Source: Polyangia bacterium
GTDB taxonomy: Bacteria > Myxococcota_A > Polyangia > Fen-1088
DNA: 64,000 bases
NCBI GenBank assembly: GCA_036268875.1
Contig: DATATI010000091.1
Span: forward strand, 201,513-265,512
Direction of reading: 5' to 3'
The notes under the pieces: generated by a model
What the model was told of the DNA's origin: nothing
Databases searched by the model: none
Seen by the model: the letters and a program-made list of their open reading frames with translations, nothing else
Made by a program: the position numbers and the translations under genes
Shown: in pieces, positions 1 to 64,000 of the stretch
Layout of the letters: each line of letters opens with the position of its first letter
Numbering within the stretch: the stretch's first letter is position 1

Positions 1-1704
1 GTCGAGGATCAGAATGATGTCCGCCCGCTGCAGCAAGGGTGGGGCGTGGGTGGCGACGAAGGTGGTGCGGCCGGACATGGTGACCGAAAGCGCGGCCCAG
101 ATGTCGCGCGCCGTCTCGGCGTCGACGGCGGCGGTGGGATCGTCCATCAACAAGATGCGCGGCTGCCGCAGGAGGGCGCGCGCCATGGCCAGTCGCTGCC
201 GCTGCCCGCCGGAAAGGTTGGCGCCCGCTTCGCTGAGGACGGTGTCATAGCCCTGCGGCAGCGCGCGCACGAAGCCGTCGGCGCCGGCGGTGCAGGCGGC
301 GCGCTCGACCGCCTCGCGCGGGGCGTCTGGTTGGCCGAAGGCGATGTTGGCGGCGATGGTGTGGCTGAAAAGAAAGCTGTCCTGAAAGACCACCCCGATC
401 TGCCGGCGCAGTTGATCGATGTCCAGCGCGCGCAGGTCGATGCCGTCGACGCGGACGCAGCCGTTGGTGGGATCGTGAAAGCGCGGGATCAAACTCAGCA
501 GCGTGCTCTTGCCGGAACCGGCCGCGCCCAGCAGCGCCACGCAGGTCCCCGGCCGAACGTCGAGATCGATCGCTTCCAGCGCCGCCCGGCGGCCCTGTCC
601 GTAAGCGAACGTGACGTTGTCAAAGTGCACGGCGCCTGCCATGGCCGGCAAGGCTTGCGGTGCCGGCGGGCTTTCGATCTCGATCGGCGCGTCCAGCACC
701 TCGAACACGCGGCGGGCGCCAATCAAGCTTTCCTGCAGCGTATTGATGACGGTCGCCATGTTCGTCACCTGGGTCGAGAACTGCTGCAGCAAACCGGCGA
801 ACACCACCAGATCGCCCAGCGACAGCGCCTGCCGGAATACCAGGGTCCCGCCGTAAGCCATAAGCACGATGATGTTCACGTGCGTGAGCAGGCCGATGGT
901 CGGCGAAAACAGGCTGATCTGCTGGAAGATCTTCTGCTGGCCGTCGCGGACCTTGCGGTTGCGGCGATTGAGATCGGCTTCAAGAATCTCTTCCGCGGCG
1001 AACCGGCGCACCACCGCCATGCCCTGAATGCTCTCCGACATGCGCAGGACCAGGTCGTCCATCTGCGCCCGGTTGACGGCGTACGCCGGCTGCACGCGCC
1101 GGGAGAAGAACATCGTCACGGCGATCAGAAACGGCGTGCTGGCCAGGCACGACAAGGTCAGGGCCACGTTGTGCCGGAGCATGTAACCGAGGTACAGGCC
1201 CAGCGACAGCAGCATGATCAGGCTTTGAATCAACACTGCGTCGACGAACGACCGCACTGCCTGCACGTCGCTGGTGGTGCGGTTCAAAAGGGCGCCGCTG
1301 GCGTTGGCGTCGAAAAAGCGAAAGGCCAGGCGCTGCATCTTCGCGTACACCTGAGAACGCAACGTCGGGACGATCTCGCCCTGGACCAGGCGGTTGACGC
1401 CGACGGCGTAGTGATAGTTGAAGAACGCGCGCATCCCGGCGGCGATCAGCGCCAGACCGCCCAGCAGCGCCACGACCAAGATCGGCGACGTGCCGGCCGG
1501 CGGCCGCAGACCAAGCGGCCAGCGCGGCGCCGGCGCGTTCGCGTCCAGCGTGTGGCGAACCACATCGATGGAGAGCCCGCCCAGCGCCAGGCCGGCCATG
1601 CCCAGCAACAGCAAAGCCACCTGCAGGCCCAGCGCGCTCAGACACTCGCGGCGGTAACTCCAGGCCAGGCGCCAAAGCCGTCGCAGCACGTGTGCGGTGG
1701 ACAT
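1..1704 (-). CDS. ABC exporter half-transporter (MsbA-like, TM-NBD fusion), 3' end outside window
   Basis: Fused membrane domain plus ATPase of the type IV exporter (MsbA/Sav1866) class; exports lipids, drugs or peptides across the inner membrane. The start is the ATG at 1704, and 568 codons are present before the window edge cuts the last part of the ATPase domain. Residues 1-350 hold the hydrophobic helices. Walker A is GAAGSGKST with Lys399, the signature LSGGQ is at 497-501, Walker B ends LLMDD (521-522), and the switch His is His553. The catalytic Glu after Walker B is Asp522, as in the degenerate site of heterodimeric exporters such as TM287/288 and BmrCD, so a partner half-transporter is expected, possibly just beyond the window. 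Substrate unknown. Confidence 0.9.
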   Translation of the reverse strand, partial: MSTAHVLRRLWRLAWSYRRECLSALGLQVALLLLGMAGLALGGLSIDVVRHTLDANAPAPRWPLGLRPPAGTSPILVVALLGGLALIAAGMRAFFNYHYAVGVNRLVQGEIVPTLRSQVYAKMQRLAFRFFDANASGALLNRTTSDVQAVRSFVDAVLIQSLIMLLSLGLYLGYMLRHNVALTLSCLASTPFLIAVTMFFSRRVQPAYAVNRAQMDDLVLRMSESIQGMAVVRRFAAEEILEADLNRRNRKVRDGQQKIFQQISLFSPTIGLLTHVNIIVLMAYGGTLVFRQALSLGDLVVFAGLLQQFSTQVTNMATVINTLQESLIGARRVFEVLDAPIEIESPPAPQALPAMAGAVHFDNVTFAYGQGRRAALEAIDLDVRPGTCVALLGAAGSGKSTLLSLIPRFHDPTNGCVRVDGIDLRALDIDQLRRQIGVVFQDSFLFSHTIAANIAFGQPDAPREAVERAACTAGADGFVRALPQGYDTVLSEAGANLSGGQRQRLAMARALLRQPRILLMDDPTAAVDAETARDIWAALSVTMSGRTTFVATHAPPLLQRADIILILD

Positions 1705-1776
1705 CGGCGATGCTGGCACGGCCACCAAGAATAGCAGGTTGACCGGTCGCTCCGTGGCCCGTTATGGTGCGGCCCC

Positions 1777-3690
1777 ATGCGCCGTACGCGTCTGGCCGTC
1801 GTCTGCTTTGGGGTCATTGGCATGACTGCAACGTTCGCTTTGGCCGGGGAGCGCAAGGACGTCCCCGACAAATACAAATGGAACCTGGCGGATCTGTATC
1901 CGTCGGAGGCGGTGTGGACCAAGGCCAAGGACGAGCTCAGCCAGCGTCTGCCGGAGCTGGCCAAGTTTCGCGGCCACCTGGGCAAGTCGCCGAAAGAGAT
2001 GCTGGCGGCGCTGCAGGCGATGTTCGATCTCGATCGCGATCTGTCGCGGCTGTCGGTTTACGCCAACAGTTTGTCGGACGAAGACCTCCGGGCGGCGCGC
2101 CCGCGCGAGATGAAGCAAGCAGCGGAAGAGCTGGCCACGGCGTTCTCGTCGGCGTGCTCGTGGGTGCGGCCCGAGATCTTGACGCTGGATCCGGCCAAGG
2201 TGCGCAAGTTCGTGGCCCAGGAACCAAAGCTGGGGCCGTACCGCGTGTATCTGGAAGAGACGCTGCGCCGCAAGCCACACACCTTGGGCGCGGCCGAAGA
2301 GCGGGTGGCCGCCGAAGCGGGTGAGCTCGAACGCGCCGGCGGCGAGGTGCACGGCGTGCTGTCCAACGCCGACTTGCCATATCCGACCATCAAATTGTCC
2401 ACCGGCGAATCGGTGCGCCTGGACGCTTCGGCGTTCACCTTGCACCGCCAGGAGCGCAATCGCGCCGATCGAGAAAAGGTGTTCGCGTCTTTCTTCGGCG
2501 CGCTCAAGACCTACGAACGCACCATGGGCGCCACGCTGGCGGCCGCGGTCAAGTCGCACCTGTTCGAAAAGCGCGTGCGCCACTTTGATTCCGCGCTGCA
2601 AGCGGCCCTGTTCCAGGACAACATCCCCACCACCGTCTACAAGCAGCTGCTCTCCGACGTGCACCGCAGCTTGCCGACGCTGCACCGGTATCTGACTCTG
2701 CGCAAACGGATGCTGGGAGTGGATGTCCTGCGCTATCAAGATCTGTACGTGCCGCTGGTGGCCAGCGTGGACATGCACTTTGAACCCGACGAAGCGCGGG
2801 CCATCACCCTGGACGCGCTGGCGCCGCTGGGCAAGGAGTACACCGAAGCGCTTCGCAAAGGGTTCGAGAGTCGCTGGACGGATTATCTGCCGTCGACCGG
2901 CAAACGGTCGGGCGCGTATTCAACCGGTGTTTACGGCGTGCACCCGTATCAACTGTTGAACTTCAACGGACGGTATGAAGACCTGACCACGTTGGCGCAC
3001 GAATCGGGACACTCGATGCACACGTTCCTGTCGCACGGCGCCCAGCCGTACCCGACCGCGGACTATCCGATCTTCGTGGCCGAGGTGGCTTCGACCTTCA
3101 ATGAAAATTTATTGATTCATTACATGCTGGACCGGGCGAAAGACGACGCCACCCGGCTGTTCCTGCTGGGCACGCTGCTGGACGGCCTGCGCACCACGTT
3201 GTTCCGGCAAACCCAGTTCGCCGAGTTCGAGCTGGCCTTTCACGAACAGGCCGAGCGTGGCGAGCCGCTGACCGGCGAGAATCTATCGACGCTGTATTTG
3301 AAGATCGCCCGCGACTATTACGGGCACGACAAGAAGGTCTGCCAGGTCGACGATCTGCTGGCCATCGAGTGGGCCTACGTTCCCCACTTTTATTACGACT
3401 TTTACGTCTACCAGTACGCCACCAGCATGGTCGCCTCGACGTCGCTGGCCCGGGCGGTTCGGCAAGAGGCGAAGACCGGCAAGACCGCCCGCCGCGACGC
3501 CTATCTGAAGATGCTGGCTTCGGGCAGCGCCAGTTATGCGATCGATCTTTTGAAAGCAGCGGGCGTGGACATGACCACCTCGGCGCCTTTCGACGCCGCC
3601 ATCGCCGAAATGAACGCGACTATGGACGAGCTGGAAAAGATCGTGGATCGCCAGGCCAAGCCAGGCGCAGCGCCGCCGGCCAAACATTGA
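1777..3690 (+). CDS. pepF: Oligoendopeptidase F-type M3 metallopeptidase with signal peptide
   Basis: Zinc oligopeptidase of family M3 that cuts short peptides inside a closed helical channel; 637 aa, normal for PepF plus a leader. The zinc site is HESGH at 408-412, with the third ligand Glu436 in the EVASTFNE segment. The PepF N-terminal lobe (KYKWNLADLYP onward) is complete. Unlike typical cytoplasmic PepF, residues 1-23 form a Sec-like signal (Arg at 2-3, hydrophobic stretch, ALA-GE cleavage site), so the enzyme is probably periplasmic or secreted. It is divergent from the ABC exporter, 72 bp apart. A lipoprotein gene follows on the same strand. Family assignment is firm; export is inferred. 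Confidence 0.92.
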   Translation: MRRTRLAVVCFGVIGMTATFALAGERKDVPDKYKWNLADLYPSEAVWTKAKDELSQRLPELAKFRGHLGKSPKEMLAALQAMFDLDRDLSRLSVYANSLSDEDLRAARPREMKQAAEELATAFSSACSWVRPEILTLDPAKVRKFVAQEPKLGPYRVYLEETLRRKPHTLGAAEERVAAEAGELERAGGEVHGVLSNADLPYPTIKLSTGESVRLDASAFTLHRQERNRADREKVFASFFGALKTYERTMGATLAAAVKSHLFEKRVRHFDSALQAALFQDNIPTTVYKQLLSDVHRSLPTLHRYLTLRKRMLGVDVLRYQDLYVPLVASVDMHFEPDEARAITLDALAPLGKEYTEALRKGFESRWTDYLPSTGKRSGAYSTGVYGVHPYQLLNFNGRYEDLTTLAHESGHSMHTFLSHGAQPYPTADYPIFVAEVASTFNENLLIHYMLDRAKDDATRLFLLGTLLDGLRTTLFRQTQFAEFELAFHEQAERGEPLTGENLSTLYLKIARDYYGHDKKVCQVDDLLAIEWAYVPHFYYDFYVYQYATSMVASTSLARAVRQEAKTGKTARRDAYLKMLASGSASYAIDLLKAAGVDMTTSAPFDAAIAEMNATMDELEKIVDRQAKPGAAPPAKH

Positions 3691-3785
3691 GCGGGCCGCC
3701 GGGCCGGAAAACAGGGCGGTTTTGGGCCGTCAGACTCGTCAGCTGCCGCGCTGACTGCTACTCTGGGACGAAGGACGGGGTGCCC

Positions 3786-5090
3786 ATGCGTCAGGAAGGA
3801 TCACGTTTCCGCGCTCTCTTGCTGTTGCTCACTGTGGGCGGCGCCGCCTCATGCGGTTCGGTTACGTTGACCGGCAACGATGCCACGGCGCCGGGCAACG
3901 ACGCCGCACCGCCGCCCGACAATGACGCCATGATCATGCCGCCGCCTGTCGACGTCGCTTCGGGCGACGACACCACGATGCCACCGCCCGAGGACGCGCC
4001 GCCCGATTCGCTGTGCGCGATCGGCATGCCGATCGCCGGCGCGTCGTTGCCGGCCGGATTTTGCGCCCGCCTTTTCGCCAAGGTCGCCGAGCCCCGCACG
4101 CTGGCCCTGGCCCCGAACGGCGACATTTTCGTCGGCGCCCCGTCGCTGTCCACCCCCGGCGGTTCGTCGGGCGGCCTGGGCGCGATCATCGTCCTTTCCG
4201 ACGACAACCACGACGGCATCGCCGAACAACAGAAGTTCCTGGACGGCGTCGCCGACGTGCACGGCCTGGCCATCGGCGACGGCTTTCTGTACTTCACCAC
4301 CTCGGCCGACATCTTCCGGACGCCGTACACCAGCGGCCAGCGCAAGGAGACTGGCCCGCGCGAGAGCCTGCACCTGCCGGCGACGTACAACACCGGCGGC
4401 CGCTGGACCCATGGCCTGGCCCATTCGGTGGGCGGTCAGCTCATCACGTCGCGCGGCGAATACGGCGCGTGCGGCAGCGATCCGGGCGGCGAGATCAGCC
4501 GCGTCGACGTCAGCGGAGCCACCGCACCGATGACGCTGGCCTCCGCCTTCCGTAACCCGATGTACCTGCGCTGCCACAGCACCGACGAGGTCTGCGCCGC
4601 CACCGAACTGGGCGAGGATCTGGCGATCGGCGCCAAGGAAAAATTCCTGATCATCAAACCCAACACCAACTACGGCTATCCCTGTTGCTTCGGCCAGAAC
4701 AAGCCGATCGGCAGCGCCACCAGCGGCACCAATTGCCAGAACATCACCGCCGAAGAGGCGTCCTTCACGCTGTCCGAAACGCCGTTTGGCTTCGACTGGG
4801 AGCGGGGCCTGTGGCCAGAACCGTATCGCGGCGGCGTGTTCGTCGCTTTGCACGGCAGCGCATACAGCAACACTGCCTGGCAAGGGGCGCGTGTGGTGTG
4901 GGCGCCGACCGATCCCACCACCCACGCCCCGACCGCCGCCTGGAGCGACTTCATGGGTGGCTTCGCCTCGATGAACCTCAAGCGTCCCACCGATGTGGTC
5001 TTCTCGCCCGACGGCCGAATGTTCCTGGCTGACGATCAGGGAGGGCAAGTCTACTGGATCGCCCCGCAGTCTCTTTCCATCAAGCCGTGA
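3786..5090 (+). CDS. Lipoprotein, glucose/sorbosone dehydrogenase-like beta-propeller
   Basis: 434-aa predicted lipoprotein. The start is ATG 3786, followed by a short leader with lipobox AASC. Residues about 25-75 form an Asp/Pro-rich linker. The rest resembles the soluble PQQ glucose/sorbosone dehydrogenase propeller: repeated blade motifs such as LALAPNGDIFVGA near the start and VVFSPDGRMFLADD near the end, and an FGFDWERG segment. Whether PQQ is bound cannot be read from the sequence. Its TGA overlaps the GTG of the next gene (GTGA), so the two are translationally coupled. Likely acts at the cell surface or periplasm on a sugar or aldehyde; substrate unknown. Confidence 0.75.
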   Translation: MRQEGSRFRALLLLLTVGGAASCGSVTLTGNDATAPGNDAAPPPDNDAMIMPPPVDVASGDDTTMPPPEDAPPDSLCAIGMPIAGASLPAGFCARLFAKVAEPRTLALAPNGDIFVGAPSLSTPGGSSGGLGAIIVLSDDNHDGIAEQQKFLDGVADVHGLAIGDGFLYFTTSADIFRTPYTSGQRKETGPRESLHLPATYNTGGRWTHGLAHSVGGQLITSRGEYGACGSDPGGEISRVDVSGATAPMTLASAFRNPMYLRCHSTDEVCAATELGEDLAIGAKEKFLIIKPNTNYGYPCCFGQNKPIGSATSGTNCQNITAEEASFTLSETPFGFDWERGLWPEPYRGGVFVALHGSAYSNTAWQGARVVWAPTDPTTHAPTAAWSDFMGGFASMNLKRPTDVVFSPDGRMFLADDQGGQVYWIAPQSLSIKP

Positions 5091-6649
5091 TCGGGCGCTG
5101 GCGCCTGGTCACCTGGGCGGCCGTTTTCTTCGGCGGCTGCGGCGGTGGATCCACGCCCGTGGTCGCCGACGGGATGGCCGCGCTGCCCAGCAGCGTGGTT
5201 CGCCAAGGGCAGACCGACATCACCCTGACCATCGATCGATCGGCGGGCGGCCTGGCAAGTCCATCGCGCCTGGATCTGGGCGACGTCGTGGCGACCCTCC
5301 GCGCCGGCAGCAGCGATCGCCGCCTGGTGCTGGCGCTGGAGGTTCCGCACGGCGCGGCCGCCGGCAGACGGACCCTGCAGGTTTCGACGGCGGCCGGCGA
5401 GCTGGTCTTCCCCGACGCGCTTGAGGTCACCGCCATCACCGCCGGTCCCGCCGGCGCCGACGACAGCATCGGCAGCGCCGGGGCGCCGTTCCGCTCGCTG
5501 AAAAAAGCGCTGGCCGTGGCGGGCACCGACGACACCATCCAGTTGCTGGACGGCGCTTACAACACCGACGGTGGCGAAGTCTGGAATTATCAGACGCCGG
5601 CCCAGCTGTCCCTGGTCGGGCAGTCGCAAGCGGGCACCGTGCTGGCGGGTTCAGCGGGCGGCGACGGCCCGACGGCCGCGGCGGCGACAATTGGATTGCG
5701 GCCAGCCGGCGGCCTGACGTTGCGGTCTTTGTCGATGACCGGGTTTGGCAGCGCGATCTCTGTCGAAGCACCGGCCGTGCTGACTCTGGAAGACGTGCGG
5801 CTGGCGGACAATCAAGGCGACGCCGTGGAGGTGGGCGCGGCCGCCGTCGGCTCGACGCTGACGCTGCAAGGAAAAACCTGGACCATCAGCGGGGCCGGCG
5901 CCGGGGTGTCGGTGGCGGCGCCTCAGACCACCGTCTCTCTGCAGTCGGGCGCCATCCAGGTCGGCGGCGACGGCGTCACGCTGGGCCCGCAGTGCACCGG
6001 CTGCTTGGTGAACGTTGACCAGACCGTCATCACCAGCGGCGGCGCCGACAACCACGCCCTGCGCATCGTTGCCCAGGGCACGCCGCTTGGAACCAAGACC
6101 ACCGTCACCGCCGCGACGTTGAACGGCGACATCTACGTCGACGACGCCACCGGTACGGCGTCGGTGACCGGCACCCGCATCACCGAGGCCTTCGACAACA
6201 ACGGCGTCTTCTTCAACGGCACCTTGCTGACCATGAAAGACAGCCAGATCGCCGTCTCGACACTTTATTACGGCGTTCAATTGCAAGACGGGATGATGTC
6301 TCTGTCAGGCGTGACCATCGACGGCGGAACCTACGGCATCTATCACTCGGCCGGAACGGCGGCGCTGCGGAACACGACAATCAAGAACTTCTCGTTCGTC
6401 GGATATTACCTGTCGATGGGCGATCTCGATTTGGGCACCAAAGACGACACTGGCGGCAACGCCTTCGTCGCGCCGGACAGCGGTTATGGCCTTTATGTCG
6501 CGCGCCTCGGCGAGGCCAAGCCCGTCACCTGCAGCAACACCAGCTTCAACGGCGAGACGCCAGCCGCCGGCGACGTCACCGGCGCGGTCGACGACAAAGG
6601 CCACTACTTCATCAACGTCGGCGAGGTGGTCTCTTTTTCCGTGCGATAG
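5087..6649 (+). CDS. Lipoprotein with DUF1565-like right-handed beta-helix
   Basis: 520 aa from GTG 5087, which overlaps the preceding stop by four bases. The leader ends in lipobox GGC (about residue 18). Residues about 25-120 look like an Ig/beta-sandwich region. From about 125 a DUF1565-type start (GSAGAPFRSLKKAL, then DTIQLLDGAY) leads into parallel beta-helix rungs rich in TLTLE, ISGAG and NGDIYVDD turns up to the C-terminus. Such proteins bind or cleave polysaccharide or act as surface adhesins; no catalytic residues can be assigned here. Coupling to the propeller lipoprotein suggests that the pair functions together. Confidence 0.8.
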   Translation: MIGRWRLVTWAAVFFGGCGGGSTPVVADGMAALPSSVVRQGQTDITLTIDRSAGGLASPSRLDLGDVVATLRAGSSDRRLVLALEVPHGAAAGRRTLQVSTAAGELVFPDALEVTAITAGPAGADDSIGSAGAPFRSLKKALAVAGTDDTIQLLDGAYNTDGGEVWNYQTPAQLSLVGQSQAGTVLAGSAGGDGPTAAAATIGLRPAGGLTLRSLSMTGFGSAISVEAPAVLTLEDVRLADNQGDAVEVGAAAVGSTLTLQGKTWTISGAGAGVSVAAPQTTVSLQSGAIQVGGDGVTLGPQCTGCLVNVDQTVITSGGADNHALRIVAQGTPLGTKTTVTAATLNGDIYVDDATGTASVTGTRITEAFDNNGVFFNGTLLTMKDSQIAVSTLYYGVQLQDGMMSLSGVTIDGGTYGIYHSAGTAALRNTTIKNFSFVGYYLSMGDLDLGTKDDTGGNAFVAPDSGYGLYVARLGEAKPVTCSNTSFNGETPAAGDVTGAVDDKGHYFINVGEVVSFSVR

Positions 6650-6659
6650 TGGGCCGGCC

Positions 6660-6980
6660 ATGCCGCCCGCAGTGAAGAGGATCGACGTGCGCCGGTTCGA
6701 TCCGGCGAAGATGCAGAAGCTGAACCTGTTCGAGACCGAACGGTTCTTCTGCGACGTGTACTGTCTTTTGCCCCAGCAAGAACAGAAGCCCCACGCCCAC
6801 GCTGGCGCCGACAAGGTCTACGTCGTCCTGGAAGGCTCCGTGGTGGCGACGGTCGGCGATGAATCCGTGTCTTTACTGGCCGGCGACAGTGTGCTGGCCC
6901 CGGCCGGCAGCGCCCACGGCATCACCAATCAAGGCGCGGCGCCGGCGGCCGTGCTGGTCTTCATGGCACCCAAGCCGTGA
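6660..6980 (+). CDS. Small single-domain cupin protein
   Basis: 106 aa. The cupin barrel carries motif 1 as KPHAHAGADKVYVVLEG (His-x-His and a later Asp/Lys pair) and motif 2 as LLAGDSVLAPAGSAHGITN, with the His ligand in AHG. The His pattern supports a bound metal. The start is ATG 6660, 10 bp after the beta-helix gene; no strong ribosome-binding site is seen. Cupins this small range from sugar isomerase-like enzymes to ligand sensors, and no substrate can be assigned. It is convergent with the next gene. Confidence 0.85.
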   Translation: MPPAVKRIDVRRFDPAKMQKLNLFETERFFCDVYCLLPQQEQKPHAHAGADKVYVVLEGSVVATVGDESVSLLAGDSVLAPAGSAHGITNQGAAPAAVLVFMAPKP

Positions 6981-7020
6981 CTCCGCAGCGCCTCACCAGG
7001 CCAGGATGAGAAGATAAAGT

Positions 7021-7860
7021 CTAACGGGGTAAAAGACCAGCGGCCGGCAATTGCCAGGTGCCTTCGGTGGGCCCAAATCCGACCGCCAGGCGTCCCAGCG
7101 AGCCGGCATCAAACCAAACCGTTCCTTCCAGACGGAACGGAATGTTGAAATTCAGCGGGTGGCCGGCCTTGAGGTCGTTGACCGATTGCGACGCCAGTTG
7201 CTTCATGGTGGCCAGCATCTGTTCGGGCCCGAAAGAAAAGCGAACGGTGATTTCCAGCTCTGAAGCGGCGGCGATTTGCGGCGCCACAAACGTCGGCGGT
7301 TGCCCCGCGGCCATGGAAAGGCCGGCACTGACCAGCATGCCGGTCGCGGCCGTGCTGAAGTCCGACAACGAGCGAATATCGCGCGACGAGGCCTGGCAAG
7401 CGCCGGGTGGCGGCGTGGTCGAGCAGGCCCCGCCGGCGCTGGGACAAAGCTGGAAGCAGACCGAACCCAACTTTTGGTTCTGGGCGGCGGGAAAGACAGT
7501 CACCGCGGCCAGGATCGTCGACAGCGGAAGAGGGACCTGATTGGGATTACTGACTTTGAACCGGAGATCGAATCCAATGGCCAATTGATCGGGCGTCGGT
7601 TGCGGACCAAAGAATCCCTGGCAAAGTGCTCCGGCGCTGCCGCGGATACCAAACGGATCGGGAACGACTTCGGGACAATAGTGCGCGGCCAAGACGCGCT
7701 CGGATGGCGTGCGCTCCAGGGTGGCGCCTTGAAAGGTCAATGTGGGCGGTTGCAGAGGTGCCGCCACCGTCGGCAATTGTAGACTGGCCAGCGCCGCGCA
7801 CGAGGACACGGAGGCAGCGGCCAACGAGACTCCCAGAAACCTGAGGAAACGATTCGTCAC
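7021..7860 (-). CDS. Lipoprotein with WHy/LEA14-like domain
   Basis: 279 aa from GTG 7860; a longer frame exists upstream, but this start places the leader directly before lipobox VSSC. The region IGFDLRFKVSNPNQVPLPLS carries the NPN signature of WHy (water stress and hypersensitive response)/LEA14-like beta-sandwich domains, which occur as periplasmic or outer-membrane lipoproteins in proteobacteria. Several Cys residues in the middle (CFQLC, GGAC, GAC) could form disulfides. The C-terminal half repeats a hydrophobic beta pattern. Probable envelope stress or structural role; no enzyme activity expected. Confidence 0.7.
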   Translation of the reverse strand: MTNRFLRFLGVSLAAASVSSCAALASLQLPTVAAPLQPPTLTFQGATLERTPSERVLAAHYCPEVVPDPFGIRGSAGALCQGFFGPQPTPDQLAIGFDLRFKVSNPNQVPLPLSTILAAVTVFPAAQNQKLGSVCFQLCPSAGGACSTTPPPGACQASSRDIRSLSDFSTAATGMLVSAGLSMAAGQPPTFVAPQIAAASELEITVRFSFGPEQMLATMKQLASQSVNDLKAGHPLNFNIPFRLEGTVWFDAGSLGRLAVGFGPTEGTWQLPAAGLLPR

Positions 7861-7983
7861 GGCTGGACTTTGCCAGTGTCCAGGCGGCAAATCCACCGGA
7901 CGCGGCAATGAAAACAGGCACCACACCTCGAAGAGGGGCGATGCCTGCCGCTGCCGGATCGAACACCGTGAAGAACGAAGCGG

Positions 7984-8352
7984 CTACGAACGCAGCAGCT
8001 TGTCGGCCAGCTTGATGGCCTCGGCCGCGCCCTTCTTGTTGCGCACGGCCTGTACCCGCGCGCGATCCCGTCCTTTGAGAGAGCGCAGGCGGCCAATGTA
8101 CTGCCCGTGCAGGCGTCGTCCGTCAGAGACGGAGTGCGAGCGGGCCGTGAGTGGGCGCAGGCCCGAGCCCGGGGGCCGTCCTCGCTTGCCACTGCCCGGG
8201 GGTCGGCCCGGACCCCGTTTGATCGGCAGGCCGCCCGACTCGGCGAAAGCGCCGAGGATCGCCGCGCGGGCGCGCTCGGTGGCTTCTGCCTGGATCAGAG
8301 CAACAATTTGCGAGGTGAAGTCTTGCACCAGAGAATTGATTTCGACTGACAT
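7984..8352 (-). CDS. AT-hook DNA-binding protein
   Basis: 122 aa. The N-terminal 45 residues form an amphipathic helical segment (SLVQDFTSQIVALIQAEATE) that could oligomerise. Residues 45-65 contain two AT-hook-like cores, PGRPP and KRGRPPG, one fully RGRP. The C-terminal part is Arg/Lys-rich and helical. Small helical plus AT-hook proteins are common in myxobacteria and are thought to be minor-groove-binding nucleoid or regulatory proteins, analogous in layout to H-NS-like factors. It is divergent from the RegB-like gene across a 417-bp gap. No metabolic role expected. Confidence 0.75.
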   Translation of the reverse strand: MSVEINSLVQDFTSQIVALIQAEATERARAAILGAFAESGGLPIKRGPGRPPGSGKRGRPPGSGLRPLTARSHSVSDGRRLHGQYIGRLRSLKGRDRARVQAVRNKKGAAEAIKLADKLLRS

Positions 8353-8769
8353 GGGCGCAACTTACCCGAACACTGGAGCATTGGCGAGCCGGAATTTTAA
8401 AAGTGACACTTCAAATGACCAATTGCTGGCCTGGCGTGTCAGCCTGGGGAGCACATCATTTTTCACCACTGTGGAACTCTGGGAACGATTGCGCCGTCAG
8501 AACTTCCGAACCGGCAAAAGACGAATCGCTCCCCGCTGGCGCCCGCTCGGGTGGAGTAATTCGATTCTCCACACTGATTCGCCAATCGCAGCGTGCCGTC
8601 CGGCCTCTCTCACTGTGTTCCCGGAACGCCCCGTCTGTTGGCTGTCCGAGCCGGCCGGCGATAATTCTCTGTCCATTCAATCGATCGCCGGACAAAAAGA
8701 GCCTGATATCGCCCGCGGCGGGCGATATTAAGGACGCCTTATCGACCCGCAAGGTCCCGGCCGTGCGAC
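8353..8769 (+). other. 417-bp intergenic region with palindromes
   Basis: Gap between the divergent AT-hook and RegB-like genes. I see no convincing coding frame. It is noticeably less GC-rich at 8380-8480 than the surroundings. It holds a short palindrome AAGTGACACTT at 8401-8411 and a strong 11-bp inverted repeat at 8706-8728. Probably contains the promoters of both neighbours; no clear sigma70 or sigma54 match was recognised. Confidence 0.5.
8706..8728. promoter_or_regulatory. Perfect 11-bp inverted repeat upstream of the RegB-like gene
   Basis: ATATCGCCCGC, one central G, then the exact reverse complement. It ends 41 bp before the chosen ATG at 8770 and has no following T-tract, so a dimeric-regulator operator or a 5'-UTR hairpin is more likely than a terminator. 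The regulator is unknown. Confidence 0.45.
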
Positions 8770-10089
8770 ATGCGAAAAATATTCACACCGGTTCCGCGCC
8801 CTGGTTCTGCTACAGCGGAGGCGATGGCTCGCGTGGCGGCGCCGAACGAGATCAATCTTCCCTGGCTGGTCAGGCTGCGCTGGGGCGCGGTGGCCGGACA
8901 GTTGATCACCATCGGCGTGGTGAAGCTGGGCCTGGACGTGCCGCTACCGGTGGCGCCGTTGCTGGCGCTGGTCGGCGTGGAGGCGGCCAGCAACGCCGGC
9001 TGGGCTTTGCGTCGCTCGCCGGCCGGTGTGCGCGACTGGTGGCTGGGCGCCACCATGGTGCTGGACGTACTGGTGTTCAGCGGCCTGCTGTTCTTTACCG
9101 GCGGGCCGGTCAATCCATTCAGTTTTTTGTATTTGGTTCCGATCGCGTTGGCGGCGGTGATTCTCAACACCGCCTGGACCTGGGCGCTGGTGCTCTTGTC
9201 TCTGGCCTGTTCGGCCGTGCTGTTCGCCTGGCATCGCCCGCTGGAATTGGGTGATTCTCACGCCGAGCACATGACGTTGCACTTGCGCGGCATGTGGGTG
9301 GCGTTCGGGGTGGGCGCGGCGTTCATCGTGTATTTCCTGCGCCGCATTCGGCGCGCGCTGGCCGAGCGCGAGGAGGAGCTGGCGGGCTCGCGCAATCTGG
9401 CCGCCCGTCAAGAAAAGCTGGCCGCGCTGGCCACCATGGCGGCGGGCGCCGCGCACGAGCTGGCGACGCCGCTGGCGACGATCGCTCTGGTGGCCAAGGA
9501 GCTCGAGCGCCACGCCGTCCAAGCGGTGGCGGCCGGCCCGGTGATTGAAGACGTGCGGCTGGTGCGCAGCCAGGTTGATCGCTGCCGCGACATTCTGACT
9601 CGCATGAGTGTCGACGCCGGCGAAGCGATGGGAGAGAGCTTCGTGGCGTCCGCGGTGGGCACGCTGCTCTCGCGATCGTTGGAAGGACTGTCGGGCGCGG
9701 CGCAGATCCAGACGTCGATTGATCCCCGCCTGTCGGACATCAGGCTGCGCGTGCCGGAGCGGGCGCTGGCCGAAGCGATTCGCGGCGTGCTGAAGAACGC
9801 TCAGGACGCTTCGCCCTCGGGCGCGTCGCCCCGGGTGACCGTGCGGCGCGTGGACGACGTGGTCCAGTTCGTGGTCGCCGATCGCGGTCCGGGGATCGCG
9901 CCGGAGATCTTGCGGCGTATCGGCGAGCCGTTCTTCACCACCAAGCCGCCGGGGCAGGGGATGGGCCTGGGCGTCTTTCTCGCGCGCACCGTCGTCGAGC
10001 GATTGGGCGGCGATCTGCAGCTGCGATCGGAGGCCGGCACCGGCACCGTCGCCACCATCGTTGTTCCCATCGGTCCGGAGCTGACGTGA
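8770..10089 (+). CDS. regB: Redox-sensing histidine kinase, RegB/PrrB type
   Basis: 439 aa, close to RegB length. The six-helix membrane domain contains GGPVNPF (111-117), matching the GGxxNPF quinone-site motif of RegB/PrrB. The phospho-acceptor His229 lies in GAAHELATPL. Cys272, 43 residues later in QVDRCRDIL, matches the redox box Cys of RegB (Cys265 in Rhodobacter). The ATPase region ends with FFTTKPPGQGMGLGVF. By family knowledge the kinase reads quinone pool and Cys redox state and phosphorylates RegA. The start is ATG 8770; ATG 8824 is an alternative with a GGAGG only 2 bases away. Its stop overlaps the response-regulator start (GTGA). Confidence 0.9.
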   Translation: MRKIFTPVPRPGSATAEAMARVAAPNEINLPWLVRLRWGAVAGQLITIGVVKLGLDVPLPVAPLLALVGVEAASNAGWALRRSPAGVRDWWLGATMVLDVLVFSGLLFFTGGPVNPFSFLYLVPIALAAVILNTAWTWALVLLSLACSAVLFAWHRPLELGDSHAEHMTLHLRGMWVAFGVGAAFIVYFLRRIRRALAEREEELAGSRNLAARQEKLAALATMAAGAAHELATPLATIALVAKELERHAVQAVAAGPVIEDVRLVRSQVDRCRDILTRMSVDAGEAMGESFVASAVGTLLSRSLEGLSGAAQIQTSIDPRLSDIRLRVPERALAEAIRGVLKNAQDASPSGASPRVTVRRVDDVVQFVVADRGPGIAPEILRRIGEPFFTTKPPGQGMGLGVFLARTVVERLGGDLQLRSEAGTGTVATIVVPIGPELT

Positions 10090-10643
10090 CCGGCGGCAGT
10101 GTCGGCGCGGCGCGCGCCATCCTGCTGGTCGACGACGATGAGATCTTTCGCGAACGCCTGGCTCGCGCACTGCGCGAGCGCGGCTACGACGTCGTCACCG
10201 CCACCGCACACGAGGCGGCGCTGCGGGCGGCGCAGGGGCGGCGTTTTGACTTCGCGGTGGTGGACCTGAAAATGCCGGGGCCGTCGGGCCTGGACGTGGT
10301 TCGCGACTTGAGAGCGGTCAGCGACGTTACCCGGGTGGTGATGCTGACCGGGTACGGCAGCATCCCTTCCACAGTCGAGGCGTTGCGCCGTGGGGCGCAC
10401 GACTATCTCTGCAAGCCGGTCGACGCCGACGACATCATCGCCGCGCTGGAGAGCGAGCAGCGACCGCCCGGGCCGGCGTCCGACACGCCACCGCCGGCGC
10501 CCAGCCTGGCCCGCGCCGAGTGGGAGCACATCAACCGCGTCCTCGGCGATTGTGGCGGCAACGTCTCGCAGGCGGCCCGCCGTCTGGGGATCGCGCGGCG
10601 GACGCTGCAGCTCAAACTGAAAAAATATCCGCCCCGGCAATAG
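10086..10643 (+). CDS. regA: Response regulator, RegA/PrrA/ActR type
   Basis: 185 aa from GTG 10086, overlapping the kinase stop by four bases. The receiver domain has the acidic pair in LLVDDDE, phospho-acceptor Asp60 in VVDLKMPG, Thr in MLTGYG and Lys in CKPVD. After a short Pro-rich linker comes a Fis-type helix-turn-helix, GGNVSQAARRLGIARRTLQLKL, closely resembling RegA/PrrA output domains. The linker is Pro-rich as in RegA. By family function it controls respiration, redox and carbon genes in response to oxygen. Cognate to the upstream kinase. Confidence 0.92.
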   Translation: MTGGSVGAARAILLVDDDEIFRERLARALRERGYDVVTATAHEAALRAAQGRRFDFAVVDLKMPGPSGLDVVRDLRAVSDVTRVVMLTGYGSIPSTVEALRRGAHDYLCKPVDADDIIAALESEQRPPGPASDTPPPAPSLARAEWEHINRVLGDCGGNVSQAARRLGIARRTLQLKLKKYPPRQ

Positions 10644-10674
10644 AACAAGCCGGGAGGCCGACCGACGCTGGAAG

Positions 10675-11202
10675 CTAGCGGCGCTTCTTGGCGGCTTTTT
10701 TCTTGGGGACTGGTTTGGCTTTTTTCGCGGCGGCCTTTTTCGGCGCGGCGGCTTTGCTCTTGGCCTTCAACTTGGCCTTGGGCTTGGTTTTCGCCTTCGA
10801 CGCGGACGCCTTGGCCACGGCTTTTGCTTTGGCCGGCGCGGTGGGATCTTCGTGGCAGACGGCTTCGATGTTGTTGCCGTCGAGATCGAAGGCGAACGAC
10901 GCGTAGTAATGCGGATGGTACTCGGGACGCGCTCCCGGGCTGCCGTTGTCGGTGCCGCCCGCGGCGAGAGCGGCGGCGTGAAAGGCATCCACCTGCGCCC
11001 GCGAGCAAGCGAGGGCGACGTGCGAGGGACCGATCGGCTGCTCCGTCTTGGTCAGCCAGAAATCCGGTTTCCCTCCTTGGCCGAGGCCGATGGCCTCTGG
11101 ATACTCGGCGATCACCTGGTAGCCGATGGCGGCCAGCGCCGGCTTGTAGAAGCCCAGCGCTCGCCCGATGTCCGAAACGCGCAAGCTGACGTGGTCGACC
11201 AT
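10675..11202 (-). CDS. VOC (glyoxalase/bleomycin-resistance) domain with lysine-rich C-terminal tail
   Basis: 175 aa. Residues 1-121 form a VOC fold: it opens VDHVSLRVSDIGRALGFY and ends FDLDGNNIEAVCHE, with His4 and the terminal Glu in the usual metal-ligand positions. From about 122 to the end the protein is a low-complexity Lys/Ala/Pro tail of about 54 residues (AKAKAVAKAS, PKKAAAKKAK) like histone-H1-type or nucleoid tails, most unusual for this family. The tail may tether the enzyme to DNA, RNA or polyphosphate. It is convergent with regA. Substrate of the VOC domain unknown. Confidence 0.85.
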   Translation of the reverse strand: MVDHVSLRVSDIGRALGFYKPALAAIGYQVIAEYPEAIGLGQGGKPDFWLTKTEQPIGPSHVALACSRAQVDAFHAAALAAGGTDNGSPGARPEYHPHYYASFAFDLDGNNIEAVCHEDPTAPAKAKAVAKASASKAKTKPKAKLKAKSKAAAPKKAAAKKAKPVPKKKAAKKRR

Positions 11203-11270
11203 GGGCGAAACCTATCACAGTCTGGCGCCGCCCGATCCAGTGGGCGCGACGACGATACCGGCGGGCCCGC

Positions 11271-12260
11271 TTACAACTTGACGGCGCGAAGCAGGGCGTA
11301 GACGGCGGCCGCGACGATGGCCGCCGATTGGATGGTGAACACCCAGGCCCAGACGATGCGCAGGGCCACGCCCCAGCGCACGCCGGCCGGATTGTTCACC
11401 AGCCCCACGCCGACGATGCCGCCGGTGATGGTGTGCGTGGTCGAGACCGGCACGCCCAGCGCGCTGGCCACAAACAGCATCGACGCGGCGCCGGTCTCGG
11501 CGCAGAAGCCGCCGAACGGCTTCAGCTTGGTCAGGCGCATACCCATGGTGCGAACGATGCGCCAGCCCCCGGACAGGGTCCCGAGGCCCATGGCCAGCGA
11601 GCAGGTCACCACCACCCACCACGGCACCTCGGCGGTGCTGGCGAGATAACCCTTGGCGACCAGCAACGCCATGATGATGCCCATGGTCTTCTGAGCGTCG
11701 TTGCCGCCGTGACCCAGGCTGAACAACGCCGCCGACAGGAACTGCAGCCGGCGAAACCAGCGGTCGACTTTGCCCGGGGTTTGCCGGCGCAAAAGCCAGG
11801 CTACCAGCACCATCATCGCGCCGCCCAGGACCAGGCCCAGCACCGGAGACAGGACGATGAACAAGGCGACCTTGGTGACGCCGTTAACGTTGATCACCGA
11901 CAGGCCGCTCTTGGTGACGCCCGCGCCGATGAGACCGCCCACGAGAGCGTGTGACGAGCTGGACGGCAACCCGTACCACCAGGTGATCAAGTTCCAGATG
12001 ATCGCCCCGGACAGCGCCGCCAGCAGCACGGAGTCGTCGATGATCCGCGGGTCGATGATCCCTTTGCCGATAGTGTGGGCCACGTGCAGCGGAAAGATCA
12101 CGAAGGCGATGAAGTTGAAGAACGCCGCCCAGGCCACCGCCCAGCGCGGCGTCAACACCCGGGTCGAGACGATGGTGGCGATCGAGTTCGCCGCATCGTG
12201 AAACCCGTTGATATAGTCAAAGACCAGCGCGACCAGAACGATGGCGACAACGACAGCCAT
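11271..12260 (-). CDS. pit: Low-affinity inorganic phosphate transporter, PiT family
   Basis: 329 aa from ATG 12260, with AGGAG 8 bases upstream overlapping the stop of the DUF47 gene. About ten hydrophobic helices. The two family repeats are visible: VFDYINGFHDAANSIAT in the N-terminal half and SLGHGGNDAQKTMG in the C-terminal half, plus the paired GLPSSSSHALVGG and GVPVSTTHTITGG segments. Imports phosphate, probably as a metal-phosphate complex, driven by proton or sodium. Translationally coupled behind the DUF47 gene, a pairing widespread in bacteria. Confidence 0.95.
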   Translation of the reverse strand: MAVVVAIVLVALVFDYINGFHDAANSIATIVSTRVLTPRWAVAWAAFFNFIAFVIFPLHVAHTIGKGIIDPRIIDDSVLLAALSGAIIWNLITWWYGLPSSSSHALVGGLIGAGVTKSGLSVINVNGVTKVALFIVLSPVLGLVLGGAMMVLVAWLLRRQTPGKVDRWFRRLQFLSAALFSLGHGGNDAQKTMGIIMALLVAKGYLASTAEVPWWVVVTCSLAMGLGTLSGGWRIVRTMGMRLTKLKPFGGFCAETGAASMLFVASALGVPVSTTHTITGGIVGVGLVNNPAGVRWGVALRIVWAWVFTIQSAAIVAAAVYALLRAVKL

Positions 12261-12271
12261 GGGGATCGCTC

Positions 12272-12892
12272 CTAGGTGTTCTCGAGGACGACGCCCTCGA
12301 TGATGTTGGCGACGTCTTCGCAGCGATCGGTGGCGGATTCCAGGGTCTCGTACAGCTCTTTCCACTTGATGACGGCGATCGGATCGCGCTCTTCGCGGAA
12401 CAGCCGGGCCAGGGCGCTGCGCAGGATCTTGTCAGCGACGTTCTCCAGGCGGTTGATCTCGATGCAGTGATCGAGAATGCCGCTCGGGTGGTGCAGGTCG
12501 CGGATGCCGGACACCGCGCCCAGCACGTGCTCGGCGCTGGTGACCAGGCAGCGCGCCAGATCGCCGAGCTCGCGGGTCATGGTGTGGATCTCGTACAGCG
12601 AAAGGCGATCGGCCGCCGCCTCGACCAGGTCCATGATGTCATCCATCTTGCTGATCAGCGTGTAGATGTCGTTGCGATCGATGGGGGTGATGAACGTGCG
12701 GTGCAGACCTTCGACCACCGCGTGGGTGATCTCGTCGCACTCGTTTTCGATCTGGCTGATGCGCGCGGCTTGCGATTCCAGATCGCCCGGCGCTTCGACC
12801 ATGGCCAGGAACGCCTTGCAGCCTTCAACCGTCTTTTTGCCTTGCTGCTCGAACTGGGCAAAGAAAGACCGATCATTGGGAAGCAACCTCAT
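12272..12892 (-). CDS. DUF47 / PhoU-like phosphate transport accessory protein
   Basis: 206 aa, all-helical, with two PhoU-like halves: ENECDEITHAVVEGLHRTFITPIDRNDIY is the DUF47 signature with its acidic E-x3-D type clusters that bind iron clusters in PhoU, repeated as NRLENVADKILR and ESATDRCEDVANIIE. Family members modulate the adjacent Pit transporter. The gene directly precedes pit with an 11-bp gap, and the pit ribosome-binding site lies over the stop codon, so coupling is expected. It is divergent from the PhoR-like kinase 116 bp away. Confidence 0.92.
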   Translation of the reverse strand: MRLLPNDRSFFAQFEQQGKKTVEGCKAFLAMVEAPGDLESQAARISQIENECDEITHAVVEGLHRTFITPIDRNDIYTLISKMDDIMDLVEAAADRLSLYEIHTMTRELGDLARCLVTSAEHVLGAVSGIRDLHHPSGILDHCIEINRLENVADKILRSALARLFREERDPIAVIKWKELYETLESATDRCEDVANIIEGVVLENT

Positions 12893-12972
12893 GGCGCGCG
12901 TGTATATCCGACCTTCCGCGCTGGTTCAATGAAGCCCGCGCGGTGGTCGTTCGCGCGGCGGCTTCGTGATAA

Positions 12973-12994
12973 GACCCGAATCGGAGGTCGGGTC
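12973..12994. promoter_or_regulatory. Inverted repeat in the pit/phoR divergent region
   Basis: GACCCGA, 8-bp spacer, TCGGGTC, ending 14 bp before the phoR-like ATG. A longer imperfect hairpin (GAAGCC...GGCTTC arms, about 12932-12968) lies just upstream. No canonical Pho box was recognised in this 116-bp gap. Either element could be an operator or a 5'-UTR structure. Confidence 0.3.
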
Positions 12995-13008
12995 CACCGC
13001 ACGCGCGC

Positions 13009-14892
13009 ATGAAGCTGGACGTCAGAGCCAAGCTTTTCTTTGTTTCGCTGGGGCTGATGGCTCTGTCGGTGCTGGCGGCGGAGATGACTTTGCGGCCGGC
13101 GATCGAGAATAACCTGGTCGATCGCATCCGCGCTGATCTCTTCGTGCGCCTGGCGTTGGTTCAGCGCGCCGGCGAGAAGCAGACCACCGTCGATCCCGCC
13201 AGCTGGGACAAGCTGGCCGACGAGCTGGGTAGCCGGGCGTCCGGCCGGGTCACCTTCATCGCCGGTGATGGGCGCGTGCTCGGCGACTCCGAGGTGCCCT
13301 TCGACGGCCTGGCCTCGCTGGAGAACCACAAGGAGCGACCCGAGGTCAGCGGCGCGCTGGCCGGCGAGCCGCTGTCGGCCATGCGGCTGTCCGCCACGGT
13401 TCACCAGCGTCTGATGTACGCGGCGGTGCCGTTGCGCCTGCCCGATGGGACCATCGGCGCCGCCCGATTGGCGGTGCCGCTGGAAGAGGTCGACGCGGCG
13501 GTGCGCCGGCTGCGCGGACTGCTGGGCGTGGCGCTCCTGGTCGCGCTGCTGGTGGCGGTGCTGATGTCGACGGTGGCGGCGCAATGGCTGTCGCGGCCGT
13601 TGCGGCAGATGACCGAGACCGCGCGGCGCATGTCCAGCGGAGATCTGACCGTGCGCACGCGCATCGGCGGCGCCGATCAGGTCGCCGAGCTGGCGCGCGC
13701 GCTGGACGGCCTGGCCGGCAGCCTGTCGCGCACGCTGGGCGAGCTCAAAGCCGAGCGCGATCTGCTGGGCGGCATCCTCGAGTCGATGCGCGAGGGCGTG
13801 CTGGTGCTGGACGCCGGCCAGCGCATCCTGCTGGTCAATCCCGCCCTGCGCAGCATGTTGCTTCTGGGCAGCGACGTGGGCGGCAAAGCGCCGCTCGAGC
13901 TGGTGCGCAACGCCGAGCTGCAAACGCTGCTGGACGAATCGTTCGGTCAAGGGGCATCGACCGCGGGCGAGATCGGGATCGGCGGGTTGAAACCGCGCCG
14001 CCTGCTGGTGCACGTGACGCCCCTGGCGCCGGAGGGCGAGCAGCGCGGGGGCCTGCTGGCGGTGTTCGTCGACGTCACTGATATCCGGCGCCTCGAGACC
14101 TTGCGGCGCGACTTCGTGGCCAATGTTTCGCACGAGCTGCGCACGCCGGTGGCGGCGGTGTGCTCGGCGGTAGAGACGTTGCGCCATACGATATCGCGCG
14201 ATCCGGCGGTGAGCGCGCGCTTCATCGACATGATCGATCGCAACGCCCAGCGCCTGCGTGATCTGCTGGAAGATCTGCTCAGCCTGTCGCGCATCGAATC
14301 CCGCGAGTACCGGCCCGAGCTGGCGCCCCTGGCGGTGACCCAGTCCGCCGATCAGGTGCTGGCCATGCTGCGCGAACGAATCGAACGGCGCCGGCTGCGG
14401 GTGGCGGTGGATATCCCGCCCGGATTGCCGTCGGTGCTGGCCGATCCGCGCGCCGTCGAGCAGATCCTCACCAACCTGGTCGACAACGCCATCAAATATT
14501 GTCCCAACGCCACGCTGACCGTGCGCGCCGCCGTCGTCGGAACGCGGGTCCGGGTCTCGGTGGTGGACACCGGCCCCGGCGTCGAGCCGCGCCACATCCC
14601 CCGGCTGTTCGAAAGGTTCTATCGTGTCGACGCCGGCCGTTCGCGCGACACCGGCGGCACCGGCCTGGGCCTGTCGATCGTCAAGCACCTGGTCGAGGCG
14701 ATGAACGGCAGCGTGGGCGTGGACAGCGCGCCGGCCGCCGGCAGCACGTTCTGGTTCGAACTTCCCATCGCCCCGGTGGGCGGCGTGGCCGCCCGCGCGC
14801 CGAACGACGAACACGATGGACCGGAAAGCGGCGATCTTTCGCCCGACAGTGCAGCCGACGACAGTGACAGTGACAGCGCCGCCGAGGGTTAA
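13009..14892 (+). CDS. phoR: PhoR-like sensor histidine kinase (TM-sensor-HAMP-PAS-HisKA-HATPase)
   Basis: 627 aa. One TM helix lies near residues 8-28, an extracytoplasmic sensor to about 160, a second TM at 165-190, HAMP (PLRQMTETARRMSSGDL), PAS (ILESMREGVLVLDAGQRILLVN), then HisKA with His375 in FVANVSHELRTP. The ATPase has the N box NLVDNAIKY, G1 DTGPG and G2 GTGLGLSIVKHLVE. The last 35 residues are an acidic Asp/Ser tail. PhoR-type kinases sense phosphate limitation through Pst/PhoU, and the divergent phosphate genes fit that. No PhoB-type regulator is adjacent, so the partner must lie elsewhere. Confidence 0.85.
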   Translation: MKLDVRAKLFFVSLGLMALSVLAAEMTLRPAIENNLVDRIRADLFVRLALVQRAGEKQTTVDPASWDKLADELGSRASGRVTFIAGDGRVLGDSEVPFDGLASLENHKERPEVSGALAGEPLSAMRLSATVHQRLMYAAVPLRLPDGTIGAARLAVPLEEVDAAVRRLRGLLGVALLVALLVAVLMSTVAAQWLSRPLRQMTETARRMSSGDLTVRTRIGGADQVAELARALDGLAGSLSRTLGELKAERDLLGGILESMREGVLVLDAGQRILLVNPALRSMLLLGSDVGGKAPLELVRNAELQTLLDESFGQGASTAGEIGIGGLKPRRLLVHVTPLAPEGEQRGGLLAVFVDVTDIRRLETLRRDFVANVSHELRTPVAAVCSAVETLRHTISRDPAVSARFIDMIDRNAQRLRDLLEDLLSLSRIESREYRPELAPLAVTQSADQVLAMLRERIERRRLRVAVDIPPGLPSVLADPRAVEQILTNLVDNAIKYCPNATLTVRAAVVGTRVRVSVVDTGPGVEPRHIPRLFERFYRVDAGRSRDTGGTGLGLSIVKHLVEAMNGSVGVDSAPAAGSTFWFELPIAPVGGVAARAPNDEHDGPESGDLSPDSAADDSDSDSAAEG

Positions 14893-14904
14893 GGCGCGCT
14901 TGAC

Positions 14905-15591
14905 CTAATCGGCGCGCAGGGGACGTTCGCCGTGTTCGGCGATTGACTCGCGCAGGGCCACGTACGCCCGGTGGGCGCGCAGCTTGACGGCGTTCACCGT
15001 GGTGCCCATGACCTTGGCGGCCTCGCGCAACGACAGGCCGTCCTGTTTGATCAGCTCGAAGGTGGTGCGCTGCGCTTTCGGCAGCTGGGAAAGCTGGCGC
15101 TCCAACGCCTCGGCCACCCGCTTCGAGTGCAAGAGCTCGTCGGACGCTGGCTCGGTCAGCGGATCCAGCGCGGACAGGCAGTCGCTGGCTTCTGTCTCGC
15201 GTTTGCGACGGCGAATGCTGTCGATCAGCAGCCGACGGGCGATGGCGAATGCCCACGGTGTGACGTCGGCTCCCAGCAGGAAACGCCCGCGCGAGCAATG
15301 AATCTGCAGCATGGTTTGCTGCAACAGATCCTCGGCGCGCCCGCGATCGCGGGTCTGGCGCAAGAGATAGCGATAAAGCCGCGGCGCCAGTTGGCCATAG
15401 AGATCGGCGAACGCTTGGTCCTCTCCCACGGCGTACCGATCCATGGCCCGATTGGCGCTGGCCGCGCCCGGACGCGCGAGCCCGATCGGCGCGTCGACGG
15501 ACCAGCGGTTGGTAGCGCCCGGAGACGCCCAATGGTGCGAAGGAGCGAAATGACGATCGCGAGGATGAAGCGGAGTTTTGGCGGAGATCAT
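14905..15591 (-). CDS. ECF-family RNA polymerase sigma factor
   Basis: 228 aa. Region sigma2 is FADLYGQLAPRLYRYLLRQTRD through AEDLLQQTMLQIH and PWAFAIARRLLIDSIRRR. Region sigma4 is LSQLPKAQRTTFELIKQDGLSLREAAKVMGTTVNAVKLRAHRAYVALR, with the helix-turn-helix at the end. The first 48 residues are an atypical His/Pro-rich extension; ATG for MDRYAVGEDQAF, about 49 codons in, is an alternative start. No anti-sigma factor is beside it, so control may come through the extension or from elsewhere. Convergent with the PhoR-like gene, 12 bp apart. Confidence 0.88.
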   Translation of the reverse strand: MISAKTPLHPRDRHFAPSHHWASPGATNRWSVDAPIGLARPGAASANRAMDRYAVGEDQAFADLYGQLAPRLYRYLLRQTRDRGRAEDLLQQTMLQIHCSRGRFLLGADVTPWAFAIARRLLIDSIRRRKRETEASDCLSALDPLTEPASDELLHSKRVAEALERQLSQLPKAQRTTFELIKQDGLSLREAAKVMGTTVNAVKLRAHRAYVALRESIAEHGERPLRAD

Positions 15592-15891
15592 CGGTTGCCT
15601 GGCCTTTCGGTGCGACGTGCGTGCCTATCGGGTAGGCAAATGCACCTCGTGTGCCGCCGGCAGATGTGGGTCCCTTCGCGGACTCCGGTCGGGCCGCCGT
15701 GCTGGTATTGGCACGATCGTCGATGACCATCGTGTCGCCGCCGGCATACTTGTGCCGGATCAAGCGCGAACAGATTGCTCGCTGTGTCGGTCCAGCACGG
15801 CGCCGCACCCCCGGCCTGGTCCTTGCTCCGATCCTGTGAGACAGTGACAATTGTATCTAGTGATGCGTACCTGGAGAGGACCCCGATCCCG
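15592..15891. other. 300-bp divergent intergenic region
   Basis: Between the divergent sigma-factor and FHA-sigma54 regulator genes. No convincing gene. Two short perfect hairpins occur: TGCCTA/TAGGCA at 15622-15638 and CCGGCA/TGCCGG at 15741-15758. Promoters for both neighbours must be here. Part of the 3' portion would be coding if the regulator starts at TTG 15775 or GTG 15844. Confidence 0.4.
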
Positions 15892-17337
<1,446 letters not shown>

Positions 17338-17416
17338 GCCAGGCCGGAAAATGTTGGGGTCGGCCGGCGTCGGTATTACTGTTGGAGGACCCGAGTGGCT
17401 GCGGGCCGGAGAGGCC

Positions 17417-18343
17417 ATGGCGTCAACGTTCGCGACCTTTGTGTCTCATCTTTTCGTCGCGGCCGCCGCGGTGACGGCCGGCTGTGGCTCGTCGGTGAAT
17501 AATCCCTTCGACGGCGGCGGCGTCATCGTCGACGGTGGGCCGCGCGGCTTCGTGAAGACCGAAGCGGGCGGGTTCGAACTGGGCGCGGGGTTCGACGGCG
17601 AGCCGAACGCCGTCGCCGATCCCGGCATCAGAGTCGGCCGGGCGGGCGGCACCTGTCACCAGTTGCTGGGTGTGGTGCGCGACTTCAAGGGACGAAACGA
17701 AGTCAACGGCCACCCGGACTTTGAATCGTATACCGGCAGCGGCGTGACCCCCGGGCTGATCGGCAGCACGCTCGGCGCCGATCACAAGCCGATCTATGCC
17801 TCGCGGTGCGAAGCCGGTGCTGCCCACAACAGCACCTGCCCATACGGGCAACAGACCACCAGCAAGGCGGCGTTCGACCAGTGGTACCGGGGCACGCCCG
17901 GGGTGAACAAGCAGTTCTTTCTGGCGCTGACCTTCGACCAGCTGACCTCGGGGATCTCCACCTTCCAAAGTCAGCATTTTTTCCCGCTCGATGGCCAGGG
18001 CTGGGGCACCAGCGGCCTGGACGACAACGGCTTTGAACACAACTTCGGCTTCACCACCGAACTGCACACCACTTTCACTTACGGCGGCGGCGAGACGTTC
18101 ACCTTCAGCGGCGACGACGATCTGTGGGTGTTCATCAACGGTCACCTGGCGATCGATCTGGGCGGCCTGCACCTGGTGCTCAGCCGGACCGTCTCGCTGG
18201 ACGCCAGCGCGTCGGCGCTGGGAATCAGCAAAGGCAGCAATTACCCGTTGGATCTTTTCCACGCCGAACGCCACACCAACGGCTCGCACTTTCGCGTCGA
18301 CACCAACTTTGTCTTCGTCGACTGCGGCGTGATCATTCCATAG
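17417..18343 (+). CDS. Fibro-slime domain lipoprotein
   Basis: 308 aa from ATG 17417 with an upstream GAGAGG; the leader ends at lipobox TAGC. After a Gly/Asp-rich linker, residues about 85-305 match the fibro-slime (TIGR02148-like, PA14-related) domain first seen in slime-mould and Fibrobacter surface proteins: RDFKGRNEVNGHPDFE, FFPLDGQGWG, FGFTTELHTTF and FSGDDDLWVFINGHLAIDLGG, where the DDD cluster is the likely Ca/carbohydrate site. Probable cell-surface adhesin or carbohydrate-binding protein. The AP-fold gene follows 35 bp downstream on the same strand. Confidence 0.88.
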   Translation: MASTFATFVSHLFVAAAAVTAGCGSSVNNPFDGGGVIVDGGPRGFVKTEAGGFELGAGFDGEPNAVADPGIRVGRAGGTCHQLLGVVRDFKGRNEVNGHPDFESYTGSGVTPGLIGSTLGADHKPIYASRCEAGAAHNSTCPYGQQTTSKAAFDQWYRGTPGVNKQFFLALTFDQLTSGISTFQSQHFFPLDGQGWGTSGLDDNGFEHNFGFTTELHTTFTYGGGETFTFSGDDDLWVFINGHLAIDLGGLHLVLSRTVSLDASASALGISKGSNYPLDLFHAERHTNGSHFRVDTNFVFVDCGVIIP

Positions 18344-18378
18344 CCGACCATCGCCAAGCTCGGTAGGCTGCCCGGGTG

Positions 18379-20946
18379 ATGTCGCGGTTTGTGCCCGGGC
18401 TGCTGGTGGCGGCGATCCTGATCGCTGGCTGCGGCGACGATCGGCCGGTGAGCCCGCGGCCGCGGGTCATCGAGATCGACATTGATGATCACGGTCTGGC
18501 TGGTCTGTCGATGGCCAACGCGCCCAACATCAAGGCGCTGATCGCCCGCGGCACGCTGGCCTTCTCGCGGGTCATCGTCCCCACCCACAGCAATCAAAGC
18601 AACATGAGCCTGCTCACCGGGCAGTATCCGGAGGGCGACAACGTGCCGTCGAATTCGTGGCTGTCGCGCGCCGACGATTTTCTGGAGCCGGTGGCGCTGC
18701 CCGGGTTGAACGTGGGGGACTATGTGCTGTGGAACAAGAACCCGCTGCGCACGCGCGGCGACTCTGTTTACGGGGCGGCGAAGCGGCAGAAGTTACGCAC
18801 GGCTTACGTCGGGCCGCTGCCCCCGTTCGAAGCCGGCGCCGACGACAGCCACCTGACCATCATCGGCACCGAGTTTGGCGGCGGCGTGGTGGACTTTCGC
18901 CTGGCCAGGGCGCTTCTGACCAGCTTTCTCGAATACCCGCAGGCTGTGGTCGACGGCTATCACTTCGAAGGCCCGCCCGTGGCCGGCCAGTCGCTGACCA
19001 ACTTCACCATCCGCCAAGCCGCGGCGCTGGTGCGGCAGAGCGCGGACCTGCCCGACTATATGTTCGTCTTCGACTTCATCGCCCTCGACGGCGATCCGAC
19101 CAGCAAAAGCGGCGCTTCTGGCCCGGACGTGGTGAAGATCATCGAAGATTACGACGACGCCGTCGGCGAGCTCATCGCGGCGCTGTCGGCGCGCGGCTGG
19201 CTGGCGGACACCAACATCGTCTTCACCATGGACCACGGCAAGGTCGACACGCACAACCAGGTGTCGTTCGGCAGCCACGGCAAAAACGGCAGCATGGAGG
19301 CCGACGGTCAGCTGGGAGCGCTGGTGATGGCGCAAGGCGCGGCGCTGGGCATCACCACGTCGGACTATGCGGTGCTGAACGAAGACGGCGATGTGCTGGT
19401 CTATGCGCGGGCGCCGGGAGCCGGGACGCCGGCAGGAGCCGACCGTCAGGCGGCGATCACGCAGGCGCTTTTGACCCTGATTCAATCGGGCGCCATCGTC
19501 GGCCTGGACACCACCCGCACGCTGACCGCCGCCGGCGCGATGGGCACGCGGCGATTTCACGACTTTCGCGGCTCGGGTCCGAACCAGGCCGACATCATCG
19601 CGTTCCCGAAAGCCGACTGGACGCTGAACCAGGTCGACGCGGCGCTGCCGCCGGGGCCGTTTCACGCCGACACGCAGGAGCCGTACGGACGGCACGGCGG
19701 CTTCTCCGTCGACGAGCTTTACGTTCCGCTGATCATGGCCGGCCCGGCGTTCAAGCAAGGCGTGCTGCTGCCGCACCCGGTTGATCACCCGCAGGTGGCG
19801 CCGACCGCGCTCGGGACGCTACCCGGCGTGGCGTTGCGGACGGCCGCCGCGGGGCCGATCAGCGCCGCGCTGGTCGGTAACGAAAACGAGACCGTCCCGC
19901 AAGCGGCGGCGCTGGATCTGGCCAGCGCGCGCGAGCAGGTCCTGCGCGGCAGCGGCTATCTTGGCGCCTTCGCCTTGCCGGCGGCGGCCGCCACGGCGGC
20001 GATCGTCGTCGACGTCGCCGGACTGTATGAAGACGAGATCTTTGTCGACAGCGACGCCGGCGTCGCTGCTGCCGCGGCGCCGTTGCGCGCGCTGGCCGAT
20101 CGGGGGACCCGCTTCGCCGATTTCTGGCTGCGCTATCAAGACTGGCCCGTCACCGAATATCAAATGCTGACCGGCGGCTATCCGATCGCCGTGCCCTGGA
20201 TCGCCACCGCCGAAGACGATCCCACCGACGTCGTCTTGCCGGCGGCGGGCCTGCTGGCCATGCCGCCGCCGGCGAATCGCATCGCCAACCAGGCGGCTTT
20301 TGATGAGTGGCGCCAGACCCAAGTGTTCGTCGGCGAAACCTTGTTCGACGCCGCCAAGAAACTGGGCGCCACGACGGCGCTGATTGGTCCGATCGACTTT
20401 CACGATCGGCACATCAACGCCGCGGCCATTGACGAGCGCGTGGACGCCGATCTGACCAGCGCGCCGGGCGCCGTACGCGATCTGCTGGCGGCGCACCCGA
20501 ACGCCGTGGCGGTGGTGGCGCTGGGCGGCCCGCGCACCGGCGATCGGCACACCCAGGCGGCCATCGACGAGTTGACTGGGCTTGCCAACGCGGTCGGCGC
20601 CATCGCCACCGCCGCGCCGAACGCGCTGCTGGTTGTCAGCAGTCGGGGCGGGGCGCCCATCGACGATCCAGCGACGGATTTTTACGGGCCGGGCAGCGCC
20701 CGCCACGTGCCGCTGATTGTGGTTGGTCCCAACGTGCGCGCCGGCGTCGTCACCAGCCAGACCGGATCGGCGGCGGACCTTCCGGCCACGGTGCTGGCGG
20801 GTCTGGGCGCCGCCACCAACAGCGACTTTGTGCAGGGAACCTGGGCGGCCGGCACGGCAGTGAACGGAATTTTCCAGCCCAGCCCGGCCAGCGCCACCGA
20901 GGGGCGCGCGCTGGTGCGGGCGTTCGATTCGGCGCCGGCGCCTTGA
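18379..20946 (+). CDS. Lipoprotein with tandem alkaline-phosphatase-superfamily domains
   Basis: 855 aa, lipobox IAGC. The first module (about 30-510) has the features of the nucleotide pyrophosphatase/phosphodiesterase group: metal Asp in EIDIDDHGL, nucleophile candidate Thr69 in VPTHSNQSN, Asp285-His286 in MDHGK, and His439 in YGRHGG. A second module (about 525-850) repeats the pattern: VVDVAGL, TEYQMLTGGYP, and His776 in ARHVPLIVVGP. In the second, the DHG metal motif is replaced by SSRGG, so it is probably inactive. Likely an outer-membrane or periplasmic phosphodiesterase/sulfatase-like enzyme; substrate unknown. GTG 18376 is an alternative start. Confidence 0.8.
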   Translation: MSRFVPGLLVAAILIAGCGDDRPVSPRPRVIEIDIDDHGLAGLSMANAPNIKALIARGTLAFSRVIVPTHSNQSNMSLLTGQYPEGDNVPSNSWLSRADDFLEPVALPGLNVGDYVLWNKNPLRTRGDSVYGAAKRQKLRTAYVGPLPPFEAGADDSHLTIIGTEFGGGVVDFRLARALLTSFLEYPQAVVDGYHFEGPPVAGQSLTNFTIRQAAALVRQSADLPDYMFVFDFIALDGDPTSKSGASGPDVVKIIEDYDDAVGELIAALSARGWLADTNIVFTMDHGKVDTHNQVSFGSHGKNGSMEADGQLGALVMAQGAALGITTSDYAVLNEDGDVLVYARAPGAGTPAGADRQAAITQALLTLIQSGAIVGLDTTRTLTAAGAMGTRRFHDFRGSGPNQADIIAFPKADWTLNQVDAALPPGPFHADTQEPYGRHGGFSVDELYVPLIMAGPAFKQGVLLPHPVDHPQVAPTALGTLPGVALRTAAAGPISAALVGNENETVPQAAALDLASAREQVLRGSGYLGAFALPAAAATAAIVVDVAGLYEDEIFVDSDAGVAAAAAPLRALADRGTRFADFWLRYQDWPVTEYQMLTGGYPIAVPWIATAEDDPTDVVLPAAGLLAMPPPANRIANQAAFDEWRQTQVFVGETLFDAAKKLGATTALIGPIDFHDRHINAAAIDERVDADLTSAPGAVRDLLAAHPNAVAVVALGGPRTGDRHTQAAIDELTGLANAVGAIATAAPNALLVVSSRGGAPIDDPATDFYGPGSARHVPLIVVGPNVRAGVVTSQTGSAADLPATVLAGLGAATNSDFVQGTWAAGTAVNGIFQPSPASATEGRALVRAFDSAPAP

Positions 20947-20955
20947 GCGGCCGCG

Positions 20956-22380
20956 CTACTTCAACCACTCGGTGTGAACCGGCCCGCTGCCCGGTTTGTC
21001 CAGGCGCTCGTAGGTGTGCGCGCCGAAGGCATCGCGCTGGGCCTGGGTCAGGTTCTGCGGCAGGCGCGCGGTGCGGTAGCTGTCAAAGTACGCCAGGCTG
21101 GCCGAGAAGGCCGGCGTGGGAATGCCCAGGCTGGCGGCCGTGGCGACGGTGCGGCGCCAGTTCGGCTGCGCCTCGTAGACCATCGCTTCGAAGTCGCTAC
21201 CCAGGAGCAGGTTGCGGATGTCCGGCGTCGCCTGCAGCGTGCGCATGATGTTGTCCAGCAGCCGCGCCCGGATGATGCAGCCGCCTTTCCAGATGCGGGC
21301 CATCTCGGCGAGGTTGATGTTCCACTTGAACTTGTCGCTGCCCGCCTTGATCAGCGCCATGCCCTGCGCGTACGAACAGATCTTCGCGCACAGCAGAGCG
21401 TCGTGAACGGCCGCCACGAAGCTGTCCTTTTCGGCGCCCGAAAGGGCGGGCGACGTGCGGCCGCGCAGTTTCCTCTCAGCGGCGACGCGCTCATCCTTCA
21501 AGCTGGACAACCCGCGGCCGTCCAGCGCGGCGGCGATGGTCGGGATGGTCACGCCCAGATCCAGCGCCAGCTCGGCGGTCCACTTGCCGGTGCCTTTCTG
21601 GCCGGCCTTGTCGAGGACCAGATCCACCAGCGGCTTGCCGGTCTCGCTGTCCTTGACGGTGAGGATCGTGGCGGTGATCTCGATGAGGAACGACGCCAGC
21701 GGTCCTTGATTCCAGCGCGCGAACACCGCGGCGATCTCGGGCGCCGACATGCCCAGGCCCCGCGACAGCAGATCGTACGCCTCGGCGATGAGCTGCATGT
21801 CGCCGTACTCGATCCCGTTGTGCACCATCTTCACGTAGTGCCCGGCGCCGTCGGGGCCGACGTGCGTGACACACGGGCCAGAGTCGGTCTTGGCGGCGAT
21901 CGCCTCCAGCACGGGCTTGAGCGCGGTCCACGCCTCGTCGGTGCCGCCCGGCATCAGCGACGGTCCGCGCCGCGCGCCTTCCTCGCCGCCCGACACGCCC
22001 ATGCCGACGAAGTGAAACCCGGACTTGCGCATGTCCTCTTCGCGCCGGCGGGTCTCGGCAAAGTGCGTGTTGCCGCCGTCGATCACCACGTCGCCCGGCT
22101 GCAAGATCGGCTTCAGCTGCTCCAGCACAGAATCGACCGGCTTGCCGGCCATGATCATCATCAGGATGCGGCGCGGGCGTTCCAGTGACGAGACCAGCTC
22201 GCCGAGGCTCTTGGTGCCGACCAGCTTCTTGCCTTTGTTGTCGGCCAGAAACTTGTCCGTCGCCGGCGCTTCCAGGTTCCACACGGCCACCCGGAACCCG
22301 TGCTCTTCGATGTTGAGGGCCAGGTTGCGCCCCATGACGGCCAATCCGATGACACCGAAGTTCGCATTCTCAGTGGACAT
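20956..22380 (-). CDS. gnd: 6-phosphogluconate dehydrogenase, decarboxylating
   Basis: 474 aa, standard for the long (dimeric) form. Oxidises 6-phosphogluconate to ribulose 5-phosphate and CO2 with NADP in the oxidative pentose phosphate pathway. The NADP fold begins GVIGLAVMGRNLALN. The substrate region is GVSGGEEGARRGPSLMPGG, and the catalytic Lys lies in KMVHNGIEYGDMQLI. The C-terminal helical domain is complete, with the usual YFDSYRTARLPQNL. ATG 22380 has AAGGAG 9 bases upstream. The LarA-like gene lies 98 bp upstream on the same strand. Confidence 0.97.
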   Translation of the reverse strand: MSTENANFGVIGLAVMGRNLALNIEEHGFRVAVWNLEAPATDKFLADNKGKKLVGTKSLGELVSSLERPRRILMMIMAGKPVDSVLEQLKPILQPGDVVIDGGNTHFAETRRREEDMRKSGFHFVGMGVSGGEEGARRGPSLMPGGTDEAWTALKPVLEAIAAKTDSGPCVTHVGPDGAGHYVKMVHNGIEYGDMQLIAEAYDLLSRGLGMSAPEIAAVFARWNQGPLASFLIEITATILTVKDSETGKPLVDLVLDKAGQKGTGKWTAELALDLGVTIPTIAAALDGRGLSSLKDERVAAERKLRGRTSPALSGAEKDSFVAAVHDALLCAKICSYAQGMALIKAGSDKFKWNINLAEMARIWKGGCIIRARLLDNIMRTLQATPDIRNLLLGSDFEAMVYEAQPNWRRTVATAASLGIPTPAFSASLAYFDSYRTARLPQNLTQAQRDAFGAHTYERLDKPGSGPVHTEWLK

Positions 22381-22478
22381 GGCGATGATCTCCTTGGCGA
22401 TGAACGCGCCGGGTGGTCCGTCGCGCGCTGCTGTTTTCGCACAACGGCGGCGCCGGATCGAGGTGGATCAACTACGGA

Positions 22479-23744
22479 TCAGGCGCGGCTCGGTTTCGGT
22501 CGATACAGGTATTCCCCGGCTTTCGGAACGTACAGCACGCCTTCCGCTTCACGGTCGCGGAACGACGCCGGATCGATGCTGGCCGGATCGCGATAGCCAA
22601 GGTTGATGGCCCGGCAGTCGTCCTCGGAGATGCCGGTGGCCAGCGTGACCTGGATGCGCGGCCGCTCGACCCCGCCGGCGTAGGTGCCACTGCCCTTGAC
22701 GTGCGTCGCGTGCGCCACCACGCCCCACGGCACCTGCTTGAAGCGCTCCCACTGCACGGTGAAGTAGTCGCGCACGTGATAACCGATCTGCCGGATCAAG
22801 CGCCCGTGCACCACCGACACCTCGCGCAGGTGGGGCGCGTAGAGGATCACCTCGCCGCCGTCGGCGATGGCCGGTTCGGTCTTGTACATGCCCTTGGCGC
22901 CCACCCACAACTCGTCGTACATCGGCGGCAGGACCGACAGCACCTGCTGGAAGGATCGATCGGTCCAGATCATGTGGTGCCTGGCGGACAGATCGGCGGC
23001 GGCCGACCACGCGTCCTGGCTCGGGCCCGTGTAAACCCCGGCGAGACCATTGTGCGTGACCACCAGGCACATCGCGTGGTGCGGCCGCGGGATCAGGCTG
23101 GCCGCTCGATCGATCACCCGCCGCACCGGCGTGTCCTTGGTGCCGATGATCGAATACGACGTCATCAGCGCGCCCAGCCAGTGCGTGAGATCGATGATGT
23201 CGCTGCCGGCGATGCCGGGGAAAAAGTATTTGTTGCCGCCGGAGAAACCCACCACCTCGTGCGGGAACACCGGGCCGCACACCAGAAGCTGGTCGTAGTC
23301 GAGGATCAGGCGGTTCAAACGGACCGGCACGTCCAGGCACAGCCGGCCGCCCGATAGGACGCTGATCTCGTCGGCCGGGATGGTGCCCAGGGAGGTGAGG
23401 GCCTCCGGATTGTTCCAGGCATGGTTGATGATGCGGACGTTCTTGTACGTGGTGGCCTTCTGCTGGGGCGTGAGTCCCACCAGCGCCAGCAGCGCCGCCT
23501 CCGACATCGGCGGGTGCGTGCCCAGCGCCACCAGAAAATCGAGTCCCCGCACCCGCGGTAACAGCGCCCCGGTCAGCAGCCGAAACAGCAGCGCGCCAGG
23601 GAAGGTCCGCGTGCTGTCGGGGACCAGCACCAGCACCCGCTGCCCGTCGAGGGGCAGGGCAGCCAAGCCCCGCAAGACCGTTTCGGCGACGTCAGCTTCT
23701 GGCAGGGCGCCAGAGTCCACACCCCGTCCGATGGTCTCGCTCAC
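22479..23744 (-). CDS. LarA-like nickel-pincer racemase/epimerase (DUF2088)
   Basis: About 421 aa from GTG 23744; TTG 23825 would add 27 Arg-rich residues. It shows LarA signatures: VPDSTRTFPG (DxTR phosphate/cofactor loop), ALGTHPPM (catalytic-type His), and HEVVGFSGGNKYFFPGI, which holds the second His and the Lys that LarA uses to bind the nickel-pincer nucleotide. LarA enzymes racemise or epimerise 2-hydroxyacids. No LarB, LarC or LarE genes are nearby, so the cofactor must be made from elsewhere if it is used. Same strand as gnd. The exact substrate is probably not lactate, since the clade is unresolved. Confidence 0.82.
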   Translation of the reverse strand: MSETIGRGVDSGALPEADVAETVLRGLAALPLDGQRVLVLVPDSTRTFPGALLFRLLTGALLPRVRGLDFLVALGTHPPMSEAALLALVGLTPQQKATTYKNVRIINHAWNNPEALTSLGTIPADEISVLSGGRLCLDVPVRLNRLILDYDQLLVCGPVFPHEVVGFSGGNKYFFPGIAGSDIIDLTHWLGALMTSYSIIGTKDTPVRRVIDRAASLIPRPHHAMCLVVTHNGLAGVYTGPSQDAWSAAADLSARHHMIWTDRSFQQVLSVLPPMYDELWVGAKGMYKTEPAIADGGEVILYAPHLREVSVVHGRLIRQIGYHVRDYFTVQWERFKQVPWGVVAHATHVKGSGTYAGGVERPRIQVTLATGISEDDCRAINLGYRDPASIDPASFRDREAEGVLYVPKAGEYLYRPKPSRA

Positions 23745-23820
23745 CAGGCTGAGTATATGAAGCAGATCGACCCGGCTGGGCAAGACCGGATCGCCGCGGC
23801 GGCGACGGCGACGGCAGGCA

Positions 23821-23861
23821 GGCAAAACGAAACACGGCGCCGATCAACGGCGACCGTGTTT
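23821..23861 (-). terminator. Probable rho-independent terminator
   Basis: Read on the minus strand, downstream of the c-type cytochrome lipoprotein gene: stem AAACACGG..GCCG, 5-base loop, CGGC.CCGTGTTT, followed by CGTTTTGCC. The stem is 12 paired bases with a small bulge; the T-run is short. Lies between that gene and the LarA-like gene. Confidence 0.5.
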
Positions 23862-23916
23862 ACGCTCGAACGTAGCGGTCACGAATCACTAGAACCGCGC
23901 CAGCGAAACCAGAGCC

Positions 23917-24573
23917 TCAGGGATTCGCGCCCTGCATGATCCAGTTCTTGATCGTGTTCTGATCGGCGGTGCTCAGGTACGGCGGGCCGCTGCGGGGCAT
24001 CTGCATGCCGCAGCCCGTGCCCAGCGCGTTGGTCGTCATGCTGATCTTGAGATAGAGGAAGCTCATCGTCGGATCGCCCGGGACCACGCGCTTCTTGCTG
24101 ACGTTCTTCGCACAGTTGGTCGTGGTCGCCGCCATCACGGTGGCCAGCGAAGCGACCGACAGCCCGCCGTCGGTGCCGTGGCAGCCCGCGCAGTTCATGG
24201 TGAGAATCGGTTTGACGTCGGTCGCGAAGCTCAACATTCCGCCGCCCATGTCCGCGCCACCAGCGTCCATCTTGGCGCCGCCGGTTCCACCGCCGGCATC
24301 CATGGTCGTGCCGCCGGATCCACCCATGGTGGTGCCGCCGCTGCCGGTGGTGGTCGTGCCACCCGTTCCGGTGGTCGTCGTGCCGCCCGTTCCGGTGCTG
24401 CCGCCCGTGCCGGTGGTCGTCGTCATGCCGCCGGATCCCGAGCCTGGGGCGCCACCACTACTTCCGCCAGCCGGTGGCTCATATGGTTCGGACGTCGTGC
24501 AACTGAACGTGGCTCCCAGGACGGCGAACGAGATCAACGTGAGAGGAAGGGCGAACGAGCGCGCAAGGAACAT
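23917..24573 (-). CDS. Lipoprotein with Thr/Gly repeat linker and single c-type heme motif
   Basis: 218 aa from ATG 24573, with AGGAGG 6 bases upstream. The leader ends at lipobox FSC. Residues about 25-115 are a Gly/Thr/Ser linker built of TTTTGTGG-like repeats. The C-terminal 100 residues are a cytochrome-c-like domain with heme site CAGCH and a probable Met axial ligand in GMQMPRSGPPYLS, like the single-heme domains found in Myxococcota and Planctomycetes. Predicted to sit on the outer membrane or in the periplasm and carry electrons or act with a surface oxidoreductase. A terminator follows. Confidence 0.85.
   Translation of the reverse strand: MFLARSFALPLTLISFAVLGATFSCTTSEPYEPPAGGSSGGAPGSGSGGMTTTTGTGGSTGTGGTTTTGTGGTTTTGSGGTTMGGSGGTTMDAGGGTGGAKMDAGGADMGGGMLSFATDVKPILTMNCAGCHGTDGGLSVASLATVMAATTTNCAKNVSKKRVVPGDPTMSFLYLKISMTTNALGTGCGMQMPRSGPPYLSTADQNTIKNWIMQGANP
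24300..24432 (-). repeat. Tandem repeat encoding TTTGTGG-type linker
   Basis: Degenerate 18- to 24-base units of the type GTGCCGCCCGTTCCGGTGGTCGTC, within the cytochrome lipoprotein gene. They encode alternating Thr and Gly blocks. Prone to copy-number slippage between strains. Confidence 0.7.
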
Positions 24574-24830
24574 GCGGAACCTCCTGTGCGTGAACGAACT
24601 GCGTCGGTGGATTTCGACACGCGAAAGGCTCCGCTGCGCTCCCCGACCCGCCCTAACCAACACCATTCGCCGGGGGTCCGATCCCGCTTCAGTCCGAGGC
24701 GCCTACATTAGCCCGAATCAGCGTCGGTCAACCGAAAAAAACCGGGTTTCAGCGACTAAAACGAAAAGACCAGCTTGGGTCCTGACGGCTGGGGAAGGAA
24801 ATGACCCTGCGAGTACGGCGCCTGGACCAA

Positions 24831-25103
24831 TTAGTTCAGCGTCAGGCTGGCCAGGTCCGAAAAGTCGCTGACCAGCTGACCGCCTGGCGGCGGCAGGGCC
24901 ACGGCAAAAACGACGATCTTCGCCGGCGGCGTGGTATCGGGCGTCTGCTGCGTCGACACCACCGCCACGTTCGACAGCATGCTGGCATTGCCCGCCGCGT
25001 CCTTCGCCACCAGCGCAAAGTGATAGCTGGTGCTGGGCAGCAGGCCGGAAACCGTGACCGATTGGTGCGCGCCCGCCGACGCCGGCGTGGGTCGGGAATT
25101 CAT
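24831..25103 (-). pseudogene. Remnant of a fibronectin type III-domain protein
   Basis: A 90-codon frame whose translation starts inside an FN3 domain: SVTVSGLLPSTSYHFALVAKDAAGN is the second half of an FN3 repeat (strands E-G), followed by a Thr/Pro spacer (DTTPPAKI) and a short tail. The first half of the domain and any leader are missing; an in-frame stop lies three codons upstream, next to an AT-rich block (about 25104-25140). No complete upstream partner was found in other frames. Best read as the 3' end of a decayed secreted protein; a genuine small protein is less likely. Confidence 0.6.
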
Positions 25104-25247
25104 CGCAATATTTTAATGTCGATTAAATTGCAATTTCATTAAGGTAGTTTGTCTGCGGTGATGCGTCATCGATCCGGCGCGGGCGCACCGCCACCGTCGG
25201 AGACGCGGTCCTGAAATCGGCCGCTGCGATCGGACGAATCGCGCTTG

Positions 25248-27122
25248 TTATTGTCGGCGGCGCCGGCGCGCGCCGATCACGGTCGCGAGCAACAGGGTGG
25301 ACAGGGCGACGCTGGTCGAACGGGGACCGACCGGAGCGACCGTCGTGCAAGCGCAACCCGACACGGTCTGGTCGCCTGCGGTGCCCATCGGCGCGCCGGG
25401 AATTCCTGAGTCGGCCCCCGGCAGCATCGTCGAGCCGCCGCTGCCGTTCGTGGCCACGGGTGTGGCGTCGACGGCGGCGTCGCTGCCGGGGATCGGTTCG
25501 CCGGTGCCGCCGGTGCCGCTGCGTCCACCGGTGCCATTGTTATTGCCGCCGCCGCCGTTGCGCCCGCCCGCCGCACCGACGTCCGCGCGGCCGGCGTCCA
25601 TGCTGGTCATGTTGCCGGAGCCCGCGTCGCTGGTCACCACCGTCCCGCCGTCCGAGCCGACGACGATGCCGCCGCCCTCGCCACAGCTTTGTGGGCCGGG
25701 CGCGACCAGCGTGGTGCCATCGATACAGGTCGGCTGTCCGGTGCCGCCGGTGATGTCGATCTTGACTGTGGCCTTGGTGGCGTCGGCCGCCATCACGGTG
25801 ATGGTGACGCCGCCCGCCGGATCGGAGAACGATTTGCCGACGCCCAGCGCCGCATCGTTGAACGTCGTCGTCTCGGGGGTCATGTCCAAAAGGTACGGAT
25901 AGCGGCCGCCTTGAGCCATGGTGCGGTACTGTTCGCCGGCGTGGATCAGCACGCCTTGAAAGACGTTACCTGCCGCCTTTTCAAAGTTGCCCGACGGTTG
26001 CCGGTACTCGATGTAGTAGTACGCCAGGTTGGTGACGCCGCCTCCGCCGCCGCCCGCCGCCGGTCGCGTGAACGGTCGGGTCTTCGGCATCGGCACCTGC
26101 AAGACCTGGATGGCGTTGCAGGCCAGCTCCATCGGGAAGATGTCGAACGTCCCGCTGCTGGGAGTGAGCACGCTGTTACAGCCCTGCACCCAGCCCTGAT
26201 AGGCCTTCTGGTACATGTTCATGTGATAGCAGCCGTGGCCCATCGGATCGTACGGATCGCCGTATTCGGAGTGCACGCAAGCGGTGACGTCGTCAGTCAG
26301 CGCGCCGCCCTTGCAGCTGATGGTCGACGAGTGCTGCATGCCGAAGTTGTGTCCTGGCTCCTGCGCCAGCACCACGCACCCGGCTGACCCGTTGAACCAG
26401 GTGTCCTTCGACGGCTTGCTGGGCACGCCGACGCTGGCCAGGCCCGCCCAGCCGCAAGTATTGCTGCGGTTGAAGTACCAGCCGTATTGATCGTACGTCG
26501 TGGGGATCATCGGCCGCAGGGCGGTGGTCAAGCCGCGGGTGTCGCAATTGCCCAGCTGAAACTTGAGAGGTCCGACGACGTCGCCGGACAAGGTTTGGAT
26601 CCCATACGACTCTTCCAGATAGTAGTGGGCCAGCGAGGTGTCGACACCGGTGGCGCTCTTGAACAGCAGCGACTGCGCCTGCGCGGTGGTCAGCGAGACG
26701 CCGGCGCCGGTATCGACCAGCACGAAGGCGAACTTGCGATCGGGTTTCGGCGTGGCGCTGACCAGCGGGGATTGGCGAACATCTTCGCGCGGGACCAGCG
26801 TGCTGTACGCGCTGACCGCGATGTCATCGCCGTGCCGTTCGCCCCACACGCCGATCGATTGCCCCGGCGCGACGTCGGGCGCGCTGGCGAAGATCAGGCG
26901 TGGCTCGTCGGTCTCGCTGATGCGCAGGCCGTAATCGGTCTCCGAGTGGCCATCATCGAAGGTGGCGATGGTGGCGGTCAGCTCGCCTTGGAAAGGGGCG
27001 GCGGTTCCTTCGCTGATGCCGCCCGGAGCGCCGGCACCCGGGTCACACCCGGCGCCAGCAGTCAAAAGAGAAAGACCAGCGAACAATGGAGACAGCGGCG
27101 AGCGAAACCTTCGTGTGCTCAT
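25248..27122 (-). CDS. Gametolysin-type (M11) zinc metalloprotease with MYXO-CTERM-like tail
   Basis: 624 aa. The leader ends at AGAGC (lipobox or signal). The zinc motif is Gln254-Glu255-Pro-Gly-His258-Asn-Phe-Gly261-Met-Gln-His264, i.e. QExxHxxGxxH, the variant known from gametolysin family M11, where the first His is Gln; a Met-turn follows in YDPMGHG. Residues about 440-590 are a Gly/Asp/Thr-rich linker. The C-terminus, with a SGCACTT segment, a hydrophobic helix and RRRRRQ, matches the MYXO-CTERM type of sorting signal, so the protease is probably processed and anchored on the surface. Likely extracellular proteolysis, for example in predation. Confidence 0.88.
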   Translation of the reverse strand: MSTRRFRSPLSPLFAGLSLLTAGAGCDPGAGAPGGISEGTAAPFQGELTATIATFDDGHSETDYGLRISETDEPRLIFASAPDVAPGQSIGVWGERHGDDIAVSAYSTLVPREDVRQSPLVSATPKPDRKFAFVLVDTGAGVSLTTAQAQSLLFKSATGVDTSLAHYYLEESYGIQTLSGDVVGPLKFQLGNCDTRGLTTALRPMIPTTYDQYGWYFNRSNTCGWAGLASVGVPSKPSKDTWFNGSAGCVVLAQEPGHNFGMQHSSTISCKGGALTDDVTACVHSEYGDPYDPMGHGCYHMNMYQKAYQGWVQGCNSVLTPSSGTFDIFPMELACNAIQVLQVPMPKTRPFTRPAAGGGGGGVTNLAYYYIEYRQPSGNFEKAAGNVFQGVLIHAGEQYRTMAQGGRYPYLLDMTPETTTFNDAALGVGKSFSDPAGGVTITVMAADATKATVKIDITGGTGQPTCIDGTTLVAPGPQSCGEGGGIVVGSDGGTVVTSDAGSGNMTSMDAGRADVGAAGGRNGGGGNNNGTGGRSGTGGTGEPIPGSDAAVDATPVATNGSGGSTMLPGADSGIPGAPMGTAGDQTVSGCACTTVAPVGPRSTSVALSTLLLATVIGARRRRRQ

Positions 27123-27266
27123 GATGATTGTTTCAGCAACGTTCGTTCCAGGATACCGACACGTAACTTCAAGTAGTTACAGTCGCGTTACCGGTCACAT
27201 GCGATGGCTACAGTCGCGAACCGCGATCGATCTCATCGCACGAGGGGCGATCAGCGCAAGACGCCG

Positions 27267-28253
27267 TCAGCGAAAGATCAACGCGGTCACAAACCCGAAC
27301 AACAAGGCGACCACGCAAGACGCCCAGAAGGGCAGGCCGGTCAGTGATTCCAGCGGCAGGAAAAATCGACTGGCCTTGCCTCCGAATCGCCGCCGCCGGC
27401 GGCGCCGCGCGCCCTCGGCGATCACAGGCGGGTGCGACCAATCTTTGAAATGCCAGGGGCGCGGCACCTCCGCCGTGTCGTGGCGCTGGGGCGGCGTTTC
27501 GATCAGCGGGCGGCCGGTGGTCATGGCCAGCGTCTCGGTCTGCAAGGTCGTCGACAGCACCACCTTGGGCAGCGGCGCGGGACTGCGGCGATCGGGTCGC
27601 GCGGCGGCGAAGTTGATTTTCGGTTGGGCGCGCGCGCCGTTGGTTGCGTCCGGCGAGAGGCGGCGCACGTGGGTGACGTCCACATCCAGCGCCAGGCGCG
27701 GCACGCCGTCGGAAAGTGTCGGTTCCAGCGTCACGCGGCTGAGCACGCCGTTGGTGGTGGCGTCGTCGGGATCGCTTTCGCGGTGAATGCCCACTTCTGA
27801 ATCGAGACGCAGGAACGGCAGGGCCGTGCTCAGGCGGATGGTGTCGCCGTCGTAGACGGCCTGACAGCGCACCGGACTCTGCATGCCGAGGAGGTGAACC
27901 TTCGCTTCGACCGCTTCGATCTGGTGCAGGCCGACGTAACCGCGCAGCGCGGCCACGTCGCGCCCGCTGAGGTCACAGAAGGCGACGGCCACGCCGATCA
28001 TGCCGGGCAAAGCTTCGAGGCGCATGATGTGGCCGATCAGCTTGCGCGGGCCGCCGTCCAGTAACACGGCGCAGATCACCTGGCTCCCGATCTCGCACGG
28101 CTCGACGCAGTGGACGTAGACGCCGCTGGCGCTGATGTTCACGCCGCGGGCGACGATGCGCTTGCCACCACCGGCCCGGATCAGCGAGACGTCCTCGGGG
28201 TACGGAACCCTTGGCTCGACTCTGCGCGAGTGCTTCATCGATCCCCGGATCAT
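27267..28253 (-). CDS. PilZ-domain protein with C-terminal membrane helix
   Basis: About 328 aa from ATG 28253 (ATG 28238 is an alternative); the frame stays open far upstream, but that part has shadow-like composition. The PilZ domain (residues 5-105) has both c-di-GMP motifs: RRVEPR (RxxxR) and NISASG (N/DxSxxG). A second beta-rich segment follows. A charged linker with an Arg-run (RRRRRRFGG) precedes one C-terminal TM helix (PFWASCVVALLFGFVTALIF). It should bind c-di-GMP at the inner membrane. It follows the RNase HII gene on the same strand, 130 bp apart. Confidence 0.82.
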   Translation of the reverse strand: MIRGSMKHSRRVEPRVPYPEDVSLIRAGGGKRIVARGVNISASGVYVHCVEPCEIGSQVICAVLLDGGPRKLIGHIMRLEALPGMIGVAVAFCDLSGRDVAALRGYVGLHQIEAVEAKVHLLGMQSPVRCQAVYDGDTIRLSTALPFLRLDSEVGIHRESDPDDATTNGVLSRVTLEPTLSDGVPRLALDVDVTHVRRLSPDATNGARAQPKINFAAARPDRRSPAPLPKVVLSTTLQTETLAMTTGRPLIETPPQRHDTAEVPRPWHFKDWSHPPVIAEGARRRRRRRFGGKASRFFLPLESLTGLPFWASCVVALLFGFVTALIFR

Positions 28254-28383
28254 TTTCCCACACGACCGCGCCGGCGATCGGGAAAAACAAGGTGCGCCCG
28301 CTGTTTTGGAAGCGATCCACCGACGTTGTGGCGCGCCGCCTACCCGCGCCGCGCCTGTGGGTGGGGCCGGCGCCGCCAGCGCC

Positions 28384-29175
28384 TCAGTGTTCGCCGTCGC
28401 GCAGGACTGCTTCCCGCACGGCCGCGAACGATCGCCGGTGAATGGCGCAGGCGCCGATGCGGCGAAGCGCCTTGAAGTGCGCCCGCACCGGATAGCCTTT
28501 GTGCTTGGCGAAGCCATATCCCGGATACAGACGATCAAGCTCGGCCATACGGGCGTCGCGGGAGGTCTTGGCCAGGATGGACGCCGCCGCGATGGACAGA
28601 CTTTTCTGATCGCCTTTGATGATTCCCTGCTGGGGCAGGGCGACATCCTTCAAGCGTCGGGCGTCGATCAGCAGGTGTTCCGGCGACAGCGACAGACCTT
28701 CCACTGCGCGCCGCATGGCCAGCAGGCCAGCGTGATAGATGTTGATGCGATCGATCTCCTCGGGCTCGACGAAGGCCACGCACCAGGCGACGCTGATCTG
28801 TTTGATGAGCGGGGCCAGCCGATCGCGCTCGGCGGCGTCCAGACGTTTGGAATCGTCGACGCCGGGGATGCGGGCGCCGGGTGGGAAGATCACCGCCGCG
28901 GCCGCCACCGGGCCGGCCAGCGGACTCATGCCGGCCTCGTCGATGCCAGCCACGCGCATGCAGCCAGCGGCCCACAGCGCGTTTTCATAGCGCAGGATCG
29001 AACGCAGCCGCTGGCCCTCGGCGCGGTTTTTTCGACGGCGGGTGGCCACCGCTTTCAAGATGGCCAGCGCGCCGGGGCGGCCGTCGGCGCGCAGCAGCTC
29101 TTCTAGCGCGGCCGGCAGCGGGCGGCCACCGGTCACGTGGCGGGCTTTGATCTCGGCAAGCGATGGCGCGGGCAC
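28384..29175 (-). CDS. rnhB: Ribonuclease HII
   Basis: 263 aa. Cleaves RNA in RNA-DNA hybrids and single ribonucleotides in DNA. An unusual N-terminal extension of about 75 residues precedes the core. The catalytic acids are Asp79 and Glu80 in GIDEAG, the Asp in LLIDARRL, and the Asp near [26 protein letters not shown] is the family signature. The substrate-sensing GRG motif right after DEA is GMS here (82-84), and ID replaces the usual DG at the third acid, so substrate preference may differ. The rest of the fold looks intact. Confidence 0.92.
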
Positions 29176-29215
29176 CCGATCAAACTGCCACCGCGCGGGC
29201 GGCGCGACAAGGGAA

Positions 29216-29788
29216 TCAGAAAGGCGTCGCGCTGGCCACGGTGGTGACCGTCGCTGCCGATCCCGCCGGGGCGGTGGGATCGAAGCGCGCGAAGGGCACC
29301 ATGCCGGCGGCGCGCTGACGATCGGTGCTGACCTGCCAGATGAAATTGAATCCGGCGATCTCGGCGGACGTTTGCTGGCTCTCCGGCAGGGCGAAGTAAA
29401 GGTCCATGGTGATGCGTTCGCCTGGCGTGATGGCCAGGATGGGCGCCCCTTGCGCGGTGGTCTTGACGTCGCTGGCGTGGACCTGGACGCCGCCCGGCAA
29501 GGTGATGAGCTGATCGCGTATGTCGATCGCCCACGGGCCTTTGCCGGCGACGTTGAAGACGGTAATGCGCACCATCAGGGCCGGACCTTCCTTGCCGTCA
29601 GCGCTGGTCGGGACCACGCCTTCAGAAGTGGCGAATAGCTCGCCGCGGGGCAGGGCGCGCGGCACCACGTAACGGGCCACCGCGCTGTTATCGGGGGTCA
29701 GGTTGGCCTTCTCCGTCGGGCGAAAAACGAAAGGCTGCGACGTCGCGCAGCCCGATAGAACCAGCAACACCAAACCAGCCGCTCGCAT
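29216..29788 (-). CDS. Hypothetical lipoprotein
   Basis: 190 aa from ATG 29788, where a short leader ends in lipobox LSGC. The mature part is beta-rich and resembles a single sandwich domain ([35 protein letters not shown]), as in periplasmic lipoproteins of unknown function. No catalytic motif. It lies just upstream of rnhB on the same strand and is divergent from the FHA-GGDEF gene. Family not recognised. Confidence 0.7.
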
Positions 29789-29897
29789 GTCTGCGTCTGT
29801 ATCGACATCTGGCCGCCACTCCTTGAGGGCGCCGATTTGCTGCTCGGCAAGGCGAAGGAACGCGCAACCGCTTCGGTTTCTTGATAGTGTGGAAGAC

Positions 29898-30818
29898 ATG
29901 GCGTCGGCGGTGGACCACCGCGAGATCACTCAGAACAACGATTCGCGTTCGGATCGGCCGACGCCGCTGCGTCGGAGCGAGAAGTCCTGCCTGGTGGTGC
30001 TGGCGGGCTCGAGCTTCGGGGAAATGTACCAAGTTCCGGTTGGCCGAACGGTGATCGGACGCGGCGAAGGCGCCGGGGTGCGCATCCTGGATGACGGCAT
30101 CTCGCGCGAACACGCCGCCATCGAAAGCGATGGCGTCCACGCCGTGCTGGTCGATCTGAAGTCCACCAATGGCACCTTCTGCAATGGTCTGCGCGTGGTC
30201 CGCCACGAACTTTCGGACGGCGACAAGATCGCGCTCGGCGCCAACACCATCCTGAAGTTCACCTATCAGGACGAGCTGGAAGCCCACTTTCAAAAGCAGC
30301 TTTATGAATCGGCCCTGCGCGACGGCCTGACCAACAGCTTCAACCGCCGCTATTTTCTCGATCGATTGAACGGCGAGATGAAATTCGCCAAGCGGCACCA
30401 GACGGCGCTGGCCTTGCTGTTTCTGGATCTCGACCACTTCAAGAAGATCAACGACAACTACGGCCATCCGGCCGGCGACCGCGTGCTGGCCGACGTCTCG
30501 GCGCGCATCGCCGCCATGCTACGCACGGAAGATGTCTTCGCCCGTTACGGCGGCGAAGAGTTCGCGGTCGTCTGTCGCGGCATCGATCTGGTGGGCGCCG
30601 AGGCGCTGGCCACCCGCATCCTGACCGCCGTCCGCGAGATGCGCGTTGAACACGCCGGTCGCACCATCCTGGTGACGGTCAGCATCGGCGTGGCCGTCGA
30701 CGGCACGCTGCCCGACGTGCACGCCTTGATCGCCGCGGCGGACGCGGCGATGTACGAGGCCAAACGGCAGGGGCGTGACCGTTTGGTCTCTCACCGGGCG
30801 GGCGCGGCCGCGCGCTGA
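29898..30818 (+). CDS. FHA-GGDEF diguanylate cyclase
   Basis: 306 aa. The FHA domain (about 30-125: GRTVIGRGEGAGVRI, SREHAAI, DLKSTNGTFCNG) is followed by a GGDEF domain with active-site GGEEF at 218-222 and an I-site RTED (209-212) five residues before it, so the enzyme should make c-di-GMP and be inhibited by product. FHA input implies activation by binding a phospho-Thr protein. The start is ATG 29898 (GGAAG upstream). A PilZ effector gene follows 49 bp downstream, so signal producer and receiver are adjacent. Confidence 0.93.
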   Translation: MASAVDHREITQNNDSRSDRPTPLRRSEKSCLVVLAGSSFGEMYQVPVGRTVIGRGEGAGVRILDDGISREHAAIESDGVHAVLVDLKSTNGTFCNGLRVVRHELSDGDKIALGANTILKFTYQDELEAHFQKQLYESALRDGLTNSFNRRYFLDRLNGEMKFAKRHQTALALLFLDLDHFKKINDNYGHPAGDRVLADVSARIAAMLRTEDVFARYGGEEFAVVCRGIDLVGAEALATRILTAVREMRVEHAGRTILVTVSIGVAVDGTLPDVHALIAAADAAMYEAKRQGRDRLVSHRAGAAAR

Positions 30819-30867
30819 ATGTAAAAATTCCGACAATGTTTGCCGGGCGCGCTGGTGTGGCGCTGTC

Positions 30868-31530
30868 ATGAATAAATTGGTGCCGAACGTCAGCCTTCGG
30901 GTCGGCCAGGACATTCGCCTGGCGGTGGAGGACGCGCTGACCTACGGGGAGCTGCAGGGATCAATTCTGCAGCTCGGTAAAAAGCAGCTCATGCTGGCTT
31001 TCCCGAACTATCGCGAGCTGCCGGGAGTGATGGTGGGCGCCAGCGCCGTGCTGAGCGTCTGGGACGATCTCGGCCTGCACCAGGGAAAGTCGCGCATGCT
31101 GGTGGTGACCACGCAGCCCTACCCGGGCGCGATCATCGAACGGCCGCGCGCATTCGTTACCCGCCAGAAGCGCGGCTATTTTCGGGTGGCCACCAGCTTG
31201 GCCATCACCTTCGTGCCGGCGACGGCGGCCGCAGCGGGGTCGCCGTCGCCGGCGGTGACCGACGACATCAGCGCGGGCGGCGTTCGGTTTCACACCAGCG
31301 CGGCGCTGGAGGTGGGTGCCGAGCTGCGCCTGGGCGTGGATTTTCCGCGCGCCGACGTGGCCACCAGTCACGAGCTGGTGGCGGTGGATGGGCGGGTGGT
31401 GCGCGTGACCTCCGTGCAGGTGGATGAAGAGGCGCAGTTCACGGTGAGCTGCCAGTTCCAAAATGTCCGGCAAAACGAGCGCGATCGCCTGGTGAAGCTG
31501 CTTCTGGATCTGCAGCGACGCGCGCGCTGA
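30868..31530 (+). CDS. YcgR-like PilZ protein (PilZN-PilZ)
   Basis: 220 aa from ATG 30868. Residues 1-105 form a YcgR-N-like beta domain (VGQDIRLAVEDALTYGELQGSILQ). Residues about 110-215 form a PilZ domain with RQKRGYFR (RxxxR) and DISAGG (DxSxxG). This two-domain layout is that of flagellar brake YcgR and of secretion/gliding effectors that bind c-di-GMP. It lies directly downstream of the FHA-GGDEF gene, so it is a likely local receptor. In a myxobacterium the target would more likely be gliding or pili than a flagellum. Confidence 0.88.
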   Translation: MNKLVPNVSLRVGQDIRLAVEDALTYGELQGSILQLGKKQLMLAFPNYRELPGVMVGASAVLSVWDDLGLHQGKSRMLVVTTQPYPGAIIERPRAFVTRQKRGYFRVATSLAITFVPATAAAAGSPSPAVTDDISAGGVRFHTSAALEVGAELRLGVDFPRADVATSHELVAVDGRVVRVTSVQVDEEAQFTVSCQFQNVRQNERDRLVKLLLDLQRRAR

Positions 31531-31607
31531 GGCGCGGCGAACGCCGGCGGCGTGCCCGCGCGCGAATCGCGCATGCGCCGGGCAGCCCTGCTATGGTGGT
31601 TCAATCG

Positions 31608-33683
31608 ATGAGATCGTCTGCCCTGCGGAAGCAGATCCTGTGGTCGCTGTTCGGTGTCGTGCTGGGGTCGTTTGGCTGCCGGGGATCGGCCACGCTGCAA
31701 CCGGCGTCGGCGCCCGCCAACCACGCCGAAACTCCAGCCGCCCCGTCGGCCCTGCCGAAGGGCGCGGCCGCACCAGCGCCACCGCCGGCGGCCGCGCCGG
31801 TCTCCGAAGCGGAGGCGCTCAAGCCCCGCGATGATCTGCCGCCCGACCGCCGCGCGATCGTGGTCGTCGACGGCAGCGAGCGCTGGGTGGACGCCGCGGC
31901 CATCGAATCGGCGGGCTACACGCTGATCGATCTGCGCGACGACTGGACGCCGTACATCTTCGCCGAGCAGAAGACGCCCGAGGGCGAGCCCTTGCCTAAC
32001 CGTTATCGGCGCATCTTCATCGGCCTGGCCAACGACCAGCTGGACAACGACGGCGAGCCGCTGCAACCGGGCGAGAAGAACTATCTCGAGCTGTACGGGA
32101 TCTTTCCCTCGCTTTCGGTGTTGCGCGAGCGGTTCATGAACGACGCCGAGCACCCCTGCCACGATCAGCAAAGCGCCGACGTGCTGGACGCCGTCGAGAC
32201 CGTCACCTATGTCGCGCCGAAAGACCTCAAGCGCGACGAGCACCGCCTGGCCCGCATTCGCGAGGAGCTGGAGACGGCCCGTCGCAAGGCCCACGTTCAC
32301 ACGCTGGATGACCTGGCGGCGAAGAAGCCGGAGTTCGCCGCCAAGGTGAAGATGCTGGCCAAACGCGCCGCCGAAAAACCGGCCATGGCCGCCGTGGAAC
32401 AGCGCCTGACCTGCGAAGGCTTGCTGACGCCGAAAAGCAAGCACCAGACCGGCATCTATGACGATGCCATGCGCCTGGCGGTGCGGCGCTTTCAGCAAAA
32501 GCACATGATCTACGAGGCCAACTATCTGCGCCGACAGACCGTCGACGCGCTGGCGCGGCCGCCGTTAGATAACGACTTTGACGGCCTGGGGCGGGCGCTG
32601 CGCGAGCGGGTGATCTCGGCGGCGGGGATTTTGGAGGACGGGTCGGCGTCGCCGAAAAGCGGGGGGCACGATCTGGTCACCGAGTACACGCAGGTGGCGA
32701 AGGAACAGCTCGGCTTGAAGGATGCCGCCAGCGCGCTGGCGTTCTTCCAGCGCCACCCAGCAGAGGACTTCCGCACCTTGCGCGCGGCGGTGAAGCTGCC
32801 GGCGCGGCCCCAGTATTACAGCGACGCCATGGACCTTTCGATCGTCGTCGATCGCGGCGACATCTGGTACGAACCGCCCTTCGACGAGAAGGGCAACTAC
32901 AAGCCGCAGGCGCGCAAGAAGTATCCCAGCCTGACCTTGTACGAGACCTATCAGGGCAAGAAGTTTCCGCTGGCTCGCTGGCGCACGACCATCGGCGGCT
33001 GGCGCGCCGAGCAAGCGTCCGACGGATACGAATATTTTCGCTACAAGATGTCGGACATCGGGCCGCGGGTGATTCGCCAAGTGGTGTCGGGACCGGTGTG
33101 GATCCCGCCGGCGTCGACGCCCATCCGGCAGTTGATCAAGGGAAAGACCGTCAACAAGAAATGGATGAAGGTCGTCAACTATGAAGAGTTCGGCCCCGGT
33201 TTTTACTCGGCGTATGGTTTGATCGCCGGGTACTTCGTGCTGCCGGGTCAGAACGGGCGCAATGACTTTGACAACGGCGTGCGGGCCCACGGATCGTCGG
33301 ACTATCTGTCGATCTACAGCCCCAACGGTTATTCGCACGGTTGCCACCGCCTGCCCAATCACATCGCCATCCGCCTATACTCGTTCATCTTGAAGCACCG
33401 GCACATGAACGTGGCCGGCGATCAGCCGATGAATTTTTCGCGGCAATTCCTGGCAGGCGACGAGGTGTTCGAGATCCGCGTGCCCTCGCGCGGGTACGCG
33501 TACTATCTGGATCCGCCACTGCCAGTGAACGTTCTCGAAGGCGACATCAAAGGCCAAGTGAAGAAGCCGATCCTGGGATATGTCCCCGAGCCGTGGGCCA
33601 AGTACCCGGGCCCGCCGCCGCCGGCGCCGGACAGCCCAGAAGCAAAAGCCGGTGGAGGCGCCTGCACATCATGTGGACAATGA
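31608..33683 (+). CDS. L,D-transpeptidase (YkuD) lipoprotein with peptidoglycan-binding-like region
   Basis: 691 aa from ATG 31608 (ATG 31593 is an alternative); lipobox SFGC. A long Pro/Ala linker follows, then an N-terminal region of unknown fold, a PG_binding_1-like helical unit around 265-310 (GIYDDAMRLAVRRFQQKHMI), and a YkuD catalytic domain with His in RAHGSSD and Cys579 in YSHGCHR. These enzymes form 3-3 cross-links or attach proteins to peptidoglycan. The C-terminus has extra Cys residues (GACTSCGQ). Its stop overlaps the next start (ATGA), linking it to the PEGA-like gene. Confidence 0.9.
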   Translation: MRSSALRKQILWSLFGVVLGSFGCRGSATLQPASAPANHAETPAAPSALPKGAAAPAPPPAAAPVSEAEALKPRDDLPPDRRAIVVVDGSERWVDAAAIESAGYTLIDLRDDWTPYIFAEQKTPEGEPLPNRYRRIFIGLANDQLDNDGEPLQPGEKNYLELYGIFPSLSVLRERFMNDAEHPCHDQQSADVLDAVETVTYVAPKDLKRDEHRLARIREELETARRKAHVHTLDDLAAKKPEFAAKVKMLAKRAAEKPAMAAVEQRLTCEGLLTPKSKHQTGIYDDAMRLAVRRFQQKHMIYEANYLRRQTVDALARPPLDNDFDGLGRALRERVISAAGILEDGSASPKSGGHDLVTEYTQVAKEQLGLKDAASALAFFQRHPAEDFRTLRAAVKLPARPQYYSDAMDLSIVVDRGDIWYEPPFDEKGNYKPQARKKYPSLTLYETYQGKKFPLARWRTTIGGWRAEQASDGYEYFRYKMSDIGPRVIRQVVSGPVWIPPASTPIRQLIKGKTVNKKWMKVVNYEEFGPGFYSAYGLIAGYFVLPGQNGRNDFDNGVRAHGSSDYLSIYSPNGYSHGCHRLPNHIAIRLYSFILKHRHMNVAGDQPMNFSRQFLAGDEVFEIRVPSRGYAYYLDPPLPVNVLEGDIKGQVKKPILGYVPEPWAKYPGPPPPAPDSPEAKAGGGACTSCGQ

Positions 33684-34264
33684 GCGCAACGCGACCCGTG
33701 TCGACACGGCAACGAACAAAAGTCCGACGACCGCTGGCGCTGGCGCTGGTGGCGGCGGTGATCGGCTGCGGCGCCTCACACGCGGCCGACGGTCCACCGG
33801 CTGCGACGTCGCCGGTCGGCGACGCGCAACACCCGCCGGCCACAAACGGCGTCGCGCCGACTTCCCCCGCGCCGCCATCAGAAACCGTGCGCATCGTGCT
33901 GACGGTGATTCCGTCGACCGCCACGGCCAAGGTGCTGCTGGGGAAAAAAGTTCTTGGCGTGGTGCCGCCGCGCAAGCCGCTGGTCATCGTGCGGCCGCGC
34001 GACAGTGGGCCTTTGGATGTTCTGGTTCGTGCCGATGGTTTCTTGCCGGTGCAGACGCGCATTTACACCTTCGCCGACAGCAAGCTGGGCGTGAAGCTGA
34101 CCGCGCCCGACGACAAGAAGACGCTGCTGGGCTATCGCGAACCGCCGCCGCCTCCGCCGCCCGAGGAGGCGCCCGCGGTGCCGGGTGCAGCGCCAGTCGC
34201 ACCGGCCGCCGTGCCGAACAACGAACAGCCGCCCGCTGCTTCCGACAGCGGAGCGCCTCCGTGA
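33680..34264 (+). CDS. PEGA-like lipoprotein
   Basis: 194 aa from ATG 33680, overlapping the transpeptidase stop by four bases (ATG 33671 is an alternative). The leader ends at AVIGC. After a Pro/Ala/Ser linker, residues about 75-135 look like a PEGA-type sandwich: VRIVLTVIPSTATAKVLLGKKVLG, then PLDVLVRADGFLP. PEGA domains are found in surface and peptidoglycan-associated proteins. The C-terminal 45 residues are Pro-rich with a run of eight prolines. It probably works with the transpeptidase in wall attachment. Confidence 0.75.
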   Translation: MSATRPVSTRQRTKVRRPLALALVAAVIGCGASHAADGPPAATSPVGDAQHPPATNGVAPTSPAPPSETVRIVLTVIPSTATAKVLLGKKVLGVVPPRKPLVIVRPRDSGPLDVLVRADGFLPVQTRIYTFADSKLGVKLTAPDDKKTLLGYREPPPPPPPEEAPAVPGAAPVAPAAVPNNEQPPAASDSGAPP

Positions 34265-34333
34265 GCCGATCGCCGATTGCGCCGCTGGCTAGACGGCCGT
34301 GCAGCGATGGGCTATCAAAGTGATGGCTGCGCG

Positions 34334-35362
34334 ATGAAGAAGACGCGGGTGACGGTTCTCTTCGACGTAGACGGTGAGCCGCCGGCCCAGCAGGATTTCA
34401 AAAAGCAGCTCGAGTCCGCTGACGAGGCCGAGTTCGACGTGGCCCGCGCGCTGATCCAGGGCGGTCACCAGGTGCGCATGCTGGGCTTTCGCGACAACCT
34501 GGATCAGCTGTCCGCGGGCCTGCGCGCTGAACCGTGCGACGTGGTCTTCAATCTGGCCGAACGGTTTCGCGACGAATCGGCGCTGGATTACACGGTGGCG
34601 GCGGTGCTGGAGATGCTGGGTCTAGCCTACACCGGCGCCTCGTCGGAAGGATTGATGCTGGCCCGGGACAAGGCGCTCACCAAGAAGGTGCTGGCCTATC
34701 AAGGCGTGCGCATCCCGCACTTCATGGTGTGCCCGCTGGGCGCCGAGGTGGCGCGGCCCAGCGACCTGCGGTTCCCGTTGATCGTCAAGCCGCTGGACGA
34801 AGACGCCTCGGTGGGGATCTCGCAGGCGTCGGTGGTGCGCGACGACAACGCGCTGAAGGAACGGGTGACCTTCATCCACGATCGTTTTCACACCGACGCC
34901 ATCGTCGAAGAGTTCATCGCCGGGCGCGAGCTTTACATCGGCGTCATCGGCAACGACCCGCCCGTCGCCTTGCCGCCCATCGAGATGGTGTTCGGCAACG
35001 AACCGAACGTCGAGAGCCGCATCGCCACCTTCAAGGCAAAGTGGAGCGTGAAGTACCGCGAGAGCCGCGGCATCCAGAACAAGATCGCCGAGGACCTGTC
35101 GAAAGACGTGCGCGCCCGCCTGGCCGAGGTGGCGCTGCGCACGTACCAGGCGGCCGGGTTGCGCGACTACGGCCGCATCGATGTTCGTCTGGCCCACGAC
35201 GACGAAATCTACGTGGTGGAGGCCAATCCCAATCCGTATCTGGCCGACGGCGAAGACCTGGCCTGGGCCGCCGAGGAAGGCGGCCACGCCTATCCTGAAT
35301 TCATCGAACAGATCGCCGAGTGGGCCCTGACCCGCGCCAAAAAGGCCGCCAAGCCGATCTAG
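34334..35362 (+). CDS. ATP-grasp protein, D-Ala-D-Ala ligase-like
   Basis: 342 aa from ATG 34334. The N-terminal Rossmann lobe has CDVVFNLAERFRDESALDY, the ligase-family E-N-loop type motif. The ATP-grasp core contains KALTKKVLAYQGV, PLIVKPLDEDASVGIS, EEFIAGRELYIGVIG and RIDVRLAHDD-EIYVVEANPNPYLA, which supply Mg-binding Asp, Glu and Asn. It lacks some D-Ala-D-Ala ligase features, so it may join other amino acids or peptides. It is 69 bp downstream of the PEGA-like gene, in an envelope operon with the L,D-transpeptidase, which favours a wall-precursor role. Confidence 0.85.
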   Translation: MKKTRVTVLFDVDGEPPAQQDFKKQLESADEAEFDVARALIQGGHQVRMLGFRDNLDQLSAGLRAEPCDVVFNLAERFRDESALDYTVAAVLEMLGLAYTGASSEGLMLARDKALTKKVLAYQGVRIPHFMVCPLGAEVARPSDLRFPLIVKPLDEDASVGISQASVVRDDNALKERVTFIHDRFHTDAIVEEFIAGRELYIGVIGNDPPVALPPIEMVFGNEPNVESRIATFKAKWSVKYRESRGIQNKIAEDLSKDVRARLAEVALRTYQAAGLRDYGRIDVRLAHDDEIYVVEANPNPYLADGEDLAWAAEEGGHAYPEFIEQIAEWALTRAKKAAKPI

Positions 35363-35368
35363 ATCCGC

Positions 35369-36901
35369 TCAGTCGACCCGCGCGCTAAAGAACGCGGTCT
35401 GGATGACGTCGCCGCGTTTGAACTGCACGACGATTCGATAAAGGCCGGGTTTCGGGCAAGCGTACGGGAAAGCGATCTCGGGGGGCAGGGCGGCGGCGTG
35501 GTGGCCGGCGTGGCCCTTGTGGGCGGCGTGCGGATCGGCAGAGACGCCGCTGCCGTTGCCGCTCTCGATCAAGGCCAGCGTGGCCATCGAGACCGAACCG
35601 CTGGGATGAATGTGGGCGAAGACGGAACGATCGTCTTTGATGAACGCGGCGTGTCCGGCCATGCCCATGTACGGCGTGACGTCGGTGGCCGGTTTACCGT
35701 CGGCGCCGTCGACGCGAAAACGAAACCAGGTGGTGCGCCCGGCGCGCAACGGATCGGCGCTGTCGCCGCCCAGCCACACCACCTGCCCGCCGTCGGGCAT
35801 ACGAAAGGCCCGCGTGGTCGCCGCATCGGCGGCCAGCGCGCGCCCGGTGCCCAGGGCGTCGTCACCGATCGGCCCGCCGCCTTTCGCCGCCGGCAAGGTG
35901 ACGATCGTGGTGGCGGTCTCGGCCAGACCGGTCTGGTGGACGATGTCGGCGAACAGTTGATAGTCGCCGGGCGGCAGCGCCGGCAGCGCGCGCTGGAATT
36001 TTCCCGGCTGACCTTGATCGGGATGAAGATGCGCCACCACATCCATGGCCGGCACGCGCACGACGTAAAGGTGCATCAGGTGATCGTGGTCGGGGACCAG
36101 ATCGTCCAGGCGCCGCGACTTGGCCCAGCCGGGATCGGTCAGGGTCAGCGACAGCGTGATGACACCGTCCCCACCAACAGCGGTGCTGGCTTGCAGCGCC
36201 AGCGGTTTGTAAACGTTCTGACCGTAGCCGCTGGCTTCGTCGCCCCACCAGGTCGCGCCGCCCAGCACCAGCGCGGTCAGCACGGCCGCCGCCACGGTCT
36301 GCGCCACGCGGCTGCGCCGCCGTCGCTGTCCGTCGGCTTGCTGGCCTGGCTCCAGCGCGGCGTCGCGCACGCTGGCGCCGACGATGCTGATCATGCCGGC
36401 GACCAGAAATGCCAGCAGCGCGGCCAGCCCCAGTCCGAGGCCACGCTGCATGGTCTTGGTGCGCAGGGCCAGCGCCGGCACCGGCACCGCCAGGTCGCCG
36501 GCGCCGCGCGGGCCATCAACGTGCACGCGCACCTGCCAGGATCCGCTGGCCATGAACCACAACTTGGCGCTGAAACGGTGCGGATCGCCGACCTCGGCGT
36601 GGGCCACGTCGGCGGTCGGCGGCAGCACGGCGCCCGGTCCGCGCAGAGGTGTCGGCACCAGCGTCACCAGACCGAGTTGATCGTCGGGCGCTTGCACGTC
36701 GACCACGGCCACGCCCGGAATCACCTCGGGCGGACGGATGGTCACCAGCAGCGGATAGGGGCCGGCGTTTCCTTCGAAGAAGACGTCAGGACTGCCAAGG
36801 TGCGCGCTCGCCACGCCACCGTCGACCAGCAGCGCGGTGGCGATCAGGACCAGCGCGGCAGGCAACGCCGCCGGACGGGGCTTGAAAGAGCGGGCGCGCA
36901 T
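35369..36901 (-). CDS. Membrane-anchored His-rich protein with YtkA-like N-terminus and two HxHP sites
   Basis: 510 aa. Signal peptide, then a beta domain (SPDVFFEGNAGPYPLLVTIR) like YtkA-type copper-linked sandwiches, two TM helices (about 165-190 and 218-235), then a large extracytoplasmic region with two paired segments: HDHLMHLYVVR followed by AHLHPD, and GMAGHAAFIK followed by FAHIHPSG. A His-rich loop (HAAHKGHAGHH) follows before the FPYACPKPGLYRIVVQFKR end. The layout suggests metal (Cu) binding. ATG 36901 overlaps the stop of the upstream membrane gene by one base (TGATG), so the pair is coupled. Confidence 0.8.
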   Translation of the reverse strand: MRARSFKPRPAALPAALVLIATALLVDGGVASAHLGSPDVFFEGNAGPYPLLVTIRPPEVIPGVAVVDVQAPDDQLGLVTLVPTPLRGPGAVLPPTADVAHAEVGDPHRFSAKLWFMASGSWQVRVHVDGPRGAGDLAVPVPALALRTKTMQRGLGLGLAALLAFLVAGMISIVGASVRDAALEPGQQADGQRRRRSRVAQTVAAAVLTALVLGGATWWGDEASGYGQNVYKPLALQASTAVGGDGVITLSLTLTDPGWAKSRRLDDLVPDHDHLMHLYVVRVPAMDVVAHLHPDQGQPGKFQRALPALPPGDYQLFADIVHQTGLAETATTIVTLPAAKGGGPIGDDALGTGRALAADAATTRAFRMPDGGQVVWLGGDSADPLRAGRTTWFRFRVDGADGKPATDVTPYMGMAGHAAFIKDDRSVFAHIHPSGSVSMATLALIESGNGSGVSADPHAAHKGHAGHHAAALPPEIAFPYACPKPGLYRIVVQFKRGDVIQTAFFSARVD

Positions 36902-38049
36902 CAGCGGCGGATCCGGCGCATCCAATCTCCCCAGGCCAGGCCAACCCAGGCGCTGGCCATGCCGAGCGCGCCCACCCGCGCCGCGCCCGCCACGAACGCA
37001 GCCGCCGATACTTCGTACGGCAAAAACAGGCCGTGCGCGTAAGACGACGCGACAGGCGTGTTGAAGTCGAAGTACATGGCGCCGAAAAAATAATTGCGGG
37101 CCGCGGGCGACATCAAGAACGTGGCGAATGGCCACTGGGCGATGAAGAAGACCGTCGCGAACACGATGCCGCTGGCCACGGCCTTTTGCCCGCGGCTCCA
37201 GTCGGGCGTGCGCGACCACAGCAGATCCATCACCAGCGCCGGAACGATCAGCAGCAGGGGAAACTCTGGTGGGATGAACTGCGTGACCGGGAACAGCACC
37301 GGCCCCAGCTTGGGCTGGGCTGGGAAAAGCGGCAAGATCCACAGCAAGCCCAGCAAGAACGCCGAATAAAACAGCGCGGTCAGCGTGGCCGCCCAGCGTC
37401 GGCCGCTGGCGCGGCCGGCGGCGCAAAACACCAGCGGCACCAGCGCGGAGACGTAGGCGTAGAAGCTCGCCCGGTGCATGAAGATACGGATGGTCTTCTC
37501 CATGAACATCGTCAGCAAGGCCATGACGATCATTCCCTGCACGTACAAAAACAGCAGGGTCAGGCGTCGTCGCAATTCACCATCGGCGCGGTTGCGGGCG
37601 CCCAAAACAAAGATCGCCGCGCCCAGGTGAATGCACAGGATGCCGATGGCCAGCACCACGTGCGGCGGGCTCAAGATCTTGACGTCCAGTCCGTAGGCGT
37701 TGTGCCACCAGTCGTCGAACGGCGCCGACGCCAGCATGGTGATGCCGCCCCAGGCGGTGATGAACGCGCCCAGCGGCCCGCGAAATCCCAGCACCTGAAC
37801 GGCGTGCGCGCGCACCGGCGATGAACGCCGAAAGGTCGCCCCCAGGATCTGCGAGGCCGCCGCCACCGCGGCCAGCACTGCCGCCAGATAAATCGCCAGG
37901 TGCGGCGGCGACCAGAAGGTGTCGCGTCCAATCGAGCGATGCCAGGCGATGTCCCAGTGCACGCCGATTTGCACGGTGGTCGACGCGGCCAGGGCGCACC
38001 ACAGATACAAAGGAATGCCCGGGTTCATGGAGCGCCAAAAGCGTAGCAT
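36901..38049 (-). CDS. Polytopic membrane protein with duplicated WH...SPPH motif
   Basis: 382 aa, about ten hydrophobic helices, no family recognised. Two copies of a polar motif sit at helix ends: Asp33-x2-Trp36-His37-x3-Gly41-x-Asp43-x3-Ser-Pro-Pro-His50 and Asp112-x2-Trp115-His116-x3-Gly120-x-Asp122-x4-Ser-Pro-Pro-His130. His31 and other His/Met residues add to the potential ligand set. Conserved His pairs in helices suggest heme, Cu or quinone binding. It overlaps and precedes the His-rich HxHP gene, its probable partner. The gap to the next divergent gene is 198 bp. Confidence 0.7.
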   Translation of the reverse strand: MLRFWRSMNPGIPLYLWCALAASTTVQIGVHWDIAWHRSIGRDTFWSPPHLAIYLAAVLAAVAAASQILGATFRRSSPVRAHAVQVLGFRGPLGAFITAWGGITMLASAPFDDWWHNAYGLDVKILSPPHVVLAIGILCIHLGAAIFVLGARNRADGELRRRLTLLFLYVQGMIVMALLTMFMEKTIRIFMHRASFYAYVSALVPLVFCAAGRASGRRWAATLTALFYSAFLLGLLWILPLFPAQPKLGPVLFPVTQFIPPEFPLLLIVPALVMDLLWSRTPDWSRGQKAVASGIVFATVFFIAQWPFATFLMSPAARNYFFGAMYFDFNTPVASSYAHGLFLPYEVSAAAFVAGAARVGALGMASAWVGLAWGDWMRRIRR

Positions 38050-38247
38050 CGGGCTGGGTCGAAATCGGGCTCAAGTTCCCGGCTCAAGCAACCGAAACCT
38101 GCGGCGTCGTTGAATCCGGTGCCGCCGTGATTAAGTTGCTGAACGTTTGTTGACGCCCGGTCCATCGGCTGGTAATAGACAGGCCGTTTTCGGGGTTGGG
38201 TTGTTGGTGAGTCATAACGTGTGGGTTGGTGAAGGGGAGGGTGAGGG

Positions 38248-38997
38248 ATGGGTTCACGTTTATTGGTGGGTTCGTTTGTTCTTTTGGCGGTCCTGACAGT
38301 CGGTTGCGCAGACTCGGAACCGCAGTCGTCCGCCGCACCAGGCACGCAGCCGGTGTTGGGCGTCGATCACGCGGCACTCGGTTTCGTCGACGTGTATGGG
38401 GCCATCGTGGATCCGTGGTGCTCGGCGGTGCTGGTGGCGCCGGACGTGGTGATCACCGTGGCCCGTTGCGTGGAGAACATTGACGCCGCCCGGATTCGCT
38501 TCGGCGTGGGCGCGGTGACGCCGGACGGAGCGGAAGGCGGAATGTTTCAGGTTCGCCTGGTGATGGTGAATCCCGACCACGCCCAGTGGCAGCACGATCT
38601 GGCGGCGCTGATCCTGGCCCGCCCGCTGACCAACGTGACACCGGTGGCGATGGGCATCGACTTGGACGCGCCGGCGCGGTTGGAATCGGTGGCCTACAGT
38701 TACGTTCATCGCGGCGAAAGCGGCCTGCGCACGCTCTGGTCCGGCAACGCGCAGCCGAGCGACGATTCGATCGCCGTCGTCGCCACCGAGGGCAACCCGA
38801 GCTGCCAGTGCGTGACCGGCGCCGGCATGATCAACGAAGCGGGCCAGTTGCTCGGCTTCGTCAGCGCGGGCGCGATGCGCGACCCGAACGATCCCTCGGC
38901 TTCCTGCGCGGCCTCGTTCAACCTGGCGGCGGTGTCGCACAACCAGACGTTCCTTCAGCAGGCGCTGGCGGCCAGCGCCACCGCGGTGGTGCCGTAA
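38248..38997 (+). CDS. Trypsin-fold lipoprotein lacking the catalytic triad (pseudoprotease)
   Basis: 249 aa; the start has a strong purine-rich site (AGGGGAGGGTGAGGG) and lipobox TVGC. The chymotrypsin-like fold is evident: SAVLVAPDVVITVARCVE, HDLAALILARPL and INEAGQLLGFVSAG. The His of the usual AAHC is Arg73, the Asp position is kept (Asp117), and the GDSGG loop is CVTGA with Thr190 at the Ser position and Val at the preceding Asp. It is therefore unlikely to cleave peptides and may be a binding or inhibitor-type protein on the surface. A small lipoprotein gene follows 50 bp downstream. Confidence 0.78.
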   Translation: MGSRLLVGSFVLLAVLTVGCADSEPQSSAAPGTQPVLGVDHAALGFVDVYGAIVDPWCSAVLVAPDVVITVARCVENIDAARIRFGVGAVTPDGAEGGMFQVRLVMVNPDHAQWQHDLAALILARPLTNVTPVAMGIDLDAPARLESVAYSYVHRGESGLRTLWSGNAQPSDDSIAVVATEGNPSCQCVTGAGMINEAGQLLGFVSAGAMRDPNDPSASCAASFNLAAVSHNQTFLQQALAASATAVVP

Positions 38998-39047
38998 CCA
39001 AGGTTCCACGGTAAGCTCTTCGTCTGGTCGACAGTGACGAGGAGCCT

Positions 39048-39548
39048 ATGCAGAAAAAAAATCGCGCCGCTTTCCTGGGTCTTTCGTTGTTAACGTTGCT
39101 CGCCGGTTGCGGCAGCGGCGGGTCGGGCGTCAGTCAGGCCGACATCGATCGCTTCGTTGGCGACTGGAAGTTCGACAGCGAAAACATCAGCGCCAGTTGC
39201 GGCGCCGGCGGGCCGTCCTTTCAGCAGGATCTCACCGGCCAGGTGATGACGTTGGCTCAGGGCACCGGCGCCCAGATCATGCTGACTCTGGCCAGCACCT
39301 GTCACGTCACCTTCACCGTCGTCAGCGCCACGACGGCTACCGCCGTCCCGGCCGACAGCATGTGCAGCCTGACCGTGAGTGGGATGACGGTGATGATTGC
39401 CGTGACGTCGTGGACGCTCACCACCTCCGACGGGATGACCATGTCCACCATGCAGGCGGGAACAGCTCTGGTCGGCCTGTGCACGGTCACCGGTTCCGGC
39501 ATGGCGACCAAGCAAACCGGCACCGCCACCGACGCCGGCGCCGACTAG
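39048..39548 (+). CDS. Hypothetical small lipoprotein
   Basis: 166 aa with GAGGAG before ATG 39048 and lipobox LAGC. The mature region opens with DIDRFVGDWKFDS, resembling the start of lipocalin-like or META-type calycin domains, then alternates Thr/Val/Met-rich strands with four Cys residues (SCGAG, TCHVT, MCSLT, LCTVT) that could make two disulfides. No recognised family. Same strand as, and 50 bp behind, the pseudoprotease gene; the two may be an operon. Confidence 0.75.
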   Translation: MQKKNRAAFLGLSLLTLLAGCGSGGSGVSQADIDRFVGDWKFDSENISASCGAGGPSFQQDLTGQVMTLAQGTGAQIMLTLASTCHVTFTVVSATTATAVPADSMCSLTVSGMTVMIAVTSWTLTTSDGMTMSTMQAGTALVGLCTVTGSGMATKQTGTATDAGAD

Positions 39549-39575
39549 ACCGCTTCAGCGCAGGGCTCGTCCGCG

Positions 39576-39947
39576 CTAGAGAATCTCGATCTTCGGATTG
39601 AGGATGGTGGTCAGAAAAGCCGCGCGGCTCTCTTGCGGTTGGCGCGCCAGCTCTTGCAGCACCTCGTCCAGCGGTTCGGTTCCCTCTTCGAACAGCACGG
39701 CAAACCCACGATAGGCCACGGTGCGGATGACGCTGCCGCTGGCGCGCCAGGTTTGCCCGCGGTCGGACGAGAACACCACCGAGATCTTGCGGTGAATATC
39801 CACCTTGATGGTGGATTTGAAGAAGCAGCCGCCGCGCGAGATGTCCTGCAGCTCGCCGTCGGCAGAGACGCCCCGCGCCGAGAAGACCAGGGTCACCGGC
39901 ACGCCCAGTCCAAAGCGCGGGTATTGCCGTTGTTCCACCCCGTCCAT
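39576..39947 (-). CDS. Single-domain PilZ protein
   Basis: 123 aa. c-di-GMP motifs RQYPR (RxxxR, residues 7-11) and DISRGG (DxSxxG) are both present, followed by the beta-barrel and a short helical C-terminus (PLDEVLQELARQPQES). Stand-alone PilZ proteins act as receptors that pass the c-di-GMP signal to motility, secretion or polysaccharide machinery. Third PilZ gene in the window. Convergent with the hypothetical lipoprotein gene and divergent from ygiQ. Confidence 0.9.
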   Translation of the reverse strand: MDGVEQRQYPRFGLGVPVTLVFSARGVSADGELQDISRGGCFFKSTIKVDIHRKISVVFSSDRGQTWRASGSVIRTVAYRGFAVLFEEGTEPLDEVLQELARQPQESRAAFLTTILNPKIEIL

Positions 39948-40022
39948 GGTTTCAGAATGCCATAAACGGAGGCCGCCGTATCGTTCGCCGCGGCGCGCGC
40001 GTGCTATCTATTGACGCGCATC

Positions 40023-42224
40023 ATGGCCAAGACGGCGGTCGATCAGCCCGGGCGGGCGGCGTTGGCGGGGGGCTTTCGTCCGGTCTCGCCCGACCTTGTG
40101 CCGCAAACGCTGTTCACGCGTCGTAAACACTGGGCCGAGCGCTTCGGCATCGCGCCCGTCCTGCCCATGTCGCGCGCCGAGATGGACTCCCTTGGCTGGG
40201 ACAGCTGCGATGTCATCCTGGTGACCGGCGACGCTTACGTCGACCACCCCAGCTTCGGGATGGCGCTGGTGGGACGGCTGCTGGAGGCGCAGGGATTTCG
40301 CGTCGGCATCATCGCCCAGCCCGACTGGCGCAGCGCCGAACCGTTCGCGGCGCTCGGTCGCCCGACGGTGATGTTCGGCGTCACCGGCGGCAACATGGAT
40401 TCGATGGTCAACCGCTATACCTCCGACCGGCGCATTCGTTCGGACGACGCCTACTCGCCGGGCGGCGCGGCCGGGCTGCGTCCGGATCGCGCGGTGATCG
40501 TCTACGCCCAGCGCTGCCGCGAGGCGTTCGCCGACGTGCCCATCGTCATCGGCGGCATCGAGGCCAGCCTGCGGCGGATCGCCCACTTTGACTATTGGTC
40601 GGACAAAGTTCGCCGGTCGGTGCTGCTGGACGCCAAGGCCGATCTGCTGGTCTACGGCAACGGCGAGCGCGCGGTGGTGGAGATAGCCCATCGGTTAGCC
40701 GCCGGCGAGGCCCCGGCGCAGTTGACGAATCTGCGCGGGACGGCGTTCGTGCGGCGGCAGGCGACGACCGGCTGGACGGAGATCGACTCGCGGCAGATCG
40801 ACACGCCGGGGCCGCTGGCGCCGCTGGTGGATCCGTATGCCGTGGCCGAAGAATCGGCGGGCGCGTGCGCGACGGGTGGGGCGCCGGCGCCGTCCGAAAG
40901 CCTGGTGCCGCTGCGCCTGGGCAAACAGAAAACCGATCGGGAAAAGACCGTCGTCCGCATGCCCGACTTCGACGCCGTGACGGCCGATCCGGTCCTGTAC
41001 GCGCACGCCTCGCGCTTGCTGCACGTCGAAGCCAACCCGGGCAACGCCCGTGCCCTGGTGCAACGCCATGGCGACGTCGACGTCTGGCTGAACCCACCAC
41101 CGCTGCCGCTGTCGTCGGCGGAGATGGACGCCCTTTACGAACTGCCGTACACGCGCCGGCCGCACCCGCGCTATGGCGAGGCGGAGATCCCGGCGTACCA
41201 GATGATCCGGTTCTCCATCACCATCATGCGGGGCTGCTTCGGCGGCTGCTCGTTCTGTTCGATCACCGAGCACGAGGGCCGCATCATCCAGAACCGGTCC
41301 GAGGCGTCCGTGCTGCGCGAGATCGCCACCGTCCGCGACACCGTCCCCGGATTCAGCGGCACCATCTCCGACCTGGGCGGCCCCACCGCCAACATGTACC
41401 GCCTGCACTGCAAGAGCCCGCAGATCGAAGCGGCCTGCCGGTTGCCGTCCTGCGTGTACCCGGCCATCTGTCCCAACTTGAAGACCGACCACGATCCGCT
41501 GATCGGCCTTTACCGCCAGGCGCGCCAGATACCCGGCATCAAGAAGATCTTGATCGCTTCAGGCCTGCGTTATGACCTGGCGGCGACGTCGCCCGCTTAC
41601 GTGCGGGAGCTCGCCACCCACCACGTCGGCGGCTATCTGAAGATCGCCCCCGAGCACACCGAATCAGGCCCGCTGTCGAAGATGATGAAGCCGGGAATCG
41701 GCTCGTACGAAAAGTTCAAGTATCTGTTTGATAAATATTCACGCCAGGCTGGAAAAAAGCAGTATTTGATCCCGTACTTCATCGCCTCGCACCCGGGGAC
41801 CACCGACCAGGACATGCTGGCGCTGGCCCTGTGGTTGAAGAAGAACGGGCTTCGCGCCGACCAGGTGCAGGCCTTCCTGCCGTCACCGATGGCCAGCGCC
41901 ACGGCGATGTATCACTCGGGCAAGAACCCCCTGCGCCGGGTGCGGCGCAAAAGCGAGGACGTGTTCGTGCCCAAGGGCTTGAAGGTGCGGCGCCTGCACA
42001 AGGCGTTTCTGCGCTATCACGATCCGGCCAACTGGCCGCTGCTGCGCGACGCCCTTCAACGCATGGGCCGCGCTGATCTGATCGGCAGCGCCGCCCACCA
42101 TCTGATTCCGCGCCATCAGCCGCCAGGCACGGTCGCGACCCCGCCGCGCGGCCCCAAACGCCGCGGGGGCAAGCTGCGCACGCAGCACACCGGCCTGCGC
42201 GGCGTCTCGCTGCCGCGCCGCTAA
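40023..42224 (+). CDS. ygiQ: YgiQ-family radical SAM protein (UPF0313)
   Basis: 733 aa, typical length. N-terminal YgiQ domain ([39 protein letters not shown]) and radical SAM core with the 4Fe-4S motif in [18 protein letters not shown] (Cx3Cx2C). The C-terminal region contains [20 protein letters not shown], also diagnostic of YgiQ. The biochemical role of the family is not established; involvement in rRNA/tRNA or cofactor modification has been suggested. ATG 40023 is preferred to TTG 40011. The C-terminus is basic. Confidence 0.94.
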
Positions 42225-42243
42225 CCCGCGGGTGCCCGCCAGA

Positions 42244-42432
42244 CTAACGGGCGAAGCTGCATTCCCAGCGGGCGATCTCCGGTTCCAGAACCGGGCGTTC
42301 GTCCTGGTGCGCTTCGGCCAGCGTGCGCAGGCGGGCCAGCAGCGGTCGGGCTTCCTCGTGGCGTTGCTCCGCCAGCAACCGCCGCAACTCGTATCGAAGG
42401 TGCACCATCTCACGCGCCTCGAAAAAGTCCAT
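42244..42432 (-). CDS. Small helical protein, unknown
   Basis: 62 aa from ATG 42432, with AAGGGGGA 6 bases upstream; GTG 42447 would add five residues. The sequence MDFFEAREMVHLRYELRRLL reads as one long amphipathic, likely coiled-coil helix rich in Glu, Arg and Leu, followed by a second helix and the Trp/Cys-containing end (EIARWECSFAR). It lies convergent with ygiQ. No family recognised, but the ribosome-binding site and codon use support a real gene. Confidence 0.6.
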   Translation of the reverse strand: MDFFEAREMVHLRYELRRLLAEQRHEEARPLLARLRTLAEAHQDERPVLEPEIARWECSFAR

Positions 42433-42558
42433 CCAGTCCCCCTTCACCTAACACACTAGGGCGAGGGGGTTTGTCGTCAAATTTTTCACCTGCGGCCGCG
42501 CCAGCGACGGGCCAAACGAGCAAATTTCCCCCAAAGACGCTAGATTCCGCCGCAGATC

Positions 42559-43659
42559 ATGTTGCACGCGACCGACGACCTGCGCATCGAGAAGATCCGC
42601 CCGCTCATCCCGCCCGCCATCCTGATGGAGGATCTACCGCTCTCCGAGTCGGCGTCGACGACGGTGGCGGAGAGCCGCGAGGCCATCGCCCGCTGCCTGC
42701 GCGGCCGCGACGACCGGTTGGTGGTGGTGGTCGGCCCCTGCTCGATCCACGACGTGGCCGCCGCCCGCGAGTACGCCCAACGGCTGCGCGGCCTCTTGCC
42801 CGAGATCACGGACGCCCTGTGCGTGGTGATGCGCGTGTACTTCGAAAAACCGCGCACCACCGTCGGCTGGAAGGGCCTCATCAACGACCCGCACCTGGAC
42901 GGCACCTTCAAGGTCAACGACGGCCTGCACCTGGCGCGCAGTCTGTTGCTGGATCTGGCCGAGCTGGGCCTGCCCTCTGGCTGTGAATTCCTGGACACCA
43001 TCACCCCGCAGTACATCGCCGACCTGGTCAGCTGGGGCGCCATCGGCGCGCGCACCACCGAAAGCCAGGTCCACCGGGAGCTCGCCTCCGGCCTGTCGGT
43101 GCCGGTCGGTTTCAAGAACGGCACCGACGGCAACATCCAGATCGCCATCGACGCCGTGCAGGCCGCCAGCCACCCGCATCAGTTCCTGTCGGTGACCAAG
43201 CAGGGCCTGTCCGCCATCGTGGCCACGCGCGGAAATCCCGACTGTCACATCATCCTGCGCGGGTCCAGCAAGGGACCGAACTTTCAGACCGAGCCGGTGG
43301 CCAAGGCCATCGCCGAGCTGACCAAGGCCGGGCTGCCGCCGCAGTTGATGATCGACTGCAGCCACGGCAACAGCCGCAAGGATCCGGAGAACCAGCCAGC
43401 GGTGGCGCGCGACATCGCCGAGCAGATTCGCGCCGGGTCGGGGTCGGTCACCGGCGTGATGATCGAGAGCCACCTGGTGGCCGGCCGGCAGGATCGCGCG
43501 CCCGGGCGACAGCTGACCTATGGGCAAAGCATCACCGACGCCTGTCTGGCCTGGGACGACACCGTCCCCACTCTGCACATGCTGGCCGCCGCCGTTCGCG
43601 CGCGGCGCGCCGCCGGCAAGGTCACCATCCCGGCCAGCGCCGCGTCGGGCGTGCGCTGA
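42559..43659 (+). CDS. aroG: 3-deoxy-7-phosphoheptulonate synthase, class I (AroG/F/H type)
   Basis: 366 aa. Condenses phosphoenolpyruvate and erythrose 4-phosphate in the first step of the shikimate pathway. Signature motifs: VVGPCSIHD (metal-binding Cys), RVYFEKPRTTVGWKGLINDP, SVPVGFKNGTDG, IDCSHGNSRKD and the Asp in ACLAWDDT. Class I microbial AroG/F/H enzymes are inhibited by aromatic amino acids; which isoform this is cannot be told. The upstream 100-bp gap holds no recognised leader peptide or attenuator. Confidence 0.96.
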   Translation: MLHATDDLRIEKIRPLIPPAILMEDLPLSESASTTVAESREAIARCLRGRDDRLVVVVGPCSIHDVAAAREYAQRLRGLLPEITDALCVVMRVYFEKPRTTVGWKGLINDPHLDGTFKVNDGLHLARSLLLDLAELGLPSGCEFLDTITPQYIADLVSWGAIGARTTESQVHRELASGLSVPVGFKNGTDGNIQIAIDAVQAASHPHQFLSVTKQGLSAIVATRGNPDCHIILRGSSKGPNFQTEPVAKAIAELTKAGLPPQLMIDCSHGNSRKDPENQPAVARDIAEQIRAGSGSVTGVMIESHLVAGRQDRAPGRQLTYGQSITDACLAWDDTVPTLHMLAAAVRARRAAGKVTIPASAASGVR

Positions 43660-43705
43660 TCCGCTTCGCTTGTTTTCCCCTGACGCTCACCCGAGGAGGC
43701 CCGCA

Positions 43706-44197
43706 ATGAAACGGGGACTGCGCGACACCATCCTGCTTGCAGCGGTCGGCCTGGCGTTGACCTCGTCCATCGGCTGTTACGGACACTTCAAGCTGGTCAA
43801 CGCGGTCCGCGATTTCAACGAAGGCGTCGGGCCGAACCGGGTGATGCGCAGCCTGGTGATGTGGGGCCTGGTGATCATCCCCGTCTACGAATTTGCCTGG
43901 CTGGGCGACGTGCTGGTGTTCAACGCGATCGAGTTCTTCAACGCCGATCCCACCGCGGCGTCCGCCACCGCGGAGAAACGGCAGACGTTGCCTGACGGCA
44001 CCGAGGTGCGCATCGCTCGCGTCGGTGCCGACACGGTTCGCATTCGCCATACCGATGCCGCCGGCCTTGACCAGGCGGTGGACATCGTCAGGATCGGCGA
44101 CCGTGCCGGCTACGTCCGTCGCCCCGGCGGCGCCATCGTCGGCACCGTCGAGCAGTTACCCGACGGTCGATTGATGGAAACGTCCGCAGGCTGGTGA
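43706..44197 (+). CDS. DUF3332-family lipoprotein
   Basis: 163 aa with GAGGAGG 7 bases before ATG 43706; lipobox SIGC. It shows the DUF3332 pattern: YGHFKLVNAVRDFNEGVG, then VMWGLVIIPVYEFAWLGDVLVFNAIEFF, which contains two hydrophobic segments. Function unknown; found in several Gram-negative lineages, predicted in the outer membrane or periplasm. Located between aroG and purU on the same strand, with purU 6 bp downstream, so probably co-transcribed. Confidence 0.85.
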   Translation: MKRGLRDTILLAAVGLALTSSIGCYGHFKLVNAVRDFNEGVGPNRVMRSLVMWGLVIIPVYEFAWLGDVLVFNAIEFFNADPTAASATAEKRQTLPDGTEVRIARVGADTVRIRHTDAAGLDQAVDIVRIGDRAGYVRRPGGAIVGTVEQLPDGRLMETSAGW

Positions 44198-44203
44198 TCG
44201 CCG

Positions 44204-45100
44204 ATGGTTGAGCTGACCGCCAAGGCCGCCGGCGCCGACAAAGTCCAGCCGGTCACCGCCACGCTGCTGGTCAGCTGCCGGGATCGCACCGGCCTGGTGG
44301 CGGCGCTGTCGGATTTTGTCTTTCGCAACGACGGCAACATCATCGACGCCGACCAGCACGCCGACCGCGAGACCGGCCTTTTCTTCATGCGGCTCGTGTG
44401 GGACCTGGCGGAGTTTCGCCTGCCGCGCGCCCAGCTTGACGGCGCGCTGGCCGAGATCGCCCGCCGTTTTGATCTGACCTGGGCGCTGACGTTTTCCGAC
44501 CTCCGGCCGCGGGTGGCCATCTTTTGCAGCACGCTGCCGCACTGTCTTTATGATCTGCTGCTGTCGCACCAGCTGGACGAGCTCGGTGGCGATCTGGCGC
44601 TGGTGATCTCGAACCACGACGTGCTGGCGCCGGTGGCCGGTCACTTCGGCGTCCCGTTTCAGAAGATCCCCGTCGAGCCGGGGCGCAAGGACGCCGCCGA
44701 GGCCCAGCAGCAAGAGCTTCTGGATCAGCACGGCGTCGATCTGATCGTCCTTGCCCGGTACATGCAGATCCTGTCGCCGCCCTTCGTCGACCGCTGGTCG
44801 CGGCGGATAATCAACATCCACCATTCGTTCTTGCCGGCGTTCGTCGGGGCGCGGCCCTATCACCAGGCGCAAGAGCGGGGCGTGAAGATCATCGGCGCCA
44901 CCGCCCACTACGTCACCAGCGATCTGGACCAGGGACCGATCATCGAGCAGGACGTCTGCCGGGTCAGTCACCGCGACGACGTGGACAACCTGGTTCAGAA
45001 GGGCCGCGAGCTGGAACGCCAGGTGCTGACGCGCGCCGTTCGCAGCCACCTGCAGCGCCGCGTGCTGGTCTCGGGTAACAGGACGATTGTCTTCGGCTGA
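44204..45100 (+). CDS. purU: Formyltetrahydrofolate deformylase
   Basis: 298 aa. Hydrolyses 10-formyl-THF to THF and formate, balancing one-carbon units with purine synthesis. The N-terminal ACT domain (VSCRDRTGLVAALSDFVFRNDGNIIDADQHAD) is followed by a formyltransferase fold with the catalytic region NIHHSFLPAFVGARPYHQA (Asn, His) and DLDQGPIIEQDV (Asp). Length and order match PurU. It follows the DUF3332 gene by 6 bp and ends one base before the convergent HugZ-like stop. Confidence 0.96.
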   Translation: MVELTAKAAGADKVQPVTATLLVSCRDRTGLVAALSDFVFRNDGNIIDADQHADRETGLFFMRLVWDLAEFRLPRAQLDGALAEIARRFDLTWALTFSDLRPRVAIFCSTLPHCLYDLLLSHQLDELGGDLALVISNHDVLAPVAGHFGVPFQKIPVEPGRKDAAEAQQQELLDQHGVDLIVLARYMQILSPPFVDRWSRRIINIHHSFLPAFVGARPYHQAQERGVKIIGATAHYVTSDLDQGPIIEQDVCRVSHRDDVDNLVQKGRELERQVLTRAVRSHLQRRVLVSGNRTIVFG

Positions 45101-45853
45101 TCAGCCGCTGCCGAGCTCAGCGCGCGCCCGTCTCAAAAGCGCGATCACCGCGCGGCGCACCTCCTCGGGCGTGCTGACGGGGTCGGGAAACTCAAAGCGC
45201 AAGCGATCGCTGGCGGTCTCGACGTCCAGGCCGTGAGCGTCGACGCCGACCATGCGGGCCGAGGTGGCGTCTTGGCCGGCGGCGCGGCAGTAAGCGGCCA
45301 GCGCATCGGCGTGGTCGTCGTTCATGTGCGCGCAGATCCCTCGAGCGTCGGCGCGCAGCGGATCGTCGTCGGGAAGGCGTCGCACCACCGCGCCGTCCAG
45401 CCACGAGATGCGGCCGAACCCGGCGATGAGGCGCAGCTCCTCGACGGCCAATTCCCACAGCTGAAAGTCGTGGGTGCGGAAATAGTCGCGCGCCTGCGGA
45501 TGACGGGCCAGGTAACGCGCCCGGGCGTCTGCCTTTTCGGAGTCGGAGACGCGCGCCGCCACACCCAGCAGCGCCACGCGTCCGCCCGCCTGGGGATCCT
45601 CGGCCGCCGCCTGATCACCGACGTACAAGCTGGCGCGTGGATCGGCCAGCAGGTTCTTGGTGTGCGCCGCCAGCGTGCTGATGAGAATGATCGGTTGTCC
45701 ACGCACGGACGGTGCGTATGGCGTCAGCGATCCGTATGGGTAGCCAGCGCGGTGAACCGAGATCGTCGACAGCACGCCGGTGCGCTGACTGGCCAGCAGC
45801 GCGCGGGCCGCCCGCGGCAGACTGTCGGTTGCGTTTGCTTTCGAGTCGCTCAT
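45101..45853 (-). CDS. HugZ-like heme-utilisation/PNPOx-fold protein
   Basis: 250 aa from ATG 45853. The N-terminal split-barrel flavin-binding fold (LPRAARALLASQRTGVLSTISVHRAGYPYGSLTPYAPS) is followed by a C-terminal DUF2470 domain (GICAHMNDDHADALAAYCRAAG), the layout of HugZ and HutZ heme oxygenases or heme-utilisation factors. The HMNDDH motif supplies a possible heme or metal His pair. No heme uptake genes are adjacent. Convergent, directly abutting purU. Confidence 0.88.
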   Translation of the reverse strand: MSDSKANATDSLPRAARALLASQRTGVLSTISVHRAGYPYGSLTPYAPSVRGQPIILISTLAAHTKNLLADPRASLYVGDQAAAEDPQAGGRVALLGVAARVSDSEKADARARYLARHPQARDYFRTHDFQLWELAVEELRLIAGFGRISWLDGAVVRRLPDDDPLRADARGICAHMNDDHADALAAYCRAAGQDATSARMVGVDAHGLDVETASDRLRFEFPDPVSTPEEVRRAVIALLRRARAELGSG

Positions 45854-46021
45854 GCGCCTGGCGGTGATTTTACCCGCGCGCGGCAATCATTGCGTCCCCT
45901 GTTGAACATGCGGCTGATCTTGCGACGGGCAAGTGAATGTGTTCTTCGATACAAAAACAGCAGCTTCAAAGATCGCTGTTCCTCAACTTGCTCTCGCCCC
46001 AGACTTACGTAAATTGAATTC

Positions 46022-46324
46022 GTGTCGTTGACCATCGCCCACGCTCGCACCGATGTCGATCCGCCGGCTCCGGTCGGCCGCGTAGGCGTTGTCGATTCCA
46101 CCGTCAGCCCGCGCCCGATCCCCATCGAGGTGGTCGACGTGACCTTCGAGCCGGTGGTGCCGACCGCCAGCGCGCCTCAGGCGAACACCGTCAACGATGA
46201 CGGGCGGCTGGAAATGATCATGACCCTGGAAAGCGAACGCCGGGCTGCGCTGGCCGGATACAACCACCGTCACACCGACGGCGATTGCCCGATCTGCCGG
46301 CGGGCCGTCGCCGCTTATCGCTGA
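46022..46324 (+). CDS. Small protein with C-terminal HxH..CxxC
   Basis: 100 aa from GTG 46022, 15 bp upstream of the ABC ATPase gene, so probably co-transcribed. The N-terminal half is Pro/Val-rich and likely disordered. The C-terminal end YNHRHTDGDCPICRRAV has His-x-His then Cys-x2-Cys, a plausible zinc or metal site. No family recognised and no clear ribosome-binding site, so existence is moderate; no competing gene overlaps it. Confidence 0.5.
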   Translation: MSLTIAHARTDVDPPAPVGRVGVVDSTVSPRPIPIEVVDVTFEPVVPTASAPQANTVNDDGRLEMIMTLESERRAALAGYNHRHTDGDCPICRRAVAAYR

Positions 46325-46339
46325 GCCGGAAGACGTTCG

Positions 46340-47320
46340 TTGGAAAGTCCCGCCATCGCTTGCCAGTCCCTGCGCAAGATCTACGCTGGCAACCGGCGAG
46401 GCGGCGCGAACGCGCAGGTGGTGGCCGTCGACGGGATCGACCTGCAGGTGGCGCGCGGCGAGTGCTTTGGTCTGCTGGGACCGAACGGAGCCGGCAAGAC
46501 CACCACCGTCGAAATTCTGGAGGGTCTGAACGAACCGACCAGCGGCGCGGTGCAACTGTTCGGCCTTTCGTGGCGGCAACACGGCGCTCAAATTCGCCAG
46601 CGCATCGGGGTCGCGCTGCAAGAGACGCGGCTGTCCGAGAAGCTATCCGTGGCCGAGACGCTGGAGCTGTTTCGCAGCTTCTATCGCCGGCCGCGTTCGC
46701 TGGACGCGCTTTTGGACGCGGTTCAGCTTCAGGAGAAACGGGCGGCGTGGGTGGGCAAGCTGTCAGGCGGGCAGAAGCAACGGCTGGCGCTGGCCTGCGC
46801 GCTGATCGGCGATCCGGAGATCTTGTTTCTCGACGAGCCGACCACCGGGCTTGATCCGCAGTCGCGCCGGCAGGTGTGGCAGCTGGTGAATGATTACCGC
46901 GCCGGCGGCGGAACGGTCCTGTTGACCACGCACTACATGGAAGAAGCGGAGCGCCTGTGCGACCGGGTGGCCATCGTCGATCGCGGGCGCATCATCAGCG
47001 AAGGCTCGCCGCGGGCGCTGATTGCTGCGTTGGGTGCCGACCATGTGATCGAGTTCGACGTCGGTGCGGCGGCGGGGACGGGTCCGAGCCTGGACGAGGG
47101 CGATCTGCGTCCCACCCTGGAATCGTTGCCAGCGGTGACGTCGGTGCGGCGCGAGGCGGCGAGCTGGGTGCTGGTCTCCAGCGAGCCGCACCGGGCATTG
47201 CCGGCATTGATCGCGGCGCTGCAGTCGCTGAGCATCCCGCTCGAACGCGTGGCCACCCGGCAGGCGACGTTGGAAGACGTGTTCGTCGCCCTGACAGGCC
47301 GTTCGCTGCGCGACGACTGA
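46340..47320 (+). CDS. ABC transporter ATP-binding protein (CcmA/drug-type), permease absent
   Basis: 326 aa from TTG 46340. Complete ATPase: Walker A GPNGAGKT, Q-loop in VALQETRLS, signature KLSGGQKQRLALA, Walker B ILFLDEPTTGLD with catalytic Glu, and switch His in LTTHYMEEAERL. The C-terminal extension of about 90 residues ends TLEDVFVALTGR, typical of CcmA/NodI/DrrA-like exporters for drugs, polysaccharides or Na. Normally a permease gene follows, but here the next gene is convergent and encodes an AI-2E-type protein. The permease partner must lie elsewhere or be lost. Confidence 0.9.
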   Translation: MESPAIACQSLRKIYAGNRRGGANAQVVAVDGIDLQVARGECFGLLGPNGAGKTTTVEILEGLNEPTSGAVQLFGLSWRQHGAQIRQRIGVALQETRLSEKLSVAETLELFRSFYRRPRSLDALLDAVQLQEKRAAWVGKLSGGQKQRLALACALIGDPEILFLDEPTTGLDPQSRRQVWQLVNDYRAGGGTVLLTTHYMEEAERLCDRVAIVDRGRIISEGSPRALIAALGADHVIEFDVGAAAGTGPSLDEGDLRPTLESLPAVTSVRREAASWVLVSSEPHRALPALIAALQSLSIPLERVATRQATLEDVFVALTGRSLRDD

Positions 47321-47415
47321 GCAGCGACCGGCCGCGCTCGAACAGAACGTTGGTAGGCGCCAGCAAGAGCGATGGTCGTGCCTATCGGATCCCCGCCGCG
47401 CAGCGGCTGGTGTGA

Positions 47416-48450
47416 TTAGATCTCGTCGCCGTTCTTCTCGGCGATGGCCAGCTGTTCACGGCGCTGACGCAGCACCTCGCGCAGGATGATCTGCAGCGCC
47501 GCCACCACCGGCACCGCGACGATCGCGCCGATGACGCCGCCGATCTCGCCCAGGAACAGCACCGACAGCGTCACCACCAGCGGGTTGACGTGCACGGTGC
47601 GCCGAAAAATCAGCGGCCCAAGCACGTTTCCTTCCAGCTGGCCGTAGGCGAGGAAGTACGCCACCGAGGCCACGGCGTGCCACGGCCCACCGGTGATCAA
47701 GGCGATCAAGGTGATGCCGGTGCCGGCGATGAATGGCCCGGCGTAGGGGATGGTGCTGGAGAAACCGCTGATGAGGCCCAGCGGCAAGAAGAACGGCACG
47801 CCGTCGATGGCCAGAAAGACCGTCGTCAGCGTGCCGTTGATGGTGCAGATCAAGATCAGGCCGCCGACGTAGCCGCCCACCGATTGATAGATCTTCTTGA
47901 TGACGCTGCGGTAGACGATGCCGTTCTGGGGGCGCGCCTCGCCGAGCGCGGCCTGCACCAGGCGCCCGCCGAAGATCAGCATGAACACGGTGAGAAAGAA
48001 GATCGACACCGCGGCCGCCACGACGCTGATGATCCCACCAACGGCCGACAGGATCGGCGCCGCCGCGCCTTCCAGCATCTCGGGCGCCTTTTCTTCGAAG
48101 CCGCTGATCCGGCTGGACAGATCCAGACGCTGGTCGACGATTTGAAACAGACGGTTGGCCCGCAGCGATTTGACATAGCTCGGCGCCGCATTGACCAGCG
48201 CCTTGCCCTGCCTGACGGCGGGCGGAATGATGGTGACGGCCAGGCCGGCCTGCAGGCAGATCACCCCCAGCATGACCAGCGCGAGGGCCAGCGACCGCGG
48301 CACCCGGCGGCGGGTGAGCATGGCGACCACGTGATCGAGGGCGATGGCCAGCAGGGCCGCCGTGGCGGTCAACGTCACCGCCACCAGCGCGTGACTGACA
48401 GCCATCACCAGCGCCGTCACCAGCAGGACGCCGGCGCTGATGGTGAACAC
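47416..48450 (-). CDS. AI-2E family (PerM/UPF0118) transporter
   Basis: 344 aa from GTG 48450. About eight TM helices; family segments SGFSSTIPYAGPFIAGTGI, GGPWHAVASVAYFLAYGQLEGNVLGPLIF and VHVNPLVVTLSVLFLGEIGGVIGAIVAVP. Members export AI-2, sodium ions or indole-like compounds; the substrate cannot be told. The frame runs in-frame upstream to a CTG at 48501 with GGAGG five bases before it, giving 17 more residues (LTPTNPEVRRSQV...). That is the better initiation context, so the true start may be CTG 48501. Confidence 0.9.
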   Translation of the reverse strand: MFTISAGVLLVTALVMAVSHALVAVTLTATAALLAIALDHVVAMLTRRRVPRSLALALVMLGVICLQAGLAVTIIPPAVRQGKALVNAAPSYVKSLRANRLFQIVDQRLDLSSRISGFEEKAPEMLEGAAAPILSAVGGIISVVAAAVSIFFLTVFMLIFGGRLVQAALGEARPQNGIVYRSVIKKIYQSVGGYVGGLILICTINGTLTTVFLAIDGVPFFLPLGLISGFSSTIPYAGPFIAGTGITLIALITGGPWHAVASVAYFLAYGQLEGNVLGPLIFRRTVHVNPLVVTLSVLFLGEIGGVIGAIVAVPVVAALQIILREVLRQRREQLAIAEKNGDEI

Positions 48451-48587
48451 CGTCTTCAGCGTGACCTGCGAGCGACGAACTTCCGGATTGGTCGGTGTCA
48501 GCGGCGCCTCCGAGGTCGGACGTTAACGCGCGCGATCGCCACCGTCGAGGAGGATCGCCCGCTGCCGGGCGGCTGGGCGCTGGGCGA

Positions 48588-49454
48588 TCAGAGAACGGCG
48601 CGGAGAAAATCCACCGTTCGTCGCTGCGAGATGATGCTGAAGCCGCGGCGGGCGATGGCATCGCGGGCGATCGGGTCGGCGAGAAATTTCAGGCAGGTCT
48701 CGCCGAGGCGCGGATAGTCGGCGAAGGCCAGGCCGTCGGCGAACGGTGCCTCGCCGGCGGGATCGCTGCCGCGCTCGGAGACCACGAAGCAGGTGTTGGC
48801 CAGCAGATACGACACGCGCACGATCTCGAAGACCTTGGCGTCGTAAAGGTGCAGGTTAAGGACAATCTTCGCGCGCGCGATCAGGGCGTCGCGCGCCGGA
48901 CCGTAGACGCCGAAGACCGGGACGACATTGGCGCCGGCCTCGTGGATGGCCTGCAGCACTGCCACCCGCCGTTCCACCAGCGAGCCGGCGAACAGCACAT
49001 CGATGTCGCGCGCGGCGGCCGGCGCGATGCGGGTCAGTTCGGGCACGTAACCTATCGGCACGTGCCGGGCGGTGACGCCGTGGCGGGCGAGGGCGGCGAT
49101 GTTGGCCACGCTGTAATCCCAGACGACGTGGCGGCGATAAAGGGCCAGCAGCTCGGGCGTCAACCAGGGTGAATCGTCGTAGATCTGCTCCAGGTTGTAG
49201 AGGATCGAATCGGGCGCCAATCGGTGCGGCAGATTGAGATGGGTGATCAGGTTGGCGCCAAAGAGGATCAGACGGCGATCCGGGTGGTCCGTGCGATCGC
49301 TGAGGATCGAATCGTGGCCCAGGGCCAGCAGCGCGTGGTGAACCGACTCGGCGGTTTCGCGGAAGGCTTCGCCGTGGGCGTATCCCGGTTCGCTGGCGAT
49401 GGTGACGGCGAACCGCTGCGCAGACGCCGGCGGCCACGTCGGGCGATCAACCAC
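48588..49454 (-). CDS. Glycosyltransferase family 1/CgeB-like protein
   Basis: 288 aa from GTG 49454. Rossmann-like: N-terminal lobe with ESVHHALLALGHDS and FGANLITHLNLP; C-terminal lobe with IDVLFAGSLVERRVAVLQAI, then KIVLNLHLYDAKVFEIVRVSYLLAN and VSERGSDP, the pattern of glycosyl_trans_1_2/CgeB proteins, where the E of the EhR-like motif binds the donor nucleotide. Probably transfers a sugar to a protein or cell-surface glycan. It is divergent from the triple-GT gene (83 bp), so the two are likely co-regulated. Confidence 0.78.
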   Translation of the reverse strand: MVDRPTWPPASAQRFAVTIASEPGYAHGEAFRETAESVHHALLALGHDSILSDRTDHPDRRLILFGANLITHLNLPHRLAPDSILYNLEQIYDDSPWLTPELLALYRRHVVWDYSVANIAALARHGVTARHVPIGYVPELTRIAPAAARDIDVLFAGSLVERRVAVLQAIHEAGANVVPVFGVYGPARDALIARAKIVLNLHLYDAKVFEIVRVSYLLANTCFVVSERGSDPAGEAPFADGLAFADYPRLGETCLKFLADPIARDAIARRGFSIISQRRTVDFLRAVL

Positions 49455-49537
49455 CGCGACCGTCCGTCGGTGATTTGCCTCTGCCGGTCATCCTGCGCCA
49501 AGATTACGCTGGCGCCGGAATTTTCGCGCCTCCTGCG

Positions 49538-52393
49538 ATGACCACGCCCACCTCGTCCCCGTCGACCGCCGCTCTGCCACGCGTGTCGATCATCATTCCG
49601 GTATGGAACCAGTGGGCGCTGACCTGGAAATGCTTGATGGCCATCGCCGCCAACACCGCCGGCGTCCCGCACGAGGTGATCGTCGTCGACAACGGTTCCA
49701 CCGACGAAACGGCGGCGGCGCTGCGCGCACTGGAGAGCATCCGCCACCGGCGCAACGACAGCAACCTGGGGTTCGGCACCGCCTGCAATCAGGGCGCGCA
49801 GATGGCCCGGGCGCCGCTGCTGTTGTTCCTGAACAACGACACCGAACCGCAGCCGGGCTGGCTGTCCGCCATGCTGCGGGTGGCGGATGCCGACCCGCGC
49901 GTGGCGGTGGTGAACCCGCGCCTGGTGTTTCCCGACGGGACCATCCAGCACGCCGGTTTCATCGTCGCTTACGGGTTTCCCTATCCGGTGTCGCTGATCC
50001 CGCGCGAGTACCAGAAACCGGCCAGCGCCGCCAACGAACGCGTCGAGCTGCGGGCGGCGTCGGCGGCTTGCCTGCTGGTGCGCACCGAGGTCTTCGGCGT
50101 CCTGAAAGGGTTCGACGAGACATTCATCAATGGATACGAAGACGTCGATCTTTGTTTTCGCGTGGTGCGCGGAGGAGGGCGGATCATCTATGCGCCCGAC
50201 GCGGTGGTGCTGCACCACGAAGCGATGAGCGGCGGCCGCTTCAAGAACGAGGCGGTGAACCTGGATCGATTTCAGCAGCGCTGGATGGGCAAGTGGGAGG
50301 GTTTTGATTACGACTATCGAACGAACGCCGGGCGGGTGCCGGCGGATCAGGCGCGGCCCGGCGTCAGCGTGGTGGTGGTGGCGTGGAACGCGCTGCCCAC
50401 GGCGACGCCGTGCCTGGAAAACCTGCTCGCTTGTACCGGCCCGCAAGACGAGGTGGTGATCGTCGACGACGGGTCGGTGGGCGGGTCGGCGACGGCGCTG
50501 GCGCAGTTCGCGGCGCGCGTGCCGCAGCTGGCGCGCGTGGTGCGTTTGAATGATCGGCAGGGCTTTGGGCGGGCGGCGCAGGCGGGGCTGCGCGCTGCCA
50601 GGCGCGAGTTTGCCGTGGTGATGCCGGCCAATTTGAAAGTGAGCGGGCGCTGGCTGGAACGTTTGCTCGGGCATCTGGGCGCCGACAGCGGCATCGGCGT
50701 GCTCACGCCGTCGGGCAGCGGCAATCCGGTGCAGGGCAAGGGACCGTTGTTCGCGCCGCCCGACGCGCGCGCCGCCGCGCGCTCGTCGGTGCTGGACAAG
50801 CTGGTCACGGCGGGCCCGCGCACGACGCCGGTGCCGGCGACCGCTTGCCTCTGCGGCCGCCGGGCCACGCTGCTGGCACTGGCGGATGATCCGGCCTTGC
50901 TGCTGGGCGAAGAGGCGACGGCGCTGGCGGCCCGGCTTTCGCAAAGCGGCCAGCGTCTGGCCGCCGCGCAAGACGTCTTCGTCGCGCGCATCAACCAGCA
51001 AAGCATCGAGCCGCGGCCGGTCGAGCGCGAGCGATATCTGCTCCAGCAAAGCGCCAACCTGGCCGCCGAACGACAGCGCGAGACCGCCGAGGCCGGCGCG
51101 ACGGCCGCGAGACCGACCATCGTCACGCCGCAGCCTGGCCGCACCAGCATCGTCATCCTGGTGCGCGACAACTTGTTGCTGACCGCCGAGTGCGTCGAAT
51201 CGATCTATCGCCACACCCACCGCGACTTCGAGCTCGTCATCGTCGACAACGGCTCGGCGCCGGACGTCGGCGCGTTCTTCGCGGCGCTGCAAGCGCGGCA
51301 CGGCAACGTGGTGGTCATCCGCAATCCCGAGAACGAAGGCTTCCCGTTCGGCGTGAACCAGGGCTTGGCCGCCGCGCGCGGCGAATATGTGGTGCTGCTG
51401 AACAACGACGTGGTGGTGACGCGCGGCTGGCTCAGCCGGCAGCTGGCCTTGCTGACGGTGGATCCGCAGCTGGCCGTGGTCGGCCCGGTCACCAACGCCA
51501 CCAGCGGACCACAACTGGTCGGCACCGCGACTTATGCCGGCCTGGGCGACGTCGACGCCTTCGCCGAGCAATGGGCCGTCGAGCACGCCGGCGAGATGGC
51601 CTTCGTCGCGCGTCTCACCGGCCTGTGCATGGTGATGCGGCGATCGCTGGTCGACACCATCGGCGGCATGGACACCATCTTCGGCTACGGCAACTGCGAG
51701 GACGACGACTTCTGCCTGCGCGTGCTGCGCAGCGGGCAACAGATCGCCATCGCCTACGACGTCTTCATCCACCACCACGGCAGCGCCACGTTCAAGGCGA
51801 TGTCGCTGTCCGCCAGCCGGATGGTGGCCGACAACTGGGCGCTGTTCTGCGAAAAGTGGCAGCACCAAAGCCGGGTCCACACCGCCGAGGCGCTGCGCGC
51901 GCTGGCCGGCGCGCGACCGTTCGATCCCGCCGTCGATCCGATCCCCGTGGCGTACGGGGAGATCTATCACCCGGGCGCCGCGCCGCTGTCGCTGGAGACG
52001 GCCCACCGGCAACGCCTGCTGTGCATTCCTGATCTCGCCGACGACGCCTGGCTGGCGGCGATGGACGGCGTCTTTCGCGCCCTCCACAATCGCGATCCGG
52101 TCGCGGTCGTGGTTCGCGTCGATCCACCCACCGCGGCCACCGTCGAGCGCGCCGTCGCCGGCGTGAAGGCGATTCTGTCCGGCCAGGGCCGTTCGCTCGA
52201 CGACGCTCCCGACATCGTGATCGAAGCCAGCGCCATCGCCCCGCGCGATCGCGGTGGCCTTTACACCGCCGCGACGGCGTTCATTCCGCTGCCCGGTTCC
52301 CGCGCCCGCTTCCTGACCCGCGAAGCGATCGCCTGCGGGTTACCGATCGTCGCCGCCGAAGGCGTGCGCCGGTTCGTCGAACAGCGTCGTTAG
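49538..52393 (+). CDS. Multi-domain GT2 glycosyltransferase with degenerate central module
   Basis: 951 aa from ATG 49538 (TTG 49475 is an alternative). Three GT-A units: unit 1 (about 15-240) with NND at 99-101 as the DxD metal site and GYEDVDLCFR; unit 2 (about 265-480) with VVIVDDGS but PAN at 363-365 where NND should be, so probably inactive; unit 3 (about 530-770) with LNNDVVV (Asp624) and GNCEDDDFCLRV. The last 160 residues resemble part of a GT-B/Rossmann lobe. Such large enzymes build or decorate surface polysaccharides or glycosylate proteins. Next to another GT and the TPR/GT-like gene. Confidence 0.88.
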   Translation: MTTPTSSPSTAALPRVSIIIPVWNQWALTWKCLMAIAANTAGVPHEVIVVDNGSTDETAAALRALESIRHRRNDSNLGFGTACNQGAQMARAPLLLFLNNDTEPQPGWLSAMLRVADADPRVAVVNPRLVFPDGTIQHAGFIVAYGFPYPVSLIPREYQKPASAANERVELRAASAACLLVRTEVFGVLKGFDETFINGYEDVDLCFRVVRGGGRIIYAPDAVVLHHEAMSGGRFKNEAVNLDRFQQRWMGKWEGFDYDYRTNAGRVPADQARPGVSVVVVAWNALPTATPCLENLLACTGPQDEVVIVDDGSVGGSATALAQFAARVPQLARVVRLNDRQGFGRAAQAGLRAARREFAVVMPANLKVSGRWLERLLGHLGADSGIGVLTPSGSGNPVQGKGPLFAPPDARAAARSSVLDKLVTAGPRTTPVPATACLCGRRATLLALADDPALLLGEEATALAARLSQSGQRLAAAQDVFVARINQQSIEPRPVERERYLLQQSANLAAERQRETAEAGATAARPTIVTPQPGRTSIVILVRDNLLLTAECVESIYRHTHRDFELVIVDNGSAPDVGAFFAALQARHGNVVVIRNPENEGFPFGVNQGLAAARGEYVVLLNNDVVVTRGWLSRQLALLTVDPQLAVVGPVTNATSGPQLVGTATYAGLGDVDAFAEQWAVEHAGEMAFVARLTGLCMVMRRSLVDTIGGMDTIFGYGNCEDDDFCLRVLRSGQQIAIAYDVFIHHHGSATFKAMSLSASRMVADNWALFCEKWQHQSRVHTAEALRALAGARPFDPAVDPIPVAYGEIYHPGAAPLSLETAHRQRLLCIPDLADDAWLAAMDGVFRALHNRDPVAVVVRVDPPTAATVERAVAGVKAILSGQGRSLDDAPDIVIEASAIAPRDRGGLYTAATAFIPLPGSRARFLTREAIACGLPIVAAEGVRRFVEQRR

Positions 52394-52405
52394 ACGATCG
52401 CGCGC

Positions 52406-54253
<1,848 letters not shown>

Positions 54254-55756
54254 TCAGACGGCCATGGGCAGGGGCTGGGCCAGGCTGGGCGTGCGGAAGG
54301 CGGCGGCCGCCTGGGAGTCTTCGCCGGCCCGCGGCGCGGCCACCGCGCGGTCAAAGCACAACATCATCGGGCGGCTGCCGGTGAACAGGCCGGCGGCCCC
54401 CTCCAAAGCGGCGTCCAGTGACGGGGCGCTGCTGAACGACAACTTGCCCAGCAGGCGGCGAATCTCGTCGGCGCGGTAAAGGCCCGCCACGGCGCCCAGC
54501 GGGCGGCCGAAATCCTGGTCGCTGTTGTTCCAGGCGTATCGACAAAGCCCGTGCGCGAACCGGGTCAGGGCGGGGACGCGCTGGCTGCGCCGCGAGCGCG
54601 GCGACTGGGCAGTGTTTTCGCCCAGCGCCAGCGCGCAGCCCAGGGCCCGCGGTTCGATGTCCAGGGCGCGGGCGGCGTCGGTCAGGCAAAAATCGCGCAC
54701 GAAGAGCGTGTCGTCGCTGGCCAGCAGCACGTGGCGGTGCGGCCCCAACAGCGCGGGCAGCTGCCTGGCCATCTCGCGCTCGGCGACCAGGGTGGCGAAC
54801 GGATGCTCGGCGGCGATGGCCTGGTAAAGGCGGGTCTCCTCCACGCCGGTGGCGTGGTACAGGACCTTGACGTCGATCTGCGATTGGTCCTGGCAATGCC
54901 GGGCGAAGGTGCGCAGCGTCTGGTCGACGGCCGCCGCGCCGTTGCTGCTGAGGATCAGCACCAGCGTGGCGGCGGGCCCGGTGTCGACGGTGTCGGGGTC
55001 CATGGGCAGCGATGCCAGCTGCAGCGCCGCCCGTCCGCACTCGGGATCAATCTCCAGGGCATGGCGATAGAACGGGCGCGCCTCGGCCGGGTGACCGGCG
55101 GCGACGGTGATGTCGCCGGCCAGGATCAGCGCATCAATGTCATCGCGGTTGGCGATCAGCACCGGGGCGATCACCTTGCCGGCGTCTTCGCAGCGGCCGG
55201 CATCCAGCAAGATCGCGGCGCGCGTGCGGCGAAAGTCAGCGTTATAGGAATCGATCTCGCAAGCGATCCCCGAGGCGATCAGCGCCGGCTGCAGCCGCTC
55301 CGTCGCTTGCTGGACGATGGCCAGATCGTTCCAGGCTTCGGCGGCGGAGGGGTGGGCGGCCACGAATCGCTCCAGCTCGGCGACGGCCAGGGCCAGCTCG
55401 TCGCGCGCCACCAGTCGATTGACCACCTCCACGCAGGCTTCGTACGCCGCCGCCGGATTGGCGGCGCGCGTGGCGGCGTCGATGGCGGCAAAGTTGTCGC
55501 GGATGGTGCGCGCCAGCTCGCCGTCGTGCTGGCAGAGCTCAGCGGCGCGTCTCACCGACGCGCGGGCCTCGGCCAGACGACCGGCTTGAAAGCACACGGC
55601 GGCCAGATCGTTGTGGGCAACGGCCAGATCCGATTCGGTGGCGACGATGGCGCGCAGGCTGTCCACCGCCTCGGCCCAGTGGCCTGCCTCGATCAAATGG
55701 ATGACGGCAGGCAAACGGGCCTGGTACTGCGCTTGACGGGTGGCGATGGTTTCCAT
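54254..55756 (-). CDS. TPR protein with C-terminal glycosyltransferase-like domain
   Basis: 500 aa from ATG 55756, with AGGAG 7 bases upstream. Residues about 15-275 contain TPR-like helical repeats (AVDSLRAIVATESDLAVAHNDLA, ARPFYRHALEIDPECGRAALQLA). Residues about 285-480 form an alpha/beta domain, TLVLILSSNG then HVLLASDDTLFVRDF with a DxD-like DD, and ALGCALALGENTAQ, reminiscent of GT-A-like enzymes. TPR-GT fusions often glycosylate proteins. Neighbours are the triple-GT2 gene, the GT1-like gene and GroEL. Target unknown; GT assignment is tentative. Confidence 0.7.
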   Translation of the reverse strand: METIATRQAQYQARLPAVIHLIEAGHWAEAVDSLRAIVATESDLAVAHNDLAAVCFQAGRLAEARASVRRAAELCQHDGELARTIRDNFAAIDAATRAANPAAAYEACVEVVNRLVARDELALAVAELERFVAAHPSAAEAWNDLAIVQQATERLQPALIASGIACEIDSYNADFRRTRAAILLDAGRCEDAGKVIAPVLIANRDDIDALILAGDITVAAGHPAEARPFYRHALEIDPECGRAALQLASLPMDPDTVDTGPAATLVLILSSNGAAAVDQTLRTFARHCQDQSQIDVKVLYHATGVEETRLYQAIAAEHPFATLVAEREMARQLPALLGPHRHVLLASDDTLFVRDFCLTDAARALDIEPRALGCALALGENTAQSPRSRRSQRVPALTRFAHGLCRYAWNNSDQDFGRPLGAVAGLYRADEIRRLLGKLSFSSAPSLDAALEGAAGLFTGSRPMMLCFDRAVAAPRAGEDSQAAAAFRTPSLAQPLPMAV

Positions 55757-55960
55757 GACACGCTCCTGGTGGTTCAAACCAGGGTTCAGCAAGGCCGGTG
55801 CCAGCAAGACCCGCCAAAGACGTGGGCTTTCGTCGGGTCCGCGATCGGGGCGCGCGTCAGGCTTGTGTCGCCGTCGCACTTCTGACGCGTCGAAAGTTTT
55901 TTTTGATCAGCCCTCAAGTTTTTCCTCGGTCCGGTCGATGGCACCAAAGGGGAGACAAGC

Positions 55961-56161
55961 ATGGCCATGGACATCAGCGGCGCCACGCCGAACACCTCTG
56001 TCGATCCGTCCGACAATTTCGGCGTCAGCGTGCTCAAGAAGTCGCAGAGCAATCAGAAGATGGTCGGCGAGGCCGCCGTGAAGCTGATCGACCAAAGCGG
56101 CCAGGTCGCCTCGCCCCAGATGACCAAGACCGAAGACGGTCACATCTCCGTTAGGGCCTAG
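55961..56161 (+). CDS. YjfB-like small motility-associated protein
   Basis: 66 aa with AAGGGGAGA before ATG 55961 (ATG 55967 is an alternative). The stretch NFGVSVLKKSQSNQKMVGEAAVKLI matches the YjfB family (putative motility protein) pattern ISVLKKAxDxxxxxGxALLKLI. These short proteins are linked to flagellar or motility regulons. It lies divergent from the TPR/GT-like gene. A sigma28-like element (TCAAGTTT, 12 bp, GTCGATGG at 55914-55941) upstream is only a weak match. Confidence 0.7.
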   Translation: MAMDISGATPNTSVDPSDNFGVSVLKKSQSNQKMVGEAAVKLIDQSGQVASPQMTKTEDGHISVRA

Positions 56162-56189
56162 CCGACTTTCAACACGTGATCGGAAACGA

Positions 56190-58178
56190 TCATTTTCCTG
56201 GCCCGGAGGCGTCCGCGATCGCCTGCGCGTCCGCCGGCAAAGCGCCATTGACCAGGGTGTTGTTGCGACCGACGTTACCGTCGAGCGAGTAGAAGTCGAC
56301 GTCGGCGAAGTTCTGCTCGATGACGTTGTTGAGGTTCTGATTGGGCGTGGCCGTGTTCCAGCAACGGACGATGTCGTCGTGAACGTGGGTGAGGACGTTG
56401 TGATCGACGTGGTAGCTCTGGGTCCCTTCGTCAAGATAGATCCCGATCGCCCAGGTCCGGGTTCCGACGTTGTAGATGTAGTTCTCCTCGATCACCGAGT
56501 CTGGCTGCGGCCCCTGGGTGTAGATGCCGCCCCCATCGATCATCATGCTGACCACGTCGTGGATGCGGTTGCCGATGATGCGGTTGCCGTGCGCATACGT
56601 TGGGCCGGCGTGGGATCCGTTGCCGCCGAAGGCGTAGTCCTTGTTCCATCCCCCCCAGCCCACCGAGATACCCGTGTACGACAGATCGAACAATTCGTTG
56701 TGGAGGATGGAAGAGTTCTCCGTGATGCCCACGAAGATGCCCACCGCGCCGTGGTACTCGGCGCCCACCTGGGTGATGACGTTCTTCTCGACCAGATTGT
56801 TTGATGTCCGCTGCGACGCGGGCGTATCCGCCGACCAGATCGAGAGATCGCCCAGCTGGATGCCGCACCCCGAGACGTCCTCGAACCGATTCACCGAGAC
56901 GCTGTTCCCACTGCTGCCGTTCTCGATCGAAAGGGCGCCGGCACCGACGTGGGTGATCATGCTGTTTTCGATCAGGAAATCGTGCGCCGCCGACAGGGTG
57001 ACGGCGGACGGCATCCGGGTCATGGCGTCGAAACCCGGCTGCACGGCGTTCGTCCCGGTGACGTCGTAACAGGCCTGCCAGTTCGCGCTCCCTTCAGCAC
57101 TGCTCGGTCGGAGCCAGGTCGAGAACGCGAACGTCAAACCGCGGAACGTGACGTCGTGAATGGGCCGATCCGTGGTGCCACGCGCGTCGACCAGCGCCTC
57201 GAGTACGGGCACGACCACCGTCGCCGTGGTGAGATCCTCGCCCGGGCGCGGTTTGTAGAACAGGTCGCCCGCCGTCTCGTCAAGGAACCATTCGCCGGCC
57301 TCGTCGAGGAGCTCGTAGGCATTTTCAATCCAGAACAGCGAGCTCGGCGGCCAGCCGCCGCCGGGGGATTTCTTGGTGACGTTGGCGTTGTCCCAGCACG
57401 GTTGATCGAGCGTCAGATTCGCGCCGGCCACGCTGGCGACGCCACAGCGGATCGTGCGCCACTGAGCGTCGAAGATCGCTTCCAGCTGCGTCGGCGCGCG
57501 GTAGGTCGCGAAGGCCGTGTTCGGCGCGGTGACGCCGGTGTCGGTCAGCGTGAACCCAGCCGGACGGACGGGACCACGCGCGCGCGTCGCCCGTACGCCG
57601 CCGACATAAAGCTGGCGGGTCCGCAGGGACGGGTCGACCTTGGCGCGGTAGATCCCCTTCGCCTGATCGAAAAGCGACCATCCGGTGACGACCACGCCCC
57701 CGCTCAGCACCGGCGTCTCGCCCGCAGCCGCCTCGTAGACCGTCGGACTTCCCGGCAGGCCCGAATCGTGCGCTGTGTCCGATTCGACCAGCTGAAACGT
57801 CTGCGACAGCGCGTACGTGCCGCCGCGCAAACGGATGGTCTGCGGGCCGTTGCGTTGCGTGAGCGTGCGCGCCTGATCGCGCGCGGTGGTCAAGGCGCAG
57901 GGACGCGACAGTGAACAATCCGAACCCTGACCATCGGGCGCGACGATCAAGATAGACGCGACGCCGACGTCGACGCCCGCGTCGATCACGTCCGAGCCGC
58001 CGGCGTCGCTGGCCGCCGCGCCGCCGGTGCCGCCGTCGGGTTTCGCGCCCGGGCCGGCTCCTCCGGTACCGTTCGCGTCAGCGTTCGAGCTCGCGGCGCC
58101 ATTCGGTTTCCCCGAATTCGCGCAGCCCACGCCGGCGAGCAAGCCCAGGCCGGCAACGCACAGCGCGCCACGCCTCAA
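56190..58178 (-). CDS. Parallel beta-helix repeat lipoprotein
   Basis: 662 aa from TTG 58178, whose bases overlap the TGA of the upstream gene (TTGA) and which puts the leader before lipobox GVGC; the frame is open much further, but that part is antisense shadow. A Gly/Ala/Asp linker follows. Residues about 75-300 include CSLSRPCALTTARDQARTL, typical of pectate-lyase-like starts, and residues about 330-650 carry right-handed beta-helix rungs (NSMITHVGAGALSIENG, NLVEKNVITQVG, SVIEENYIYNVG). Likely polysaccharide lyase or adhesin; no catalytic residues recognised. Co-translated with the BSP-metallopeptidase. Confidence 0.85.
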   Translation of the reverse strand: MRRGALCVAGLGLLAGVGCANSGKPNGAASSNADANGTGGAGPGAKPDGGTGGAAASDAGGSDVIDAGVDVGVASILIVAPDGQGSDCSLSRPCALTTARDQARTLTQRNGPQTIRLRGGTYALSQTFQLVESDTAHDSGLPGSPTVYEAAAGETPVLSGGVVVTGWSLFDQAKGIYRAKVDPSLRTRQLYVGGVRATRARGPVRPAGFTLTDTGVTAPNTAFATYRAPTQLEAIFDAQWRTIRCGVASVAGANLTLDQPCWDNANVTKKSPGGGWPPSSLFWIENAYELLDEAGEWFLDETAGDLFYKPRPGEDLTTATVVVPVLEALVDARGTTDRPIHDVTFRGLTFAFSTWLRPSSAEGSANWQACYDVTGTNAVQPGFDAMTRMPSAVTLSAAHDFLIENSMITHVGAGALSIENGSSGNSVSVNRFEDVSGCGIQLGDLSIWSADTPASQRTSNNLVEKNVITQVGAEYHGAVGIFVGITENSSILHNELFDLSYTGISVGWGGWNKDYAFGGNGSHAGPTYAHGNRIIGNRIHDVVSMMIDGGGIYTQGPQPDSVIEENYIYNVGTRTWAIGIYLDEGTQSYHVDHNVLTHVHDDIVRCWNTATPNQNLNNVIEQNFADVDFYSLDGNVGRNNTLVNGALPADAQAIADASGPGK

Positions 58179-59224
58179 AACGCGGTGTCCTGATATTGCT
58201 GCCACAGCTCGTCCGCGCCTTTGGCGAAGAGTTGTCTCAGCAAATTGTCCACGGCGGTGTAGCTGGCGTCGCCGCTGGTACCGGCGAGGGCCTTGTTGAG
58301 CTTGTATGGAAAGTTGAAGTCGTGTTGCGGGTAGTTCTCGGCGTGAAACGAGCACGGGCCGGTCAACCACGAGTAGAAAAATCCCGAGTTGGTGTAGGGA
58401 TCTTTCCACGAGCCGCCCTTCTGCCAGCGATTTCGCTGGTAATAGCCCACGCGCGTGCGAACCAGATCAGCCTCTCCCTCGCCGGTGCCGTTGTTGCCGT
58501 AGTTCTGATAGATGTGCACCGACTCGTGTTGCAAGACCCCCAGCATTTCCTGTTTGACGAGGGCAGGGCTCTGCTTGGCCCAGGTGTTGATGTAATCGAG
58601 GTCGAACTCAATCGTCGCGGTGGCGGGGTACGTCTGCGCCACACCACCGAACGTGTCGAGGACCAGCGTGATGGTGGCGGGGCGTTCGTTTTGCGGAATT
58701 TCGTCCGGGGTTCGATAGAGGATGGAGCACGTCGTGCACGCGATGTCTTTCAGTGTGGCTGTCACGTCGGTGATCACGTTGGTGAACACCTTGCCGCGGC
58801 CGTTTGGATCCCCGTTGGTGAATTTGATGGCCGGTTTGCAGGCGACTTCGAAGGCGGGTTGGCACGAAACGATCCCGTAAGGACCGCTGGCGCTGTCGCC
58901 AGTCTCGCCCGCGTCGCCGCCCCCGTCGGTGGCGTCGCTGCTCCCATCAGCACCGCCCAGGCCGCCTGCGTCCATCGCGGGTTCCACTGGCGACGGCCCG
59001 GTCCCACCGTCACTGCCGCCGGTGGACGACGACGGACCAGCACCACCGCTGCCGCTGCTGCCGCCGCTTCCGCCAGGCGGCGTCGACGAGGAGCCGCCGG
59101 TTCCAGAGGGGCCGCCGATGCCGCCTGTGCCTGACGGCTTGTCGGTCGATCCGCCGCCTGCGCCGCAGCCGACCGCGCCCGCCATGAACAAAGAAAGGGC
59201 CACCACCGACAGACATCGAGTCAC
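58175..59224 (-). CDS. Lipoprotein with basic-secretory-protein (PF04450-like) metallopeptidase domain
   Basis: 349 aa from GTG 59224, with AGGAG 6 bases upstream; lipobox AVGC. Residues about 20-110 are a Gly/Ser/Thr linker. The domain at about 150-345 carries GVLQHESVHIYQNYGNNGTGEGEADLVR: the HExxH zinc motif and the downstream G-x-GEAD acid, as in plant basic secretory proteins and gluzincin-like peptidases. Probably a surface peptidase. Its stop is shared with the start of the beta-helix gene, so the two are made together. Confidence 0.85.
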   Translation of the reverse strand: MTRCLSVVALSLFMAGAVGCGAGGGSTDKPSGTGGIGGPSGTGGSSSTPPGGSGGSSGSGGAGPSSSTGGSDGGTGPSPVEPAMDAGGLGGADGSSDATDGGGDAGETGDSASGPYGIVSCQPAFEVACKPAIKFTNGDPNGRGKVFTNVITDVTATLKDIACTTCSILYRTPDEIPQNERPATITLVLDTFGGVAQTYPATATIEFDLDYINTWAKQSPALVKQEMLGVLQHESVHIYQNYGNNGTGEGEADLVRTRVGYYQRNRWQKGGSWKDPYTNSGFFYSWLTGPCSFHAENYPQHDFNFPYKLNKALAGTSGDASYTAVDNLLRQLFAKGADELWQQYQDTAF

Positions 59225-59554
59225 GGCCTGCTCCTTTGCAGCGTGGGGGACCGCGCAATGCGGAACGCCCAGCGTTGAATCACTACCTGTATAAAACGGC
59301 GCCAGATTCGTCCAGAGATCCTTGCGTCTCAATGCGCTCAATCTGCGTGCGCATTTACATCAAGGGGCCCCGAGAGCGATCGGTTGGACCATTTGTGCGT
59401 CCGCGACGCGTGGCAACGCAGTCCGCAGGCTCTGGGAGCGACCGGCTTGTTTGACCGCGGAGTCGCGCCCGTCTCTTGATGCGTCTGTCATGATCCGGGT
59501 TCCTTTCGCTCGAATCGACGGCCCGCGCCGAGGCCCCGGCGGACTGGGTCCGTG
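59225..59554. other. 330-bp intergenic region
   Basis: Between the BSP-metallopeptidase start and the stop of the SnoaL2 gene. No convincing gene. Holds the promoter of the minus-strand peptidase operon; an AT-rich TTTTATAC on the minus strand at about 59289-59296 could be a -10 element, without a clear -35. The composition shifts here to a less GC-biased style that continues to about 62.2 kb. Confidence 0.4.
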
Positions 59555-59926
59555 TCACGATTCCTTCGGTGCGTCGACGAAGACATGGAGCGAGCGAATG
59601 CGTCCCTTCTCGATCTGCGCGATGTCCGTGCCCGTCACGACGGTCGTTCCGTCGAGATGTCCTCTCCAGAGAAGCTTGCCCATTGCGTGGTTTAGCATCG
59701 GAGGCGCCGCCATCGAGAAAGTGAGGGTCGGGGGAAGCGCGCCCAGCAGATGGGTCACGGCACGAGCGATCGCTTCCGTCCCGGAGGACGTCGCCTGGTG
59801 CTCATAGAAGGTCACGTCCGCCGCATAGAGCTCCTGGATCGCCTGGGCACGGCGATTGGCATCGCGCTCGTTGAACACTCGGTTGGGGTTGTCCTGCAGC
59901 AACGTGCTAGCGGTTGTCATCGTCAT
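59555..59926 (-). CDS. SnoaL-like NTF2-fold protein 2
   Basis: 123 aa from ATG 59926, which overlaps the FMN reductase stop by four bases (ATGA). An NTF2-like cone fold is suggested by QAIQELYAADVTFYEHQ, SGTEAIARAVTHLLG, a beta-rich middle and RIRSLHVFVDAP. SnoaL-like proteins are cyclases, isomerases or binding proteins; the His/Asp residues needed for a particular activity cannot be assigned. Last gene of the SnoaL / FMN reductase / SnoaL operon. Confidence 0.75.
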   Translation of the reverse strand: MTMTTASTLLQDNPNRVFNERDANRRAQAIQELYAADVTFYEHQATSSGTEAIARAVTHLLGALPPTLTFSMAAPPMLNHAMGKLLWRGHLDGTTVVTGTDIAQIEKGRIRSLHVFVDAPKES

Positions 59927-60576
59927 CCCGTCCTTTCGTCTCGCGTGGCGCTCGCGCTGGGCGGTTCGCCGAGGAACTCGACCCAGGCCCTCTTCATGCA
60001 CGGATAGTGCTTCGCCGCTTCGGCGAGCGAGAGAAACGCAAGAACGTTCTTTTCGAAGCGCTCTCGCAACGCGGGGTCGACCAGCTCGCCCTCCGCGAAG
60101 GCCTTTTGGGCCGTCGCAAGGGAGAACATGTCGGGAAAGATCCGCGCGCCCAGGTGTTCGAAGGGGACTCGCAACGCCCACAGGCCGTGGTTGCCTCCCG
60201 CCAGTGACGGCGACGCCGACAGCAGCAGTCCGTGTCGGCCATCGAATGGCTGCGGTCGCAAGCGTGAAGTCCAATCGATCAGGTTCTTGATGGCTCCGGG
60301 CATGGACCGGTTGTATTCGGGCGACGCGACGATGAACGCGTCGCTGGCGACGAGCCGCCTTTGAAAGTCGAGCGCCCCTGGCGGGATTCCGGCGCTGTCC
60401 TGCAAATCCCCGTCGTAAAGCGGAACGTCGAAGTCGCGCATCGACGCTCGATCGACCTTCGCTCCGGAGTGCTCGGCGATCCTGGCAGCCAACTCGGCTA
60501 GCTTCCGGTTCAGCGACTCGGCGCGCAGCGACGCCGCGAGAACCAGCAGGTTGAGCTTGGGAGCGGCAGGGGTCAT
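59923..60576 (-). CDS. NADPH-dependent FMN reductase (flavodoxin-like)
   Basis: 217 aa from ATG 60576. Flavodoxin-like: N-terminal phosphate-binding ASLRAESLNRKLAELAA, then SDAFIVASPEYNRSMPGAIKNLIDWTSR, which is the FMN-contact and dimer loop of the NADPH-dependent FMN/azo-reductase family, and FDGRHGLLLSAS. Supplies reduced flavin or reduces quinone, azo or metal compounds. It overlaps the SnoaL2 start and follows the SnoaL1 gene by 23 bp. Divergent AraC regulator upstream. Confidence 0.92.
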   Translation of the reverse strand: MTPAAPKLNLLVLAASLRAESLNRKLAELAARIAEHSGAKVDRASMRDFDVPLYDGDLQDSAGIPPGALDFQRRLVASDAFIVASPEYNRSMPGAIKNLIDWTSRLRPQPFDGRHGLLLSASPSLAGGNHGLWALRVPFEHLGARIFPDMFSLATAQKAFAEGELVDPALRERFEKNVLAFLSLAEAAKHYPCMKRAWVEFLGEPPSASATRDERTG

Positions 60577-60599
60577 AGGGCCTTGGTCGATGGTGACGT

Positions 60600-61046
60600 T
60601 CAAGTGCTCCAGGGAAGCTTGATCGCGCCGAGTTGGCTCGCAAAGGCCGCCATGTCGTCCGCCGCCCACTCTTCGCTGATCTTGCCGTCGTCGTTGATGC
60701 GATACACGTCGATCGCATCCCAGCGGACCTTTCGATTCGTGGCAGGCATGCCGAGGAGGTCACCTTTGTGTGTCGCCGTCACAATGAGGCGCAAGACCAC
60801 GAGATCAGCGCTGGCGACAACGTCTTGCTCGACCGCCTGCAGGTCCGGGAGCGCCCCGATGAAGACGCGCAGCAGTCCGGCCAGGTTCGCCGCGCCGCTC
60901 ACCGTGCCGAGTGAGCCGCCGCGCCATACGACATCGGGCGTGACGTAGTCGAGTGCGCGATCAGGCTGGTGCTCGTTGAAGACGCGCGCGAGGTATTCTC
61001 GGGCGATCCGGACCTTATCCTCCGACCCACTCTTGTTCATGCTCAT
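60600..61046 (-). CDS. SnoaL-like polyketide-cyclase-type protein 1
   Basis: 148 aa from ATG 61046, with GGAGGGAG 5 bases upstream. Classic SnoaL-like pattern: AREYLARVFNEHQPDRALDYVTPDVVWRGG, GLLRVFIGALPDLQ, RLIVTATHKGDLLGMPATNRKVRWDAIDVYRINDDGKISEEW. The family includes ester cyclases and many ligand-binding proteins of unknown substrate. First gene of a three-gene operon whose products share fold types used in polyketide or aromatic-compound chemistry. Divergent from the AraC gene. Confidence 0.88.
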   Translation of the reverse strand: MSMNKSGSEDKVRIAREYLARVFNEHQPDRALDYVTPDVVWRGGSLGTVSGAANLAGLLRVFIGALPDLQAVEQDVVASADLVVLRLIVTATHKGDLLGMPATNRKVRWDAIDVYRINDDGKISEEWAADDMAAFASQLGAIKLPWST

Positions 61047-61275
61047 GCGGCTCCCTCCGTCGAATCGGGCCCTCGATCTGGGGGGAGAGCTCTGCTGCTC
61101 GCCCCCGTACACCGCTGCACCCTTATCGTCGCGATAGAGTGCGACGCAACGTCTCCCTGAGGGGCTCGCGTACTTCTTGCGTGATTCTTGATAGGCGTGT
61201 CGCGATGTTATCTGGACCTGCCACGGGAAGCTGGCGGCTTGACAGCGCGCAACATCACGTCAGAGATCTTCCGTC
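61047..61275. promoter_or_regulatory. Divergent promoter region of the SnoaL/FMN-reductase operon and the AraC gene
   Basis: 229 bp between divergent starts, with a typical ribosome-binding site on the minus strand (GGAGGGAG). A TTGATA (about 61189-61194) followed 14 bp later by TTATCT is a poor promoter match on the plus strand. Binding sites for the AraC protein are expected here but no clear direct repeat was recognised. Confidence 0.4.
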
Positions 61276-62157
61276 ATGCAGAGGCGTGCCCTGTCGGGCT
61301 CTCGACTCGTGGATGTTCTGCCGGCTTCGCCGAAGGTGTCGGCCGAGTGGAATTCGTTCAGCCTGTTTGTCGTCGACGCCACGCCACTTCATGCCTCGAT
61401 AGCTTTTGGTGACCTCGCACTGGGGCTATACACCGCCGGTCGCCATCGAATTCGCAGAAGGATGGGCAGGCGCGTGGTGGAAGGGTGGAGCGATCCCGGC
61501 ACGCTCAACATGACTCCCCCCAATGTCGATGGCTCGTGGGAGGCCGATGGGTCTTCCCACGCCATCGTCTTGACCATTCCCCACGCATACCTGTCGCGCG
61601 TGATCTCGGAGCATTGGGACGCGGATCCGCGAGGTGTCGAGATAGTGCCCCAGTTTCTCGCGCGGGATCGCCTGATCGAATCGATCATGACCCGCCTCGC
61701 GCTCAGGGCTCACCAGGGCTCCCACTCCGACTCTCTATATGTCGCCAGTGCGTGTGAGTTCTTGGTTCACCACGTCATCGATGGTTACTCGTCGTTATCG
61801 AAATCGGTGCCTCGCTATTCAGGCGGGTTGGGACGTCGCCTCAACGCCGTCGTCGACTATATAGAGGCGAACCTCGCCGGGCCGATTTCGCTGCGCGAAC
61901 TGGCCGGGCTCGCCGGCGTCAGCGGGCGCCATTTTGAGCGCGCCTTCCGACAGAGCTTGGAGCTGCCTCCCCACGCCTATGTGTTACGGAGACGCGTGTC
62001 TGCCGCAAGAGGTCTGCTCATCGGGCAGGCCGCGCTCACGATGGAGCAGATCGCCAGGCGCGTCGGTTTCAGCAGCGCCAGCCATCTCGCCTCCGCATTC
62101 CGTCGTCACGAAGGATACTCACCCACCCGATTTCGACGGATACACTCGCAGTCGTAG
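61276..62157 (+). CDS. AraC-family transcriptional regulator
   Basis: 293 aa. The N-terminal 180 residues are a ligand-binding beta/alpha region (LHASIAFGDLALGLYTAG, GSWEADGSSHAIVLTIP). The C-terminal domain has two HTH units: ISLRELAGLAGVSGRHFERAFRQSLELPPHAYVLRRRV, then LTMEQIARRVGFSSASHLASAFRRHEGYSPTRFR, both close to the AraC/XylS pattern. Predicted to sense a small molecule and control the divergent SnoaL / FMN reductase / SnoaL operon. Codon use is less GC-biased than in flanking genes, pointing to acquisition of the segment. Confidence 0.92.
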   Translation: MQRRALSGSRLVDVLPASPKVSAEWNSFSLFVVDATPLHASIAFGDLALGLYTAGRHRIRRRMGRRVVEGWSDPGTLNMTPPNVDGSWEADGSSHAIVLTIPHAYLSRVISEHWDADPRGVEIVPQFLARDRLIESIMTRLALRAHQGSHSDSLYVASACEFLVHHVIDGYSSLSKSVPRYSGGLGRRLNAVVDYIEANLAGPISLRELAGLAGVSGRHFERAFRQSLELPPHAYVLRRRVSAARGLLIGQAALTMEQIARRVGFSSASHLASAFRRHEGYSPTRFRRIHSQS

Positions 62158-62189
62158 CAGGCGTGCGTTCGTCGTCGCGCGCCTTGCGG

Positions 62190-63383
62190 TCAGCCGATGA
62201 TCATGTCCTCGCGCGCGGTCGGGTTGCCGCCGCCGGCGGTGAAGCGGCGGACGTTCCAGGCGTCGAACAGGGCGTGCGGCGGCTGGCCGCGCAGAGCCTG
62301 GGCGTAATAGCGCGACACCACCGGCGCCATCATGAAGCCGTGGCCCGAGAACCCACAGCAGACGAAGAATCCCGGCACGTCGGGCAGCTCGCCGATGATG
62401 GGACTGCCGTCGGGGCTCAGGTCGTACGGGCCCGCCCACTGCCGCACCACCTTCACCTCGCCGAGGCGCGGAATCACGTCGATCATTCCGCGCGCCACCT
62501 TCTCCAGGAAGGACAGCCGCGAACCCATCCGCACGGTGGTGTCGTGCGGATCGGGCAGCGATACCCCGGCCACCACCTCTCCGCGCAGCGATTGCGAAAA
62601 ATAAAGGCCGGTTTCCAGCACGGACACCATCGGTTTCAAGAAAGGCTTCAAGGGTTCGGTGGACAGGATCTCGTGCCGGGCCGGCCAGTCGGGCAGGGCG
62701 CCGCCGGCCAGCGCGGCCACCTGCGGCGACCAGGCGCCCGCCGCGCACACCACCCGGCCGGCGGTCAGCGTTCCGCGCGGCGTGGTCAGCACGAAATCGT
62801 CGCCGCGCCGATCGATCGCGCTGACCGGCGTCTCGGTGAAGATGGCTACCCCGCGCCGGGCGGCGGCGCGCGCGTATCCCCACAAAAACGGCCAGGGAAA
62901 GACGATGGCGTCGGTCGGGTTGTAGCAAGCGCCGACGTACGGGGCGGCGTCTATCTCGGGGACGATCGCCTGCGCCTCGTCGGCGGAGATCTGGCGGGTG
63001 GGGACGTCACAGCGGTTCTGCAGGGCCACGTTGCGCGCCAGGCGATCCAGCGCCGTCTTCGTGCGCGCCAAAAACAGATAGCCGCCCTGCCGCATCCAGA
63101 TGTTGATCCCCATCTGCTGGGCGAAGGCGGCGCAGATGGCCATCGATTCCTGCATCAGGCGAATGTTCAGCTCGGTCGACCATTGCTGGCGCAGGCCGCC
63201 GCCGTTGCGGCCAGAGGCGCCCCAGGCCAGCGTGTGCGCGTCCAGGACGACCATCCCGCGCTGGCCCAGCTGGGCCAGGTTGTGGGCGATCCCCAGGCCC
63301 ATGATACCGGCGCCGACGATGGCGATCTCGGCGCGCGCCGGCAGCGGGCCGGTGGCGCGCGCGGGCGCCTGCTCAGCGCGCAT
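62190..63383 (-). CDS. FAD-dependent oxidoreductase (DAO family, sarcosine/hydroxyproline-oxidase-like)
   Basis: 397 aa from ATG 63383, inside the end of the upstream ferredoxin gene (11-bp overlap). FAD-binding [17 protein letters not shown] near the N-terminus, [13 protein letters not shown], and a C-terminal [35 protein letters not shown], the pattern of DAO-family amine oxidases such as sarcosine oxidase beta, HcnC or D-hydroxyproline dehydrogenase. The paired small [2Fe-2S] protein suggests a multi-subunit opine/D-amino-acid dehydrogenase. Substrate unknown. Confidence 0.88.
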
Positions 63384-63711
63384 GCGTGAAACCGTCGCCG
63401 CCTTCGTCTTGTTGATCGCCGGCGTCCGCATCGTCGGCGGCCGGGACGGCGCCGGCGGCGAAGATCTTCAGTGGCGTCGGCAAAAGCGGCGGCCGGGTGG
63501 TGAATGGTTGCATCGCGGCCGGCGGCTTGCCGGTGGCGGCGGCGATGGCCAGGGCCACCGCGCGCAGACATTCCTTGCCCTGGCACGGGCCGGTGCCGAA
63601 GCCGGTATAGCGCTTGACCTCTTCGAGCTCGCCGAAACCGGAGGCCACCGCGTGCTGGACGTCGTCCAGCGTGACGTCCTCGCAGCGACAGAGGATGACT
63701 TTCTTCGCCAC
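63373..63711 (-). CDS. BFD-like [2Fe-2S] protein, small subunit of the FAD oxidoreductase
   Basis: 112 aa from GTG 63711, with GGAGAGG 5 bases upstream. Iron-sulfur ligands: [11 protein letters not shown] (Cys-x-Cys) near the start and [10 protein letters not shown] (Cys-x4-Cys) about 34 residues later, the bacterioferritin-associated-ferredoxin-like domain often fused or next to HcnA/SoxA-type subunits. The C-terminal part is Ala/Pro/Asp-rich and probably disordered. It overlaps the FAD oxidoreductase start, so the two form one operon and probably one complex. Confidence 0.88.
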
Positions 63712-63752
63712 GCCAACCTCTCCGCTTCGCCGTCGCCGTCGTGCTCGCCGCG

Positions 63753-64000
63753 CTAGTTCGTCTTGGCCGGCTCGCTGCCGGCCGGCGCCTTCGACTTTAT
63801 TGCCGTGGTCTTGGTCTTGGCCTTGGTATTGGCCTTGGCCTTGACCTTGGTGTTCGTCTTCGTCGGCTTGCTCGCCGCATCGGCCGGTGCCGCCGCCGTC
63901 GGCTGGGGCGGCTCGAATTGCTTGTCATCCATCGGCTCGTCGTAGACCACCGATTGCACCTTGGCAGTAAAGGTGATCGGACCGGCCTGGGTCTCCAGCG
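63753..64000 (-). CDS. 3' end of a gene with Lys/Ala/Thr-rich tail, 5' end outside window
   Basis: The reading frame enters from beyond 64000 and ends at the TAG at 63753. The visible 82 residues begin [25 protein letters not shown] and end in a Lys/Thr/Ala-rich tail of about 45 residues ([19 protein letters not shown]). The folded part is not recognisable from this fragment. The tail resembles the one on the VOC protein at 10.7 kb and could bind nucleic acid or another polyanion. Confidence 0.65.

Follow-up and report, generated by a model that had tools for sequence, protein, structure and literature searches.

A conserved gene pair encoding a probable PmoC/AmoC relative and its exported histidine-rich partner

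The window, the whole 64-kb stretch of DNA that was analysed, contains on its minus strand two overlapping genes: the stop codon TGA of the first (36903–36901) and the start codon ATG of the second (36901–36899) have one base in common. Both reading frames and their TGATG junction had been described in an earlier note made from the sequence, and we confirm them as follows.

36901–38049, minus strand: polytopic membrane protein of 382 residues, with ten helices and the N-terminus inside (AF2 model with pLDDT 94.6, loop charges and conservation in 83 homologues)
36899–36903, minus strand: TGATG junction, where the stop codon of the membrane gene and the start codon of the partner gene overlap (sequence)
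35369–36901, minus strand: exported partner of 510 residues, with a signal peptide, an N-terminal β domain, two transmembrane helices and two C-terminal β domains (AF2 model with pLDDT 91.2)

In direct searches neither window protein matched any Pfam or NCBIfam model or PDB sequence at a significant level. Matches to DUF7315 and DUF4229 were sub-threshold, lay in transmembrane segments and were discarded. The source genome has a single copy of the membrane gene, and nothing in it matches the Pfam model for AmoC. The neighbouring genes in the window encode a D-Ala-D-Ala-ligase-like ATP-grasp protein, a trypsin-like protease, a PilZ protein and a radical SAM protein. Within the 64 kb the pair has neither a copper gene nor a transporter close to it, an ABC-transporter ATPase starting about 8 kb away, which bears out the earlier remark that no known transporter or ATPase is nearby. 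We found no published description of the two-gene family in a literature search that left out preprints and most subscription journals and is hence not proof that none exists.

The membrane protein carries two sets of potential metal ligands, which we compared with the copper sites of PmoC. The PmoC reference sequence matches PDB entry 7ev9_C end to end. In PmoC the CuC site is formed by D156, H160 and H173 and the CuD site by N227, H231 and H245 (PMC12576850). The two sites of the window protein are as follows.

37900–37953, minus strand: CuC-like site D33-x3-H37-x12-H50 (DIAWHRSIGRDTFWSPPH), aligned without gaps to PmoC D156/H160/H173 and 99–100% conserved
37660–37716, minus strand: CuD-like site D112-x3-H116-x13-H130 (DDWWHNAYGLDVKILSPPH), aligned to PmoC N227/H231/H245 and 99–100% conserved, with Asp in place of Asn

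Both sites are colinear with those of PmoC and the ligand spacing is identical. Of the bacterial CuD pattern N-x3-H-x13-H the spacing and both histidines are kept, and the asparagine is an aspartate. Across 83 membrane proteins the residues conserved at 99–100% are D33, W36, H37, D43, H50, D112, W115, H116, H130, H192 and D275. This ligand pattern was missed in the earlier note, which saw the protein as a channel or enzyme.

The protein consists of a PmoC-related core (residues ~14–158) and a six-helix C-terminal half. Net positive charge is found in the C-terminus and in the loops that follow helices 2, 4, 6 and 8, and the other loops are near neutral; both metal sites are therefore predicted to lie on the outer side, where the domains of the partner are found. 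Conservation mapped on the AF2 model groups the conserved potential metal ligands at the outer end and reveals no conserved line of Cys, His or Met residues through the membrane, M105 being the one mid-membrane candidate.

The lead for the comparison with PmoC was the ligand spacing, which was spotted by reading the sequence, and the subsequent tests were independent of that lead. When a core HMM was run against 8,874 reading frames, the first five distinct matches from outside the family were PmoCs, ahead of any decoy, the best having an E value of 1.6e-5. The profile–profile score against PmoC was 42.1 (P = 6e-5), the highest of 296 column shuffles reaching 26.5, and all eight PmoCs scored above the 30 multi-pass membrane controls. 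AmoC was also the Pfam family matched by most members in a scan of 24,736 models (13 of 64, best E 0.0035), but no member reached the Pfam AmoC cut-off, the homologue P0003 scoring 13.6 bits against the required 26.7. The AmoC model matches the Mycolicibacterium homologue with an E value of 0.044, and this homologue, used as a query on Acidobacteriota genomes, retrieved a contig with a canonical PmoC at 8.6e-4. In a single BLASTP comparison the window protein matched that PmoC at 6e-6 with all six ligands aligned. A canonical PmoC gene (L119:1123-1905) lies on a 3.3-kb contig that is attributed to the Acidobacteriota genome G433. Although the individual E values for the relation are modest, the four-helix core of the membrane protein is in our view very probably homologous to PmoC/AmoC, a homology that relates its first four helices to the C-terminal part of those proteins. 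A whole-fold search (Foldseek against the PDB and viral models) gave no significant match, with a best E value of 0.44; AmoC (9leg_C) was found at rank 43 (E 3.0, 154 columns), with an r.m.s. difference of 5.8 that is far below those of the higher-ranked matches.

The likeness to PmoC/AmoC/HmoC (PF04896) includes not only the CuC pattern D-x3-H-x12-H but the W..R-D-T....P residues that surround it, together with the CuD spacings of x3 and x13, the colinear order and the position of both sites at helix ends. In contrast to PmoC, the window protein starts right before the CuC helix, the N-terminal PmoC helices being missing; it also has six additional helices, an Asp where CuD of PmoC has Asn, and a score below the Pfam cut-off. 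Archaeal-type AmoC, too, is described as truncated at the N-terminus (PMC9038741). PmoA was not detected by HMMER (rank 131 or worse), nor is there a PmoA near the 81 two-gene loci. The C-terminal half did give a colinear profile match to PmoA (30.6, with a shuffle maximum of 25.4), yet single PmoAs did not score above the membrane controls; for this reason, and because HMMER finds nothing, a PmoA origin is not claimed. Homology of the partner to PmoB was rejected at the sequence level (HMMER). The three-gene CAB operon is absent, there being two genes and no conserved third. Since PmoA and PmoB are both undetectable, the system is, as judged by these searches, related to the CuMMO family but outside it.

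The features of the partner are as follows.

36803–36901, minus strand: signal peptide with a predicted cut before His34 (ASA|H)
36473–36802, minus strand: N-terminal β domain with His34 as its first residue (invariant, 73 of 73), CrdA/CopC-like by a weak profile match
36221–36445, minus strand: two transmembrane helices (residues 153–180 and 191–227) with a basic loop between them (AF2 model, loop charges)
35894–36199, minus strand: C-terminal domain 1, with invariant D271, H272, H277 and H291-x-H293-P and a nearly invariant H322
35375–35809, minus strand: C-terminal domain 2, with M414, H417 and H430-x-H432-P conserved at 99–100%
35498–35530, minus strand: HAAHKGHAGHH loop (residues 458–468), not conserved (pLDDT 52–57)

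The residue at position −1 of the predicted cut is Ala in 71 of 73 partners and almost all of them have a small or aliphatic residue at −3, and the mature partner is therefore predicted to start with histidine. An N-terminal histidine of the mature chain is a likeness to histidine-brace proteins. Across the 73 partners His34, D271, H272, H277, H291, H293, M414, H417, H430 and H432 are 99–100% conserved. Much of what the earlier note had picked out in this protein stands: the long helices at 153–180 and 191–227 are present in the high-confidence AF2 model, and HLHPD (residues 291–295) and HIHPSG (430–435) are present with their histidines conserved at 99–100%. Its expectation that the histidines would be conserved holds for most of them, but not for the His-rich loop, which exists in the window protein and is replaced by gaps or other residues in most of the alignment. 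The description of the N-terminus as YtkA-like needs correction: that domain alone has no Pfam YtkA match, and among whole partners four of 64 match YtkA (PF13115; best E 7e-5), the window partner not being one of them.

The nearest compact solved fold match to one domain of the partner is Helicobacter pylori CrdA (9ll2), with a TM-score by target of 0.68 (Foldseek), and the partner profile matches the same chain over the N-terminal domain with an hmmsearch E value of 0.11. The likeness to CrdA is that of the fold of one partner domain; CrdA has neither transmembrane helices nor the C-terminal module. It contains no histidine, and a Met-rich site has been proposed for it (PMC9182242). With PmoB (PF04744) the partner has in common that it is exported, that its mature N-terminus is predicted to be histidine and that a β domain is followed by two transmembrane helices and a further β domain. 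It differs from PmoB in having no detected sequence similarity, a CrdA/YtkA-like domain rather than a detected cupredoxin and two HxHP C-terminal domains; HxH is absent from its N-terminal domain, so that the CuB triad is not matched.

A scan for relatives in one genome per species, with a three-sequence alignment as the query, yielded 569 related places, and the pair occurs in hundreds of genomes of soil bacteria. The top 80 of the 569 are full-length or nearly so, have 47–57% identity and come almost all from Acidobacteriota, including Granulicella isolates. In 72 of these 80 loci the partner gene lies directly downstream in the same orientation, either overlapping the membrane gene or no more than ~0.2 kb from it, and some of the eight loci without it are contig ends. 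That the two genes would be conserved together, as the earlier note had anticipated, is thus confirmed, and this adjacency and the 99–100% conservation of the histidines in 73 partners argue that the pairing is not due to chance. In Myxococcota, where the note proposed to look for the pair, the system is sparse: in even genome samples it is found in three of 379 Myxococcota genomes and 16 of 297 Acidobacteriota genomes, Acidobacteriota being its main home. Phylogenetically, the Myxococcota copies branch at two or more points among those of Acidobacteriota, which is consistent with transfer, within the limits that rooting and long branches set on reading the tree. No neighbour other than the pair itself is conserved, the commonest neighbour cluster being found in 13 loci, and no catabolic or redox gene is conserved beside the pair.

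Both ligand sets are retained in plasmid-borne homologues from Mycolicibacterium, Streptomyces and Leifsonia. In these Actinobacterial proteins a β domain starting AHDPGQG and a last helix are fused to the membrane part in a single gene. Four of the six Actinobacterial loci viewed have Cu-type ATPases, multicopper oxidases, HMA proteins or other copper- or heavy-metal-resistance genes close by; the M. aubagnense locus has only a BlaI/MecI/CopY-type regulator as metal-related context and the Rubrobacter locus has no copper- or heavy-metal-resistance gene close by. There is no copper ATPase or multicopper oxidase around the 81 two-gene loci (1.16 Mb). The co-occurrence with copper genes suggested in the earlier note is accordingly seen at most of the single-gene Actinobacterial loci viewed and not at the two-gene loci. 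The plasmid copy of R. marinus (L005:7895-9022) is apparently split by frame changes, as a pseudogene or through sequencing error. Genes for a cysteine-synthase-like PLP enzyme and an MFS transporter recur near the Actinobacterial homologues (L004, L007 and L008), and in S. mirabilis they adjoin a tRNA-dependent cyclodipeptide synthase, which would allow for a chelator pathway.

A homologue of the C-terminal module of the partner (E 4.7e-20) is encoded on a plasmid of Mycobacterium dioxanotrophicus, four genes upstream of the HMO CuMMO operon. The group found there (L096:256-4084) comprises this HxHP-module homologue, a small exported HVHVHG protein and a multi-pass membrane protein, and may possibly supply copper to that enzyme. 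The membrane protein was rejected as a homologue of the family, as both motifs are absent and the family profile does not match it.

The most consistent interpretation of the data, in our view, is that the pair forms an extracytoplasmic-facing copper membrane complex in which the partner loads a PmoC-type site that carries out Cu/O2 chemistry; we give this statement as a whole a probability of roughly 0.45. Copper is the likely metal, to judge from the PmoC-type site, the CrdA/YtkA-like domains and the Actinobacterial copper islands. To this extent the outline in the earlier note, a membrane channel or enzyme with an extracytoplasmic metal-binding subunit, was a fair one, given a conserved pair, mostly invariant histidines and copper as the likely metal. 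The first four helices keep both sets of metal ligands at helix ends, with the adjoining loops predicted to be outside. The partner, anchored by its two helices, would use the N-terminal histidine together with both HxHP domains to capture copper and load it into the membrane site, in the role that PmoB has in pMMO. The loaded site might then carry out copper chemistry that depends on O2, its substrate being either a small or membrane-soluble molecule or Cu(I) itself, and the extra six-helix half might provide a pocket for substrate or quinol. We lean towards Cu/O2 chemistry because the ligands of the CuMMO site are retained together with the nearby W, R, D, T and P residues, because no conserved path of soft ligands leads through the membrane and because copper-resistance genes do not accompany the two-gene form. 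Against this reading stand the modest E values and the non-significant fold match, the undetectable PmoA and PmoB, the lack of a conserved catabolic or redox neighbour and a divergent Myxococcota member in which three of the six ligands are replaced.

Copper acquisition or homeostasis ranks close behind as a serious, if somewhat less favoured, alternative. Here the partner would catch copper in the manner of CopC or the anglerases, by its N-terminal histidine, and pass it to the PmoC-like protein, which would move, store or deliver it. The Actinobacterial fusions with their AHDPGQG domain speak for copper handling and against Cu/O2 chemistry, being mostly in copper-resistance islands (four of six viewed loci near copper genes); the CrdA/YtkA-like domains of the partner also favour copper handling. 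The architecture also parallels that of Bacillus subtilis YcnJ (CopC–CopD–YtkA), which needs the copper ligands of both CopC and CopD and is a proposed copper importer (PMC13344008). With YcnJ and CopC/CopD the pair has in common an N-terminal-His domain (for copper, by likeness), a multi-pass membrane part and a YtkA-like domain, but its membrane part is related to PmoC and not to CopD, and in Acidobacteriota and Myxococcota it is encoded by two genes. A similar parallel exists with the N-terminal-His domains of anglerases on permeases, which are proposed metal capturers (PMC12537917): in anglerase–HupE/UreJ_2 proteins such an extracytoplasmic domain likewise serves a membrane protein, whereas our pair consists of separate polypeptides and the partner has a large C-terminal HxHP module. 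Neither a CopD nor a HupE/UreJ_2 permease domain is among the Pfam matches of the window membrane protein or those listed for the 64 members, and this counts against acquisition, as do the lack of a conserved soft-ligand path across the membrane, the absence of a copper ATPase or multicopper oxidase at all 81 two-gene loci and the nature of the residues kept, which are the PmoC site ligands and the common W/R/D/T/P around CuC.

That the pair serves another cuproenzyme, such as a haem–copper oxidase, as assembly factor or copper sensor seems to us improbable. YtkA/CtaK-type domains do serve CuA assembly in B. subtilis (PMC13344008) and the family is widespread in soil bacteria, but no gene cluster accompanies the pair in more than 13 loci and such a role leaves the PmoC-type ligands unexplained. 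We consider it more improbable still that the resemblance to PmoC is convergent, D-x3-H helix ends in any membrane protein perhaps looking alike. The low full-length similarity and the non-significant fold match would fit convergence; the column shuffles, the membrane-protein controls, the decoy ranking in the core-profile search, the retrieval of PmoC by a homologue and the colinearity of both sites with identical spacing all argue against it.

To our knowledge, no relatives of PmoC/AmoC outside the monooxygenases have been described. We tentatively suggest, as something short of an even chance, that the PmoC copper-site superfamily may have in this family a second branch, deeply diverged and outside the known CuMMOs: an oxidizing copper enzyme common in soil Acidobacteriota, with two genes (one in Actinobacteria), that would mark how membrane proteins for copper handling were the source, or else the offspring, of the CuMMO site. 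The family also offers an outgroup for the origin of that site. Which copper site oxidizes methane has long been disputed (PMC12576850), and a natural family with the CuC/CuD pattern and no detectable PmoA or PmoB offers a stripped-down system in which to study the PmoC site, for example in Granulicella. If the proteins are oxygenases, an unrecognized oxidation reaction is widespread in soils; if they are copper transporters, copper-handling proteins and the active-site subunit of the methane enzyme would have a common ancestry.

Several members depart from the common form. One genome (G380) has three copies of the membrane gene (L107, L109 and L111), two of them near-identical, and a further match in G483 is not interpretable. 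The Acidobacteriota genome G446 contains a divergent pair (L117:784-3218, L121:4164-8037) whose partner keeps the N-terminal histidine and has altered HxHP motifs (HINP and EIYP). The overlapping upstream gene seems to encode a MauG-like di-heme cytochrome c peroxidase, a possible redox partner of this pair. In a divergent Myxococcota member (P0009; G134, L003:1465-2559) the positions of H37, H116 and H130 are occupied by E, Q and Q, representing either a natural ligand variant or a changed metal; its partner keeps HLHP despite these changes.
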